Assembly: GCA_025526935.1 (NCBI GenBank)
Contig: JAHLKD010000143.1
Span: 1-64,000, forward strand
Direction: 5' to 3'
Length of the DNA: 64,000 nucleotides
DNA from: Cladochytrium replicatum
Lineage: Eukaryota > Chytridiomycota > Chytridiomycetes > Cladochytriales > Cladochytriaceae
Of this stretch, positions 1 to 64,000 are shown piece by piece (positions within the stretch are counted from its first letter, which is position 1; every line of letters starts with the position of its first letter). A model generated the notes under the pieces. The model saw nothing but the letters and a program-made list of their open reading frames with translations. It ran no database searches and was not told the origin of the DNA. The translations under genes and the position numbers were made by a program.

Positions 1-654
1 CAAAAATTGCCAATAGATTCCCCGTAATTTTCTCGATTTCTTGATCCTCTATAACCCTCCAAAACCGTCCAGTAAATTTTTTCGAATTTCTCAAATCCAG
101 TTCGGCCAAACAGCAGCAATGGCACCGCAGTTCGACTCCAAATGACTCTAAGCACAACAACACCAATCACAGTATCACACACACTCTCTCCAGACACAAA
201 ACAACAACTCCAGACACGAATCCACCTTTGCTCAAACACTCAGCTCTCAATAGAAATAGCCTCAAAGAATTGGATCCCGGGAGGGGCGCACCACTGTTGC
301 GACTGCTGCTCGATGCAATTATGATCTTCAAGCAGGCTGATTTCTGTAGAACTCCCAGTGATTTGTTTGCGTGTATTTGTGTATTCTCACGTTCCTGGTC
401 CTCTCTCTCTCTTCTCTGTTGCACTGCCACCGGCAACATCCACAAATGCAGTGTGATTAAAAATAAAGCGAAGTGAAAAAGAACTTTGCGTGCATAGCAC
501 AATAAAAAACACTCTGTAAATAAAACAAAACACACACTGCAAAGAAAACAACTCAAAGAAAATCCTCATCTCGACTTCCAACGAAAATCCATCACAATTG
601 ACTTGCCTCCATACTCAATCGTCTTCTCTGCAAGACTCTTCCAAAGCCTGACAG

Positions 655-741
655 CTACACCGCATTGGCACACTATTAAAACTTATACCATCGCCCGACC
701 ACTACACCGCATTGGCACATTATTGAAACTTATACCATTGG
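655..741. repeat. Two-copy 47-bp tandem repeat
   Basis: The segment starting CTACACCGCATTGGCACA occurs at 655 and again at 702, differing at a few positions. It is a simple two-unit direct repeat with no gene attached. Confidence 0.8.
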
Positions 742-1159
742 TGGTTGGATGGTGATTCATGTGCCTGAGACAACAGGTAAAATGTGTAGGCCAGCTTAAC
801 TGCTCTTGATCTTCCTCTTACTCGAACACAGTTGCACAAATGATGACTGCACCTGCACCAAACCTGTCACAAAAGAGTGTTTTGTAACGGGTATCAAATT
901 TTGTTATAGATGGGGTTTTTTGGAGAACATCTAATAAGGATCTTCATCGGATCTCAATAGTGCTCCCTCAATTGATTTTGGTTCTGACTTATACTTTCCA
1001 AATTTAATGTGAATAATATGTGTAGCAGATTTGGCCTTTATGCTCCGCTCCATTAATTGGTCTAATGAAAAGAGTTGTGTCACACAGCTCCAGGGACCAG
1101 GGTTCTGGGACATCTGTGGCATGCTTGACCGGAAAGAAAATCTACCTCAAAACCCAACG

Positions 1160-1250
1160 GTGTGGGTAAGGACCTGGAAAGAGCACCAACTGACCACCAA
1201 CATAAATCTGAAAACACATGTCAAAATTTCATAAATGTCTGCGATGCCCA
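1160..1250 (+). repeat. Diverged inverted copy of the 185-bp repeat
   Basis: The sequence around 'AAGGACCTGGAAAGAGCAC', through 'CTGAAAACACAT' to 'CCAGAAAGG', matches the reverse complement of the tandem repeat at 1827-2196 with scattered differences. The family is therefore present in both orientations within about 1 kb. No coding capacity is established. Confidence 0.65.
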
Positions 1251-1826
1251 GAAAGGTAACAAGGCACTAGTCATTGAAAGGTTCCTCACTACACACATCT
1301 GCCAAACGACACCGCACACCTAGCCCCATCACTCCCTGCAAATCCCTTGATGCTGTTGTCGCTCAGAGTAGCACCCCTGCATCACCAACGCGCCAGTTGG
1401 CAAACAGTGCTGTTATATAACTTTTCTTTGCCAGAGGTCAGGTGAGGGCTATCTTGGCTGGCTCTGCTGTCCTCGCATATCTGCCAGCACTGCTCCTTAT
1501 GCAGACTACTCACTGTTCTGGCCACCAAAGCATTTGCAAGTCTGTCCAATTCAGTGTGCATGTTTCACTCAACAAAGAATGTGTTGTACTGATCCAATGA
1601 GTAGAGCCCTTGCTCCCAATCCATCACTCCTCTAGCCTCTGAATCTTGACGTGTCTAGCCAGAGTATTGCAGAACTGGCGGATGTGGAATGTCGTACTCA
1701 TACTAATGGTTGAAAACAAACTTTTGGCATGCCCTGAAAGACAGGGGAGGATTCTGATTTCCATCTTCACGTCACTCCCAAAATTCTTAATTCTAACTCG
1801 TCTTCACAGTAAGCCATACGTTCCTT

Positions 1827-2196
1827 CACGCTTGTGTCCATTGTCAACAGTTGCCTTTCTGGACATCTCAGACATTTTGGAAATTTTGCTATGTGTTTTC
1901 AGATATCTGTGGAGGTCAGTTAGTGCTCTTTCCAGGTCCTTCTCCACACTGTTACGGACATTACGCACAAAAGATCTTAGAAGCCGAAATGCTATGCAAG
2001 AAACCCCACCTCACGCTTGTGTCCATTGTCAACAGTTGCCTTTCTGGACATCTCAGACATTTTGGAAATTTTGCTATGTGTTTCAGATATCTGTGGAGGT
2101 CAGTTAGTGCTCTTTCCAGGTCCTTCTCCACACTGTTACGGACATTACGCACAAAAGATCTTAGAAGCCGAAATGCTATGTAAGAAACCCCACCTC
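1827..2196. repeat. 185-bp tandem duplication
   Basis: Two nearly identical units, 1827-2011 and 2012-2196, each begin CACGCTTGTGTCCATTGTC and end at 'AAACCCCACCT'. One visible difference is a single T in the GTGTTTTCAG/GTGTTTCAG stretch. The near identity implies a recent duplication, whereas the inverted copy at 1160-1250 is older. On the minus strand the unit keeps a frame with 'DLERALTDLHRYLK', which may derive from a transposon protein, but I cannot assign it. Confidence 0.85.
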
Positions 2197-2559
2197 CAAG
2201 CCCAACAGTGAAGTAACCTTCTTCAGTTTCCACTACTTCCATCTTCAATATCCTTTTTTTTGGGCTGCAGTGAGACATTAATACATTTGACTGATATGAG
2301 CTAGCTGATCACACTGACCAAGCTGCTTCCCTAGCGCACGCTCCCCGCCCACGCTAACACATGATATCTTTGTCATCAAGTACTGCTACAGGATAATACC
2401 CCATTATATTTCCCAAGATAGTCTGCCACCACCTGCAGAGGGAAAGCTGTTTCACCAAAGTTGCTCAGGTACTACCCCTCACCTCCACATGGGCCAGTGA
2501 CCTAAGTGAGATTTGACCCTGTCGTCCAAATTGAGAAACCACTCTCAATCCCACTAACC

Positions 2560-2870
2560 CAACTGGCCTCTTCCATCCCCAATACTCTTTCATCCTGCCA
2601 AACCACAATACAATTCATTTTTATTTGCAGATGATTTGGCTTTGTTTGCACTTACTTTGGATGCAATGCAGGTTCTTCTCTCTGGTTGTGAATATTTTGC
2701 CCAAGCTCGTGGGTTTCTTTTGCTCCTTTGAAGTCTGTAATTCTCACAAGAATTCCCATTCCTTCTAATCCGCCTTTGCGTCTTCATGGTCAAACCCTGC
2801 CTGTCAAGCCTTCATTTTGTTATTTGAGTTGCTTTTTCGGAGATACTGGATCTGATGTTTCACTGACGTT
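2560..2870 (+). pseudogene. LINE-type reverse transcriptase fragment (FADD motif)
   Basis: Translation on the plus strand gives 'NSFLFADDLALFAL' (FADD is the catalytic palm motif of non-LTR reverse transcriptases). It then reads 'CEYFAQARGF' and, after a frameshift, 'LKSVILTRIPIPSNPPLRL' followed by 'HGQTLPV'. That order (catalytic ADD, then a hydrophobic stretch, then a short basic segment before a 'YLG'-type motif) is that of LINE palm and thumb regions. The piece is about 300 bp, lacks everything upstream and is out of frame internally, so it is a dead fragment. A related copy lies at 6885-7137. Confidence 0.65.
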
Positions 2871-5045
2871 TTATTTTATAGTGCCCCAGTGAGGCCTTGA
2901 GTTTGTGTTCCACTAACATAATGAATACAAGATAGCAGACAGTGATGCGGATCCTATACCCAACACGTTCTGCAGCATCAGGATGTTCAGCATTTATTAC
3001 ATCAAATGAAGCAGGGGTGTGCAGGTGTTTTCCATAAACACGGAAAATGGAGTGTGCATTGTAGTTTTTGACTAGTAGAGTTGTTGATTGCAAACTCAAC
3101 AAATGATAACAAGTCAGCCCAATCGTCTTGTTTGTGAGAAACAATCAAACAAAGAACTTGTCCAATTGTTTTGTTTTCGTTTTCATCTTGACTATTGGAT
3201 TCAGGATGAAAAGCAGTGCTCTAGGCATGTTTAGTACCAATAAGAAAGCAAGCATCGCGGTCAGATACAATTTTCTTCTGGAATACCATGCAATTTGAAG
3301 ACATGTGTCAGAAATTGCTTAGCAGTATCATTAGCAGTATCTGTTATGCGAGCATGGATACGTGTACCATGTTAGAGAGACGACACATAACAACCAGAAT
3401 AGCGTCGTAGCTATTACTAAGGGGAAGTTGTGTGATCCAATCTAAAGATATGCTAGTCCAGTAGCCACAAGGGACTGGTAAACTTTTCAGAAAGCCGTAA
3501 GGGCGATGATTAGCATCTTGTTACGTTGACATACTTCACAATGACTATGATAATGGCAGATGTCTTGAATAATATTTGGCCAAACTCTTTTGGAGATTAT
3601 GATGGGTTATTAGAGCTGAGGGATGTGCAGAGTACACAGTGTCATGATGTTCTTGAACAATCTCATGAAGGTATAAACGTACATTCTCATAAAAGAGAAA
3701 GCCATTGTCAAAAGTAAAACAATGTAATGATGCTTTTGTTGCAGGGTCAACGATAGTCACATTACCCTTTAAAGCTTCAACAACCTTTTTATAAGTCATT
3801 TTTGATTCATTCGCCAAATTGTTTTTGGCTGGACACCAACTGAAATATCTTTTGAATTGTGTGATAAAATACCAGCAATACTGGTTAATTTTTTTCCAGG
3901 TATCCATTCTGAAAGAAGATCAAATACTAAAATTACGTCAAGCACTTTAGCGTGACCATTGTTCATTTTGTCCAGTTTACTGTCAAGTAAATATAAGAGT
4001 GGTTTTTGATCTGTCTTAAGAATGACGGGGTGACCTTTAAGATAAGGACGAAATGCATTTAGACAGTGTCTCAATGCAAGAAGTTCAATATCATAACCAA
4101 GATAGTTGACTTTGACACCACAAAGTTTTCGCGATTCAAATACAATAGCTCGTAATGTACCATCAACATCTTGTGATATCTATCCACAAAGGGTGTGTTT
4201 AGACCAATCAGTATGTAGATATATAGGACCATTGGAATCAGGAATAATTAATATCTCAGAGGATGTAAAAAAGGTTCTTGACTTCAACAAAAGCATTTTC
4301 AGCTGCGTCAGACCAATCTAGGGTCTGATATTTATGTTTGGCACCAATAAGCAATTCGTTCGTTGAGGGCGGCAACATAATGAGCATACTTCCTAACAAA
4401 ACATTGGATAGTATTGGTTAAGCCAAGGAATGATCTTAATTCTGTAACAGTATATGGAGGAGGTTAATCCTCAATGGATTGAATACGATCCGGGTCGACA
4501 CTGACAGTAACCAACAAAGAGCCCCAGGTACTTTACTTACTCCACGAAAAAATTCACATTTGTTCTCTTTAATACATAGTTTGTTTACTTTGAGCCTATT
4601 CAGTACTAATTGGAGGTGTTTGCAGGAATGTTGGAGTAAATCAAAATATCATCAATATAGACAAGAATAAAATCATCGATATAATTACTGAAAATCTCAT
4701 TCACTAGGCTTTGGAAAGTGCAGGAGCATTCTACAGTCCAAGGGGCATTACAGTCCACTCAAAGTGACTGTATTTAGTGCAAAAAGCAGTTGTGTGAATA
4801 TCCGATTCTTCAACACGAATCAGATGAACACTAGATTGAAGGTCACGCTTGGAAAAGACTTTAGCTTTTTGTGAGCGGCTTACCAATTCTCTTATGTTGG
4901 GGAGAGCAGTCCTATCTTGAACAGTAATTTTATTCAAATTGCGATAATCAATAACAGGACAACGTTTGTTATGTTCGACAAAAAATATAATAGCACCGTA
5001 CGCTGAGATAATCAATTCTTTAATAAGAGTTTTCAAATTCATCAG
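2860..5045 (-). pseudogene. Decayed Ty3/gypsy pol (RT, RNase H, integrase)
   Basis: Read on the minus strand, gypsy pol domains appear in the expected order. Reverse transcriptase is at 5042-4731 ('PVIDYRNLNKITVQD', then 'TEFSHFEWTVMPLGL'-like sequence as 'YSHFEWTVMPLGL'). RNase H is at 4074-3796 ('VILKTDQKPLLYLL', 'EWIPGKKLTSIAGILS'). Integrase follows from about 3700, with an HHCC-like region ('HDTVYSAH'), 'DWITQLPLSNSYDAILVV' and 'STAFHPES'. The frame changes several times and stops interrupt every domain. The catalytic YxDD segment falls in a broken stretch. No flanking LTRs were found, so this is an old relic. Confidence 0.8.
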
Positions 5046-5965
5046 TCAGAAATCAATTGTTATCAGTTCTATTTCCAGATGATTTTACTTTTTGATTCAA
5101 TTTTAGAACAAAGACATGTTGCTTCTGGTGTATAGCACACATCATTTTATGTGTAGACATAAAATATATAGAAGTATTGTGAGCAAGTTTTGAATTCATA
5201 CGTTCATCAGCAGGGAATATGTGCCTTTCACTTTTAAATTCATAGGCTTTCACTTTTAAATTCATAGGTAAGCCTGGGTCCTCTGTGTCGCTCGACTCTA
5301 AAAAAATAATAGAAAATAAATGTTAATGAATGACAGAAAAATGTGATCACTTACTGGTTGAACTGAGAATGAACAAACAACTATGTGACGAGCACAGAAA
5401 TTTCACGAGGCAAAGTTTGCGAAGCGAAGATTCACAAATGTGAAAAATTTGGAAAAATGTGATCACTTACTGATGGAAAAGACGGTGAACACAGCAATCT
5501 GCAGAGCACAGAATTGCACAAGGCAAGATCCGCAAAGCAAGAAAAGGCAACAAAGCCTAGGAAGGAGCTGCAAAAAAATAGCCTGGTACAAAGACAACGC
5601 AGGACCAAACAGTATCAATGATTTGATTGCAATCGACAACATGCTATAGGAGGTGAATGTGCTGTTGAAGCAAAAGAATGGTTTGATGCAAAGATGGTGT
5701 GGTTTGCGGGTTTATATGGGAATCAAGAGGCGGAAGCTGGTGGATGGGAGGAGCAGACACCAAAGAGTTGGTAGAAGGGGGTCAGGGGGCTATCAGAGTC
5801 CGTAAAGGCAGATATGGAGCCACTCCTGACAACCCAGAACAGGGAATAGTGGGAAATGGTTACGTGGAAGCCTGAGGAGGGGGGGGGGGGGGGGGCAGGT
5901 ATGTTGGAATTTTCCATTTATAGTTGGTACCGGGCTACCTTGGGGGGTTTCACACAATGCGACTT
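5046..5965. other. Non-genic stretch with G18 tract
   Basis: No gene is recognised. The stretch includes an uninterrupted run of 18 G at 5879-5896, preceded by GAGGA, which could form a G-quadruplex or be a slippage-prone tract. Open frames crossing it are proline/glycine-biased by the homopolymer and are not credible genes. Confidence 0.6.
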
Positions 5966-5969
5966 CTGT

Positions 5970-6270
5970 GGAAGGGGGATTGTTCAAGTTAAGGAAATAG
6001 AAGCTACATTGTCACTTGTTAAAGGTCTTATTCGCAAAGCACAAGATCGTCAAGCTCAATATTCTAACACCTGTCGACTTGAAAACAATTTCTATAGTCG
6101 AAAAAGTCATCTTATACGTGGACGTAAGTCAACGAAGCTTCTGTACTACAGAAGTGTATTGATCCTTATGAAATCATTGGAAAGATTAATGACAATGCTT
6201 ATAAACTTGAATTTCCAAGAATGCTAAAATTCACCCTGTTGGGAATATTTCGGAATTGGAAGAATATCGC
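5970..6270 (+). pseudogene. Ty3/gypsy integrase C-terminal fragment
   Basis: The plus strand encodes 'LIRKAQDRQAQYSNTCRL' and, after a frameshift, 'DPYEIIGKINDNAYKLEFP'. These match the C-terminal end of gypsy integrases: a basic helix of the 'AQ.RQ..Y' type, then the barrel before the chromodomain, typically 'GPF.I....NAYKLELP'. No start or catalytic core is present. Its orientation is opposite to the relic at 2860-5045, so it comes from another insertion. Confidence 0.65.
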
Positions 6271-6334
6271 CCTCTTTGTTGAATGCTGTGGTGGATCGGT
6301 GAAGTCGGAGTAGGGTATACTCCGTTCTAACGTG

Positions 6335-6450
6335 ATTGAGCAGAGTCGATCCTGAGACTCATACACTCTTCTAAACTACTGTTCCCGTAAGTAAATATGC
6401 TGTGATTACCAAACATTACTTCAATCAGGCAGTAGATACTAACGATGCTG
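6335..6450. repeat. Diverged fragment of LTR family C
   Basis: The segment 'CCTGAGACTCATAC', then 'CTAAACTACTGTTCCC', then 'ACTTCAATCAGGCAG' parallels the junction of the internal region and the right-hand LTR at 49220-49350. The family therefore has at least one remnant in this island. It is too diverged and short to define ends. Confidence 0.6.
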
Positions 6451-6502
6451 AAATGAATTTTCCACCAACAACTATGGGGAGATCTCTCACTACTCAATCT
6501 AT

Positions 6503-6574
6503 TGCTTCCTATGAGAATTGAACTCATGATCTTCGCATTACGAGTGCGACGCCCTGCCACTAAGCCAAGGAAGC
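6503..6574 (-). tRNA. tRNA-Thr (anticodon CGT)
   Basis: On the minus strand a 72-nt cloverleaf can be folded. The acceptor GCTTCCT pairs with AGGAAGC, followed by discriminator A. There is a D arm, the anticodon stem TCGCA/TGCGA around loop CTCGTAA (anticodon CGT, reading ACG, threonine), a short variable region, and the T stem ATGAG/CTCAT around TTCAATT. All stems pair, no intron is present and CCA is not encoded, as is normal for a eukaryotic nuclear tRNA. It lies inside the transposon island, about 50-170 bp from an LTR-C fragment. Confidence 0.85.
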
Positions 6575-6884
6575 AACTGAAATATTTTGTTTGGTGCTTC
6601 TTATTATCCCGCACGCAGTTTCTTCCTTTGGTCGGTCTGTCACCATCTTGTAAAGCATTTTGGGTGTTGTTTTTTTGTTATGCATTGTATGTCAAAATAA
6701 ATAAACAATATTGCTAAGAAAAAAGAGAATCAATTACATATTATTAAGTTGAAAAACAACACTCTACAGCTCACACACAAACTAGAGCTTGCACGGCTCC
6801 CCATGTGCAGTGTATGTTTTACACTTGTGTTCGGATTTTGCACCAGCAGGTGATTGTTGGAAAATAAAATACACACTATGCAGT

Positions 6885-7137
6885 TCCAAAAAAAATTCTC
6901 TCTGTTTGTGAACAGTTTGCCCAAGCTCGTGGTTTTTCTGTTGCTCCTTTGAAGTCTGTAATTCACACAAGAATTCCAATTCCTGCTAATTTGCCTTTGC
7001 TTCTTCATGGTCAAACCCGGTCTGTCAAGCCTTTATTTTGTTATTTGGGATGCCTTTTCGGAGATACTGGTTTCACTGATGCTTTCCCCATCACTTACAA
7101 AAGCGCCTGCAGCTTCTTTTGCTTTGCTTCCCTTTTT
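6885..7137 (+). pseudogene. Second LINE reverse transcriptase fragment
   Basis: This is a diverged copy of the 2660-2870 segment in the same orientation. It encodes 'SVAPLKSVIHTRIPIPANL' and then 'VKPLFCYLGCLFGDTGF', which includes the YLG motif typical of the LINE palm/thumb junction. The open stretch is only about 60 codons and nothing upstream or downstream completes the element. Confidence 0.6.
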
Positions 7138-7369
7138 TAAGGATGTTTGGTTCTCATTCTCTAGTTGTGGTTTGGCATTTGTTTATTCTTTTATTTGAAC
7201 TGCGCTTGAATTTGGTTTATATGTTATTCTTCTCTCTGTTTTTGTTTGCAAACCAGTTTCGGACTTTTATTCACCAAAGCTTGTGCTGATTTCTTCGCCT
7301 TTCATTTCTACTTCAATTGCTGTGGTTTTGCTGTTTTTTAAGTTTCCTGACCTTCAGTTTTGGCTTCAA

Positions 7370-7471
7370 TGTTAAAAACCAAGGGCTTCTCCTGGCAGCG
7401 GTGGGGCGTTTTTAGCTGTACTTTAGCTAGCACAACAGCTCCAGGTCCTGTCTCTTGGCCCAGTACCTGTT
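7370..7471 (-). mobile_element. Older solo LTR-A, left part (interrupted)
   Basis: The sequence starts TGTTAAAAACCAAGGG, which is the reverse complement of the U5 end of LTR-A, and runs to CAGTACCTGTT. The rest of the same LTR resumes at 13946 and ends TTTTTAACA at 14316. The two halves are flanked by TTCAA at 7365-7369 and 14317-14321, which is the 5-bp target duplication of this older minus-oriented solo LTR. It was later split by the composite insertion. Confidence 0.85.
7467..7471. repeat. Target-site duplication CTGTT (left)
   Basis: CTGTT here and at 13946-13950 bracket everything from 7472 to 13945. It is the only 5-bp duplication that fits the composite insert. Confidence 0.8.
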
Positions 7472-7947
7472 TGTTAAAAACTAGCATATCAGACTGTTTG
7501 CTAATGGGTTATCCTTTGGGTTGTCTTTTTTCTCTTTGACCTGAGAGTTTTTTTGTCAATCCCTCTTCATTCTTATTTATGGACTTGTATTTCATGTATT
7601 TATATCCATGTTTGGCAGGTCCTGTGTGGAGTGATCTTGGCATTTAGTGGGGAATGTGGTGTGGCTTGGTCCTTTGAGTTGATGTGACCAATGTCTTTGA
7701 CCACAGGTATGCCCACACGCACTGTTCACTTGAATATAGGAGTTGATGTGACCAATGTCTTTGACCACAGCATTCCCTGGTTGCCTGACCAGCTTGGGTG
7801 TAGTGTACAGCCTGTCGGAGTATTAGGCATATACACACCTGGGAGAACAGGTACTGGGCCAAGAGACGGAACCTGGAGCTGTTGTGCTAGCTACAGTACA
7901 GCTAAAGACGCCCTACCGCTGCCAGGAGAAGCCCTTGGTTTTTAACA
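7472..7947 (+). mobile_element. LTR-A, 5' copy
   Basis: This 476-bp LTR begins TGTTAAAAAC and ends GGTTTTTAACA. It appears identical to the copy at 9350-9825 (same length, same translated frames), implying recent insertion. It carries an internal direct repeat of 'GTTGATGTGACCAATGTC' (around 7679 and 7743). The short open frames inside it are not genes. Confidence 0.9.
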
Positions 7948-7949
7948 GG

Positions 7950-7967
7950 TGGTGGTTTCATCCAGGA
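7950..7967 (+). promoter_or_regulatory. Primer-binding site of element A
   Basis: TGGTGGTTTCATCCAGGA begins two bases after the LTR end. Its complement ends ACC-A-CCA and folds as the last part of a T arm plus acceptor strand. The same 18 bases follow the 5' LTR of element B. The cognate tRNA is not identified here. Confidence 0.75.
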
Positions 7968-9308
7968 ACTATTACCTTCTTGTCTCAGTCGGTGTGGACC
8001 GACACATGGAACTACAGATACGGAGGATTCTCAGGATCGATTCTCACCTCCTACGCGAACGGGTTTTGCTCCTTATGTATCTCGAGCATCCCTGGTGGTT
8101 TCAACCTTCTTTTTGCTCTGGGGACTCTGGCACACTTTTTTGAGAGGAATTCCGACAGACCATCGCTTTCCTCGCTTTCTGATGTTGCTATCTTTGCTCC
8201 TGAGCCTTTTGACCAACTTCACTACCTTTGGTCTGCTCCAGAGGTCTTCGATTTTTGATTTCGCCAATTCTTGTCTGATCGTCGCGAACAGTACCTCAGA
8301 AGAACCGTCTCATCAAGCCGGATTGATTGGTGCCCAGCTCGCGTCATTTGGCGGAGGATTCATGGAGCTACAGCATTTCGAAGCTTTCAGCTTTGATCCG
8401 TCAGTTCTCGCTGGACCACGGCAAGTGCCTATCAAAACCATCGCCTACGCATTGCGAATCGATTCGTGTATTGCTCGCTCGGTTTCGTTGGCTGCCTGCA
8501 GAGTTATGGTGACATGTCCGTATGCATGCATCATGAACTTTGTTTCCTTCAACAACTCCATTGTTTCTTGAGATGGCACCTCCATTGCCTGTGGATGCAT
8601 CGCGCGCAACGCGGATACATGAAGTTTGCGGGACTTTTCTGGGCTTGGAGATTGGGGTCTACTTCACGTTGACGAGTTTCCATCAAATTCGGGCATGTGG
8701 CGCAGCACGTGACGCGTTTTGTTTCCCACGGTTGTCTTCACATAGACATCACCTTGGTTTCTGGACACAGCATACCATGAAGAGGTTTCCTTTCGATCTG
8801 TTACAGACCAACATGTGTCAACGGCTTTTGAAGAAACCACCTGCGCCAGTTGAATCTGGATTTTTTGTGTTATATACCCCTATCGTAGCTGGTGTTGCTA
8901 GTGCACAAGCTTCCACTCTTTTGTCTTTGGGTTTTGTCATGGAGGATCCCTGATTTTTGCATTCATCAGCTTGCACTCTCAGTTCCTTGACACTTACCAT
9001 TAGAACGTTGCTAGTTAGTCTCGTTCACCGCTTCTGCACTTGCATTGTTGTTTAGCTTTGCACCTGCGCTTTTGCTTGCGATTCCACCACACTGGGGTTT
9101 CGTATGTTATGGGCCCATTGTGGTCTACCTTGATCTTTGATCTAGAATGCCTGAAATGGTACGAGCAGAGTACTCTATCCCTTTGGTCCTTTCTAAATTT
9201 CGAAGTCAGTCATATTGGATTGGGGGTTGTGTAAGTTTAGTTGTGAACTCCACACACATTCCTTCTGTTTCTCTATCGTATGTTTTCTTTTTTGTCTTTT
9301 TTGACGAG

Positions 9309-9333
9309 CGATACACGGTGACCCAGTGTATCG
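9309..9333 (+). promoter_or_regulatory. Hairpin with GGTGACCCA loop, element A
   Basis: CGATACAC pairs perfectly with GTGTATCG around the 9-nt loop GGTGACCCA, immediately before the polypurine tract and 3' LTR. Element B has the same loop on a different 9-bp stem at the equivalent place. Confidence 0.75.
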
Positions 9334-9349
9334 TCTTCGAGGCGGCATC

Positions 9350-9825
9350 TGTTAAAAACTAGCATATCAGACTGTTTGCTAATGGGTTATCCTTTGGGTT
9401 GTCTTTTTTCTCTTTGACCTGAGAGTTTTTTTGTCAATCCCTCTTCATTCTTATTTATGGACTTGTATTTCATGTATTTATATCCATGTTTGGCAGGTCC
9501 TGTGTGGAGTGATCTTGGCATTTAGTGGGGAATGTGGTGTGGCTTGGTCCTTTGAGTTGATGTGACCAATGTCTTTGACCACAGGTATGCCCACACGCAC
9601 TGTTCACTTGAATATAGGAGTTGATGTGACCAATGTCTTTGACCACAGCATTCCCTGGTTGCCTGACCAGCTTGGGTGTAGTGTACAGCCTGTCGGAGTA
9701 TTAGGCATATACACACCTGGGAGAACAGGTACTGGGCCAAGAGACGGAACCTGGAGCTGTTGTGCTAGCTACAGTACAGCTAAAGACGCCCTACCGCTGC
9801 CAGGAGAAGCCCTTGGTTTTTAACA
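9350..9825 (+). mobile_element. LTR-A, 3' copy
   Basis: This 476-bp LTR is a direct repeat of 7472-7947 with no difference noticed. It is followed after 10 bases (GGGTTTAACA) by element B in the opposite orientation. Confidence 0.9.
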
Positions 9826-9835
9826 GGGTTTAACA

Positions 9836-10290
9836 GGCTTCTCCTGGCAGCGGTAGGGCGTGTTTAGCTGTACTTTAGCTAGCACAACAGCTCCAGGTTC
9901 CGTCTCTTGGCCCAGTTGAATATGGGGTGATGATAAAGCAAATTCCCTTGTTGCACACAAGCACTCTGTGGCTAATACAAATCAAGGCTGGGATTGCTAA
10001 CCAGGAAGACTGTGGTGTGTGAGTGTTTGGTTTGTTCCACTGTCTCCTTTATTTATACCTGTGGTGTGTGAGTGTTTGGTTTGTTCCACTGTCTCAAGGA
10101 ACCAGCCACCCTCACACCGCAATAAATATTCCCACACAGAAGAATATTCAACAATTACAATAAAGAAAATAAACAGCATGACTGCCCAAAACATAAATCG
10201 AGCAATAGCATAAAAACTTCTCAAGCCCAAGAGAAAAGCCTATTGCACAAAACAATGGGTAAGCCCTCCAAGGGTACACAGAATTTAACA
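9836..10290 (-). mobile_element. LTR-B, 3' copy, missing 14 terminal bases
   Basis: This copy matches 13491-13945 over 455 bp with no difference noticed. The first 14 bases (TGTTAAAAACCAAG, the U5 end) are replaced by the junction with LTR-A. The LTR contains a 37-bp direct repeat ('CTGTGGTGTGTGAGTGTTTG' and onward). Its U5 end is shared with LTR-A, but the rest differs. Confidence 0.85.
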
Positions 10291-10305
10291 GGTGCCCCCT
10301 CGAAG

Positions 10306-10332
10306 ATGAGCTTTTGGGTCACCAAAGCTCAT
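10306..10332 (-). promoter_or_regulatory. Hairpin with GGTGACCCA loop, element B
   Basis: On the minus strand ATGAGCTTT and AAAGCTCAT form a perfect 9-bp stem around loop GGTGACCCA. The purine tract TCGAGGGGGCACC and LTR-B follow. It lies downstream of the gag-integrase stop codon. Confidence 0.75.
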
Positions 10333-10346
10333 GTCATCAGATAAAC

Positions 10347-13328
10347 TCAAAAAAGAATGAAAACACCTGCACGCTCCTTGTACTCTGCAACAGTGTCAGC
10401 TGAATGTTCTTCCAGTTCGTCAGCAGGTTCCCAGGAGTCATCAGAGGGCGGATAGCCTAACCAACGCACACGAAACTGGAGTTTCCCGCGATGTTTCCGG
10501 TGAGCCACTATTCGTTCGACTTCATACCATTCACCATCTTCTTCGAGCTCCGGTTCTGGCCTATCTCGACCTTGCTGCCGGGGAGCAGGAGGTTCATGCT
10601 TCTTCAACATTGAAACATGAAACCAAGGATTGACACGAGAAAACTTTTTGGGAAGTGCAAGACGGTAGGTGTCATACTTGCCCACTTCCTCAACGACAAA
10701 TGGACCAACCCAAGATTCCGATAGTTTCCGTTGATAGAACTTCATATGCTTGGTGGTGAGCATAACATCGTCTCCAACTTTGAATATTGGAATTGGCCTC
10801 TTAGTGTCCTGAGCTCTTTTATAATACTCCTGATATTCTGAATAAAGTGTAGTGCACTGGATTTGCAATTCCCTCAATCGATCGACTAGTCTTTCTGCAT
10901 CAGCTGACCGTAGGGCACGATGTTCTGACGAATCGATAAGGGCTCCTGGACCAGTGGGATTATATCCCAAATCCTGTTCAAATCTGGTAACTCCCAAAGG
11001 TTCATTACTGGCTCGAACTTGTGAATTGATTGCGAACTCAACCATCGGAAGGTAACGCTCCCATGCTAACCCACAGTCATCCCCATCGTACACTGCATCA
11101 GCTAATTTGGATAGAACTGCAACTGCCAATTTCACTGTGCTCTCTGCATATGGATTAGCCTGTGGATGATGAGCTGTACTAGAATGCTGCTCGATTCCCA
11201 ATCGCTTCAGGACTGTCTGCGTCATCCCACTAACAAAGGCAGATCCTCTATCTGATGTGAATCTCTCTGGTAAACCATGGAGTGGATAATATCTCTCGTA
11301 TATCAAATTGCCAACTTCTTCGGATGTTGGGTTGATGTTACACTTGTAGAGATGACATCGTGAAGAGAAGCAGCAGACTACAACAAGAATGCCAATCAAT
11401 GGATGACAACCACAGAATGGACCTGCATTGTCTAAAGATGAATGAGCCCAACGACCAGTTATGGCTGCAATATTCCGGAGGAAAGTTGAATGAGGGGGTG
11501 CTCGGGCATGATCTTGACACACCTGGCAACCTTTGACCCATCTCCTGATCTTATGCAGCATCTTTGGAAACCAGAAGACTGTAGCTAATGCAGCAAACAT
11601 TTTTTCAGCAGAAAAATGACCACCTCTTTCATGTCTATCCTGGAGGATAGTTGCTTCGGCAACCTCAGTTGGTACAAATACCTTCCAACCTCCAGCATTA
11701 TGATACAGAATATTATCTATAAATTCCCAAGAGGTGGCAAAGACTCGCTCTTGCTCACTGCACTGCTTCAAATCTCCATTATTTTTTTCTATAATTGCTA
11801 GATAACGCTGTGCTGGCTTTTCCAAATCCTGAACACGCTCACGCCTCCACTGTTCATCACGATCGTCCCACCAGCGTGACACTGCAGAATTATCTTTGAA
11901 CCGTAGCACCATAGCTTGAGCTTGCATTGGTTCTGTCCAAGCTTGACTAATTGCAACTTTTGTCACTGCTTTGAAAAACTTCCCTAACTCATTTGAGCTG
12001 GCATCATCAGCCTGGCCTGAAGAAGAAGTCCCAGCAAAAAGAGGTATGCTGTTTAGAGCATTCTGGTCTAACTTCTCTGATCGTTTGGTGAGAAGCCCAG
12101 TTTGTTGGAGTGCTGAAACAATTTCCAGTCCAATGTTTCCCTGTGGAGGGGAAGATTGGCCAACTGGAAAGCTCTGGAAAACATCCGCTGTAGGTCCATG
12201 ATAATCACTAGTTCCAAGTGTTTTCACTGTTGGTACAGCTGCATCTTTCAAAACAAATTGGGCAGATGGTAAAACTGGGGAAGCTTGTTGTGATGCCGAG
12301 TCCTTTGGTCCAAGCTCTTGCATATCAGAGTGCTGATCGTCAGATGATGATGACACTGCAAGTAATGCTCGAATCTGATCACGATCCCTCTTCAATCTGT
12401 CACATTCAGCAATTGATAAATCCAAAGCTTCACGCAATTTGTGGTTGGCCCTGCATTCTGCTCGCCACAGACCACAAAATCGATCTGCCAACGTTGGAGG
12501 TCCATTTTCGTTTTGTGAAGAGACCTCGCTCCCACGCCCGCTCTGCTGCGCCATTTCGCCGTCGGGTATGTTGGCGCGATCCAAACGAGTGCGAAGACTG
12601 GCTCCGGCAGCCTTCACTGAGGCCAATTCCGCCTCTACCAGTTCGGCCTCGATGCGGAGTTGGCTGGCAAGCTCTTGGGACACCTTCAACTGCTTCTCCA
12701 AGTCATCCAGAGCTGAAACTCGCTTTGCCTCCACCGATCGAGCCGTCTCTAGCTCCGCTGCAGCACTGGCTGCCTTGCGCCGTGCTTCCGCTGCATTCTC
12801 CTGTGCAACGCGAAGCTCTCGACAAGCACTAGCCAGTTCCTGCTGCAGGTCTGCCAAGTTTTGGCCAATTCCATCATGGTTCGATAAATCGGCATCCCAA
12901 AAATCGGTCTGGGTCTGGGAATCAGTCCAACGCTTCTCTCCATCGTCCTCGACATCAGGAACATCAATGGGATCAAGCTGATCCGTCGCCAGAACCAAGT
13001 TATCCGCAAGCGCCGAGCACTGCATCACAAGTGCATCGTTCTCGATTTCAAGCTGCTCGAGCGATACGGCCGATTCAGCGCGTCCCTCTTCACGCGCACG
13101 GTTTAGCAATTCCACAAGTGCATTCGGGACAGCGATCTGGCCAGATCCAATACTGGCCAAAAATCCAGCAACGTCCTCCAATGAATACATCAACAAAAAC
13201 GCATTCCTCCACGCATTGCGAGGTTCCCCCAAGCGCTCCGCAAGATGCCGCAATCGTTCCCGAGGTTCCAAAGGCTGTCCAACATGAGCCCTCGCCAAGC
13301 GATCCTGAACCCTCGAAGTTGTCGACAT
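10347..13328 (-). CDS. Gag-integrase fusion of LTR element B (chromodomain)
   Basis: One open frame of 993 codons starts at 'MSTTSRVQD'; an upstream ATG at 13475 would add 49 residues from the leader. The N-terminal half is coiled-coil-rich and gag-like. A capsid-like piece ('VSRWWDDRDEQW') is followed directly by integrase. The integrase has an HHCC finger ('DRHERGGHF', 'CQVCQDH'), the DDE core with D in 'LDNAGPF', D in 'SDRGSAFVS' and E in 'NPYAEST', then a C-terminal barrel and a chromodomain ('FRVRWLGYPPSDDSWEP'). Protease, reverse transcriptase and RNase H are absent, although gypsy pol normally places them between gag and integrase. The frame is nevertheless intact. The element is flanked by matching LTRs, so it is young. 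It would need reverse transcriptase in trans. Confidence 0.85.
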   Translation of the reverse strand: MSTTSRVQDRLARAHVGQPLEPRERLRHLAERLGEPRNAWRNAFLLMYSLEDVAGFLASIGSGQIAVPNALVELLNRAREEGRAESAVSLEQLEIENDALVMQCSALADNLVLATDQLDPIDVPDVEDDGEKRWTDSQTQTDFWDADLSNHDGIGQNLADLQQELASACRELRVAQENAAEARRKAASAAAELETARSVEAKRVSALDDLEKQLKVSQELASQLRIEAELVEAELASVKAAGASLRTRLDRANIPDGEMAQQSGRGSEVSSQNENGPPTLADRFCGLWRAECRANHKLREALDLSIAECDRLKRDRDQIRALLAVSSSSDDQHSDMQELGPKDSASQQASPVLPSAQFVLKDAAVPTVKTLGTSDYHGPTADVFQSFPVGQSSPPQGNIGLEIVSALQQTGLLTKRSEKLDQNALNSIPLFAGTSSSGQADDASSNELGKFFKAVTKVAISQAWTEPMQAQAMVLRFKDNSAVSRWWDDRDEQWRRERVQDLEKPAQRYLAIIEKNNGDLKQCSEQERVFATSWEFIDNILYHNAGGWKVFVPTEVAEATILQDRHERGGHFSAEKMFAALATVFWFPKMLHKIRRWVKGCQVCQDHARAPPHSTFLRNIAAITGRWAHSSLDNAGPFCGCHPLIGILVVVCCFSSRCHLYKCNINPTSEEVGNLIYERYYPLHGLPERFTSDRGSAFVSGMTQTVLKRLGIEQHSSTAHHPQANPYAESTVKLAVAVLSKLADAVYDGDDCGLAWERYLPMVEFAINSQVRASNEPLGVTRFEQDLGYNPTGPGALIDSSEHRALRSADAERLVDRLRELQIQCTTLYSEYQEYYKRAQDTKRPIPIFKVGDDVMLTTKHMKFYQRKLSESWVGPFVVEEVGKYDTYRLALPKKFSRVNPWFHVSMLKKHEPPAPRQQGRDRPEPELEEDGEWYEVERIVAHRKHRGKLQFRVRWLGYPPSDDSWEPADELEEHSADTVAEYKERAGVFILF

Positions 13329-13456
13329 ATTGTGCTCAGAAAAATGCGTAAAATAATCGAAACTGATCGCCCGTAATTCTGAGTAATCAGGGAAGTGTTT
13401 GTGTAGCCGGTAATACGTTCCTGAGTAAACGCACAAAAAGGTCCAAAAATGGTGGG

Positions 13457-13474
13457 TCCTGGATGAAACCACCA
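13457..13474 (-). promoter_or_regulatory. Primer-binding site of element B
   Basis: On the minus strand TGGTGGTTTCATCCAGGA follows the 5' LTR after two bases, exactly as in element A. This identity links the two elements as relatives using the same primer. Confidence 0.75.
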
Positions 13475-13476
13475 CC

Positions 13477-13945
13477 TGTTAAAAACCAAGGGCTTCTCCT
13501 GGCAGCGGTAGGGCGTGTTTAGCTGTACTTTAGCTAGCACAACAGCTCCAGGTTCCGTCTCTTGGCCCAGTTGAATATGGGGTGATGATAAAGCAAATTC
13601 CCTTGTTGCACACAAGCACTCTGTGGCTAATACAAATCAAGGCTGGGATTGCTAACCAGGAAGACTGTGGTGTGTGAGTGTTTGGTTTGTTCCACTGTCT
13701 CCTTTATTTATACCTGTGGTGTGTGAGTGTTTGGTTTGTTCCACTGTCTCAAGGAACCAGCCACCCTCACACCGCAATAAATATTCCCACACAGAAGAAT
13801 ATTCAACAATTACAATAAAGAAAATAAACAGCATGACTGCCCAAAACATAAATCGAGCAATAGCATAAAAACTTCTCAAGCCCAAGAGAAAAGCCTATTG
13901 CACAAAACAATGGGTAAGCCCTCCAAGGGTACACAGAATTTAACA
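13477..13945 (-). mobile_element. LTR-B, 5' copy
   Basis: This 469-bp LTR, read on the minus strand, begins TGTTAAATTC and ends GGTTTTTAACA. The right side is flanked by the CTGTT target duplication. Confidence 0.88.
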
Positions 13946-14316
13946 CTGTTCTCCTAGGTGTGTATATGCCTAATAATCAGACAGGCTATACACTACACCC
14001 AAGCTGGTCCGGCAACCAGGGAATGCTGTGGTCAAAGACATTGGTCACATCAACTCCTATAATCAAGAAAAGTGAACTGTGCCTGTGGACATACCTGCAT
14101 TGGTCACATCAACTCAAAGGACCAAGCCACACTACATTCCCCACTAAATGCCACCATCACTACACAGAACCTGCCAAACATGGAAATAATTACATGAAAT
14201 ACAAGTCCATAAATAATAACGAAGAGGGATTGACAAAAAAACTCTCAGATCAAAGAGAAAAAAGACAACCCAAAGGATAACTTGTAGCGAACAGTCTGAT
14301 ATGCTACTTTTTAACA
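13946..14316 (-). mobile_element. Older solo LTR-A, right part
   Basis: This is the continuation of 7370-7471 after the CTGTT duplication. It is LTR-A in minus orientation with scattered substitutions relative to the intact copies ('CTCCTAGGTG' versus 'CTCCCAGGTG'), so it is older. It ends TTTTTAACA and is followed by TTCAA. Confidence 0.85.
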
Positions 14317-14998
14317 TTCAATATCTGCAGTTTCAGATGTTTCAGGGTTGGTTAGATGATGATGCCCTCATATGGTTCACTCTATGTTGTCATTCTTTCT
14401 TAACCAGGAAAGCATTTTCGTTGTTCTCCTGTTCCTTTCCACAATCCCTTCCTCTTCCCGGCTGCAAATGTTGTGGTTCCCAAACCTTTGATGTTATTGC
14501 AAATCACTTTCACCAATTAGGCTCATCTGGCTATGCTTCTATAGCTGCTAGCTTTGCTCCCCTTGCATCTGCCCACCCTCATGCGCTAGCAATTGCTCCT
14601 CCATGCTTCCCTATTTCGTCAATCTTGAGGCTTCTGCAGTATCGTCTTGGATGCTTGTTTTATCACCCCCGCAAGCAGTGTTGTCACTGCTGGACTGCAA
14701 CTCTCTCTAGATCTCATGTTTCAGAATAATTGAGTCTCAATCTGTTGTTGCCTCATGTTCCTGTTCCTGTTTTGCAGCTTCCGCTTGATGTTGCGATCGA
14801 CAAGCTTCGTCCACTTTGCATTCTCAACCCCCTAATCGTTTTTGGACAGCGAGATGAGAATGTGCGCCAAACAACAGAGATGTATTCTTCAAAACCAGTT
14901 ATCATAAAAACAGCGAGGCGCAATTCTTTTAAACCAAAGGTGCATGAACTTAAAGGAAAAAAAAGTCCAAACATTTTTTGAGTCAAAAAAATATTTTG
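14317..14998. other. Intergenic, with an unassigned 142-codon frame
   Basis: A plus-strand open frame (14301-14729) begins inside the LTR end and contains 'GCKCCGSQTFDVIANHF'. This vaguely resembles the cysteine/histidine tail of some non-LTR retrotransposons. It has no credible start, so it may be a scrap. The remainder up to the NAB2 stop codon shows nothing recognisable. Confidence 0.3.
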
Positions 14999-16555
14999 TC
15001 ACTCGGCAACGACTTTCTCAATTTCATCTCCTTCCACTGCAAACAACCTCGCCGAAATATGCGTCTGCGCATTTCCGTTCGCGGATCTCCTGTACTTCTC
15101 TGACGCGTTCTTCATCTCCACGACCGGCCCGTGCTTGAACCTGCACCCCGGTCGCGTGCAGAATGGTTCGTAACGGCACGGGATCTCCGACTCCGGCCCA
15201 GTCGCACTCCCTGCAGCTGGGACCGCCTGCACTGACGTTGCAAACGGTACGGAAGATGCGAGGATCGACGAGTACGGGTGTACGTAGGGGCACTACAAAA
15301 AGTTGGAGTTTCAACATCTCGAACCGTCCGGCCTGTTCATCACTATTGAAAGCTTACCTGCGGGTTAGAGCAGTTGGGGTAGAATTTGCAAGGAATGTTC
15401 AGCTGCGGCCTGCTCGCCCCCGGGCCTGCACCCCCCATTCTCGCGAGCGACGCGGGGCTCGGATGCGCAAAATGGCACCCCGGACGCGTGCACATGGCTC
15501 CAAACCTGCATGGCGTCAGGCCCGGGATTGACCCAGTCGCAGCGACGACGGGCGCGGGTGTCGGATGGATGTACAGGCACGTTTCTGCGGTGTTGGGGCA
15601 ATTCGGGTATGCCGCGCACGGCTGGGTCGGGTGGAAGAACTCGCAGCCCTCGCGCGTGCATTTTGGGAAGAAGCGACATCGCATCGGTGCTGGGGGTGGG
15701 TTATCGTTCGCGATCGTGAATGTGGTGTTGTCGACTCGCCGGCGGCCGGCGGGAAGTGGACGCGAGAGCGGGTCGGGGGGAGTTGCAGCTGGAGGCTCTG
15801 GACCCAGATCCCACACAATCTTTGAGAATTTGGCTGGACGCTCGTCAGCGCTTTCCGCATTTGAAGAAATGTTTGGAGCTGAGTATGCTGTTTGTTTTGG
15901 TGTGTCTGAATCGAGCGTTCGTTTTCGGGACGGCGAGCTTTGTTGGTCATGAGGAGTTTCTGCGGGATAGGTTTCTATGGAAATTCGTCAAGCAGGATTC
16001 AAGATATGTTGCCCTCATCGTGCATACCACCATCATCGAAATCCTCCGCGTCAGGGTCCAGTTGAACCACGTCCTCCTCTGATGCGTATTGCACGGCCTG
16101 CGACCCGCCGTTTGTTTCTGGCTGTCCGGCAACCATACTCAAACCATGAGTGAAAATCCAATCCACAAAGTTGCTCGGATCATTGTCATCTCCCAAAACT
16201 GAGAAACGATCAGTACAGAAAACGAAATATCAAGATGCGTCTAGACTTACTGTCAGAGAGTTCGGTGTAAACCTCTCCACGAGTCTAGAAGAAATGGATT
16301 AGAAATGCGTTTCACGAAGGAAAAGCAGCAGCAGAGCAATCTCTCACCCGTCCGTGAGCGACCATCACAAAAATGAAATCTGGTAGATCGTCATCGTTAA
16401 GCTCGAGCTGTTGGAGAACCTGGACTCTCAATTCCTCCTGCAATTTAAAGAGTTTGATGGGTTGGTAACAGTAGGCGGGCACCGTTTACCTTGAACCGTT
16501 CGGCAGCGTCAGTCCCTAGTGCGAACTCTGGGAATTTCGTGTCGTTCAGCGGCAT
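14999..16555 (-). CDS. NAB2: NAB2/ZC3H14-type poly(A) RNA-binding CCCH zinc-finger protein
   Basis: Nuclear poly(A)-RNA-binding protein that controls tail length and mRNA export. Six exons (16555-16490, 16437-16348, 16284-16251, 16198-16028, 15959-15358, 15292-14999) give 418 residues with phase conserved at every GT-AG junction. The N-terminus has the Nab2 PWI-like helical domain ('LPDFIFVMVAHG', 'NFVDWIFTHGLS'). An acidic linker follows ('EDFDDGG'). The C-terminal half has five CCCH fingers of spacing C-x5-C-x4/6-C-x3-H, such as 'CRFFPKCTREGCEFFH' and 'CRYEPFCTRPGCRFKH'. One finger is completed across the last intron. Yeast Nab2 has seven fingers and ZC3H14 five, so this resembles the animal count. 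The start is the first ATG of the conserved domain. Confidence 0.88.
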
Positions 16556-16793
16556 CAGATCGTTGAGACGAGCAACTGGAGAAAAGGACGACGCGAGAAG
16601 AGACGAGACGTGGGGCAGCAATTTGGAAAAAAAAACTAAACTGGATTGTATTGTTGCATTGTTGCATTGAAAAGGAAAAGAAAACTGGATTGCCTTGTTG
16701 CATTGTTGCATTGTTTTTTATTTTGTATTTCAGATTATTGGCTTTCAGCAATGATGTCGATGATGACGACGATCAGCATATGTTAATAAATAC

Positions 16794-19700
16794 TCAGAAT
16801 GTCTGGCTGATCCGCTGTCCCTTGGCAGCCCGTGAAATCCGCCATTCGTTCGGTTTCTCGTATCTAGCAATAATCGCATTCAGTAAAATCGCCTTTCAAA
16901 AAACACTCTAAATTATACCTGTTGAACAACGGCTCAAGCTTCTCCTGCCGCTTCCTCTTTGATATCTTGTTCGGATCTGTAACCTTGAAGAACGTCGGCG
17001 CAGCCTCAACCAACCACTTGGGTTCCAGCGCAACCACTTCCCGCATATACTCCTTCGTCGTCAGCACCAGCTCGTGATAGATCACCCACTCCGGCTGCCG
17101 ATTGAACAGCGCCGACGAAGGATGGATATACACCGGCGTCCCCTCCACAAGCGTCTTGTACCCCTCCTGCGGATCCTTCTTCGCAGCGTGCCGGAAATAC
17201 CCGCCCGCGATCGCACGCACGACTTTCCCGAAATTCCGCCCGCAAGACACCACGTCCTGCTTGTACCGGTCCATGATCCCCATGAGCTGCTTCCGCACGT
17301 CCTGCGCTCGTCGCATGTTCCGTGCCTGGATGTAATTCTCGTAGCACCATGCGTTGTTGAAATTCGACGCTTTCCACGCATTGTACACAGTGAGCAAGGT
17401 TAGATGGTCACCCTCCGGTTGGTGGAACTTGGCTTTCTTCTGGTCGGCTTCGGACTGCTTCTCCTTGGGCCTGTAGAACACATTCTGGACGTTCAGCATC
17501 GCGACGATGGTAAGAATCTCGTCTGAGCAGCCCAGCTCGACAGATGTTATCAGCATCTTGGCGAGAGAGGGGTCCAGTGGAAACTCGGCCATCTTCCGTC
17601 CAAGCTTCGTCAGCAGTCCCTCTGAATCCAGTGCGCTGAGTTGGTATAGAAGCTCCATCGCTGTGATCATCGTCTGCACTGGCGGGGGGTCGAGGAACCC
17701 AAAGTTGATCAGGTCGTTGATCCCCATCGCTTTCAGCTGCAGCACAGCGTGCGACAAGTTCATCCGCTGAATCTCGGGCACCGGGTGCGGGAGCATCTCG
17801 TTCAAATACGCAGCTTCCGTGTACAATCGATAGCACTTGCCCGGACCCGTCCGCCCGGCACGGCCAGATCGCTGCCGTGCCTGTGCCTGTGAAATCGGAA
17901 CGACGACCAAAGCGTCCATACCCAATTTCGCATCGTAAGTGTTCTGCTTCACAAAGCCCGGGTCGACGACATAATAGATACCGTCGATTGTAATCGACGT
18001 CTCCGCAATATTAGTCGCCAAAATCACCTTTCGCGACCCTGGTGGCGCCGGATCGAAAATCTTGCTCTGCATCTCCGAAGGAAGCGCAGAGTACACCGGA
18101 AGGATGATGAGTTCCGGAACCATCGGACCCAACGCTTTCATCCTCTCGTACAAAATCTCGCACGACGTATCAATCTCTTCCTGACCCGTGAGGAACACAA
18201 GGACATCCCCTGGCGGCTCCGACAGATGGATTTGCATCACAGTGATGAGCGCGGAGTCCAGGTAATCCGGCTCCGGCTCCTTTGCATACAAAATTTCGAC
18301 CGGGAACGCACGTCCCTCGATTGTCAAGATCGGGCATTTGTAAAAGTAATTCGAAAACTTTGTCGCTTCCAACGTCGCCGAGGTGACAATGATCTTCAAA
18401 TCAGGCCGGCGCTTCACCGTGCGTTTCAGCAACCCGAACAACACGTCCGTGTTGATCGTGCGCTCGTGCGCCTCGTCGAGAATCATCACCGCGTACTTCT
18501 CAAGGTTGGAATCCAACAAGCACTCACGCATCAGCATCCCCTCGGTCATAAACTTGATCTTGGTCTGCGGCGACGTGCAGTCCTCAAACCGAATCGAGTA
18601 CCCGACCTCTTGCCCAAGCCTGCACCCCACTTCTTCCGCAACTCGTTTCGCGACGGACATGGCCGCCACACGTCGAGGCTGCGTGCACCCGATCATCCCG
18701 CGGTTCGCAAAACCCTCTTCAGCAAGGTACTGTGCCATCTGCGTCGTTTTGCCCGAACCCGTGTCGCCGACCACAACCAGGATCTGGTTATCCTGCACAG
18801 CGCGAATGAACGTCTCGCGATGCTTGAAGATCGGGAGCGACTCCCGCTGCTCCTTGATCGACAACGTCGTGATCTTCCCAAACGTCGTGGCGTTGTTGAA
18901 AGTCTTCTTCCTCCACTCGGGAACGTCGTCTGCGGTCCGTCCAAAAGTTTTGAGATCCTGTGCGAAATGGCGGTCCCCGGAATCGGGTAAGGGGTCTACC
19001 CATGGTCGGTTGAGGTCGGCGGGGATAGCTTCGAAGGCAGCGGCTTGCTGCTGCTGTCGTAGCTCCCGCCGCTCTTTCGCGAGCGACGCACCTGCCAACG
19101 CGGCTCTGTTCAGCGTTCCGTCTGGGTTCTTTACGATCTTCACGGGACTGATCTGTACAGCGCCTTTGATCTGTCCTTTCAAGAACAAAGGTTCCTCTTC
19201 GCGAATTTCAATGTCGAGCTCCTCTTCTTTCTCCTCGTAATTCAGCAAGCCGCCTTGCTCCTCATCGAAGGTCGGGTAGTCCTTTGGATCCAGCACACCA
19301 GACGCGATGAGTTGCCTGATTTCCCAGCGCTCCGGAGAAGAAATCCTTTTCATCCGCGACCCCGAGGTTTTAGGGCCATCGTCTTCCATCACAGGCACCC
19401 CGCGAGTCGGAGCTCCTCCTCCTCCTCCCTCCGGCCGCTCAGGATTCCTAAGCGACTCGGCTTCCATTTCTTCCCTCGTCTTTACACGCAGGTTCGGCGT
19501 AAGATCTTTTCCAGTGACTTGGTCCACGTCCTTCATCGATAATCCAATGCGGTTCCCAGCGACAGACATGACTTTAACTTTCACCTTTTGCCGCCGCTGA
19601 ACCACCTCGCCGGCATTGTTGATCCTTCCTCCGCCGGCACGCAGATTACTCACATGCACCATCCCCTCGACACGCTTGCCGCGGATCCCGTGCAGCGTTA

Positions 19701-20514
19701 CAAAGGCACCGAAATCCCGAATATTTGAGACTTCGCCGTCGTATATTTTGTAGAGCACGGGTTCGTCGTCAAGTGTATCATCTCGACGACCGTGCTCCCG
19801 CCGCGGAGGACTTCGACTCCTGTTCCGTCCGTACGGACTCCGGCTGCGATTCCTCCCGTACGGGGGGCTCCTGCTTCGATTCCTGGTATCCCTATCGCGT
19901 CTCTTCCTCCCATCCAGCTCGTCGCGACCATACCTATCGTCATCCTTTCCTTCGTCTTCTCTCCTCCTCTTCCGATCATTCTCGTTTCCCTTGCTCCTCA
20001 TCAGCTCCTCCAGCTCCTGAATCCCCTTCGCAGCCGCATCCAGATCCTCAACAAGCGCTTTCACCCTCCCCTCGTCATCCTCCAACGCCAGCCCCGGAAA
20101 CATCTCCCTCCTCGCCCTCATCTTCTCCTCTTCGTCTGTATCCCATCCCGTGTCCGCTTTAACTTCCTCCTCCACCGCCGTTGCCGTATCGACTTTGGTT
20201 TTCCCTTTATCCTTTTTCTTTGATTCGGGGGTCGGCATGAGGGTGCGGATGAGACGGTCGAGGTTCAGCACGAACGAGTCGGAAAAGTCTGCGCCAGCCG
20301 CTGCGAGGGACGTCTTGAATCCGTCGTAGGACTTGGATTGCTTGTGCAGGGAGATGATGAACTCGGCGAGGGTCTTGTCGCTGATGCCGGTGTGGTTGAG
20401 GAGTTCGTTAGCGACTTTTGAGACGAGGGAGAGGAATTCGAGGCGTTCGATGTCGGACATGTTGTCCTTGTCGTTGGGCTTGGGAGCCTTTGAGGGCCTT
20501 GACTTTTTGGGCAT
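16794..20514 (-). CDS. PRP22: Prp22/DHX8 spliceosomal DEAH-box ATPase
   Basis: DEAH-box ATPase that releases mRNA from the spliceosome after the second step. Two exons (20514-16919, 16863-16794) give 1221 residues. The short last exon restores the conserved C-terminus '[18 protein letters not shown]', which would be lost by reading through the 55-nt intron. An N-terminal helical domain comes first, then an acidic region. A serine/arginine tract follows in which 'YGRNRSRSP' is tandemly repeated around residues 210-240. An S1 RNA-binding domain sits at about 255-325 ('[18 protein letters not shown]'). Helicase motifs are Walker A '[10 protein letters not shown]' (about 583), 'DEAH' (about 678), 'SAT' and '[17 protein letters not shown]'. 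The S1 domain and the length distinguish it from Prp2, Prp16 and Prp43. Confidence 0.95.
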
Positions 20515-20687
20515 CGCGGAAGATGAGGGTGGATTTGGTTCACGTGGGAGATGAAAAGTTTTTGAAGTCGCAGATCTGGGAAGAGATATTTATATCGACA
20601 CATCTTGGCTACTAAGGTATGCATGAGGTAATGAGGTTGATATACAGAGTCGAAAGGTAATAGCTGATGACTGACACACTTCCAAAC

Positions 20688-21325
20688 CTAGGCATCCATC
20701 ACTCCGGCGTTGGCGTAAATGAATCTCAGATCGCTCAACACCATCAGCATAAAAACAACCATGTAATCCATTCCCTCGGCAATCCGAATCACTCGATACT
20801 TCCTAAAGACACCTTCCTCCTCGATCCCCACGAGCTCCGATCTCCCGTCGGGTCCAATCACAGTGACCGACCCTCGAATCATATGGCTCTCATACTTTAC
20901 ATCATACTCCAGTCCATCCTTGAGGCTCTTCACCTTGGCGGCGAAGTTTTTTCGGCCAAAGATGCCAAGCCCTCGGACCTTAAACTATCACATCACGTAG
21001 GAGTCAATTCTGGGGCAACCACTACCTTTTGATGTGTGAAGGAGCTCACCAAGCGACGACCCGTTTGATCCAGCACGGGGCGATGTCCGTTGAACCGAGT
21101 CTCCTGGATAGAGCATATCCTCGCTCCGGTTGCACCATCTTCAAACTCCAGCTGCTTGTTGGCTCTCAAGAGTTTTTGGGAGGTGTGGTGATGTTCCAAG
21201 TATGCGAACGGAAGAAATCGGTCCAGGGGGTAGACGTTGAGGTCGATTCCACCTTCAGGAGCAATGTACCTTTCTCCGAAGACTGGCAACTCGAAAGGGG
21301 TGAGGGAAGGTATGGAAGCGAGCAT
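20688..21325 (-). CDS. Conserved-looking protein, possible LURP-one/tubby-like fold
   Basis: Two exons (21325-21026 and 20984-20688) joined by a 41-nt GT-AG intron give 198 residues in frame ('VSSFTHQK' joined to 'FKVRGLGIFG'). The body alternates short strands and turns, with 'VTVIGPDGRSELVGI' and a hydrophobic C-terminus 'MDYMVVFMLMVLSDLRF'. That pattern recalls LURP-one/scramblase-like beta barrels ending in a helix. The match is impressionistic, and I do not name a function. There is no signal peptide. The gene lies 173 bp upstream of PRP22 on the same strand and is divergent from the amino-acid transporter. Confidence 0.6.
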
Positions 21326-22799
21326 GGCTGTTGCGCTACGCAGAGCCACGGAGGGTGGAACCACCCAATAGTGATAGTAATATATGTAAATGAGAGTTAC
21401 ATCACACCCAATACCACCAGCACCAAACAAAACAAAACCACTCTCTCCTTCCCTTCGCGATCCAGAATGTCCATGTCCACCACATCATTGATCTATTATT
21501 GCTGTTGCATTGCTATTGCGTTATTGTCCCGTAAAAGTTAATTTTTGAGATCATGCGGCGGTGGTGGTGGTGGTGGACAGAAACCTTATCACCACTGGCG
21601 GGGCGTGGGGGATGCGCTACGCACAGCAATGAAACACCTGATAAGCACGAGCATTGTCACTAGGTGGATTAGCAGTCAGCAATGTCTCCAGGAGACACGT
21701 AGTACGCTGTACATGATCCACCACCTACGACAATCGAGCATTTCAACGAAAGTCAGAGTCAAATTTTGGCGCAGTACTGAACGTTAGTAATGGCGCATCT
21801 CGAGACCCAAAGTGTGCGTGGGTCCGTGTGGTGCGATCCGTTCAGGCTGTCCAACTTGTGCACCAATTATTCCCGGCAAACTCGATGTAAAAAACCTTAA
21901 TCTTCAAGATTCGAATCGAATTGTTTCGCATTTTCGAGTTGGAACCGAAACGGAATTGGAACTCAGAATCAAGAATTTAGAAACAGGAACAGGAATTTCG
22001 ATCAACTGAAACCACCAGGGTGCCTTCAGAATCATAATGTCCACGCAACATAAAGTATTATTACTTGACCATGTTACATAGCACAGTGTCTTTCTTTGCC
22101 AGAATCCCAAACATAGCAGCCGTCAGACCGGCATGAAAGATAACCAACGTGAAACCACCCAAAATTTTCCTTATCGAGGCACAGAGAACGGCAATTTACG
22201 TTCACCGTAGCCGAAGGAAGGGCAGATAATGGTGGCGGACCATCGATCTTGCCCTGGCAATCAGTCTCCAGCTTGGCCCATATAGCATGGTACGTCCAAT
22301 TGATTGGTCCGAACGGCTTTGCACAAAACAAGAACGCCAACAAAAATTACACCATATCATCAGCACCTGTGGCACCTCGACACCACCACAAATCCTAAAC
22401 ACACACACATACACCACCCACACCCCTTAATATCAGGCACGGAGGTATGGAAATCAGATTCACCATCACTGCTACTACAGATGCGGTAGCAGTACTCAGT
22501 ATTCCCTGATACTACGCATCCCTCGCACTCCGAATCGAACCTTATCATTCTCAAATTCTCACTTCCGTATGATATGCGCCATCATCCATCTTTTCCATTT
22601 CCAAATTTTGCCTCCAATTAAATCTTCCAATTCCATTTCTTATCACTGCCTTCGTGGCGCGGTCTCGTCCCCTGTGATCCAACAACATAAATAGCCATCG
22701 GTGTGCCCCTTCCGGATCCAGAGCCTTTGCTGCCTCAATGTATGTTGGTTTGGCTGCGTGTCTACATGTTCTGAGTCTCCGCTTTTCAGCTACCTCCAG
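21326..22799. other. Intergenic region between divergent genes
   Basis: No gene is recognised in this 1.5 kb. It contains GGT-rich (21555-21575) and CA-rich (22390-22425) low-complexity stretches. It would hold the promoters of the 198-residue gene and of the transporter. Confidence 0.5.
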
Positions 22800-24468
22800 A
22801 TGTCGGCCGTCATCAAATCGCTTTTCACGCCTAAGCCGATCGGCGACTGGCTCGACAATGACACCGGCCACGCCCATGGGCACGGCGGTGGCTCGTACAA
22901 GAAGGCTCTTACCTGGGTCGACTTGACCGGTATGGGTATCGGTGCCATTATCGGTGCGGGTATTTTCACCCTCACCGGTAAGGCTGCCAACCAGAACGCC
23001 GGCCCCGCCATCACGATCTCATACATCATTGCCGGTGGTACGTTGAAACGTTGATTTTCGGCCCTTGGCTTTCCGCAATCTCACTGTTTTTTTCACACCA
23101 GTTGTTTGTGTGTTCGCTGCGTTCAACTATGCCGAACTCGCATCCATGATCCCCATTGCCGGTTCCGCTTACACCTACACCTACGCCACCCTCGGTGAAT
23201 TCATCGCGTGGATCATCGGATGGGATTTGATGCTTGAGTACATTGTGGGTGCCGCCTCGGTTGCTGTCGGCTGGGCCGGTTACGTCGAGTACTTCCTTAG
23301 CGAGGCTTCCAGTGGATCCATCAAATTCGACCCCAAGTGGGCCAACGCTCCCGTCGTCTGGGACGAGTCCACACAATCCTTCCAGGTCACTGGCGCGTAC
23401 GTCAACGTTGCTGCCTTCGTCGGTACCATCGCCATGACCGCCGTCTTGGCCTCCGGTGTGAAGCTCTCCTCGTACGTTGTCAACGTCTTCGTAGTCATCA
23501 AGATTATCGTCGTGTTGATGTTCATCTTCGCCGGTATCAAGTTCATCAACCCTGCCAACTACCAGCCCTTCACCCCCTACGGTTTCGAGGGTGTCTTTAA
23601 TGGTGCCATTATTGTGTTCTTCGCCTACATTGGTTTCGACGCCGTCTCTACAACCGCCCAGGAGGCCCGCAACCCCAAGAAGGACCTTCCCATCGGTATC
23701 ATCGCCTCGCTCTTCATCTGCACGGTCCTCTACATCGCCACCTGCCTTGTCCTCACCGGACTTCTCCCATACAACCAGATCCCTCTCCAGGCGTCTGTGT
23801 CCAAGGCTTTCGTGCTTGCCGGTGGCCCCGCATGGTTCGGCGTCGTCTTGGCCCTTGGTGCCCTTGCTGGTCTCACTTCCGTCATGATGGTCACTCTCCT
23901 CGGTCAACCCCGTATCTTCCAGGCCATGGCCAACGACGGTCTCTTCCCCCAGATCTTCGCCAAGATCAACCCCAAGACCGGTACCCCCGTTTTCACCACC
24001 TGGTTCTCCGGAATCATCTGCGCCATCCTCGCTGCAGTTCTCCCCATCGACGTCTTGGCCAACCTGACCTCCGTCGGTACCCTCTTCGGTAAGCCCTAGT
24101 CAAAAAATGAAACCACCCATGGTCTCAAAAAAACAAATCTCATCGTGCGTTTATTTTCCCCAGCCTTCTTCCTCGTCTCCATTGCCATCCCCATTCTCCG
24201 ATGGAGGGAACCTGAGCGTGAGCGTGGTTTCAAGATCCCCGGTGGCTTCATCGGCTCGCTGATCTTCTCCATCATCTCCGCCGGTCTCATCATCGTCCTT
24301 CTCGCCTTCGGAGGCACAGCCGCCACTGTCGTCCGTGTGTTCGTCTGGCTCGCCATCGGTCTCGTCGTTTACTTTATCTACGGTTTCCGTTACTCCAAGC
24401 TCCGCCACCCTGAGAGGTGGGGCGCCGTTACCACGGACGTTGCCGAGGAGTACGCTGAGAAGAAGTAA
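22800..24468 (+). CDS. Cationic amino-acid transporter (APC superfamily, CAT family)
   Basis: Multi-span permease that probably moves cationic amino acids across the plasma or vacuolar membrane. Three exons (22800-23037, 23102-24088, 24164-24468) give 509 residues with intact phase. A hydrophilic N-terminus with a histidine/glycine patch ('GHAHGHGGG') precedes the first membrane segment, which carries the APC signature 'GIGAIIGAGIFTLTG'. Further CAT-type segments include 'YVEYFL', 'AFVGFDAVSTTAQEARNP'-like sequence ('YIGFDAVSTTAQEARNP') and 'DVLANLTSVGTLF'. The coding sequence is strongly C-ending at third positions, more so than its neighbours, which suggests high expression. Substrate specificity cannot be read from the sequence. 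Confidence 0.9.
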
Positions 24469-25596
24469 AAAAAGTGAGAGTGCAATTTCGAACTGTAGAC
24501 TCGTTTTTTTTTTCTGCATGAGAGGGAAGGAGGGTTTTGGATTCGAGTATGGCAGTTTGAGCTTTTGTTGAGCGTACGTTGTTTTCCAATTTTCATTTTC
24601 AAGTTTGCATTTGTGAGCTGCAGCAGAAGCGAAAACTGGCTATGAATCTATGATGCTTGTTACTGTTAAAATAGTTTTTTGTATCACTGTTTGCAAGTCA
24701 CTGTTTGCAAGGAAGGCCAGCGACGCTTTGAGAACAGTTCTTCTGTGTCAAGCTGGATTTAGTGGTATCGTGCATTGTCTGTTTGTAGTCAGTGTTTTGT
24801 TGTTGCAGCGCTCTCGTTGTTATTTCGGCCTTTAGGAATGCCTCATTTGTTGTGCTATTCTTCATTCAGTAACAGTCATTGCATCTGAAGAATATGATTG
24901 CAGATTCAAATCACACCAAACCATTAGCCTACCGCGTAGTCCTGTACAATTCCTCAAAGCACAAATCCTTGATCTCCGCAGTGGCTCTTGCCAGCGTTCC
25001 GGGAATGGATGGAGCGAGATTTAGGTGTCTGCTTTCCCTTTGCTTTTCGGACTCGGTGGTGTCAGCGCGTGGACTCACTTGGAAACAGAAACCGAAATGT
25101 GGCCAGTCGCCCCTATGAGAGCATTATCTCAACGGCGCACAACACGAACGGAAGACTCTGGAACACGTGTTGTGTCGTCGCTACTCGGAAGTGCGGTGAA
25201 CACCATGCCAGCCCCCGCGATGGGCGGGACAGTCGACGCAGCTTGTTGTGGATACCGCGATCAATGACACGATGTACGCGTCCGTTTCGAAGCGCTGCAT
25301 TTCGGCGTGGGCATCCAAAGAGTGCGCGCGATTATTGGGCGTTTTTCGATTCGACTTGGCAGTTGATCGACATGAAATAAATTTGGATCTGGCCTTAAAT
25401 GCCCTGGGGGTGGGGATGTCACCAGAAGATCACGATGAGGGTATGTGGCCCCGCTGCTATGCTATTTGCGAAACGTGTGAAGAAATTTTACCGTGTGGGC
25501 CGTTCATTAGTTGGTGGTGGGATTGGCAGAAGCGCGGGTAATGGACGCCATGATCAAAAAAACTTCTTTCCGTATATTAGAGTCATAGCAGATCAT
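24469..25596. other. Intergenic with a decayed LINE scrap
   Basis: Around 25090-25200 the plus strand reads 'AQHERKTLEHVLCRRYSEV' and then a stop. This resembles the zinc-binding tail of LINE polymerases, typically 'ETLEHVLCECP.YSEVR'. The surrounding frames (24988-25541) are shifted and unassignable. No intact gene is present. Confidence 0.4.
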
Positions 25597-28500
25597 TCAC
25601 TTGTTCTTGAGAGTCTTCTGCTTCTCCGCATGCTCGACGATCTTTTGCTCGACATGCAATCCCTGTCAAAACACAAATTCAAAATTCAGTCTCGACCCCC
25701 AAATTCTCAACAAATATTCTCTTCTCTATACTTTTCGTTTTCGAACGACATCCATGTACTTCTTTGCAACGTTATCCCTGTCAGCCTTCTCACCCAGATC
25801 TTCGAGCTCCTCTTCGGTCGCCGGCACCCAGAACGGATCCTGATCAAGCACTTCATATCTGAAGTTCCAGAAATTTAGCCAATGAATCATCTTTGGCGTA
25901 AACCAACGTCAGATTACCCATGGAAAATGAGTTGTGGGCTAGCAGCACCAGAAGTTCGTTTCCGTAGTTCTGTTCGTAGAGTCAGGAAGCGACTTTTGGG
26001 GGGCATGCTTTAATCTCCAACCTTCAGCGAATCCGAAACTCTCAACCACGGGCAGTAGCGCCTTGATGAAGAAGAACGGTGTCCCATCCTTCAACTCCTC
26101 CGACAGTATCCTTCCTTTCCGTTTCGCCAGAACCGCATAAACCTTTCCAAGCACCTCCGCTAATAAAACCAAAAATTGGACTTTGTTCCGCAGCAATACA
26201 CACAACATTTGTTACATACCGGGTGCCTGAAGATCGCACGAGTACATTGCAAGCATAAGCCTCGGGCTCCACGTCAAGAAAGCCGCCTTGCACACCTCCC
26301 TCATCGTCGAGATGATGTTCCCCGGCAACAAGCCCAGCAGTTTCCGACCCAAGGCGTCGCTCTCTTCAAATGCGTACTCGAACGTGACGCTCTCGACAAA
26401 GAAGCACAGTCCCTGCATCGGCTCGGCGCAAAGCGGACCCGCCTGCGAGGCGAGTTGGAAACCTGTCACGATCGCGGATTCGTAGTCTTTGATGTTGAAC
26501 TCGCGCTTGGACTCATTGACGGACACGGAATCGGGTTGGTCGCCCAACTCTTCGTCCGTGGCTGATTCGGCACCCTTTTGTGTTGAGGTTTGCTTCTTTG
26601 CTTGTGTCGAATGCCATCTGCAAATAGAAGCAAGCTTTGTTCAATATATGCAAAAAATGAATAATATAGCATGTTTTCGTCTAAGTACGTACGGACGGTG
26701 GGAGAAGCCGGGTATCCGATTGACGAGCAAGTTCGCCCCAGTGCGCTTTGGCCCAAAAGACCAGATGCTATAAACGAAAGTTATCGTGCGCCAAGTTAAC
26801 ATCCAAAGATCAAGAACAAAACATTGCGACTAATAACTACTCACCTATCGACAATCGAAGGAATCACCTCGCGATCCGTCCCCTCTTCCGACTCGAGTAT
26901 CGCTCTGATCCTTCCCGTAAGCTCTTCAGCGCTCTTCGCTCTGTTCTCCCGCCCTTCAACGTCGCTCGATACACCGACCTCATCCGTGATCGCTTTGATC
27001 TCCGGCGCGTGCTCGACAAGGAATGCAGTGAGAACCTCGGGGAGCTTGGCTGCCCGCACGCGGAGTGTGCAGAGCTTGTGTGGTGTGCTGAGGAGCGCTG
27101 TTCCAGTCGGCAACGTGGGATCTTTGTCCTTTTCAGGATCACTTTGCGCTGATTGGGTGGGTAGAATCTTGTAAGTACTAAAAAGAATGGTTCAAGTGAT
27201 GGGTGCTGTGCGCTTTACATTCAGGTTTTATCTGGAGCGATGGCGCAGACGAAATCGTCTCGCGGTACGGAACGAGGGGCGCTGAGGGGTGGATATCAAT
27301 CTTTGCAAAGCGCTCGCGGAGATCACGGAGACATCGTTCCAGGTGCAGCTCGCCCGCGGTCATGATGACGTGCTCGCCGGTCTCTTGGCGCATGACTTCC
27401 ACGCTCGGGTCAGCCTGGTTTAGCAATCTCAGTCCTTCGATCAGCTGAGGCATTTGCGCTTAATGCAACCAATTTCAGTCTCAAAAAAAAGTGCCAAAAA
27501 AACCCTTTCTGCCAGAACATACACAAATCCGCTGGCTGCAGCGCGACGCGCACGATGGGCGCCGTCGCCATGACGATCCCGCCGAAGCTCGGGCACACGG
27601 TCGTGGTGCTCAGCGTCCCAGTTTTCAGAATGGTGGTTTCCAAACCCGCGATCCCGAAAATGTTTCCAGCTGGCACCTCTTCGATCTCATGCAACTCACG
27701 GCCCATCATCAAGTACAACGAGTCCACGAGGATCTCGCTTCGGTGCGCATCCGGGTTCTCGGGGTCGTATTTCGGCCCGAGCACATGGATCTTTTGACCT
27801 TTTTTCAACACCCCCGAATAGATTCTCGCGAACCCAATCATCCTCTCCACGTTCTCGTCAACAACCGCTCTCGTTTCCGTCGAAGCGTCGTTGGCCGGCG
27901 CCACCACTGGGGTTGGGGTTGGTGTGGGTTGTTCCCCATCCGCGGCTTGTTGCATCTGCTGCATCCTGAGAACTTCCTTGCGCCGCTCGCGGAGCTCCTC
28001 GGCAGTCAGCTGCGTGCGCTTTTGCGTCGAGACTGTTGTAAGATATTTGACCGGCACGCTGAACATTTTGCTGACGTAGGCGACGGTCGGTGCGTCGGAA
28101 GTTGTGCTGCAGGTGTAGAGGGCGCTCTCTAGGGCCGCGCGTTCGGGATTGGCAGAGGAGGACGGTGTGGACGTCGAGGTGTCGGGATGGACGATTTTGG
28201 GGAGACGTTGGGATTGGGCGGTGAGCGGCGAGGGGAGTTCTTCGACTACACCTAGTGTTTGGATGAAGATGCAAGAGAGAATTGGTTAAGGGGAGCAGAT
28301 GCATACGTTTTCACGATTCGGATGAGCTTTTAAGTTGGATATGAAGCACTGATGAGGATAGTGGTAGCCATTGGCTCAGAAGTTGCTGTGCGAGCAATCG
28401 ACCATCCTTGGATTTCATGTCACGAGGCAGTACTTTCAGGTTCAACACCTTAATAATTTTCTCGAGCTTCTCCCTGTCGCTGAACGAAAGATAGAGTCAG

Positions 28501-29789
28501 ATAATAAAACATCTGTCACCGTTACGTACGGAGTTGGGGCCAGAGCGGCCTCGTACACCGCCCAGATGTTGTCAAGCACGAACTGGACGAAAACCGGTTT
28601 GAGCGCTCGACCCTTCAATGCTTTGTGCCCGATCACACGCTTTGCTTTTGTGTCCAGATAGTAGTCCCCCCACAGCACTTTGCGAAGCATGGACTCTTTC
28701 ATCCCCAGCTTAGTGCTGTAAAGAGCAGCAAATTGGCTGGTTCTAAAGAAAGGACAGAACGTAAAGCTCGATCCAACGAAGGATGAGTTTGATTATAGTT
28801 CCTACCGGAAAGCCCAACCGTCATATGCGCTAGCAAAGATGACATTTCCCAGTTCTGGAGAAAAATAGATGTGCGAATCATCCTCAATTTCCAAGTGCCA
28901 ATCTGCCTGAGACTCATCCGCCGCGTCTTGGAGCTGCACAGACATCAGTGACCTGAACTGTCACACAATGCATTTAAATTTCCTACCTCTCGTTTCTTGG
29001 TGTCCATTTCGATCACGTTCTCCGAGAAGAATGTTCCCATGATAGCATTCACTTGTTCCAAAATCTTGTTGAGGTGAACATAGGCTTCCATGGGAGTGAG
29101 CTTCAGCTCGGTAACCAATCGATCGATCTTGTTCAGGACCAGGATTGGCTTCACAGTGTCGAGCCAAGCTTGGCGGAGAACCGTGTGAGTCTGAGACGCC
29201 ACGATTTTAGCGAAAGGTTCATCTATGGTAGTAGTTGATCGCAATCACCTGAGTGCAAACCCCTTCCACAGCATCCACAAGCACCAGCGCACCATCACAC
29301 AAACGCGAGGCCGTGGAAACCTCTCCGCTAAAGTCGACGTGACCTGGCGAATCGATCAAGTTGATCAAGTATTCATCGCTGGTCGTGGAAACAGCCGCTG
29401 TAACGAAATGGGGATGGTCAGTCCGATGCAGTTGACTAACTCATGGGCACGCACCGTTCTGGTCCAAAGTGTTTCGAATGACTTTAAAGTACAAAGAGAT
29501 ACCGGACGACTTCATGGTGATTCCGCGCTCCTGCTCGTCGTCGCGCGAGTCCAAGTAGCGGACTTTTCCGGACAGCTTTGCGCTGATAATGCCATTTGAC
29601 GAGAGCAGACCGTCGCTGAGAGTAGTTTTTCCTAGTAAATGACGATGCATGGACAGTGTTAGGGTTGTGAACCTGATCGCCATACGAACTACTACAACCG
29701 TGATCGACATGAGCCAGGATGCAGATGTTTCTGATGTTCTGGGTGGTTTTCTGCAGCGCGATCAGCTGCTGTGCGGACACGACGGGCAT
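25597..29789 (-). CDS. EFL1: EFL1/Ria1 GTPase for 60S ribosome maturation
   Basis: EF-2-like GTPase that, with Sdo1/SBDS, evicts Tif6 from cytoplasmic pre-60S particles. Sixteen exons give 1075 residues. The exon starts/ends are 29789-29699, 29631-29455, 29397-29249, 29190-28987, 28933-28806, 28742-28530, 28479-28343, 28254-27523, 27458-27251, 27177-26845, 26767-26693, 26617-26220, 26159-26022, 25969-25918, 25858-25732 and 25662-25597. GTPase motifs are 'AHVDHGKTTL' (split by intron 1), '[11 protein letters not shown]' and 'NKIDR'. Family landmarks include '[14 protein letters not shown]', '[20 protein letters not shown]' and the domain-V end '[20 protein letters not shown]'. An insert before domain II is rich in Q, P and T ('[10 protein letters not shown]'). 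Intron 7 lacks GT-AG and is best read as AT-AC. The junction of exons 9 and 10 uses a weak GTCTGC donor and is the least certain. Confidence 0.93.
28255..28342 (-). other. Probable U12-type AT-AC intron of EFL1
   Basis: The intron begins ATATCC directly after 'GTGCTTC', contains CCCCTTAACC (the U12 branch consensus core is CCTTAAC) and ends CCAAACAC. Splicing joins phase 1 cleanly and gives '[16 protein letters not shown]', the expected family sequence. No GT donor in the right phase lies between the conserved residues and the in-frame stop. The branch-to-acceptor distance is about 31 nt, longer than typical. Confidence 0.65.
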
Positions 29790-29909
29790 CTCTCAATGTA
29801 CGACTGTTCGAATGGCAGAACTTGACCTGATTTCCTTTGCTTTGCTTTGCGTTGGGGGACAGTTTCTACAAGCCACACTCTCTCAAGCCACACCGACCCC
29901 CTCCTTTCA
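29790..29909. promoter_or_regulatory. 120-bp shared promoter of EFL1 and PARG
   Basis: The start codons of two divergent genes are only 120 bp apart, so both promoters must lie here. A C-rich run (ACCCCCTCC) is present. I see no convincing TATA box. Confidence 0.6.
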
Positions 29910-31734
29910 ATGCCAACGGGTTGCCCGCACACGTCTGTGCATGACGAGGTATGAACGTTGTGGAATGTGGAATGTGCGTAGGTATTATTAACCCCTCTCT
30001 CTCTCAGCCAGAATCTACCTTGTTGGATGCTGATTGGCTGGAAAACAATAATGTCACACTGCCATCCTCGGATCGTTCGCGGTGGTTTTCAATCAGAGCT
30101 GCTTTCTCAAACCCAATCCTTTCTATTGCCGACTTTGAGGTACCATGCCGCTTCTGAATTATCAGAAATTCATCTTGCTGATTGCTGAACTCTAGCGCGC
30201 TGTTCTAAGCTACAACCAAGCAAAATATGCTCGAAAGTGGGACTTTTCGGGCCTCTCCCACTTCATCTCCGAACTCGCTGAAGACTCCGCCCACATCTTT
30301 GACTACGTCCTCCCAGGAATTATTCGCCTCGCTCTCTCCTTACCTCAAAAGATCAAGCGTCCCATCCCTCTCCTCCGTCACGCTCGCTCTTCGGCTATCA
30401 CTCTTTCTCAAATGCAGATCGCGTGCCTGCTGGCAAATGCATTCCTTTGTACTTATGATCCACTCAATGATGTTAATCGAGCATCGTCGGAAAAGTTTGG
30501 CGACACCGACGAAAACGGCGAGCCGCTTTACCCGTCGATCACATTCGAGCCACTCTTTGCCGGAAACGGACGGAGTGGGATGTGCGACCCCGTTATGGCC
30601 GCGAAACTCCGTGGAATCTTCCACTATTTCGACACCGTCTTGAAAACAGGTTTTTGATCGGAATGTCATCGGGCGCGACTTTGTTTAATCATTTGACAAC
30701 ATTTTGTTTAGCTAGAACCTATAGGCTTGCTTACTTTTCATCGAGTTTGTCTTGATCCAGACGATTTCCCCGACTGGAGTCACCTTGACATCGAGATTGT
30801 TGGCGTCGACGCCCGGCCGTCTGGCAACATTGAAGATCATGGAACCAATATGATTCAACTTGACTTTGCAAACAAGTTTATCGGTGGTGGGGTTCTCAAC
30901 TACGGCGCCGTGCAGGAAGAGATCCGGTTCATCATCAACACCGAGCTCATCGTCACGCGACTGTTCACCCAATCACTGAGCGACAACGAGTGCTTGCATA
31001 TGATTGGGTCACAGAGGTACTCGGACTACACGGGGTACGGACACACGTTTGAATGGGGTGGACCCCATAACGACTTGATCCCACTGTATGTCGTCCGTGC
31101 TCAAGGAAGATATGCTGAGCATTCTGCTAACAGATCTTCTTCTTAAGTGACGACTATGGTCGACGAAAGACACACATTCTTGCTATCGACGCGCTGTACT
31201 TTTCGTTCCGGATGATCCCTCGCCAGTTTGAATCCATTATGACGGAGCGCGAGCTCCTCAAAGCCTACACCGGCTTCCTCCCATCAGAATTCAGTCCACT
31301 CCCTCAACCCGCCCTCATCGCAACAGGTACCACTCTCGTCCCCCTCACCAACCATCGCATTTTACTGACATTTTGTTTTGTGTCCAGGTAACTGGGGCTG
31401 CGGCGCCTTCAACGGCGATCCGCAACTCAAATCCGTGATCCAGCTCCTCGCAGCCTCAGCCGCGCGGTCCCACCCTCGCTCCGCTGCGCGCTCACCCAGT
31501 CTGGTCTATTTCACGTTCGGCGACGTCGGGCTTGCGTCGGGATTGACGTCGTTCGTTGATATTCTGAGGATGCACAAGATCACCGTCGGGCAGGTCTTTG
31601 CGATCCTGGGACAGCAGTACGCCAAGCACGTGGAGGAGGAAAAGGAGGATCGGATGGGTGTGTTTAGCTTTATATTGAGGAACTTGGTGATTGAGATGGA
31701 GGACGAGACTGAACAGGAGGACAACGGAAAGTGA
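29910..31734 (+). CDS. PARG: Poly(ADP-ribose) glycohydrolase
   Basis: Hydrolyses ribose-ribose bonds of poly(ADP-ribose). Six exons (29910-29948, 30008-30139, 30196-30649, 30725-31085, 31148-31326, 31388-31734) give 503 residues. The PARG signature with consecutive glycines and catalytic glutamates is present ('GGGVLNYGAVQEEIRF', about residues 259-274), preceded by 'VDFANKFIGG'-like sequence ('LDFANKFIGG'). The helical N-terminal region ('FDYVLPGIIRLALSLP') and the macrodomain end ('NWGCGAFNGDPQLK') are also typical. The 13-codon first exon is inferred from a good GTATGA donor and a pyrimidine-rich acceptor. A start inside exon 2 is possible only with loss of a few residues. No targeting signal is evident. 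Confidence 0.93.
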
Positions 31735-31828
31735 CGTTTTGGAGGTTTGCAGATTGTATGCTTGAATGAAAAAGCAGCGTCGATGACCAACGTGCTCAGA
31801 AAATGATTTATAATGTGTCCTCGGGTTT

Positions 31829-31878
31829 CAGCGGAGAACCGGGGTGCCTTGCGCATGCTAAGCGCGCTCTACCATCTG
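31829..31878 (-). pseudogene. tRNA-Ala (AGC) remnant
   Basis: The minus strand reads CAGATGGTAGAGCGCGC, then TTAGCATGCGCAAGG, then CACCCCGGTTC. This is the D arm, anticodon arm (anticodon AGC) and the start of the T arm of tRNA-Ala. The acceptor 5' strand is replaced by LINE 3' sequence and the T loop decays after GGTTC. It cannot fold as a tRNA. Confidence 0.7.
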
Positions 31879-32652
31879 AAATTTAATAAAGGCTTTATTT
31901 ATACTTGCGATCCCAGAGGGGTTGCCAGTGCCTGATGCAGTGGTGAGACACGGAACAGCGAAACAAAATCAAGGGGACGTACGTCATATGGTTCAACAAA
32001 AACAAGGTGACACCCTCGAAAGGGGGAAAAAACACAGTGAAACACCACCGAGGCGACGTGGGACTTGACGTCGGGGCGAGCGGTGGAGGAGGAATCAGTC
32101 CTCTGGGTTGTGCTCGAGATGCAGAAGGGCCACTGCATCGATGTGGTCGGCGATCAGCCGCCACAACGGATGGGCAGTTGCATTGATCACGGTGCAACGT
32201 GCCCGCCAGGCCCAGATCGCGGCTTTCGTAGGGAGACCTCCTGGGCGACGCGGCAGTTGCGGGGACGGCAGATGTCGAGCGCGGCGTCGATGGGATTAGT
32301 CCACGGGGCCACGGCAGCAGTGGCGACTTCGGGCACTTCGGTTGCCAGGGCGGCCGCACCGGAACAGTTGCCGATGTGTGTGCGGTCGTGCATTCGGCTC
32401 ATTGCACACTGGGCACGGTCGCGGTTGGCCTGGGAGCACTCCAAGACGCCAGAGGATGAGCCGGCGGCGCTGCTTAAGAGACACGATCGGTGTGCGGGCG
32501 TGGAGGAGCGGTGTTCCACGGGGGTTCGGTGTGATCAACTGAGCAAGGATGCCGCGCGTGGTCTGGAGGTGCTTGAGGTGCTCATCGCCAGAAAAGCCTT
32601 CCACTCGCCACATAATTATCAATTCGACTTGTTTCCGGTCAGCGTCGCTCAT
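31879..32652 (-). pseudogene. LINE 3' end (degenerate ORF tail plus 3' UTR)
   Basis: On the minus strand the frame reads 'RLILWRLGVLPGQPRPCPVC', then after frameshifts 'NPIDAALDICRPRNC', then 'AAIWAWRARCTVINATAHPL' and 'ALLHLEHNPED' before a stop at about 32099. Such a tail (a 'RW..GWLP....PC' knuckle, a 'HPIDAALN' block and a final helical block) closes the polymerase ORF of LINEs in early-diverging fungi. About 210 bp of 3' UTR follow, ending with AATAAAGCC and a TTTATTAAAT stretch against the tRNA-Ala remnant. Several frameshifts make it dead. Confidence 0.6.
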
Positions 32653-32734
32653 TTCGTGTACTAGAAATATAAAAATCCGTTTTCCAGTCCAGACTGCGAA
32701 TGAACCTTAAATCCATTATTGCCAAACAAGGGAT

Positions 32735-33870
32735 GCAACACCGACCTTGCCTTCCGGAATCCTTCCAACCACAATCTCGCTCGTGTATCCACATGACCCA
32801 CCCACGCTCCCGTCATCGGAGCCCAGCACCAGCGGCCGACCCGTCCAAATCTGGAAATCAATCAGATACGGCACCTCGTCGCTCGATATGAGCGCGAAGG
32901 CCTCCAGGTCCGCCCCGCTCTCGCAGCTCTCCCGACTCTGTGCAAAAACACTTTGGACATGGCGGGGAAATTGTAGTTGACGACGCTGTCGAGGAAAGAA
33001 ATGTCGACGCCACGAGCGGCGACGTCGTCACAACGAGGACTTTGACGATGCCATTGCGGAAGAAGTTGAGGTGGTGAAAGAGGGTGGATTGGTCGAGAGC
33101 TCCGTAGATGTAGTTGTTGGGGATCCTGGCACGTTTGAGGAGCTCGTGGACGTATTCGACGTGGTATTTTGTGGCGACAAAGATGAGTGTGAGGGAGTCC
33201 TTGGGGATATGGTTGTGCATGATATGAATCAGGCGGGCGTCTTTGTCTTCTGTCTGAACGTTGAAGAATATGAGCTATTTGAAGAAAAGCGGGGTAAGAT
33301 TTCGAACCGAACTCTTCACTCTCTCGCTAACCTGAAGGTCAGGGCTGATTTAGTGTCGACGTCGAGACGCACAAGAATGGGCTCGGTTAACCCCGCTCTT
33401 GTAAATCGACGAGGAGTTTCGGGAGCGTTGCGGAGAACAAGCTGGTCTTTCGTGTAGGAGGAAGCTTGCGGAGAATTTCAGGCGGCTGTTCCGCAAAACC
33501 CAGCTCGAAAAGGCTGTAAATCTTTCAGCTTTTGTCTATGAGAGTTGTTGAAGAGTTCGCATTACCGATCAGCCTCATCAAGCACAACGCACTCGACCGC
33601 ACGGAGCTCGAGGTTCATTTCGAGGATCAGATGCATCAAACGACCTGGTGTTGCGACAATGCTGGTGAAAGATTACATTAGTGAATGAATATACTTAAGG
33701 TTCTTTCACGCATACATCTCGGGATTCGTTGCAACGGCGGCAAACTGCTCCTCGATATGGTCGCCACCGACAAACATGCACATTCTCAAGTCGGTGTACT
33801 TTCCGAGCTCCTTTGCAAACTTCAAGGTTTGCAGTGCAAGCTCACGACCAGTTGTCAATATCACATCGTT
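32735..33870 (-). pseudogene. DBP10: DBP10/DDX54 RNA helicase pseudogene (truncated both ends)
   Basis: The minus strand carries the middle of a DEAD-box ribosome-biogenesis helicase. It begins at '[20 protein letters not shown]', continues 'VVLDEADR', '[15 protein letters not shown]', '[20 protein letters not shown]', '[10 protein letters not shown]' and '[20 protein letters not shown]', and ends near '[19 protein letters not shown]'. Intron positions are still recognisable (GTATGC...CACCAG and GTAATG...TTACAG), so this is a DNA-level copy, not a retrocopy. Motif I and everything upstream are missing, as is the long C-terminus. Frameshifts break it near 33385, 33025 and 32925. A functional DBP10 presumably exists elsewhere. 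Confidence 0.85.
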
Positions 33871-34106
33871 GTTCTGTTTCTTCCCTCTTCGTTTCCACTT
33901 TTTCTTTTCCACCGGCTCTCGCATCTCTTTGTTTTCTTTTTTTTATTTCTGCTTCTGGGACTCTGCTTCCTCTTCTTTGCGCCGAATGCATGATCTCCCC
34001 CTTCGTCCCTCTTCCTCTTGTTGTAGGGGTATTGGACCCAAATAATAAATGCATGTTGTGGCGCATGCGACAAACAGGTTGGATGGCCCTTAAAAAATAG
34101 GACTTG
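33871..34106. other. Junction between pseudogene fragments
   Basis: Pyrimidine-rich sequence with no recognisable gene. It separates the minus-strand DBP10 remnant from the plus-strand VAC8 remnant. Confidence 0.5.
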
Positions 34107-35165
34107 TACTGCACGAATAGAGAAAGAGATTTGCTCGACGTCGATAGACCGACTCTTGCGGCTCTGTTGTACTTGTTATCCGCGCATGACTTGAATGTTC
34201 TGATTCACTGTCTCGCGGCACTCGGGAATCTCGCCGTCAATGGTAAGTGGTCTTTGATGAGAAGAAATTGACAGCATATGGGTACAGCGGATCTCGAGTG
34301 ATTGAGCAATTCCCTGCAACGACAGTTCACACATCGTCTCGAAAAGCAGTTGATGGATAAGCGGGGGAATATCGTTTGCCTATGATTATCAACTGCACTA
34401 TGTGTCGTGACAACTTTGGTGTTTGCTACGAATTTTTCGCAACACACATTAACCACTTGTTTTCTATATTTTTTCTCTAAAGCGGCAAACAGCTACAATG
34501 TGGTAATTCTTGGAGGGCTCGACCCTCTTCTCCAGCTCTCACTCTCAGAAAATCCCGAAATCGCAAAGAACGCGGTCGGCGTGATCTCCAATCTCTCTAC
34601 AGAAGATCAGCTAAAATCACGAGTCGCTGAAAGCGGAGCACCCGCCATTCTCGTCAGACTTGCTATGAGCACGGACGTCCGAATTCAGAGAAATGCCACA
34701 GAGGGGCTGCTCAACCTCACACACAGCTTGGTAATCGCATGCTCGTGGTGCAGAATGGTGGGGTCCCTGTCCTCGCTCATTTGCTCAACAGCAAGGACAC
34801 TGATGTTCTGTTCTATTCGCTTACGCCGATCAGCAATCTTGGTGCCAAAATGCTCATAATGGTGATTGGGGTTGTTTGGTTCTTGAGAACATGGGGATCA
34901 CACGGACCAATCAAAAGATATAATGGCACTTTTCTTTGCTGTCAATTCTTTGCCCTTTCCAGCCGTGGACCTACCGAACCGAATGACCATGCACCTCATC
35001 TCTCACCTCGTCACATCCCTCGTCCGCCTCCTTGATCACGACCGCCCGCACATCCGCCACCAATCCATCCTCGCCCTCCGCAATCTCACGTCCAAACCCT
35101 CATTTCAAGCCGTCGTCGTTCGCTCCAACGCCCTCCCCAAACTCCACGCAATCATCACAACCCAT
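34107..35165 (+). pseudogene. VAC8: VAC8-like armadillo-repeat pseudogene (plus-strand piece)
   Basis: Armadillo repeats of the vacuolar adaptor Vac8 type are visible: 'VLIHCLAALGNLAVN' spliced to 'AANSYNVVILGGLDPLLQL', 'IQRNATEGLLNLTHS', 'NRMLVVQNGGVPVLAHLL' and 'HQSILALRNLTSKPSFQAVV'. The GTAAGT...CTAAAG intron at 34242-34483 is preserved. A one-base frameshift near 34729 and a broken stretch around 34850-34960 interrupt the reading frame. The N-terminal myristoylation region and the last repeats are absent. A separate piece of the same family lies in reverse orientation at 35530-35800. Confidence 0.8.
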
Positions 35166-35290
35166 CGTCACCACGTGCTTCGCACCCACAAAGCGAAAAC
35201 GTTTCTGTACAGCATAACATTCTTCAACAAAAGCACAATGACCGGGACAACGGTGTTCATTACTCGTTGTCCCGTAGAAAGAGTCTTGGA

Positions 35291-35497
35291 CCATTCTTCG
35301 TATGCAGGGAAATCAGTGTAGCCGCGGCTACGAGGCACATCTTTTCCGCCATAGAGCATGGTCATATCGAGGGCATTGTCAAGAGGTTTGCCTTTGAACA
35401 ACCGCTCGGGTAGATCAGGTGTTCGGATGAAGGGAAGGCCGAAAGAAATGAGGTCCGCTTTCCCGGATTTCACAAACTCTTCTGCCTCCACACTCAC
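35291..35497 (-). pseudogene. Old Yellow Enzyme C-terminal fragment
   Basis: The 69-codon minus-strand frame contains 'ADLISFGLPFIRTPDLPERL' and 'DMTMLYGGKD', then 'RGYTDFPAYEE'. This is the C-terminal end of NADH:flavin oxidoreductases, where the FMN-phosphate-binding 'FGRPFIANPDLP' loop and the terminal 'YTDYP' occur. Nothing of the upstream barrel is present, and both flanks are VAC8 fragments, so it is an isolated piece. Confidence 0.75.
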
Positions 35498-35529
35498 AGC
35501 GTGCCTTTTCCCCTCCTACTCCACCTCCC

Positions 35530-35800
35530 TCAAAACTTTGTCCAGCACTGGCAAAAATTCCACCCGATGATCGCGTCCTCATTGTCTTGCAATATCGAGA
35601 TGTTGCGCAGACACGCAACGGTGGCGATCTGGAGATCCGGTAGGCAGGCGATCATCTGCTCATCTTCCATCGTACGAATTTCATCCGGATCTCTCGACAC
35701 AACCCCAACAAGTCTTTCCATGATCCCGGCCTTGCAGATCCCTCCCCGATGTCCTTCGGACGTCGCAAGATTCCTCACCAGCCTTCCTTTAAGGTAGTAA
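35530..35800 (-). pseudogene. VAC8: VAC8-like armadillo fragment (minus-strand piece)
   Basis: The minus strand encodes 'VRNLATSEGHRGGICKAGIM' and 'IATVACLRNISILQDNEDAI', which match Vac8 armadillo repeats beyond those in the plus-strand piece. It has neither start nor end and faces the opposite way from the 34107-35165 fragment. An OYE scrap lies between them. Confidence 0.75.
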
Positions 35801-36029
35801 ATTCCTTAGCACAGAACTCGTGAAGCAGTTACCGCGAACTCGGCGCGAACAGAGTCGATACAAATGATTCGGCTGGTTCTGAGAGGCGAAAAGTTTTTCT
35901 GTCCATTGAAATAGCGGCGGTTGTTGCGGAGAAGATTCGCTATGAGTTACATCCATTCGTATTTTACAGTCTATTTGTATATAGCTATTTATCTATTTTT
36001 CTACGTCCCTAAATTTTCATAGTGCAAAG

Positions 36030-37671
36030 ATGAGGCCAACCTCGACGATTTTCCGAGCAAACTATCCCCCGAGTCTTTGCTGGAGTTCAAACCGGCGTTC
36101 CGTCCTGGCCGTCGCATGCTCCTCGGGCTCACCTCTCCGATCTCAATCACACTTGCCCGGGCTAGCACCACCCCAATACTCAACCACTGCACCTATTCAA
36201 CCAAACGCTTCGACAAGCGGCCCAGTAGTGTTCAACCGTTACGTCAAGAAACTCCAGCGGGATCGTGCTTCGGGCGTCGATTCGAACGTGGAGAAGTCGC
36301 GGCAGGCGGATTATCTCAAAGACGAAGTTGCCGAGCGCGTTGTCGATCGATTATTGGTGCGCAAAAACGAAACCTTTCGATCAGTGATTGGATAGTGGTT
36401 CGAGCTGATGACGGTTTTTTTTTTGTGCGTAGGATATCAAGAGACGGTTCGGGAATGTGCTGGATCTGGGATCGGGAGCAGGCCATATAGTAAAATGCCT
36501 CACACCGGAGCTCGTCCAACGTCTAACGATGCTTGATTCCTCTGGTGAGGCTCAAATATACAGTAACGAAAATGAAGAAGTCTGACAAGTTGACTTGTCA
36601 GAGAAAATCTTGAATCGGGACGCTGAGTTGTCAACAAAAGTCCCAGTTACCCGCGTGCTCGGCGACGAAGAATCGCTTCTAGAGCATTTCCCTGAATCCA
36701 GTTTCGACGCTGTCCTGAGTAACATGAGTTTGCACTGGGTAAACGATCTACCGGGTGCACTGATCCAGGCTCGGAAGGTCTTGAAGCCAGATTGTGCATT
36801 CATTGGGGCGATTTTAGGCAACGATACGCTGTATGAGCTGAGGTATACTAGAAGAACTCTTTAACTTGCCAAGTTATCTGACCTATCGTTATATTAGGAC
36901 ATCCTTGCAGCTTGCGGAAACTGAAAGGAAAGGCGGAATTGCAGCACACGTTTCGCCAATGACAGGTTAGGCACAGAGCGTGGTGCATCTCTTTGCTGGA
37001 CTACTCTGACGTTTGAGGTGATAGACGTTCGAGATATGGCGTCCTTATTACAACGGGCGGGCTTCACGCTCACAACAGGTATTAAAAGGTAGCTCAAATC
37101 TCAAAGCTATGCTCAAACCAATTTCAGTTGACGTCGATGAGATCGTGATCAGCTATCCATCCATGTTTGAGCTCCTTGAGGATCTGCAGCAAATGGGCGA
37201 GAACAATGCGATCTTAAATAGGTAGTTGATTTTGTACTTAGATTTTTGAAGGCATGAGTGTTCTGATTGGGCGATTTGTAATTCCGGAAAGGGCGCCATT
37301 GTCGAGGGATGTATTGCTCTCCGCAGCATCAATATACAAAGGTAAGTATGAGCATGGCGGAGAGCGTTTTAACCATTAATCACGGACCTATTGTAACAGC
37401 AGTCTATGGAAACGAAGATGGCTCGATTCCTGCTACCTTCGACGTAAGCGTTGGATGGAGACCCAAATTTTCAACTTGTATTGACCTGTTTTGTGCTGCT
37501 TTTAGGTGATCTATATGGTACGCCTGCTTTTAAAGAGCGGTAATTGAACAGAGTTTGACATTTGCGTGATTGGTCTAGATTGGATGGAGTCCAGATCCGA
37601 GCCAACCGAAACCGAAGGAGCGAGGTTCAGCAACTGTGTCGTTGAAGAACACTTTGGAGAATAATTCATAA
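36030..37671 (+). CDS. NDUFAF5: NDUFAF5-type mitochondrial complex I assembly methyltransferase/hydroxylase
   Basis: Matrix protein that modifies an arginine of the complex I subunit NDUFS7 during assembly. Ten exons (36030-36356, 36433-36544, 36602-36842, 36898-36965, 37025-37078, 37128-37221, 37292-37341, 37400-37443, 37506-37517, 37579-37671) give 364 residues. The first about 60 residues are basic and serine-rich, consistent with a presequence. They precede 'VFNRYVKKLQRDRA'. The SAM-binding motif 'VLDLGSGAGHI' spans exon 2, followed by 'MLDSSEKILNRD', 'SNMSLHWVNDLPG', 'VYGNEDGSIPATF' and the terminal 'KPKERGSATVSL'. Exon 9 is a 12-nt microexon (VIYM). Presence of the gene implies a functional complex I. 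Confidence 0.92.
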
Positions 37672-38271
37672 ACCTTTGGAAAGAAGTGTTTCGCCATAGC
37701 TTTTATATATGTTTGGTGAATGATTCGAGTTGGAGATGTTAGTTTAGAGATATCGTTGGCAAACTTGAGAAGATATTTTGACCAATACAGATCAACTAGC
37801 CCATGTCGATGAGTCTCGCGACGAGGAGCTCTGCATCCTCGCTTCCGGTTTAACTGTGCTGACTTACTTTCACAGATGGCACAGAATCTGAGGACTTGGA
37901 AGACTGGTCGCTGGACTAGCAACACCTGTACAGAAACCGTTGCAATTGGACGAGCAACGACGGCGAAGGGGCTGTTTTGGAGGAGGTAAGTATTCAAATC
38001 GGTTTAATTGTATCTCGTTTAATGGTTCCAGCTGAGATAGCGAGCAAGGCCGATATTATTTATAATACTTCTGATTGGATGAAGCATACTGCAATGCAAT
38101 GCTGGACTTGCCCATCCGGCCTCTGATTACTTGCTCCAGGCTCAACTAGCTGCTTCTGAACCTGCTTCGATATGATTCAAACAGGAAACTTTGGCAGACG
38201 ATTGTCTGACCGTCATAATTAAATCATGAGTAAAATTGTTAGGTGTGCTAGTGTTTTGATTTAAATACTTG
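37672..38271. other. Intergenic, no gene recognised
   Basis: No coding region I can support. The minus-strand 140-codon frame (37575-37997) overlaps the NDUFAF5 last exon and resembles nothing. Confidence 0.5.
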
Positions 38272-38578
38272 CTATCGTGGTGGAAGTGGGGCTAGAAGAT
38301 CCACAGTAGGAGTATACATTGCTTCGAAGAGTGTTTCTTCTGTAGGTGTAAAGTGGATCGAATGGCTGTTGAACAAGCGACGCTGTCTCAAATAGGCATT
38401 TTCCTGATCTAACATTGTTGCATTCTCTGAGTTCCTCCGACAATTCATTCGGAGAGAAAATTCCTGAGCCTGGATCAAACATGGAGGGAATAAAGTTTTC
38501 TGGTCTGTCCTTGATGTTGATTACAACAGGAACTAGATGATCACTTTTGGAGCTTTCAGCAAGCTCCAGCCCTCTCAA
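38272..38578 (-). CDS. Possible terminal exon(s) of an unassigned gene
   Basis: Minus-strand frames end in 'EAMYTPTVDLLAPLPP' before a stop at 38272, after 'MLDQENAYLRQRR', which has coiled-coil or bZIP-like character. A CTCAG acceptor at about 38439 would open this exon; upstream exons could not be traced. It may be a small gene or a fragment. Confidence 0.3.
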
Positions 38579-38640
38579 TCTCTGTCAGCACATACGTACC
38601 TGGATGGGCACCGACACACAATCATTCCAAGAGCTACTTC

Positions 38641-39891
38641 CTATTCATCGAAATCAGGGTCACTCCGAATCCATTTATGCAACCATTGCCATTTTCCCCT
38701 CAAATACACACCACTGTCAAACCACCATTCCCGAATCTCACGACTGACAAACAGGACCGAAAAGCGTGTGGCCTTCAACTTGAGCCCACCATGTTTCCAC
38801 CACTCCAATACCTCAACAAGTCCGTTGTGGCTCGCATTGTCCATTGATTTTGAACTCCATTTCAATTGCAATCCACTCTTCTTCCACCATTCTAGAATCT
38901 CGAGTTGTCTGTGGACAGGGAAGAGCAATAACTCGCTAGCGATGTCCAGAGAGAGCGTCGTGTATCGAAGCTCCAATCCACTGCTCTTCCACCAATCTAG
39001 GACCTCGATACGGCCCTTGATATTCCCGTCCATACTGGCTATTTGGTCAATTGCGGCAGTAGTGTACTTCAGATCCAGCCCGCTCTGCTTCCACCACTCC
39101 AAAACATGGGGATGACCCCGGTAGCTGGCGTTGTTCATCGCGGTTTCGTCCCAGAACATGAGAGGCCCGCTACTCTTCCACCATTCCAGAACTTGCACGT
39201 GTCCACCTGCGGATGCACCACGGATCGCGCTCGTCGCTAGCGCCTCAGCTTCATGCCTGGAGCCCAGATATTTTAAACCAGACGATTTCCACCACTGCAG
39301 CACTGCAACATGACCAGAGCCGGATGCGTTTTCAATTGATCTGGTTGAGTAGTTTGGCGGTAGACCGCTTTTACTCCACCATTCCAAAACATCCACGTTT
39401 CCGCGTTCATTCGCCAGATCCAGCGAGTAATGTGACCACTTCAATTCCAGCCCGCTTTTCTTCCACCGTTCAAGCCCGTCGACGGAGCACACCACTGATC
39501 GTACTCGAGCTGCCATCCAGAGTTCTTCCACCACTCCACTCCAGAAGATCGATCCGGTTATTCTCGGAGCAATGCTTCGTCGCACCGGATGATAGTCTGC
39601 ACAGCTCTTCGGGAGTCGGTTTTGCAATGTCGGCCACTCTTTGTAGAGGTCGAGGAGCTCGAGATCGTTTGCTTTTGAAGGAGGGATGAGGCAATCTTTG
39701 AAGGGTACGAGGCCAAGCTGGACGTGGCGAAAACGGAATGAAGTAGCGATGCGAAAGGCATGCTTTGGGTTGTTGAGGTTGCGGGCAAGGATGGTGAGGA
39801 TTCGTTCGGTTATTTCGGTGGAGATTCGAGGTAGAACTGCTATAGCTATGGGATTGTGCTGGTGAGGTTTGTTGGTGCAGCTCAACCCCAT
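38641..39891 (-). CDS. Ankyrin-like WW-repeat protein (LEWWK-SGL units)
   Basis: A single exon gives 416 residues from the ATG at 39891. An upstream in-frame ATG at 40062 would overlap the divergent nucleoporin start and is unlikely. The N-terminus has an F-box-like stretch ('LPRISTEITERILTILARNL'). About nine tandem units of 29-34 residues follow, each built as 'V-LEWWK-SGL-L-Y---S---AS--G'. Examples are 'VLEWWKQSGLDLKYTTAAID' and 'VLEWWKHGGLKLKATRF'. Spacing and helix-turn-helix character resemble ankyrin repeats in which the conserved double tryptophan replaces the usual core. The last unit degenerates to 'REWWFDSGVYLRGKW'. Function is unknown; a substrate-binding F-box role is a guess. 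Confidence 0.8.
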   Translation of the reverse strand: MGLSCTNKPHQHNPIAIAVLPRISTEITERILTILARNLNNPKHAFRIATSFRFRHVQLGLVPFKDCLIPPSKANDLELLDLYKEWPTLQNRLPKSCADYHPVRRSIAPRITGSIFWSGVVEELWMAARVRSVVCSVDGLERWKKSGLELKWSHYSLDLANERGNVDVLEWWSKSGLPPNYSTRSIENASGSGHVAVLQWWKSSGLKYLGSRHEAEALATSAIRGASAGGHVQVLEWWKSSGPLMFWDETAMNNASYRGHPHVLEWWKQSGLDLKYTTAAIDQIASMDGNIKGRIEVLDWWKSSGLELRYTTLSLDIASELLLFPVHRQLEILEWWKKSGLQLKWSSKSMDNASHNGLVEVLEWWKHGGLKLKATRFSVLFVSREIREWWFDSGVYLRGKWQWLHKWIRSDPDFDE

Positions 39892-40043
39892 CAATGAATG
39901 CAAATGCCCGTCAACGGAAAGCGTGGAGTGAAACTTCGAAGACCTCTCGAAATAAAAAATAGCGCAGCTGTGGCTTAAATCCAACCTTCGACGGCGATGG
40001 CACCCATCCACGAGCGATCGGGAATGGCGGAGAACAAGGAGGC
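39892..40043. promoter_or_regulatory. 152-bp divergent promoter (WW-repeat gene / nucleoporin)
   Basis: The two chosen start codons are 152 bp apart on opposite strands. No core element is obvious. Confidence 0.45.
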
Positions 40044-43000
40044 ATGCGGAGAATGAAAGCATCGATTCTTACTAACAATATCTCACAGGGCCTGTTCGAG
40101 CTGTGCGAGGTGCGCGAAAATGCAAAAGTCCGCGCCTTCGATACTGCAGGAGCAGCACAGCTAGAGCTACCGCCAAAGGTCAACCTGCTCTCCGTATCCC
40201 AATCTTATGGATTCGCCGTGTATGCCTCAGACAAAGGTGTATTCATTCTGCAATCAAAGTTTGTTTTCTTAACGTCAATCTGTTCACAGGGTTGCACTAT
40301 GTCGAGACCAAGAGCATTGGTGGGGCTGCACATGCCGCGGATAAAGGAAAGATTGCGAATTTGGATGGCGTGGCGGTTACGCCGTTGCCAAAGGGTTCCG
40401 GAGGTGTATACCACGTTCGATTATCGGGAAACGACTTGATTGTGTGTGTTGGGACGAAAGCCGGGCAGTTGCTAAAGTACCGGACATCTGACCTGAAGGT
40501 GCGTACTCTTTTTCTCTCTCGAAATTGTGTTCTGGCTGACAATTTTGGTTTGATAGGCTGGAAATGCTCAACCGATATTGATTGTCAGCTGCGCGTCGGG
40601 CAACGTGTCAATCTCAGATGTAGCACCCAATCCAAGCGCTGATTCAGATACTACAGCTATTCTGGTGTCTGACGGTTTCGTGCTGATCCACTCTGACCAA
40701 TCAGGTTTGAAACCACTTCCAGTATCAAACGTCACTTCAAGTACGTCGAGCCCTTAACCTGTTTTCAGTAAATCTGATCACTGTCAATTTAGTCTGCTGG
40801 AGCACAAAGGGAAAGCAGATCGCTTGCGGAACTCGCGGAGGGACAATTTTGCAGTTTCAACCAGATGGCCAGCAGAAAAACACGCTTCCCTCCCCTTCAA
40901 ACATTTCGGATCCGGTGAACGTCGCCGGACTTCTCTGGATTGAGACCGCAGTCTTTTTCGTGGTTTACGCGACTGTCGACGACGAAGGATATGTTATGGA
41001 TCTGGTTTACTATGTGTTGTCACAGACAAAAGTGGGCGATGTGGTATGTTATCATAAACGTTCTAAATTCATGTGGACAATCAAGATACTAAGTATGTTG
41101 ATTTATTAGAAAAATATCGTGCACAAAGAAATTATCGACGCACCAATGGAAAACGCTCCGCACGTCTACCTCCAGCTCTTACGTAACTGGCGCCAATCCT
41201 ACACTGTTTTTTTAGCTTACAGCAACAGCGAATCCATCAACGTGTTTGGTTGCGAGCCTGGGGGCGGCTGGTCTGTTTACGAAATCGAGGAGGTTAAACG
41301 CGCATCGGTACCCCTCGACCCGGAATCTCAGGAACAGACTCATATCGTTGGACTAGCGATCGATTACACCAATGAGATTTTGTTGCCTCCGCCGCCTGGA
41401 GCGGATCCGCTTCCCCCGCTGCCTTTGTTCATGTTCTTGACGGACGCCGGCGTGTTTTGCGCGTATCATGTTGCGAACCTCGAGGCGGTGAAGTCTGGAA
41501 TCCTGCCGCCTATGGTGAAACCCGCCTCGCTGCCAAGCTCAGCCGGGAGTGGCTCGACTTCGACATTGGGGAAACCTTCCGCACCGGGCACAGGTTTTCC
41601 TACCATGAGTAGCTCGCCAGGAGAAGCTACACCTGTGGGTACGAATGTATTTGGGAAGCCGTCCTTCGGAGGTGCTGCACCGTCCTTTGGTATCCCATCA
41701 TTTGGAACTCCTTCGCTTGGCGGTGGTGCTGCTGGTACATCAGTCAGCGGCACACCAGCATTTGGTGCACCTTCACTTGGTGGAACGCCGTCCTTCGGGG
41801 AGGGCCCAAGCTTCTCTTCGACAACTTTGGGATCACTTACTTCGGGGCAATCCACTACACCGTCATTCGGTAGTTCACTGGGATTCGTTAGCGGGAAACC
41901 GCTTGGATCGCTTGCCGCGACTCCAGGTGGTAGTGCAGCGAAACCGGATGCGCCAACTCCGACGCCTGCTCCCCAGTTCGGATTGAAGCCTGCCACAACT
42001 CTTGGATCGACCACAGGGACGCCGACACAACCTGCGAGCACTAGTGCGTCAAAGTTTGGTTTGGACTCGTCGAAGCTTGGCTCCAGCACAACGTCAGCAG
42101 CGGCACCTACACTTTCACAGACTGCCGCGAATCCATTACAGTCCGCATTGAAGCCTTCAGGAGGTTTTGGCGCTCTCTTTGGATCGGTAACTTAAATCAT
42201 ACTGCTGTTCGTTGAATTTCTCATTTTGTAACCTCAGACTCACGCCAGCTCCGCCGCTAACCCCAGGCCTGAGAGCAGGTCCGGTGGATCTGATACTGGT
42301 GCACCAAAGCCAATTAGCTTCAATACCGGCTCTGCCGCGGCAGCTGCTAAACCGACACAAGCATCTGATGTATTCAAACCGTCCCTCGCGTCACAAGATG
42401 CGCAAGTACGTCCTCCTACAGAGAATGTTCCAGCGAGCGTTGGAGCAGAGATGCTCTTGAGAAAGTTTGACGAGATCTACGCCGATTTCAGTGCCGATAT
42501 GTCCGCTGTGAGTATTCACGTGAACTTAAAATATTGGTGGTTTCAACTGACAACAAAACTGCATCAAGCTGAAGGATTATGTGATTGACCTCCGGAAACT
42601 CATTGGCGCCGCTGAAACAACGACAGCGGCATTAGATCTGAAGGACTTGCGAGGTACAACGCTCGGGGATCTCGGGAGCTTACAACCTTTGTTGAAGAAG
42701 ATGGTTGAATCGGCGGAGACTCGAGTCGCTAGCGCGAGAGCAATGAATGGAAAGAGTGAATCTGTCAAAGAGAGCATTTTGCAAGGTTTGAGTGAGTCTG
42801 CCGTGCTGAATGCGATTTGACTAACTTTGATCGCGGGTTTCGCTTCGCTTAGTGCAAGGGAAAGGTGCGGAGATACAGGCGAGATGGACGGTGTATAAGG
42901 ATCCGGCGATAGTTTCGGCAATTGAGAACAGGGAGCTTGGGCCTGAACAGGAAGAGCTGAAAAGGAAACTCAACTCGAAAAGCCAGGTGAGGATAAAGTG

Positions 43001-46000
43001 TTCAAAAATTGATTTTGTGTTGATGTTTTGACTCCAGGCGCTTGATATGAACATCGACGGGGTCGAAGATGTTATGCATGATGCTCGGGAACGATTCCGA
43101 AACATCGATCGACGTTTACTCCTGTGAGTTTGTTCTAAACTATTAATTTGGATGTTCTTGACCTTTGGTTGTTCAGTGCACCAGATTTCGATGTGATCTG
43201 TCGCACCATCCGCAGGATTTCAGAGTCTACCCTCGCTACATCCGACACTCTCGACGGTATCACGAAAGGTCTCGATGCGATGAATATTGCAGTTCCCTCA
43301 AAGCATCACGTCGGATCACCGCCACGCGACCGTACCACGGGCTCCCAACTCCGATCGAAGCGCTCTGGTGTCTTCGGGCTCACTGATGGGTTCGCTACTG
43401 GACCTGAAGACGAGGATGCCCGAGATGACGCCGCAAAGGATCAACCCTCAGCCCAGATCCTCGCGCGAATGAATGAGAGGCAGAAGATACGAATGAGGCT
43501 GCAGGGACGGAAGGGTGGTCTAGAAAGCGTTGTGAAGAGCGGTGTGGGTAAGTCGGATGGTGTTGTTGGAACCAAGGGTGTTGTCGAATTGCGCCCTGCA
43601 CTGAAAGGCACTGTTGTTCAACAACCGTCGCCTGCTCCGTCTTCCAACTTAACCCCACAAAAGAGTGAAGAGAAATCAGCTTTTGGAGGGTTCGGAGGTT
43701 TCGGGGTTGGATCAACGTCACCCTCACCCGCTTTTGGAGCCACAGGAGGAATGTTGGGGGGAATCAGTTCTGGATCTGGGTCCAAATCGACCACTCCGTC
43801 ATTTGGCGTAGTGTCGTCGATCAGCTTCAACGCTGCTGCTCCCAAAGATCGGGAGCCGATATCGATCCCAGCGTTCGGGAAGCCAGCGTCTCTCGGTCAG
43901 TCTGCCTCAGCATCTGCACCTGCACCTGCACCTCGCCCCGCTTTCGGTGTATTTGCCACATCAATTATTGCGAAATCACCTTTGTCACAGCGTGTTAACA
44001 TCAATCCTGGGGATGTACAATCTGAAGAAGACGATGGAGAAGGAGAGGAATACGATGAGGATGAAGAGGAGGAGGAGCAGGAGGGAGAAGAAGAAGATGG
44101 AGAGCTGGAAGATGAGAGTGCGTATTTGGAGAGCGAAACCGCAGAAGACGAAGAAGACGGCGAAGCGGATGAAGAAGATGCAGAGTATGATCGAGTTCCA
44201 GAGTTTCCGAGGAAAACCGATGAGAAGAAATCGGATTTGTGGGCCCCGAAACCCATTTCATTCGACTTAGGTAAGAAGCCCGCACCTGCAACCGCAGCGT
44301 CGTTGGGACTATCATCGTTCTCCACGGCTGGATCTGGAGCTGCAAGCTTCGGCTCAAAAGATTCCGCCGGGTCGGGTATAACTTTCCCGACTTTCAAATT
44401 CGCAGGGGATACCACGGATGAGAAGGGTTCTGAGATATTCAAGCCAAGCATCTCGTTCAACTCAACTGCCTCAGGACCGTTTGGATCGTTTGGTAAAACG
44501 GCCATTGCGACGGCCGATTCTAAAACAGAACGGCCTAAACCCAATATTTCGTTCACCCCGACGGGCTCGTCGCCATTCGGAGTGTCTAGTTCTACTTCGT
44601 CGACAAATGAAGCCGTAAAGAACGAGTCGAAATCAGAACCTTTCAAACCATCCGGCTCAGCCTTGTTTGGTGCTGCTGCAACTAGGGACCCCGGACAGGC
44701 TGAAGTGAAAGCGGAGACTCCGAAACTTGCATTTTCTTTCAACACAACTGGTTCTTCGTTGTTTGGAGCTTCCGCCGGAGCGACAACCGCGGAATCAGGA
44801 AAGACAGAATCGAAATCGGAGACCCCGAAACTCGCGTTTTCATTCAACACAACCGGGTCTTTATTGTTTGGTGCTGCATCGTCGACTGCCGAATCCGGAA
44901 AGACCGAATCGAAAGCCGAGACACCGCGACCTGCGATTTCATTCAACACTGCATCTGCTTTGTTTGGTGCAGCTTCGGCTACCGAATCTGGAAAAAGTGA
45001 TTCTAAAGCAGAGACTGCAAAACCCGCTATTTCGTTTAACACTGGATCTTCGTTGTTTGGCGCATCTACGGGAAGCAACTCTCCAAAGTTTGGTGGTGGC
45101 ACATTATTCGGTGGTGTTGAATCTAAAACAAGCACACCCCCAACAACATCTGCAACGACTCCTATGGGTATGGCTGTTGCTGCCTCAACATCGGGAGCTC
45201 CGAAAGCTTCGAGCTCTCCATTTGGCGGATCAGCGGCATCTGCTGGAGATGGTATGAAGTTTTCATTCCTTGCAAACCCAGGTACGCCAAGCGCACCTGG
45301 TAGTCCAGCCAAGAGCCCGAAAGGAGAAGCTTCACCCTTATCCAGCGCCAATACCTCACCGAAGGCGAAGCCGTGCACGGAGGAGAAGAGTCCCGAGGCA
45401 AAGCCTTCGTTAGCAGCCTTCTCTCTCGGGGGAGGATTCGGAGGAAGCCCAATCCCTGCTTTTGGTTCTTTGGTGTCTGCTGCCAATTATGCAAATACCT
45501 CCCAGGAAGCCGGTAATGGGCATGGCTCACCTTTCGCCGGATTTGCGGCCGCCAGGTCCATTCTGCCAACTATGTCGCCTCCGAAACCCGAGTCAGAAAA
45601 GAAAGCCGAGGATGTCAAAACTGACAGCGAGAAAATTTCATCATTGACGTCTAGCAAGAAACTGACACAGAAATCGAGCCCACTGGTTGCAGCCAAAACA
45701 ACGTCGTTCAGTTTCGCTCCAACGCTTAACACTGCGGAGCACCCCGAATCGGTGAAGCCAGACAACAGACCTCCGTCGCAGGTGTTCGGTGCAACGCTTG
45801 GAACCGGTACTTTTGGGTCCTCGCTGAAGAGCTCTTCGATGTCGCCAAAAGCTCCCGGATCCAGCGGTACTGCGGAGCAAGGCACTGAAGAGCTGAAAAC
45901 CAAGCATGCAGAAACCAGGGGAACCGAAGGTTTGAAAGAAGCTTCTGCCAGCCAATCCGACAAGGTTGAAGACTGTGCAAACAACCAGTACGAAGTTCGC

Positions 46001-47523
46001 AGTGAGCTTCCATTAACTTCCGAACCGCATGCCGAGCCCATTGAAGGAAACGAGAAGCAAGAAGTCGATTCATCCGCATTGGAACATAAGCAACAGTTCG
46101 AGAGTGGTGAAAGCGACCAAGCTTCCACCGGTACTATCAGCGAGCCACATGTAGTCTACACGAAACCAAATCCTGGGCCTGTGGCTGCTCAACAGGCGAT
46201 AAATCAGCAAGAGTCAGCTCAAGACGGTGCCTTCTTTGGCGCGAGTGCACCATCATCGATGCCGTCATACGCATCGGTATTGCGTTCGCAAGGCGCTCCT
46301 GCACAACCACAACCGCCTGCAGCTGTCCCAGGACTGGCTGAAGATGACATGGATGACGACGGGATCGCAGGAAATGACCGTGCGGATGGGCTTGACCTTA
46401 TGTTTTCAGGCGACGCATCTTTTGGGCTCGGTGGGCAGGCAACGGTCGGCTTGAAAATGCCAGTATTCGGACAAACAACAACTGGACAGCAGCAAACTGG
46501 ATCTGGTGCGTTTGCTTTGAAGTGAATTATCGGACCATAGCTTATCCATGTCATAGTTTCAAATTTCGGCCAACGTGCCACCTCTCAGCCCTTCCAGACC
46601 TCCACTTTCCAATCCTCGTGGGGTTCAATTGGCGGATCCAACAATTCTGACTCCGCTTTGGCACCAGCTCGATTCGGCGGACTTGTGAACTCAACCGGGA
46701 ACGCTCCCACCGGGGGTTCAACAGCCTCGAGCGGATTTGGAAGTAGCAGTGTGTTTGGAAGCAGCACCAACGCAGGTGGATTGAGCGCACCAGGGTTTGG
46801 GACTACAACAGGGTTTGGAGGCAATGTTCCTGCATTTGGATCTACTACAGGAATGGGAAGTGCGCCAACGTTTGGATCGACCACTGGGTTTGGAGCTGGC
46901 GCACCTGCGTTTGGGTCAGGGGGAGGCGGTCCCACTTTTGGCGCTGCAACAGGAATCGGAAGTGGTGGTGCTCCGGCGTTTGGATCGACTACTGGGCTTG
47001 GAGGTGCTAAACCAGCTTTCAGTTCAACATCTGGTTTCGGTGGTGGCCCGACTTTTGGAGGCGGGTTTGGCTCATCGTTCGGAGGGGGTGGATTTGGTGG
47101 TGGAGGCGGAGGTTTGGGTGGAAACGTCTCGTTTCCATCGATGTCGTCAAGTGGAGGTGGCTTCTCATCGTTTTCAGCGTAAGGATGAATGTGCCGCTGG
47201 CGCAAGAAGGTAAAGCTCACTCATTCATTGATAGAACTGAGGATGTTTCTTTCGCTAGCCTGGCTGGACAGGGATCCACGTTCGGTGAGGGATCAACGTT
47301 TGAGTAAGTTTGATTTTGCGAGTAGATGTCCCAGAGTGCTAAACATTCCTTGTGCAGCGGTGGGTTTGGGGGAATGCAAAATCAGCAGCAGCAGCAGTCG
47401 GGAAGGTTAGATTTATCAAGCTATATTTTCAATGCTCTGTTCTGATTTCCTTCTCATAGCGTGTTCGGAGGAGGCGGCTCGACATTCAAACCCAACTCCA
47501 GCTTTACCCAACATCGCGGATGA
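40044..47523 (+). CDS. NUP159: Nup159/Nup214-type FG nucleoporin
   Basis: Cytoplasmic-face nucleoporin that docks the Dbp5 mRNA-export helicase. Fourteen exons give 2242 residues: 40044-40236, 40290-40498, 40557-40740, 40793-41043, 41110-42186, 42238-42507, 42569-42785, 42853-42986, 43038-43123, 43177-46505, 46557-47178, 47259-47303, 47358-47405 and 47460-47523. Residues 1 to about 450 fit the N-terminal beta-propeller ('GGTILQFQPDGQQ', 'SYTVFLAYSNSESINVFG'). An FG region with 'PSFG' units follows, then a helical coiled-coil block ('LLRKFDEIYADFSADM' to 'ARERFRNIDRRLL'). A second long FG region carries an Asp/Glu tract (44029-44215), repeated 'ISFNT..SLFGA' blocks and a glycine-rich 'FGSTTGFG' tail. 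Propeller-FG-coil-FG order resembles animal Nup214. The extreme N-terminus is uncertain. Confidence 0.88.
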
Positions 47524-47759
47524 GTTGATCGTTGAGATCGTTCGATGTTCTGAATTGTAGGCAAACTGGTGTTTTTGAGTAACGCATAACGAGATTCAGA
47601 AAGAAATATATTCAACAAGGAGATTGAGAACCCGCAGTCTGTAAACGTGGCCAGTCAGAGAGCAGTGCCTTCAAAGATCAAAATCAAAAGGAGCCGCCAA
47701 ACTACATAACACGGGAGTCAGCAAACGACATCCATTTTCATCATCGTGGTCGGAACTTG

Positions 47760-48005
47760 TCAAACCTGAATCGCATCGATTTCTGTTTGTGAGATTGCTT
47801 TCTTCTGGTACTTCCGTGGAAGCAGAACCTGATAATCGTAAAGGAGGACCCTCGGCCCATTTGCCCAGCCTTCAGAGGACGGCGCAGCCGCGGTTTGGGC
47901 CGGTGCGGTCCATTCTGGCAGTGGTGGGTGCGGGATTGCTGCCCGTGGGCCGATGAACTTGATGAGGGGAATGTGCTTGTGCAGGTGCGGGGCGACACCC
48001 GACAT
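47760..48005 (-). CDS. KGD4: Kgd4/YMR31 (MRPS36-like) subunit of 2-oxoglutarate dehydrogenase
   Basis: An 81-residue single-exon protein. The N-terminal 'HIPLIKFIGPR' matches the conserved start of Kgd4/Ymr31 ('P.I.F.GPR'), the adaptor that tethers E3 to the 2-oxoglutarate dehydrogenase core in mitochondria. The C-terminal 'LLPRKYQKKAISQTEIDAI' corresponds to the family's basic segment followed by '.S..E...I'. Length is that of the family. It is tail-to-tail with the nucleoporin gene (236 bp between stops). The LTR at 48091 begins only 85 bp upstream of its start codon. Confidence 0.8.
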   Translation of the reverse strand: MSGVAPHLHKHIPLIKFIGPRAAIPHPPLPEWTAPAQTAAAPSSEGWANGPRVLLYDYQVLLPRKYQKKAISQTEIDAIQV

Positions 48006-48090
48006 TTTCTGGAAACTTCACAGTGGCTTTTGAGTTGTTTTTATATTGAAAACCATCCATCCTTCTCCTCGTATGATGCAAACTCGTCGT

Positions 48091-48643
48091 TGCATACTCT
48101 TATATAGTAGTATGGCTTGATTACTAAGCTACTGTTCCCAATAAGTAAATATTACTATGATTACTAAATAGTGCTTCAATCAGACAATGGATTCTTTGTT
48201 CCTAAACGGGAACAAAGAATACTTTTGGACTCACGTCACACGTAATATAAGCAATATTACCATATTTGGCAACAATATAGAAGATACGTACACGCCTTTC
48301 CACCATCATAACATATTACGCTTCCCAAGTAACCGATTGTTATATACTTAACAATTATAACCGACAGGTCTCTCCGTATCCCCCATCGAGAACTCCTGGC
48401 CGTCTTCGGTCTGTCTGTTATGTCTTGGTGTGTTAACATGTAATTAGGCGCTTCCACCATCATACATACAGATTACGCTTCCCACTAAACGATTGTTCTC
48501 ACCTTAACAATTACAACTGACAGGTCTCTCAGCATCCCACATAGAGAACCCCTGGACGTCTCCAGTCCATCCATTATGTAGTAGTGTGTTACGGTTTAGT
48601 TTTTAGTGACTTAATAGAGTCATGTAACGTTCATAATCCAACA
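48091..48643 (-). mobile_element. LTR-C, left copy with internal duplication
   Basis: Begins TGCATACTCTTATATAG and ends ATAATCCAACA; on the minus strand it opens TGTTGGATTAT. It matches 49254-49659 but is about 147 bp longer. The extra length is a diverged tandem duplication: the unit 'TCCACCATCAT...TTAACAATTA...GACAGGTCTCTC' occurs at about 48298-48437 and again at about 48450-48592. The minus orientation points towards KGD4. Confidence 0.75.
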
Positions 48644-49253
48644 AACAATGGTGGCAAACCATTGTTCCACCAACAATGACAAAAACAAACGTGAAAGCAT
48701 AGATTGGGATCAATTTCTCAAACCTCTATGTACTAGTTTCCATCCTCAGTGGTGACAACCACACCAACATGCATAAGAAATTACGAATGTTGACTCAAGG
48801 AAGCACCCCTCTCTCTGATCATATTGCTAAACTCAATTCCCTGGTGGGTACTCCTTGAGGGTGCTCTTCGCTAGTTGGTTATTTAGGTCGTCTGCTCGCC
48901 ACATAGTCATGTTGTTGTTGTATTGTTGTTGAGCCTGATCGTTTTCTGATGCGATGGTGTTATAAACCTGCATTTCCACATTAAGTGCTGTGACTTGTCG
49001 CTGAAATGCATCAACTGTGTCCTGATCAGCTCCTGCCCGTGGTGCTTGTACTGGAGCTGGAATTGGATACGTAGAACTAAAGGGGGTTCTGCGATCGTAT
49101 TTTGGTACAGAAGTCAAACGCATCCCTTCGATTCGGCAAAAGCATCGACGTCCTTAAAGTAGACCTCGAACTCATGGAGAGGCTCCGCTGAAGGGTTTCA
49201 GCTTCGTGGATGTTCTCATACCCTGAGACTCATACAAGCCGTTCAATCATCGT
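48644..49253 (-). mobile_element. Internal remnant of LTR element C
   Basis: A 610-bp core between LTR-C copies. A minus-strand frame (49123-48833) encodes a gag-like coiled segment ('FQRQVTALNVEMQVYN', 'MWRADDLNNQLAK'). On the plus strand near 48775-48835 'LRMLTQGSTPLSDHIAKLN' also looks gag-like, suggesting rearranged or inverted pieces. No polymerase is present, so the element is internally deleted and non-autonomous or dead. Confidence 0.6.
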
Positions 49254-49659
49254 TGCACACTCTTATATAGTAGTATGGCTTGATTGCTAAACTACTGTTC
49301 CCAATAGGTAAAAACTACTGTGATTACTAAATAGTGCTTCAATCAGACAATGGATTCTTTGTTCCTAAACAGGAACAAGAATACCCTTGGACTGAAGCAA
49401 CACACAATGTAAGCAATATTCCCATATTTGGCAACAATATAGAAGATACCTAAGTACACCTTTCCACCATCATAACATATTACGCTTCCCGAGTAACCGA
49501 TTGTTATATACTTAACAATTATAACCGACAGGTCTCTCCGCATCCCGCATCGAGAACTCTTGGACATCTCCGGTCTGTCTGTTATGTCTTGGTGTGTTAT
49601 GTGTATGGTTGTTAAAGTGAGTGTAGTAATAAAAATCCTATAACATACATAATCCAACA
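49254..49659 (-). mobile_element. LTR-C, right copy
   Basis: 406 bp, TGCACACTCTTATATAG to ATAATCCAACA. It differs from the left copy by many substitutions, so the insertion is old. No matching target duplication was found at the outer flanks. Confidence 0.75.
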
Positions 49660-50072
49660 ATATGCTGCAAAAGAAGCTGCAGATGAAAAACAAAGCTAAG
49701 TTAAAAATGGCGATCAGTGCGTAACCTGTGCAACAATCTGCAGGAGGTGTACAAGTCAGAGCGCAGTCCCGCAGTGATTTGGGTCTTTTTACGGTCAACT
49801 ACCTCAGAACTTACATTACAACAAATTTAGTAAAAATTCCCGGATTACCAGCAATACACGTGGGAAAATGTAGGTGTGCAGTTTCAGATCTGGACTGTTA
49901 AACATATCTACATTTCGAAAAAATAACAAAGGAGCAAAATATAGGCATTCAGGCAGTTTCAAAAGGAAGCAAAGGGTTGAAAATGTAATGCAAAAAATCT
50001 CGATCTCTGGGTCAATCTCTCTTCTTTCTGATTGAAAACATAACATACTCCTTTAAGACCGTACTAAAACCG
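49660..50072. other. Intergenic, no gene recognised
   Basis: AT-rich sequence downstream of the HMG-box gene and beyond LTR-C. Nothing coding is supported. Confidence 0.5.
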
Positions 50073-51680
50073 TCACTCCACCTCAGTCTCACACACCAGC
50101 CATGCAGACACATCACCAGTCAGAGGGTTCAACGTATAGAACGTACTTGTCTTGGTTTTCGGCAGTCCGTGGGGCGGCAACCAGATCGCGTTGGAGTTCC
50201 AGCCTGGGACCCCACCAAACCCTTGGTTCTGTGCCGCAAATGCATTCACGTTCACGCCGTCTATTGGGAACGGAAGAAAATCATCGGTCATATGTGCTGC
50301 TGGGGGCGGTGGAATTTCAAATTGAAAAGGATTATATTGCTGCTGCTGTGTATCCGGCGCAAATGGAAAAGACACGCTGGTACGCACGTCTTCGGTTGGT
50401 AGATGGAATGGAATCGCCGATATGTCCCAATCCCATCGCTGGGAGTTGTCGTTTCCGGTGACCGAGGGGACGAAGCTGGATTGAGATGCTGGCGCAGAGA
50501 CTGGGAAGTGTGTACCATTCAGAACGGACGATTGGAACAATGTGAAATTGGGATGCGACTGTGCGGAAAAGTCAACCATTGAACCATCACCTGTATTTGG
50601 CATCACATTTGCCATCTGGTGTTGGTGGCAAATCGTAAAGTTTACAAACGGATCCGCGTTGCTTGCATTGGTGGTCATAGTAGACTGCTCGCTCATGTTG
50701 GTTTGCAAGAGCTCGTGGGTAAGGTACGGAGTTGCTGGAGTCGTAGATACCGGTGGTACGACTGGGATCCACTTCAGGCTTTCATACTCTGGAGAAGAAT
50801 CCGCGCTGATGGGACTAAATCGAACTCGGTCGACGGTTGGATGTATCAGCGGATGTCCGGATTCCATGTCCACATACACTGCAGGAGCATCATTCACGTG
50901 CTTCCTGTTTGTCTGGTTGTCAGGAGATTGGCTTCTTTGATGCTTGGTGCTGTCGCCCACAGACGACTCTCGGCCATGCTGCGTCTCATCCTCAACATCC
51001 TCACTCACAAACATATTGCCCTCGTCGTCCATGCTCCCAAGTCCTTCGCTACCAGCAGGGCCATGGATCACTTCGTGGATATGCAAGTCGATCCGCTTCG
51101 ATATTCTGACGATGACTGTGTTTGACATCTCCACACTCGGTGGTGTCGAAAGAACTCGATGCAGCTCGACTTCGTACTTCCTATAACAGTCCTCCGGAAC
51201 CATCTTCTGCACTTTGTGTCGGTATTCGGGCAAGCAATGTCGATGGATAGTGTCGAGCTCCTTCGCGAGTCGTTTGTAGTGCGCCCGGATGCGCTCGGTG
51301 CGGGGCTGCTGCTGCAAGTTACGCCAGACGATGCTGAGAAGCTTTCGAGAGAGGTTCGCATCGCCCGGCGGTCCCAATCCGGCTTCCATTCGTTTCTCAC
51401 GCAGCATCCGCGAGATGACATCTTTGAATTGGCAGACGAAGATGAGAAAGCTGTTGGGCGGTCGTTTTGCTTGAACACAGTTTCTGATGTCGGCCATGTT
51501 TGCGAGAGATGGGGAAGGGTAGTTTGACAGATTGACCGCCGGTTCGGGCTGTGGGAAGTGGCCGTCGATCTTGACACTTGGGGACCGGAAGCGATCGACG
51601 AATGGAGAGGAGAGAGCCGGACTACTCTTTAGATCAGGCTTCTCGATTACAAAAGTATAGCGACGTGACACTTCGGCCAT
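50073..51680 (-). CDS. HMG-box transcription factor (MATA_HMG-like)
   Basis: A 535-residue single-exon protein. One HMG box lies at about residues 72-150. It starts 'AKRPPNSFLIFVCQFKDVI', has the 'SRKLLSIVWRNL' helix and ends 'YKRLAKELDTIHRHCLPEYR'. The 'RPPNSF.IF', 'S..L...WR' and 'Y...A......H...P.Y' pattern is that of the sequence-specific MATA/SOX-type box rather than the nonspecific HMGB type. An acidic/serine-rich segment and a long Q-, P- and N-rich tail follow ('FAPDTQQQQYNPFQFEIPPP'), resembling an activation domain. It may be a mating-type or developmental regulator, but many such genes occur in early fungi, so no specific role is claimed. The start is the first ATG of the frame. 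Confidence 0.85.
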   Translation of the reverse strand: MAEVSRRYTFVIEKPDLKSSPALSSPFVDRFRSPSVKIDGHFPQPEPAVNLSNYPSPSLANMADIRNCVQAKRPPNSFLIFVCQFKDVISRMLREKRMEAGLGPPGDANLSRKLLSIVWRNLQQQPRTERIRAHYKRLAKELDTIHRHCLPEYRHKVQKMVPEDCYRKYEVELHRVLSTPPSVEMSNTVIVRISKRIDLHIHEVIHGPAGSEGLGSMDDEGNMFVSEDVEDETQHGRESSVGDSTKHQRSQSPDNQTNRKHVNDAPAVYVDMESGHPLIHPTVDRVRFSPISADSSPEYESLKWIPVVPPVSTTPATPYLTHELLQTNMSEQSTMTTNASNADPFVNFTICHQHQMANVMPNTGDGSMVDFSAQSHPNFTLFQSSVLNGTHFPVSAPASQSSFVPSVTGNDNSQRWDWDISAIPFHLPTEDVRTSVSFPFAPDTQQQQYNPFQFEIPPPPAAHMTDDFLPFPIDGVNVNAFAAQNQGFGGVPGWNSNAIWLPPHGLPKTKTSTFYTLNPLTGDVSAWLVCETEVE

Positions 51681-52303
51681 TACGGGAGAGCTGTCAAAAC
51701 TAATTTATTAAGTCTTCTGTCTGTCACAGAATATCATGGGAGGTTGCAGACGGTCGTTACCTTGAGAGAACAGGTTGCCGAACAGCACTGCTAGCATACG
51801 AATACCAAAATCCAAGGATTTGGTGGGAATCGGTTGCAGGTGGATCCCAAGTTGGTTTTGATGGTCGGCCCGGTGCATATACATCGGGTCGTGGCGGTGG
51901 CAGCAGAAGTGGACCCTGACTTTGAGCCATCGGCATGGCATGTATGACGACCAGTGGTCGCCTTACGGTTCAAAAGAAAGAGGTCGGGCTGCTTTTATCT
52001 TACTTTAATGCGAATGGTCGAATGCATGTACATTGGAGCAGGTCCGGTCTTTGTACTGCCAGTTCAACAATCATCAAGGCTAAATTTTCTCTTTAGACAG
52101 ATTTCGGGGAATGCGGGGCATGGAAGGACCCTGAACATTCGGTCCGACAGGAGGCCTACAACCTCTGTACTAGAGTGCTTCTAATCTCCTTGAACTGTTG
52201 TGTTTTGCGCTATCCTCCACATTGTTGGGACATTATTACAACTATTATCGGCTGTTGGTGTAAGTCATTCGTTCGGCACTTTCGGGATCAACTCGGAACA
52301 AAA
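51681..52303. other. Intergenic between HMG-box gene and SMC3
   Basis: No gene recognised in 623 bp. It should contain the HMG-box promoter and the SMC3 3' UTR. Confidence 0.5.
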
Positions 52304-57196
<4,893 letters not shown>

Positions 57197-57620
57197 TCTG
57201 ACTTGCTAATGTAACCAAATTTGGAAGCAAGTCGGTCAGTCACAAACAACTCTTCTTTTGGGCTGCGCTATCGAAATGCGAAATGCGCTTAACCTTGGTT
57301 CGCGAACGCGCAGACAATGGCAATCAAGCGAGCTTAATAGCGATAGCAGCAGCGTCTAACTTGTAACAGTATCACCCGAATTCAGTTCAACTGCGCAAGC
57401 GTGGCAGATGTTCGCCATTCCTTCTACCGTCGACTCCGAGTACAGCTGCTAATGCATAATAAACACATATTGCTTGAATACGCTCGAATACGCTTAAAAA
57501 AAGTCGCATTTTGGTATTATTTCCATTATCACGTGCCAACAGTTCCTCGCGTCGCGTTTCCCCCCGACTCCGACGGTTGCTCTCCGCCGAAATCCGAACA
57601 ACGACGCTCTGTAGCTCTGG
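57197..57620. promoter_or_regulatory. 424-bp divergent promoter region (SMC3 / arrestin gene)
   Basis: No open gene lies here. An A-rich tract (CTTAAAAAAAG) and a C-rich run are present. SMC3 expression would be expected to be cell-cycle linked, but I did not identify an MCB-like ACGCGT box. Confidence 0.4.
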
Positions 57621-59856
57621 ATGGCGTCATTATCAAGAGATCGATATGGATTTAGCCCTCGCTCAGTCAGCTCCCCAAAAGCTGCAGATGCTCTATCCGT
57701 CAGATCATCGTGCCTGAGTTCAGATGCCGATGCCCGCAGCCAATTCTCCTCCCCGCGCAGCGTGCTTCAGACGACTCCAAACATTGCTTTCAATCCAGCT
57801 CCAACCTCCTCTGCAAAGTGCTCAAAGCTTAAAATCCACCTACATCTCGATTCTGCTGTGTTTGTCGCTGGCGGTGGAATCAGCGGAAGACTCGAGATCG
57901 TTTCCGGGAGCGCAAGAAGCTTACGTCTTGGAGAGATTGCCGTTGAGGTGATTGGAACTGAAGGTTATCCACATATCTATATTGCAAATGCTGGGCTGAA
58001 TTGAACCGTAGTTGCCAATGATCGATCTTTTAACGAGCGCGACGTTTTCTTCAATGCCAAGACAGTTTTCCAAGGAGAGAGGACACCGCCATCCAGTGCT
58101 GTTTTTGGCCCATGCGATCGAGGGACATGGCAAGCTCACAAAGGAAAGACCACTTTTCCCTTTTCTTTCAGTTTGCCGGATGACTCCCCAAGTTCGTTTG
58201 TGTTTCAATCATTCGCAAGCCTTAGATATACTGTGACTGGGTAAGTCTGGACCTTTTTCTAGCTTAGAAATATCTAAACTCTCCCAACAGCTTTGCCCAG
58301 TTTGATTATCGAGGAAGGCTGGATCTAATGACAAAGTCAAAGGAAGCTTTTGTGGTAGAAAATAGCACAGCGCCATCCGAGCCGAGTAATGAAAGCGAGA
58401 CATCCTCTTACCTTACCAAGAAGCTCTTCACTGGTGGCCAGATCCAACTAATTGGGACAATACTCCAACAGCCCATTTATGCTGGCACAAATATCTCTGT
58501 TGTTGTGAGGGTTAAGAATATGTCTCCGCGAAGAGTGAGTACGAAAACTTTCTTTCATGGCTTATATTGACAATCAAGTGCAGACTCAAATGCTCAAGCT
58601 GGCTCTTGTTCGCAAATTAGAAATTCGTTCAAGTAACACCTCAGCGACCGAAGTGATTTCAGAAACGCCGTTTAAAGAGCGTTATGAATCTGGTGAAGAT
58701 AGATCTGTTGTACTGCAGATGGACATCCCAGTAAGTTGTTGAGTTGCAAGTTGATTGGTTGGAACGCTGAAACGTCCGTCTTAGTCATATATGCGAACTA
58801 TTAAGAGAGCCCAGTTATCACAAGTCACCTGTTTTGTGAGAGTCAGCGTTGTGCTCGGATATCTCAGGTTTGCATACCATCTGCTTTCGGTGTCATTTTG
58901 ACAAGGATCTTGTAGCAACAACATATATATTGAAGTTCCTGTGGATATCCGCCATCCCTCGTCGCTCAATCCTATCAAAATTGATCCCATACAGTTAAAC
59001 ATGTCACCAACAACTCACCGCAAATGCGAACCGTCCAGTCCTACTGCAAAGGCTGGAAAGCGGACATCCTGGCGCGGTCGAGGGTTTTCACTCTCACCTG
59101 ATCGTGCTCTTGCGCGATCATCTTCTCCAGAGAGTCCAGGACGCGTGCTGCCGTGGTCTGACGATGAAGACGATTTTCTTCTCGGTGTGCCTGAGGGTGC
59201 GTCGCCCAAGGGACCTCGAGCAAGATATGCACGCAGCCCTCCATCACTACGGACACAAAACAGCGGTAGAATCAAACAACTATCTAAAGGACACCACATT
59301 AAAACTGATCTCTTTCAGTTCCATCAGACAGTGGTATCTCGGGCCTTCGACGAGGTCCGGACTCTGCAATCACGATAACCCCAGGCCCAGACTCTGCGAA
59401 AATGAGTCCCCGCTTGCAGACAGATTCAGGAAACCCTTTCAACAATGACGAGGACGCCTCCGGCGCATTTGGAGGTTTGTTCAATCTTTTATTTTATCTG
59501 ATTTTCGCATGTAAGGCGTTGTATGCCATCATTGCGAGACGGGTCCAATGAGTTTGGTCTATAACCATTAATTCATGCTATCTCAATTACTACCAGATCT
59601 ATATCAACCACCGTCGGACCGATTAGAACCACCCAGCAGTCCAATCGAGATCCGAGCTGTTTCGCATCCTATCTCTGACGGAGTTTCGCGACGGTCATTT
59701 GCTACGTCACGTTCCGGCCCTCCTCCAGCTTTGATGGGCCGGGAAGGCCAAAACCAACCGTCTGTTTCGCCACCACTTAAGCCTCGACCTGTCGGATACA
59801 AGTCGCCGTACAGCCGTGATGCCCGCCCACTTCCACAACTTCCACCTCCATTTTAA
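57621..59856 (+). CDS. Arrestin-domain (ART-like) protein
   Basis: Alpha-arrestin-type adaptor, of the family that recruits ubiquitin ligases to membrane cargo. Eight exons (57621-57963, 58012-58240, 58291-58534, 58584-58730, 58785-58867, 58916-59265, 59319-59474, 59597-59856) give 603 residues. After a serine-rich N-terminus the arrestin N domain begins at 'LKIHLHLDSAVFVAGGGISG' and continues 'LGEIAVEVIGTE', 'TTFPFSFSLPDDSPSSF' and 'LRYTVTGFAQFDYRG'. The C domain ('VVVRVKNMSPRR', 'VTCFVRVSVVLGYLR', 'NNIYIEVPVDIRHP') follows. The last about 230 residues are disordered, rich in S, P and R ('SPDRALARSSSPESPGRV') and end 'ARPLPQLPPPF'. No clear PPxY ligase-binding motif was seen, so partner ligase and cargo are unknown. 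Confidence 0.85.
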
Positions 59857-60070
59857 AATCTTTCCGTTGTGCTGATGGGTAACTTGTGTGCGCCAGCGTC
59901 CACGGGGATCCACTCCGCAATAGTTTTTCGATCTCATATCTCCAATACTTCCTACATTCATCGAAAGTTTCTTCTCACGTATTCATATCTTTATGCTGCC
60001 TCTTAGCACTGTTACATCGCAGCCTTGTCAAATTCAGCGCCAACCTATACATTTAATATTACATTGGCCT
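59857..60070. other. 3' flank of the arrestin gene
   Basis: Short AT-rich stretch with ATTTAATATT near 60050. No gene. Confidence 0.4.
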
Positions 60071-60532
60071 TTACCCAACGTTTGAATGTCCACCATCTCG
60101 ACTTTGAACCATTCTCCACTTAGTTTCTGTTTGCTCGCATAATGCTTTATTGCAGTCCTCTGCTTGGTGATCGAGTTTCTGTACACCGTCACGATGAGGT
60201 GTCATGACATGTTCGACGGTTGGTCTTTCAATACATTTAATACATTTGGCGAAAAATCTCTTCACGACAGGTGGCAAGCCAGTCCTTCGAAACAACATCC
60301 GTGGTCTCGGAACTGTGTTGTGGATACTGAAATGACCTTCGATTGACAGTTTGGGGGAACAGTCGATGTTTCCAGCTTCTTGGTCGTTTGTCGCGATCCA
60401 GGCACAGCAGAACAGTGAGAGCATCAGATACAAGCGGAAGAGAGAGCGAGCGGATTCTGCCAAAACATTCTTCACCGAAATTTCAATGGCGATAGCGGTT
60501 CGTTTATAAATGTTCTTAATTTTCATCAACAA
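60071..60532 (-). CDS. Hypothetical 153-codon frame with one hydrophobic segment
   Basis: An unbroken minus-strand frame has a basic N-terminus, one hydrophobic segment ('LFRLYLMLSLFCCAWIA') and a cysteine/histidine-containing tail ('CIKCIERPTVEHVMTPHRDG'). I recognise no family, and the antisense strand is equally unremarkable. It may be a small membrane or secreted protein, or chance. Confidence 0.25.
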   Translation of the reverse strand: MLMKIKNIYKRTAIAIEISVKNVLAESARSLFRLYLMLSLFCCAWIATNDQEAGNIDCSPKLSIEGHFSIHNTVPRPRMLFRRTGLPPVVKRFFAKCIKCIERPTVEHVMTPHRDGVQKLDHQAEDCNKALCEQTETKWRMVQSRDGGHSNVG

Positions 60533-61142
60533 GTTGTGGGCAGCCTCCGTTTTCTACAATAAAACTCCGGCAATCGGCACTCACGATTTCCTTTTGCCCA
60601 GGCGGTTCCGAGGACAATTCGAGAAGAGCCCCATCAAGAAGGAACTTTGACAGGCCTACATGATTCGATGTGCAAGCAAGGCAGTTCCATCATATGTTAA
60701 AAGCCGGACATCGGGGAATCTATCCGCTTCTGGCATAAAGCAAGATGCTGATGCATCGTCCTAGAAATTGTGTAACGGATTCAGTATCGCTGCCGTCATG
60801 ATCCGTTTAAGAGTCTGAATCTCCGTCTAATGGACCCGAAGTCCCCGTTTTCCCCAACAGACCAGCCGAATTCAGTCCGGCAGACGGCCCATCCGTAATC
60901 CAGCATGACCACCGCCTGAAGAGGCTACCACTTTTGCTACATGACGCAAGAAATGGGACTAGCCGAATCTGATGGATTGGCGTTTGACCCATCTTTCCGC
61001 CGTGTTCCAAGGTACACATGTCCACTTCTGGTGCAAGAACCAGACATCTGCCAAAAATGCGAACTTGAAACAATTCCCCACACGAATATTTTATCGCGTG
61101 GCTTAACAAGGTGCATTTCGCTTGAGGGACAAACGCCAAGCG
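60533..61142. other. Region upstream of TOR
   Basis: No gene is supported. Short frames on both strands resemble nothing. It should contain the TOR promoter or, if the start chosen is wrong, an additional 5' exon. Confidence 0.4.
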
Positions 61143-64000
61143 ATGGAGACGCTCGAGAAGCTGTTTTCGCAAATAGCTAATGCGTGAGTATGCGGGGACG
61201 GTCAGAATGTGCCCGGAGCCAGTTCCGGGCTGTATGGTCTTATTAATGGTCTGATACTGTTGTGATACATAGAACCGAGGAGAAGCAGCCTGTAATCGCA
61301 GAAGAAATACGGAAATATGTAAAATTATACGATTTGAGGGTGTTGGGCCTATCTTGACTGATTACCGACCCTCCAACAGGTCAACACAACCTCTAGGGAG
61401 GCGACTCCAGCTGCTCGCGCTCAATTCGCAGACAAAGTGAACCGATGCATTTTTGAGCTCGTTAGCAACCAGAACCAGAACTACAAGATGGGGGGTATAT
61501 GCGTCATCGAAGCCCTAGTCGACTGCGACTTTGAGGAGGCCAATGCCAGAATAACCCACCTGACAAATTACGTACGGAGGGTGTTGCCGGGTACTGATGC
61601 CAGATTGACTCTTGCCGCTGCTCGAGCACTGGGACGTTTAGCGATCCCTGGAGGGTCTTTAACTGTTGCATTGGTCGACTTCGAGATGAAGAGAGCACTT
61701 GAATGGCTTCAAGGGGACAGAAACGACAGCCGACGGCTAGCCTCCGTATGCATTATAAGGTCACTCGCAATGGCTGCACCAACTTTAGTTTACGATTACG
61801 TGCTATCCATATTGGATCTCATATGGACTGCCATACGAGATCAAAAAGTTAAGATCAGAGAAGTTGCTGCAGAAGCACTTCGTCATTCTTTGGACATTTC
61901 AGTAGCATCTGATCCAAACACGAGAAGAACAATATTTAAGCGAGTCTGGGACGAGACAAAACAAGGGTTTAAGTTTGGCCGGTCAGAAACCATTCACGGC
62001 TCCCTGCTCGCTGCACAAGTCTTGTTGATCCGACCAGACAAGGTAGAGACTTCCTAATCATTCACTGGACAAGACTGGCTTGGAGAAGGCTAACACTCAG
62101 CAGTATGTTCTTGCTAGAATCAAGGACATAGCTCCGGCTGTATTGAAATATAAGGAGCATCGCGACATTCTTATTCGGAGAGCTGTCTTTGTCATTATCC
62201 CTCTTCTTGCTCGGTCGTCTCCCGACTTTTTTTCGTCAAATTATCTCACCATCACAGTCAAATACCTTCTTACCCATGTTGCAAATGAAACCGATAGAAC
62301 AGAAGGCAAGCTGCTTTACAAATCTTGTATGAATCTCCACTAAGATCTCCATCCAGCATTCCTAGCACTTGGATATCTGTCCTCGTCTGTAGGAATGTAC
62401 ATTCGGTCATATCTGGATGACATTCTTCGAGTCATTATCGAGGGAATGAGCTTGGGGTAGCGTTTGTCACAATGAACTTTTCGCCTCATTCTAACCACGA
62501 TACTTACGTTGAAGGAGATATTCACCACATTTGAATGCTGTGTTCACGTGCGTAGGTCAGTTAGCGATTGCGTTAGGCCCGTGGATGGTTGAAGATCTCG
62601 CAGGGAAGGGCGATTCGTCGAACAGGTTCGATACACTGCTAGAGCAGATGTTTTCGATGGGATTGTCCGAAGCTCTAAGAGATACTTTGGTGGATTTGAT
62701 TTATAACATCCCTTCGATTGAAACCGTGGTGCAACAACGCCTTCTGGATATGCTGGTCGACATTCTGTCCAAAGTACCAGCTACGGCCACACTCAGCTTG
62801 GTCCCAGAAGAGGTTTCAATCGAAAATGATTCTGCAAATATCGCAAAACTATCACCACAACGGCAGAGTAAAACCTCGATTCTCCAGGCAACCTACTTGG
62901 AGTCTGCGGAAAGCATCTTGCTTGCCTTGAACACCCTCGGATCATTCCACTTTGGAGATCTCAAATGGAAGACGATGCTAGAAACGTCCCCGGTTCTTCG
63001 CGACCATATTTTGAAATGTACTGGTCATGATGATCCAAGGATCAGAAAAGCAGCTGCGCAAACGTGCTGCCGCTTGATGGCCGTTCCACATCCAATTGGA
63101 GAAGGAGACATTTACAAGTCAACAGTAAGGATACCAGGATATCAGCATTCTATGATCCAGGCTAACATCTTTAAATCAAAGGTTAAGCCCGCTGCAGTTT
63201 GTGTTGTATCTGATATCGTGTACAACCTTGTTTCTTTAGCAGTCAGAGATCCAGGTTCGTGGTTTCTTGATTATATTTGCAGGTTCTCATTCGAGGTTTT
63301 AGATACAACTGTACGCAAAGAGGTCCTGGTATCTTTAGATCAACGATTTGATCCCTACCTCGCACATTCGGAAGTGTTGGAGCTCTTGTTCAACTGTGTC
63401 AATGATAATCACTTCGAAAATCAAGATATATCAATGGGAACGCTTGCGCGACTGAGCGGAAGAAATCCTGGAATTATTCTTCCATTCATGCGTAATATGC
63501 TTGAGCAACTGCTTGCGGAATTACAATTCTCTGGAATCAGGTAAACGTTGCTGTAGACCCCGCTTGCAGAATTGCTGATGCAAAACCTTATAGCCAACAG
63601 CGCGAACAAAGTGCAACGCTTTTAGGGCAACTAATAACTGGTACTACTGCGTTCGGGCTGATTTTCCCATACATCGATCACGTACTTTCGGTGCTATTGC
63701 CAAAGTGCCGTGATTCCAGTCCCGATGTTGCCACACGTGCATTGGATGTTATCGGAAGACTTGGTGGTTTGACTGTGCGTGATTCACACATGAACGATGC
63801 TGGTGATGCTTCAATGACCGAATTCCAAAATGATGCACTGAGTGCGTATATGAATCAAATTCTTGATGTTATTATCGAAACTCTGGAGGACCAGCGAAGC
63901 TCTTCGAAACGACAAGCGGCTGCAAAGGCACTTGGATCCATTGCGCTGGGTATGGGTTACGTTCTCGAGGGGAATGAAAAATACCATAGTGCTCTCCCAC
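61143..64000 (+). CDS. TOR1: TOR kinase, N-terminal HEAT-repeat part (runs off window)
   Basis: Target-of-rapamycin PI3K-like kinase controlling growth. Exons 61143-61183, 61273-61318, 61380-62042, 62101-62326, 62357-62456, 62515-63540 and 63594 to the window end join in phase. Only the N-terminal HEAT superhelix is inside the window. TOR-specific blocks are 'NRCIFELVSNQNQNYKMGGI', 'VDFEMKRALEWLQGDRND', 'LALNTLGSFHFGD', 'EVLVSLDQRFDPYLAHSEV' and 'LPFMRNMLEQLLAELQFSGI', then 'SSSKRQAAAKALGSIALGMG' at the edge. A likely 57-nt intron (63125-63181, GTAAGG...AAAG, CTAAC branch) is a multiple of three without stops. The kinase, FRB and FATC domains lie beyond 64000. The start at 61143 is the first ATG in frame; an earlier exon cannot be excluded. 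Confidence 0.9.

Follow-up and report, generated by a model that had tools for sequence, protein, structure and literature searches.

The donor sites of minor introns are unusually conserved, and in U12-type introns they normally read ATATCCTT, with TT at positions 7-8. Both Chytridiomycota, Spizellomyces among them, and Neocallimastigomycetes are already known to have minor introns or U12-type RNAs (available parts of PMC10639083 and PMC2846911), and in Rhizophagus the minor-intron signals stay close to the animal and plant ones (PMC10639083, available part). Since minor introns have already been recorded in chytrids, their presence alone would be unsurprising in a chytrid genome; this refines the claim, made in an initial reading of the DNA letters (hereafter the sequence-only reading), that such an intron is informative on lineage because most fungi have lost the minor spliceosome.

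Like the U12-type AT-AC introns of animals, plants and Rhizophagus, the intron described here in Cladochytrium replicatum has an ATATCC donor start, a CCTTAAC branch and an AC end, and, as in their minor systems, a U11/U12/U4atac/U6atac set occurs in the genome, here in the form of candidates. Unlike in those systems, positions 7-8 of such introns are here often AC and not TT. The organism resembles Spizellomyces punctatus and the Neocallimastigomycetes in being a fungal lineage with minor introns and snRNAs (PMC10639083, available part). Its altered signals recall Physarum polycephalum, whose minor splicing has been transformed (Larue et al. 2021, through the available parts of PMC8329584, PMC10228655 and PMC10639083); Physarum, however, reportedly carries more than 20,000 minor introns, against a pattern excess of a few dozen here. 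The EFL1 intron itself belongs to a known class; the change in donor and U6atac is the new part.

The intron lies in the gene for the ribosome-assembly GTPase EFL1, within the window, that is, the whole stretch of 64,000 nt of DNA that was analysed:

25726 to 29789, minus strand: EFL1 gene (ribosome-assembly GTPase), ATG to stop by eye, introns traced down to 27178
28343 to 28479, minus strand: upstream EFL1 exon
27523 to 28254, minus strand: downstream EFL1 exon
28255 to 28342, minus strand: probable U12-type AT-AC intron of EFL1, 88 nt, phase 1, with an in-frame join at family length
28337 to 28342, minus strand: 5' splice site ATATCC, then AACT
28285 to 28293, minus strand: putative branch-point sequence CCCCTTAAC
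28255 to 28258, minus strand: probable 3' splice site ACAC, 30 nt past the branch-point sequence

The joined stretch matches 5anb_K (elongation factor Tu GTP-binding domain-containing protein 1) at 7e-73, ahead of eEF2, which identifies the gene as EFL1. On the minus strand, the intron (28342-28255) begins ATATCCAACTT, contains CCCCTTAACC and ends AAACAC, and it splits CTT CTA GGT after the C of the second codon (phase 1); the coordinates, the motifs (ATATCC, CCCCTTAACC, ACAC) and the phase proposed in the sequence-only reading are all exact. Its further statement that the phase-1 join gives the family sequence agrees with the alignment, which is gapless against the solved EFL1 5anb_K; the four eEF2 chains printed are also gapless at the junction, as weak local pieces (8.0-9.9 bits). 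The remaining introns, described there as GT-AG, are indeed so for the eight others traced in EFL1 (50-73 nt; tracing down to 27178). A further EFL1 intron, 27178-27250 (minus strand), is in frame only with a poor donor, GTCTGC, and weak GT donors seem to be tolerated. A search for a second copy of the EFL1 locus, as haplotype or paralogue, found none.

The signals of the intron compare with the U12 type as follows: (i) the donor is exact over the six positions of ATATCC against RTATCC(TTT), with AA instead of TT at positions 7-8, (ii) the branch-point sequence CCCCTTAAC is exact over the 7-nt core of the U12 consensus TTCCTTAAC, (iii) donor positions 4-7 (UCCA) can pair with UGGA of the candidate U6atac, and (iv) the branch core CCUUA(A)C can pair with GUAAGG of the candidate U12, one A being bulged. 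Beyond the bare signal pair, the match in EFL1 is also fixed by frame, phase and length. Unlike in typical U12-type introns, the branch distance is long, with 30 nt between the end of the branch sequence and the 3' splice site, outside the optimum of 11-13 nt given for minor introns (PMC3584512, available part). This spacing is an optimum and not a strict definition of the U12 type, and the other checked introns span 8-37 nt from branch to acceptor at the chosen junctions, the CDK-like intron having 37. The 30-nt distance is U2-like, and so is the pyrimidine-rich stretch between branch sequence and ACAC, U12-type introns being marked by the lack of a polypyrimidine tract; TTAAC also fits a major branch consensus, as would be expected of a U2-type AT-AC intron removed by the major spliceosome despite its AT-AC ends. 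Donors of U2-type AT-AC introns look like ATAAGT, however, which the EFL1 donor, matching the U12 type at all six positions, does not resemble; the candidate minor snRNA set and the other AT-AC introns with like signals in the genome also argue against this explanation, which is very improbable.

Alternative excisions were listed over two ranges. In the narrow range, from QWL to the GTA of VVEE, every excision of 30 nt or longer that keeps the frame and leaves no stop was considered in 12 classes, combining the donors GT, GC, AT, GA, TT and CT with the acceptors AG and AC: there is no GT-AG excision, one GC-AG (+4 residues), one AT-AG (-1 residue) and six AT-AC, and 28342-28255 is the sole excision in the 12 classes listed that keeps the family length. 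In the wide range, which took in all of the upstream exon plus 90 nt on the downstream side and covered four donor/acceptor classes, both conserved motifs are retained by none of six GT-AG excisions, four of 49 AT-AC, one of six GC-AG and one of six AT-AG. Because every GT-AG excision of the wide range loses a motif, the junction does not belong to the U2 type in the sense of an in-frame GT...AG with conserved motifs, and the earlier statement that no GT donor is usable here is borne out over both ranges. One canonical-looking GT-AG intron overlaps the AT-AC intron:

28252 to 28306, minus strand: overlapping canonical-looking GT-AG intron, GTATGC...CTAG, 55 nt, leaving an in-frame stop
28311 to 28313, minus strand: in-frame TGA ruling out the GT-AG excision 28306-28252

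It is the only GT-AG excision of the right phase between the motifs, and was rejected since the TGA (28313-28311) remains in frame. The two introns share CTTAAC, and the arrangement is a possible U12/U2 twintron-like switch; the GT-AG intron could compete with AT-AC splicing in EFL1. As GTATGC...CTTAAC...CTAG, 55 nt long, looks well formed for a fungal intron and has the right phase, the TGA might instead come from a lesion or from an error in sequencing or assembly, the real intron then being 28306-28252 with an EFL1 insertion of about 12 residues. This is extremely unlikely: it requires an error plus an insertion where the solved EFL1 aligns without gaps, it leaves the exact ATATCC/CCTTAAC pair unexplained, and the search for a second copy to compare found none. 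Use of the GC-AG (28327-28252) or AT-AG (28342-28252) excision instead, both of which are in frame, stop-free and retain both motifs, is hardly credible, the former adding four residues with a donor GCTCAT and the latter losing one residue from a gapless region, with AT-AG ends reportedly disfavoured among minor introns (PMC3584512, available part).

Almost certainly, EFL1 has a true U12-type AT-AC intron at 28342-28255, and the organism, probably a flagellated, chytrid-like fungus, removes it with a minor spliceosome that has diverged. The probable U12-type intron announced in the sequence-only reading is upheld by the unique join, by the snRNA-gene candidates with their complementarity and by 12 further like introns genome-wide, all of these being evidence at the level of sequence.

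Parts of the minor spliceosome were searched for in the genome (50.5 Mb, 198 contigs), as had been proposed for U11, U12, U4atac and U6atac, and candidates for all four were obtained, one above its Rfam cut-off and three below. The four candidate loci are C48:88258-88380, C34:88465-88606, C24:350283-350540 and C13:358282-358427. The U6atac candidate scores 34.4 bits (cut-off 33; genome E 1.7e-5; runner-up 18 bits) and has a U-run at its 3' end. The U4atac candidate, with 42.8 bits (cut-off 53; E 1.1e-4), belongs to the top-scoring family at its locus, and ordinary U4 is found at a separate locus (77.6 bits). The U11 candidate reaches 36.0 bits with the whole 258-nt stretch aligned (cut-off 39), and carries AUCAAGA, an Sm site and a perfect closing helix. 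No U12 was found in the genome with Rfam at E 0.001, and E 10 gave a weak candidate of 19.7 bits, far below the cut-off of 53 and non-significant by score alone (E 2.42), which has a near-identical branch-pairing core AAUGAGUAAGGA, a TATA box and, by eye, an Sm-like site. A TATAAA motif lies 31-34 nt upstream of U6atac (31 nt), U11, U12 and U4; none was found upstream of the U4atac candidate. The U11 candidate (L012 1360-1617, about 258 nt) has a large insertion in its 5' half. A diverged second U11 copy (L013 1501-1679) has a broken Sm site and lacks a TATA box at the expected place, and was judged a pseudogene and not a second U11 gene.

Furthermore, the candidates are complementary to one another. 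The predicted U4atac/U6atac duplex has -41.6 kcal/mol, lower than any of 2000 double shuffles (-21.8 +/- 3.5), and ordinary U4 with U6atac gives only -15.0 kcal/mol; its stem II comprises 10 pairs (one G-U) and its stem I 5+4 pairs flanking a one-base bulge. CAACAA of U12 and UUGUUG of U6atac, both off the Rfam consensus, pair at six of six positions, a match that 64 of 4096 random hexamers would give, at the place of helix Ia. A U11/U12/U4atac/U6atac set thus appears to be encoded, U4atac, U11 and U12 being candidates below cut-off backed by pairing and conserved cores. A genome lacking all minor-spliceosome components, named at the outset as a finding that would count against the intron, is not what was observed: there are four snRNA candidates, of which U4atac, U6atac and U12 are mutually complementary.

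In brief, splicing could proceed in the following way: U11 and U12 would recognise UAUCC and CCUUAAC; U6atac would then displace U11 at the donor, its GUGGA pairing with 5'-UCC(A/G)C; U12 and U6atac would pair in helix Ia; an A of CCUUAAC would serve as the branch; and splicing would finish at the distal ACAC. We infer that the snRNAs are expressed and that the intron is actually spliced, with this branch A and this exact 3' splice site.

Among minor-spliceosome proteins the search covered 65K and 59K, proposed together with the snRNAs, and CENATAC, and gave candidates for all three, weaker than those for the snRNAs. For a 65K-like pair of RRM exons, RBM40/65K ranks first among PDB matches (2.1e-8), poly(A)-binding protein being close (7.2e-8); upstream of the pair is a second, weak RRM-like piece (E 0.034). 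The two protein families with a curated cut-off score short of it: a PDCD7/59K exon has 22.2 bits (cut-off 27), and CENATAC is represented by two collinear pieces of 21.6 and 14.1 bits (cut-off 25.3). The frame that follows the 59K exon reads TTWDKYAVPAGSSGATSIPPRWVEP, which resembles the C-terminus of PDCD7.

Like introns were searched for genome-wide with the pattern RTATCC, 18-48 nt, YCCTTAAC, which gave 46 matches versus 11 for a reversed-pattern control, so that about a quarter of bare pattern matches are expected by chance; with a longer spacing of 49-79 nt there is little excess (27 versus 20). All 46 matches were read in context, and 20 of them were spliced and sent to Pfam. Nine of the 20 products match a family, in each case across the junction (CLP1_N, Alg9-like mannosyltransferase, LRR, ChAPs, kinesin, exportin-5, Vps51/Exo84, DNA polymerase B exonuclease and YL1), some of these matches being weak or generic (Vps51/Exo84, 24.7 bits for a cut-off of 24.2; kinesin, 31.6 for 29.3; LRR). 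Of the 11 without a Pfam match, the two carried on to a comparison with PDB chains, a MICU-like and a CDK-like product, match there without gaps at the junction. The 26 matches outside the Pfam set include EFL1, a second ChAPs paralogue with an identical junction by inspection, and a false match in SMC3 within the window (54116-54082), which was rejected since it is surrounded by GTATGT...CTAG and reads as a GT-AG intron. The 13 checked introns are therefore EFL1 and 12 further ones (nine by Pfam, two by PDB and the ChAPs paralogue); we inferred the 3' splice sites of the like introns by picking from in-frame AC/AG options. The two ChAPs paralogues (L023 and L046) have a common AT-AC junction with conserved splice signals and diverged intron bodies. 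The AT type is dominant, with an initial A in 38 of the 46 matches (false ones included) and in all 13 checked introns, unlike in human, where about 26% are AT-AC (PMC10639083, available part).

The donors of these minor introns lean to ATATCCAC, compared with the norm ATATCCTT. Over all 46 matches, false ones included, position 7 is A in 21, T in 11, G in 9 and C in 5, and position 8 is C in 16, T in 14, G in 9 and A in 7; in the 13 checked introns the counts are A10 G2 T1 and C8 A2 T2 G1, respectively. Without EFL1 and one of the ChAPs paralogues, 8 of 11 introns have A7 (p 0.002) and 8 of 11 have C8 (p 0.0006), both relative to intron composition. When C and T are taken together at position 8, the count of 10 of the 13 is of weak significance (p 0.09). 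The U6atac candidate reads GUGGA where the Rfam consensus has AAGGA. With GUGGA, 22 of the 26 donor bases at positions 7-8 in the 13 introns can pair (18 Watson-Crick, 4 wobble), against 3 of 26 with the AA of the consensus; in EFL1, A7 pairs and A8 does not. The predicted pairing strand of U11, AAGGG, fits donors with T7 T8, and pairs with three bases only of A7 C8 (ATATCCAC) donors, a contrast between U11 and U6atac that is tentative, as it depends on the predicted U11 5' end.

An RNA of minor splicing and its target signal thus appear to have changed together in the C. replicatum genome, and the U12-type reading, itself supported, is refined in that the donor seems to have drifted from ATATCCTT towards ATATCCAC along with U6atac. 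We lean slightly towards a compensatory rewriting of donor specificity in this lineage, in which U6atac would have gone from AAGGA to GUGGA and the introns from ATATCCTT to ATATCC(A/G)C, U11 keeping AAGG, so that U6atac and not U11 would fix positions 7-8; under the same proposal, the overlapping GT-AG intron of EFL1 would act as a switch between U12 and U2 splicing, with a premature stop in the U2 product. No description of such U6atac/donor covariation was recognised in the literature searched, a body of partly available texts with most subscription papers outside it.

Matches to the flagellar marker IFT46 suggest a flagellated organism: the best has E 8.8e-26 with 5 stops within that stretch, and a third locus is without stops. 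Two IFT46-like copies (C45:121827-122625 and 132613-133411) score almost equally and lie inverted, about 10 kb from each other, and the stops in their matched stretches may reflect introns or decay; the third locus is on C23. In the window, a long ORF (10347-13478, minus strand), integrase- and chromodomain-like by eye, looks like part of a Ty3/gypsy-type retroelement, and 38641-40068 (minus strand) encodes a protein with many VLEWWKSSGL-type repeats, of a kind known from chytrid genomes.

By the E-values obtained here, an Rfam survey at E 0.01 (as in PMC10639083, available part) would catch U6atac and U4atac in this genome and miss U12, and an annotator restricted to GT-AG would mis-splice EFL1, CLP1, exportin-5 and others. 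With donor and U6atac changed together and U11 apparently unchanged, the lineage would be a natural mutant for two questions: which snRNA sets donor specificity, and in what way a splicing code may drift and still be retained.
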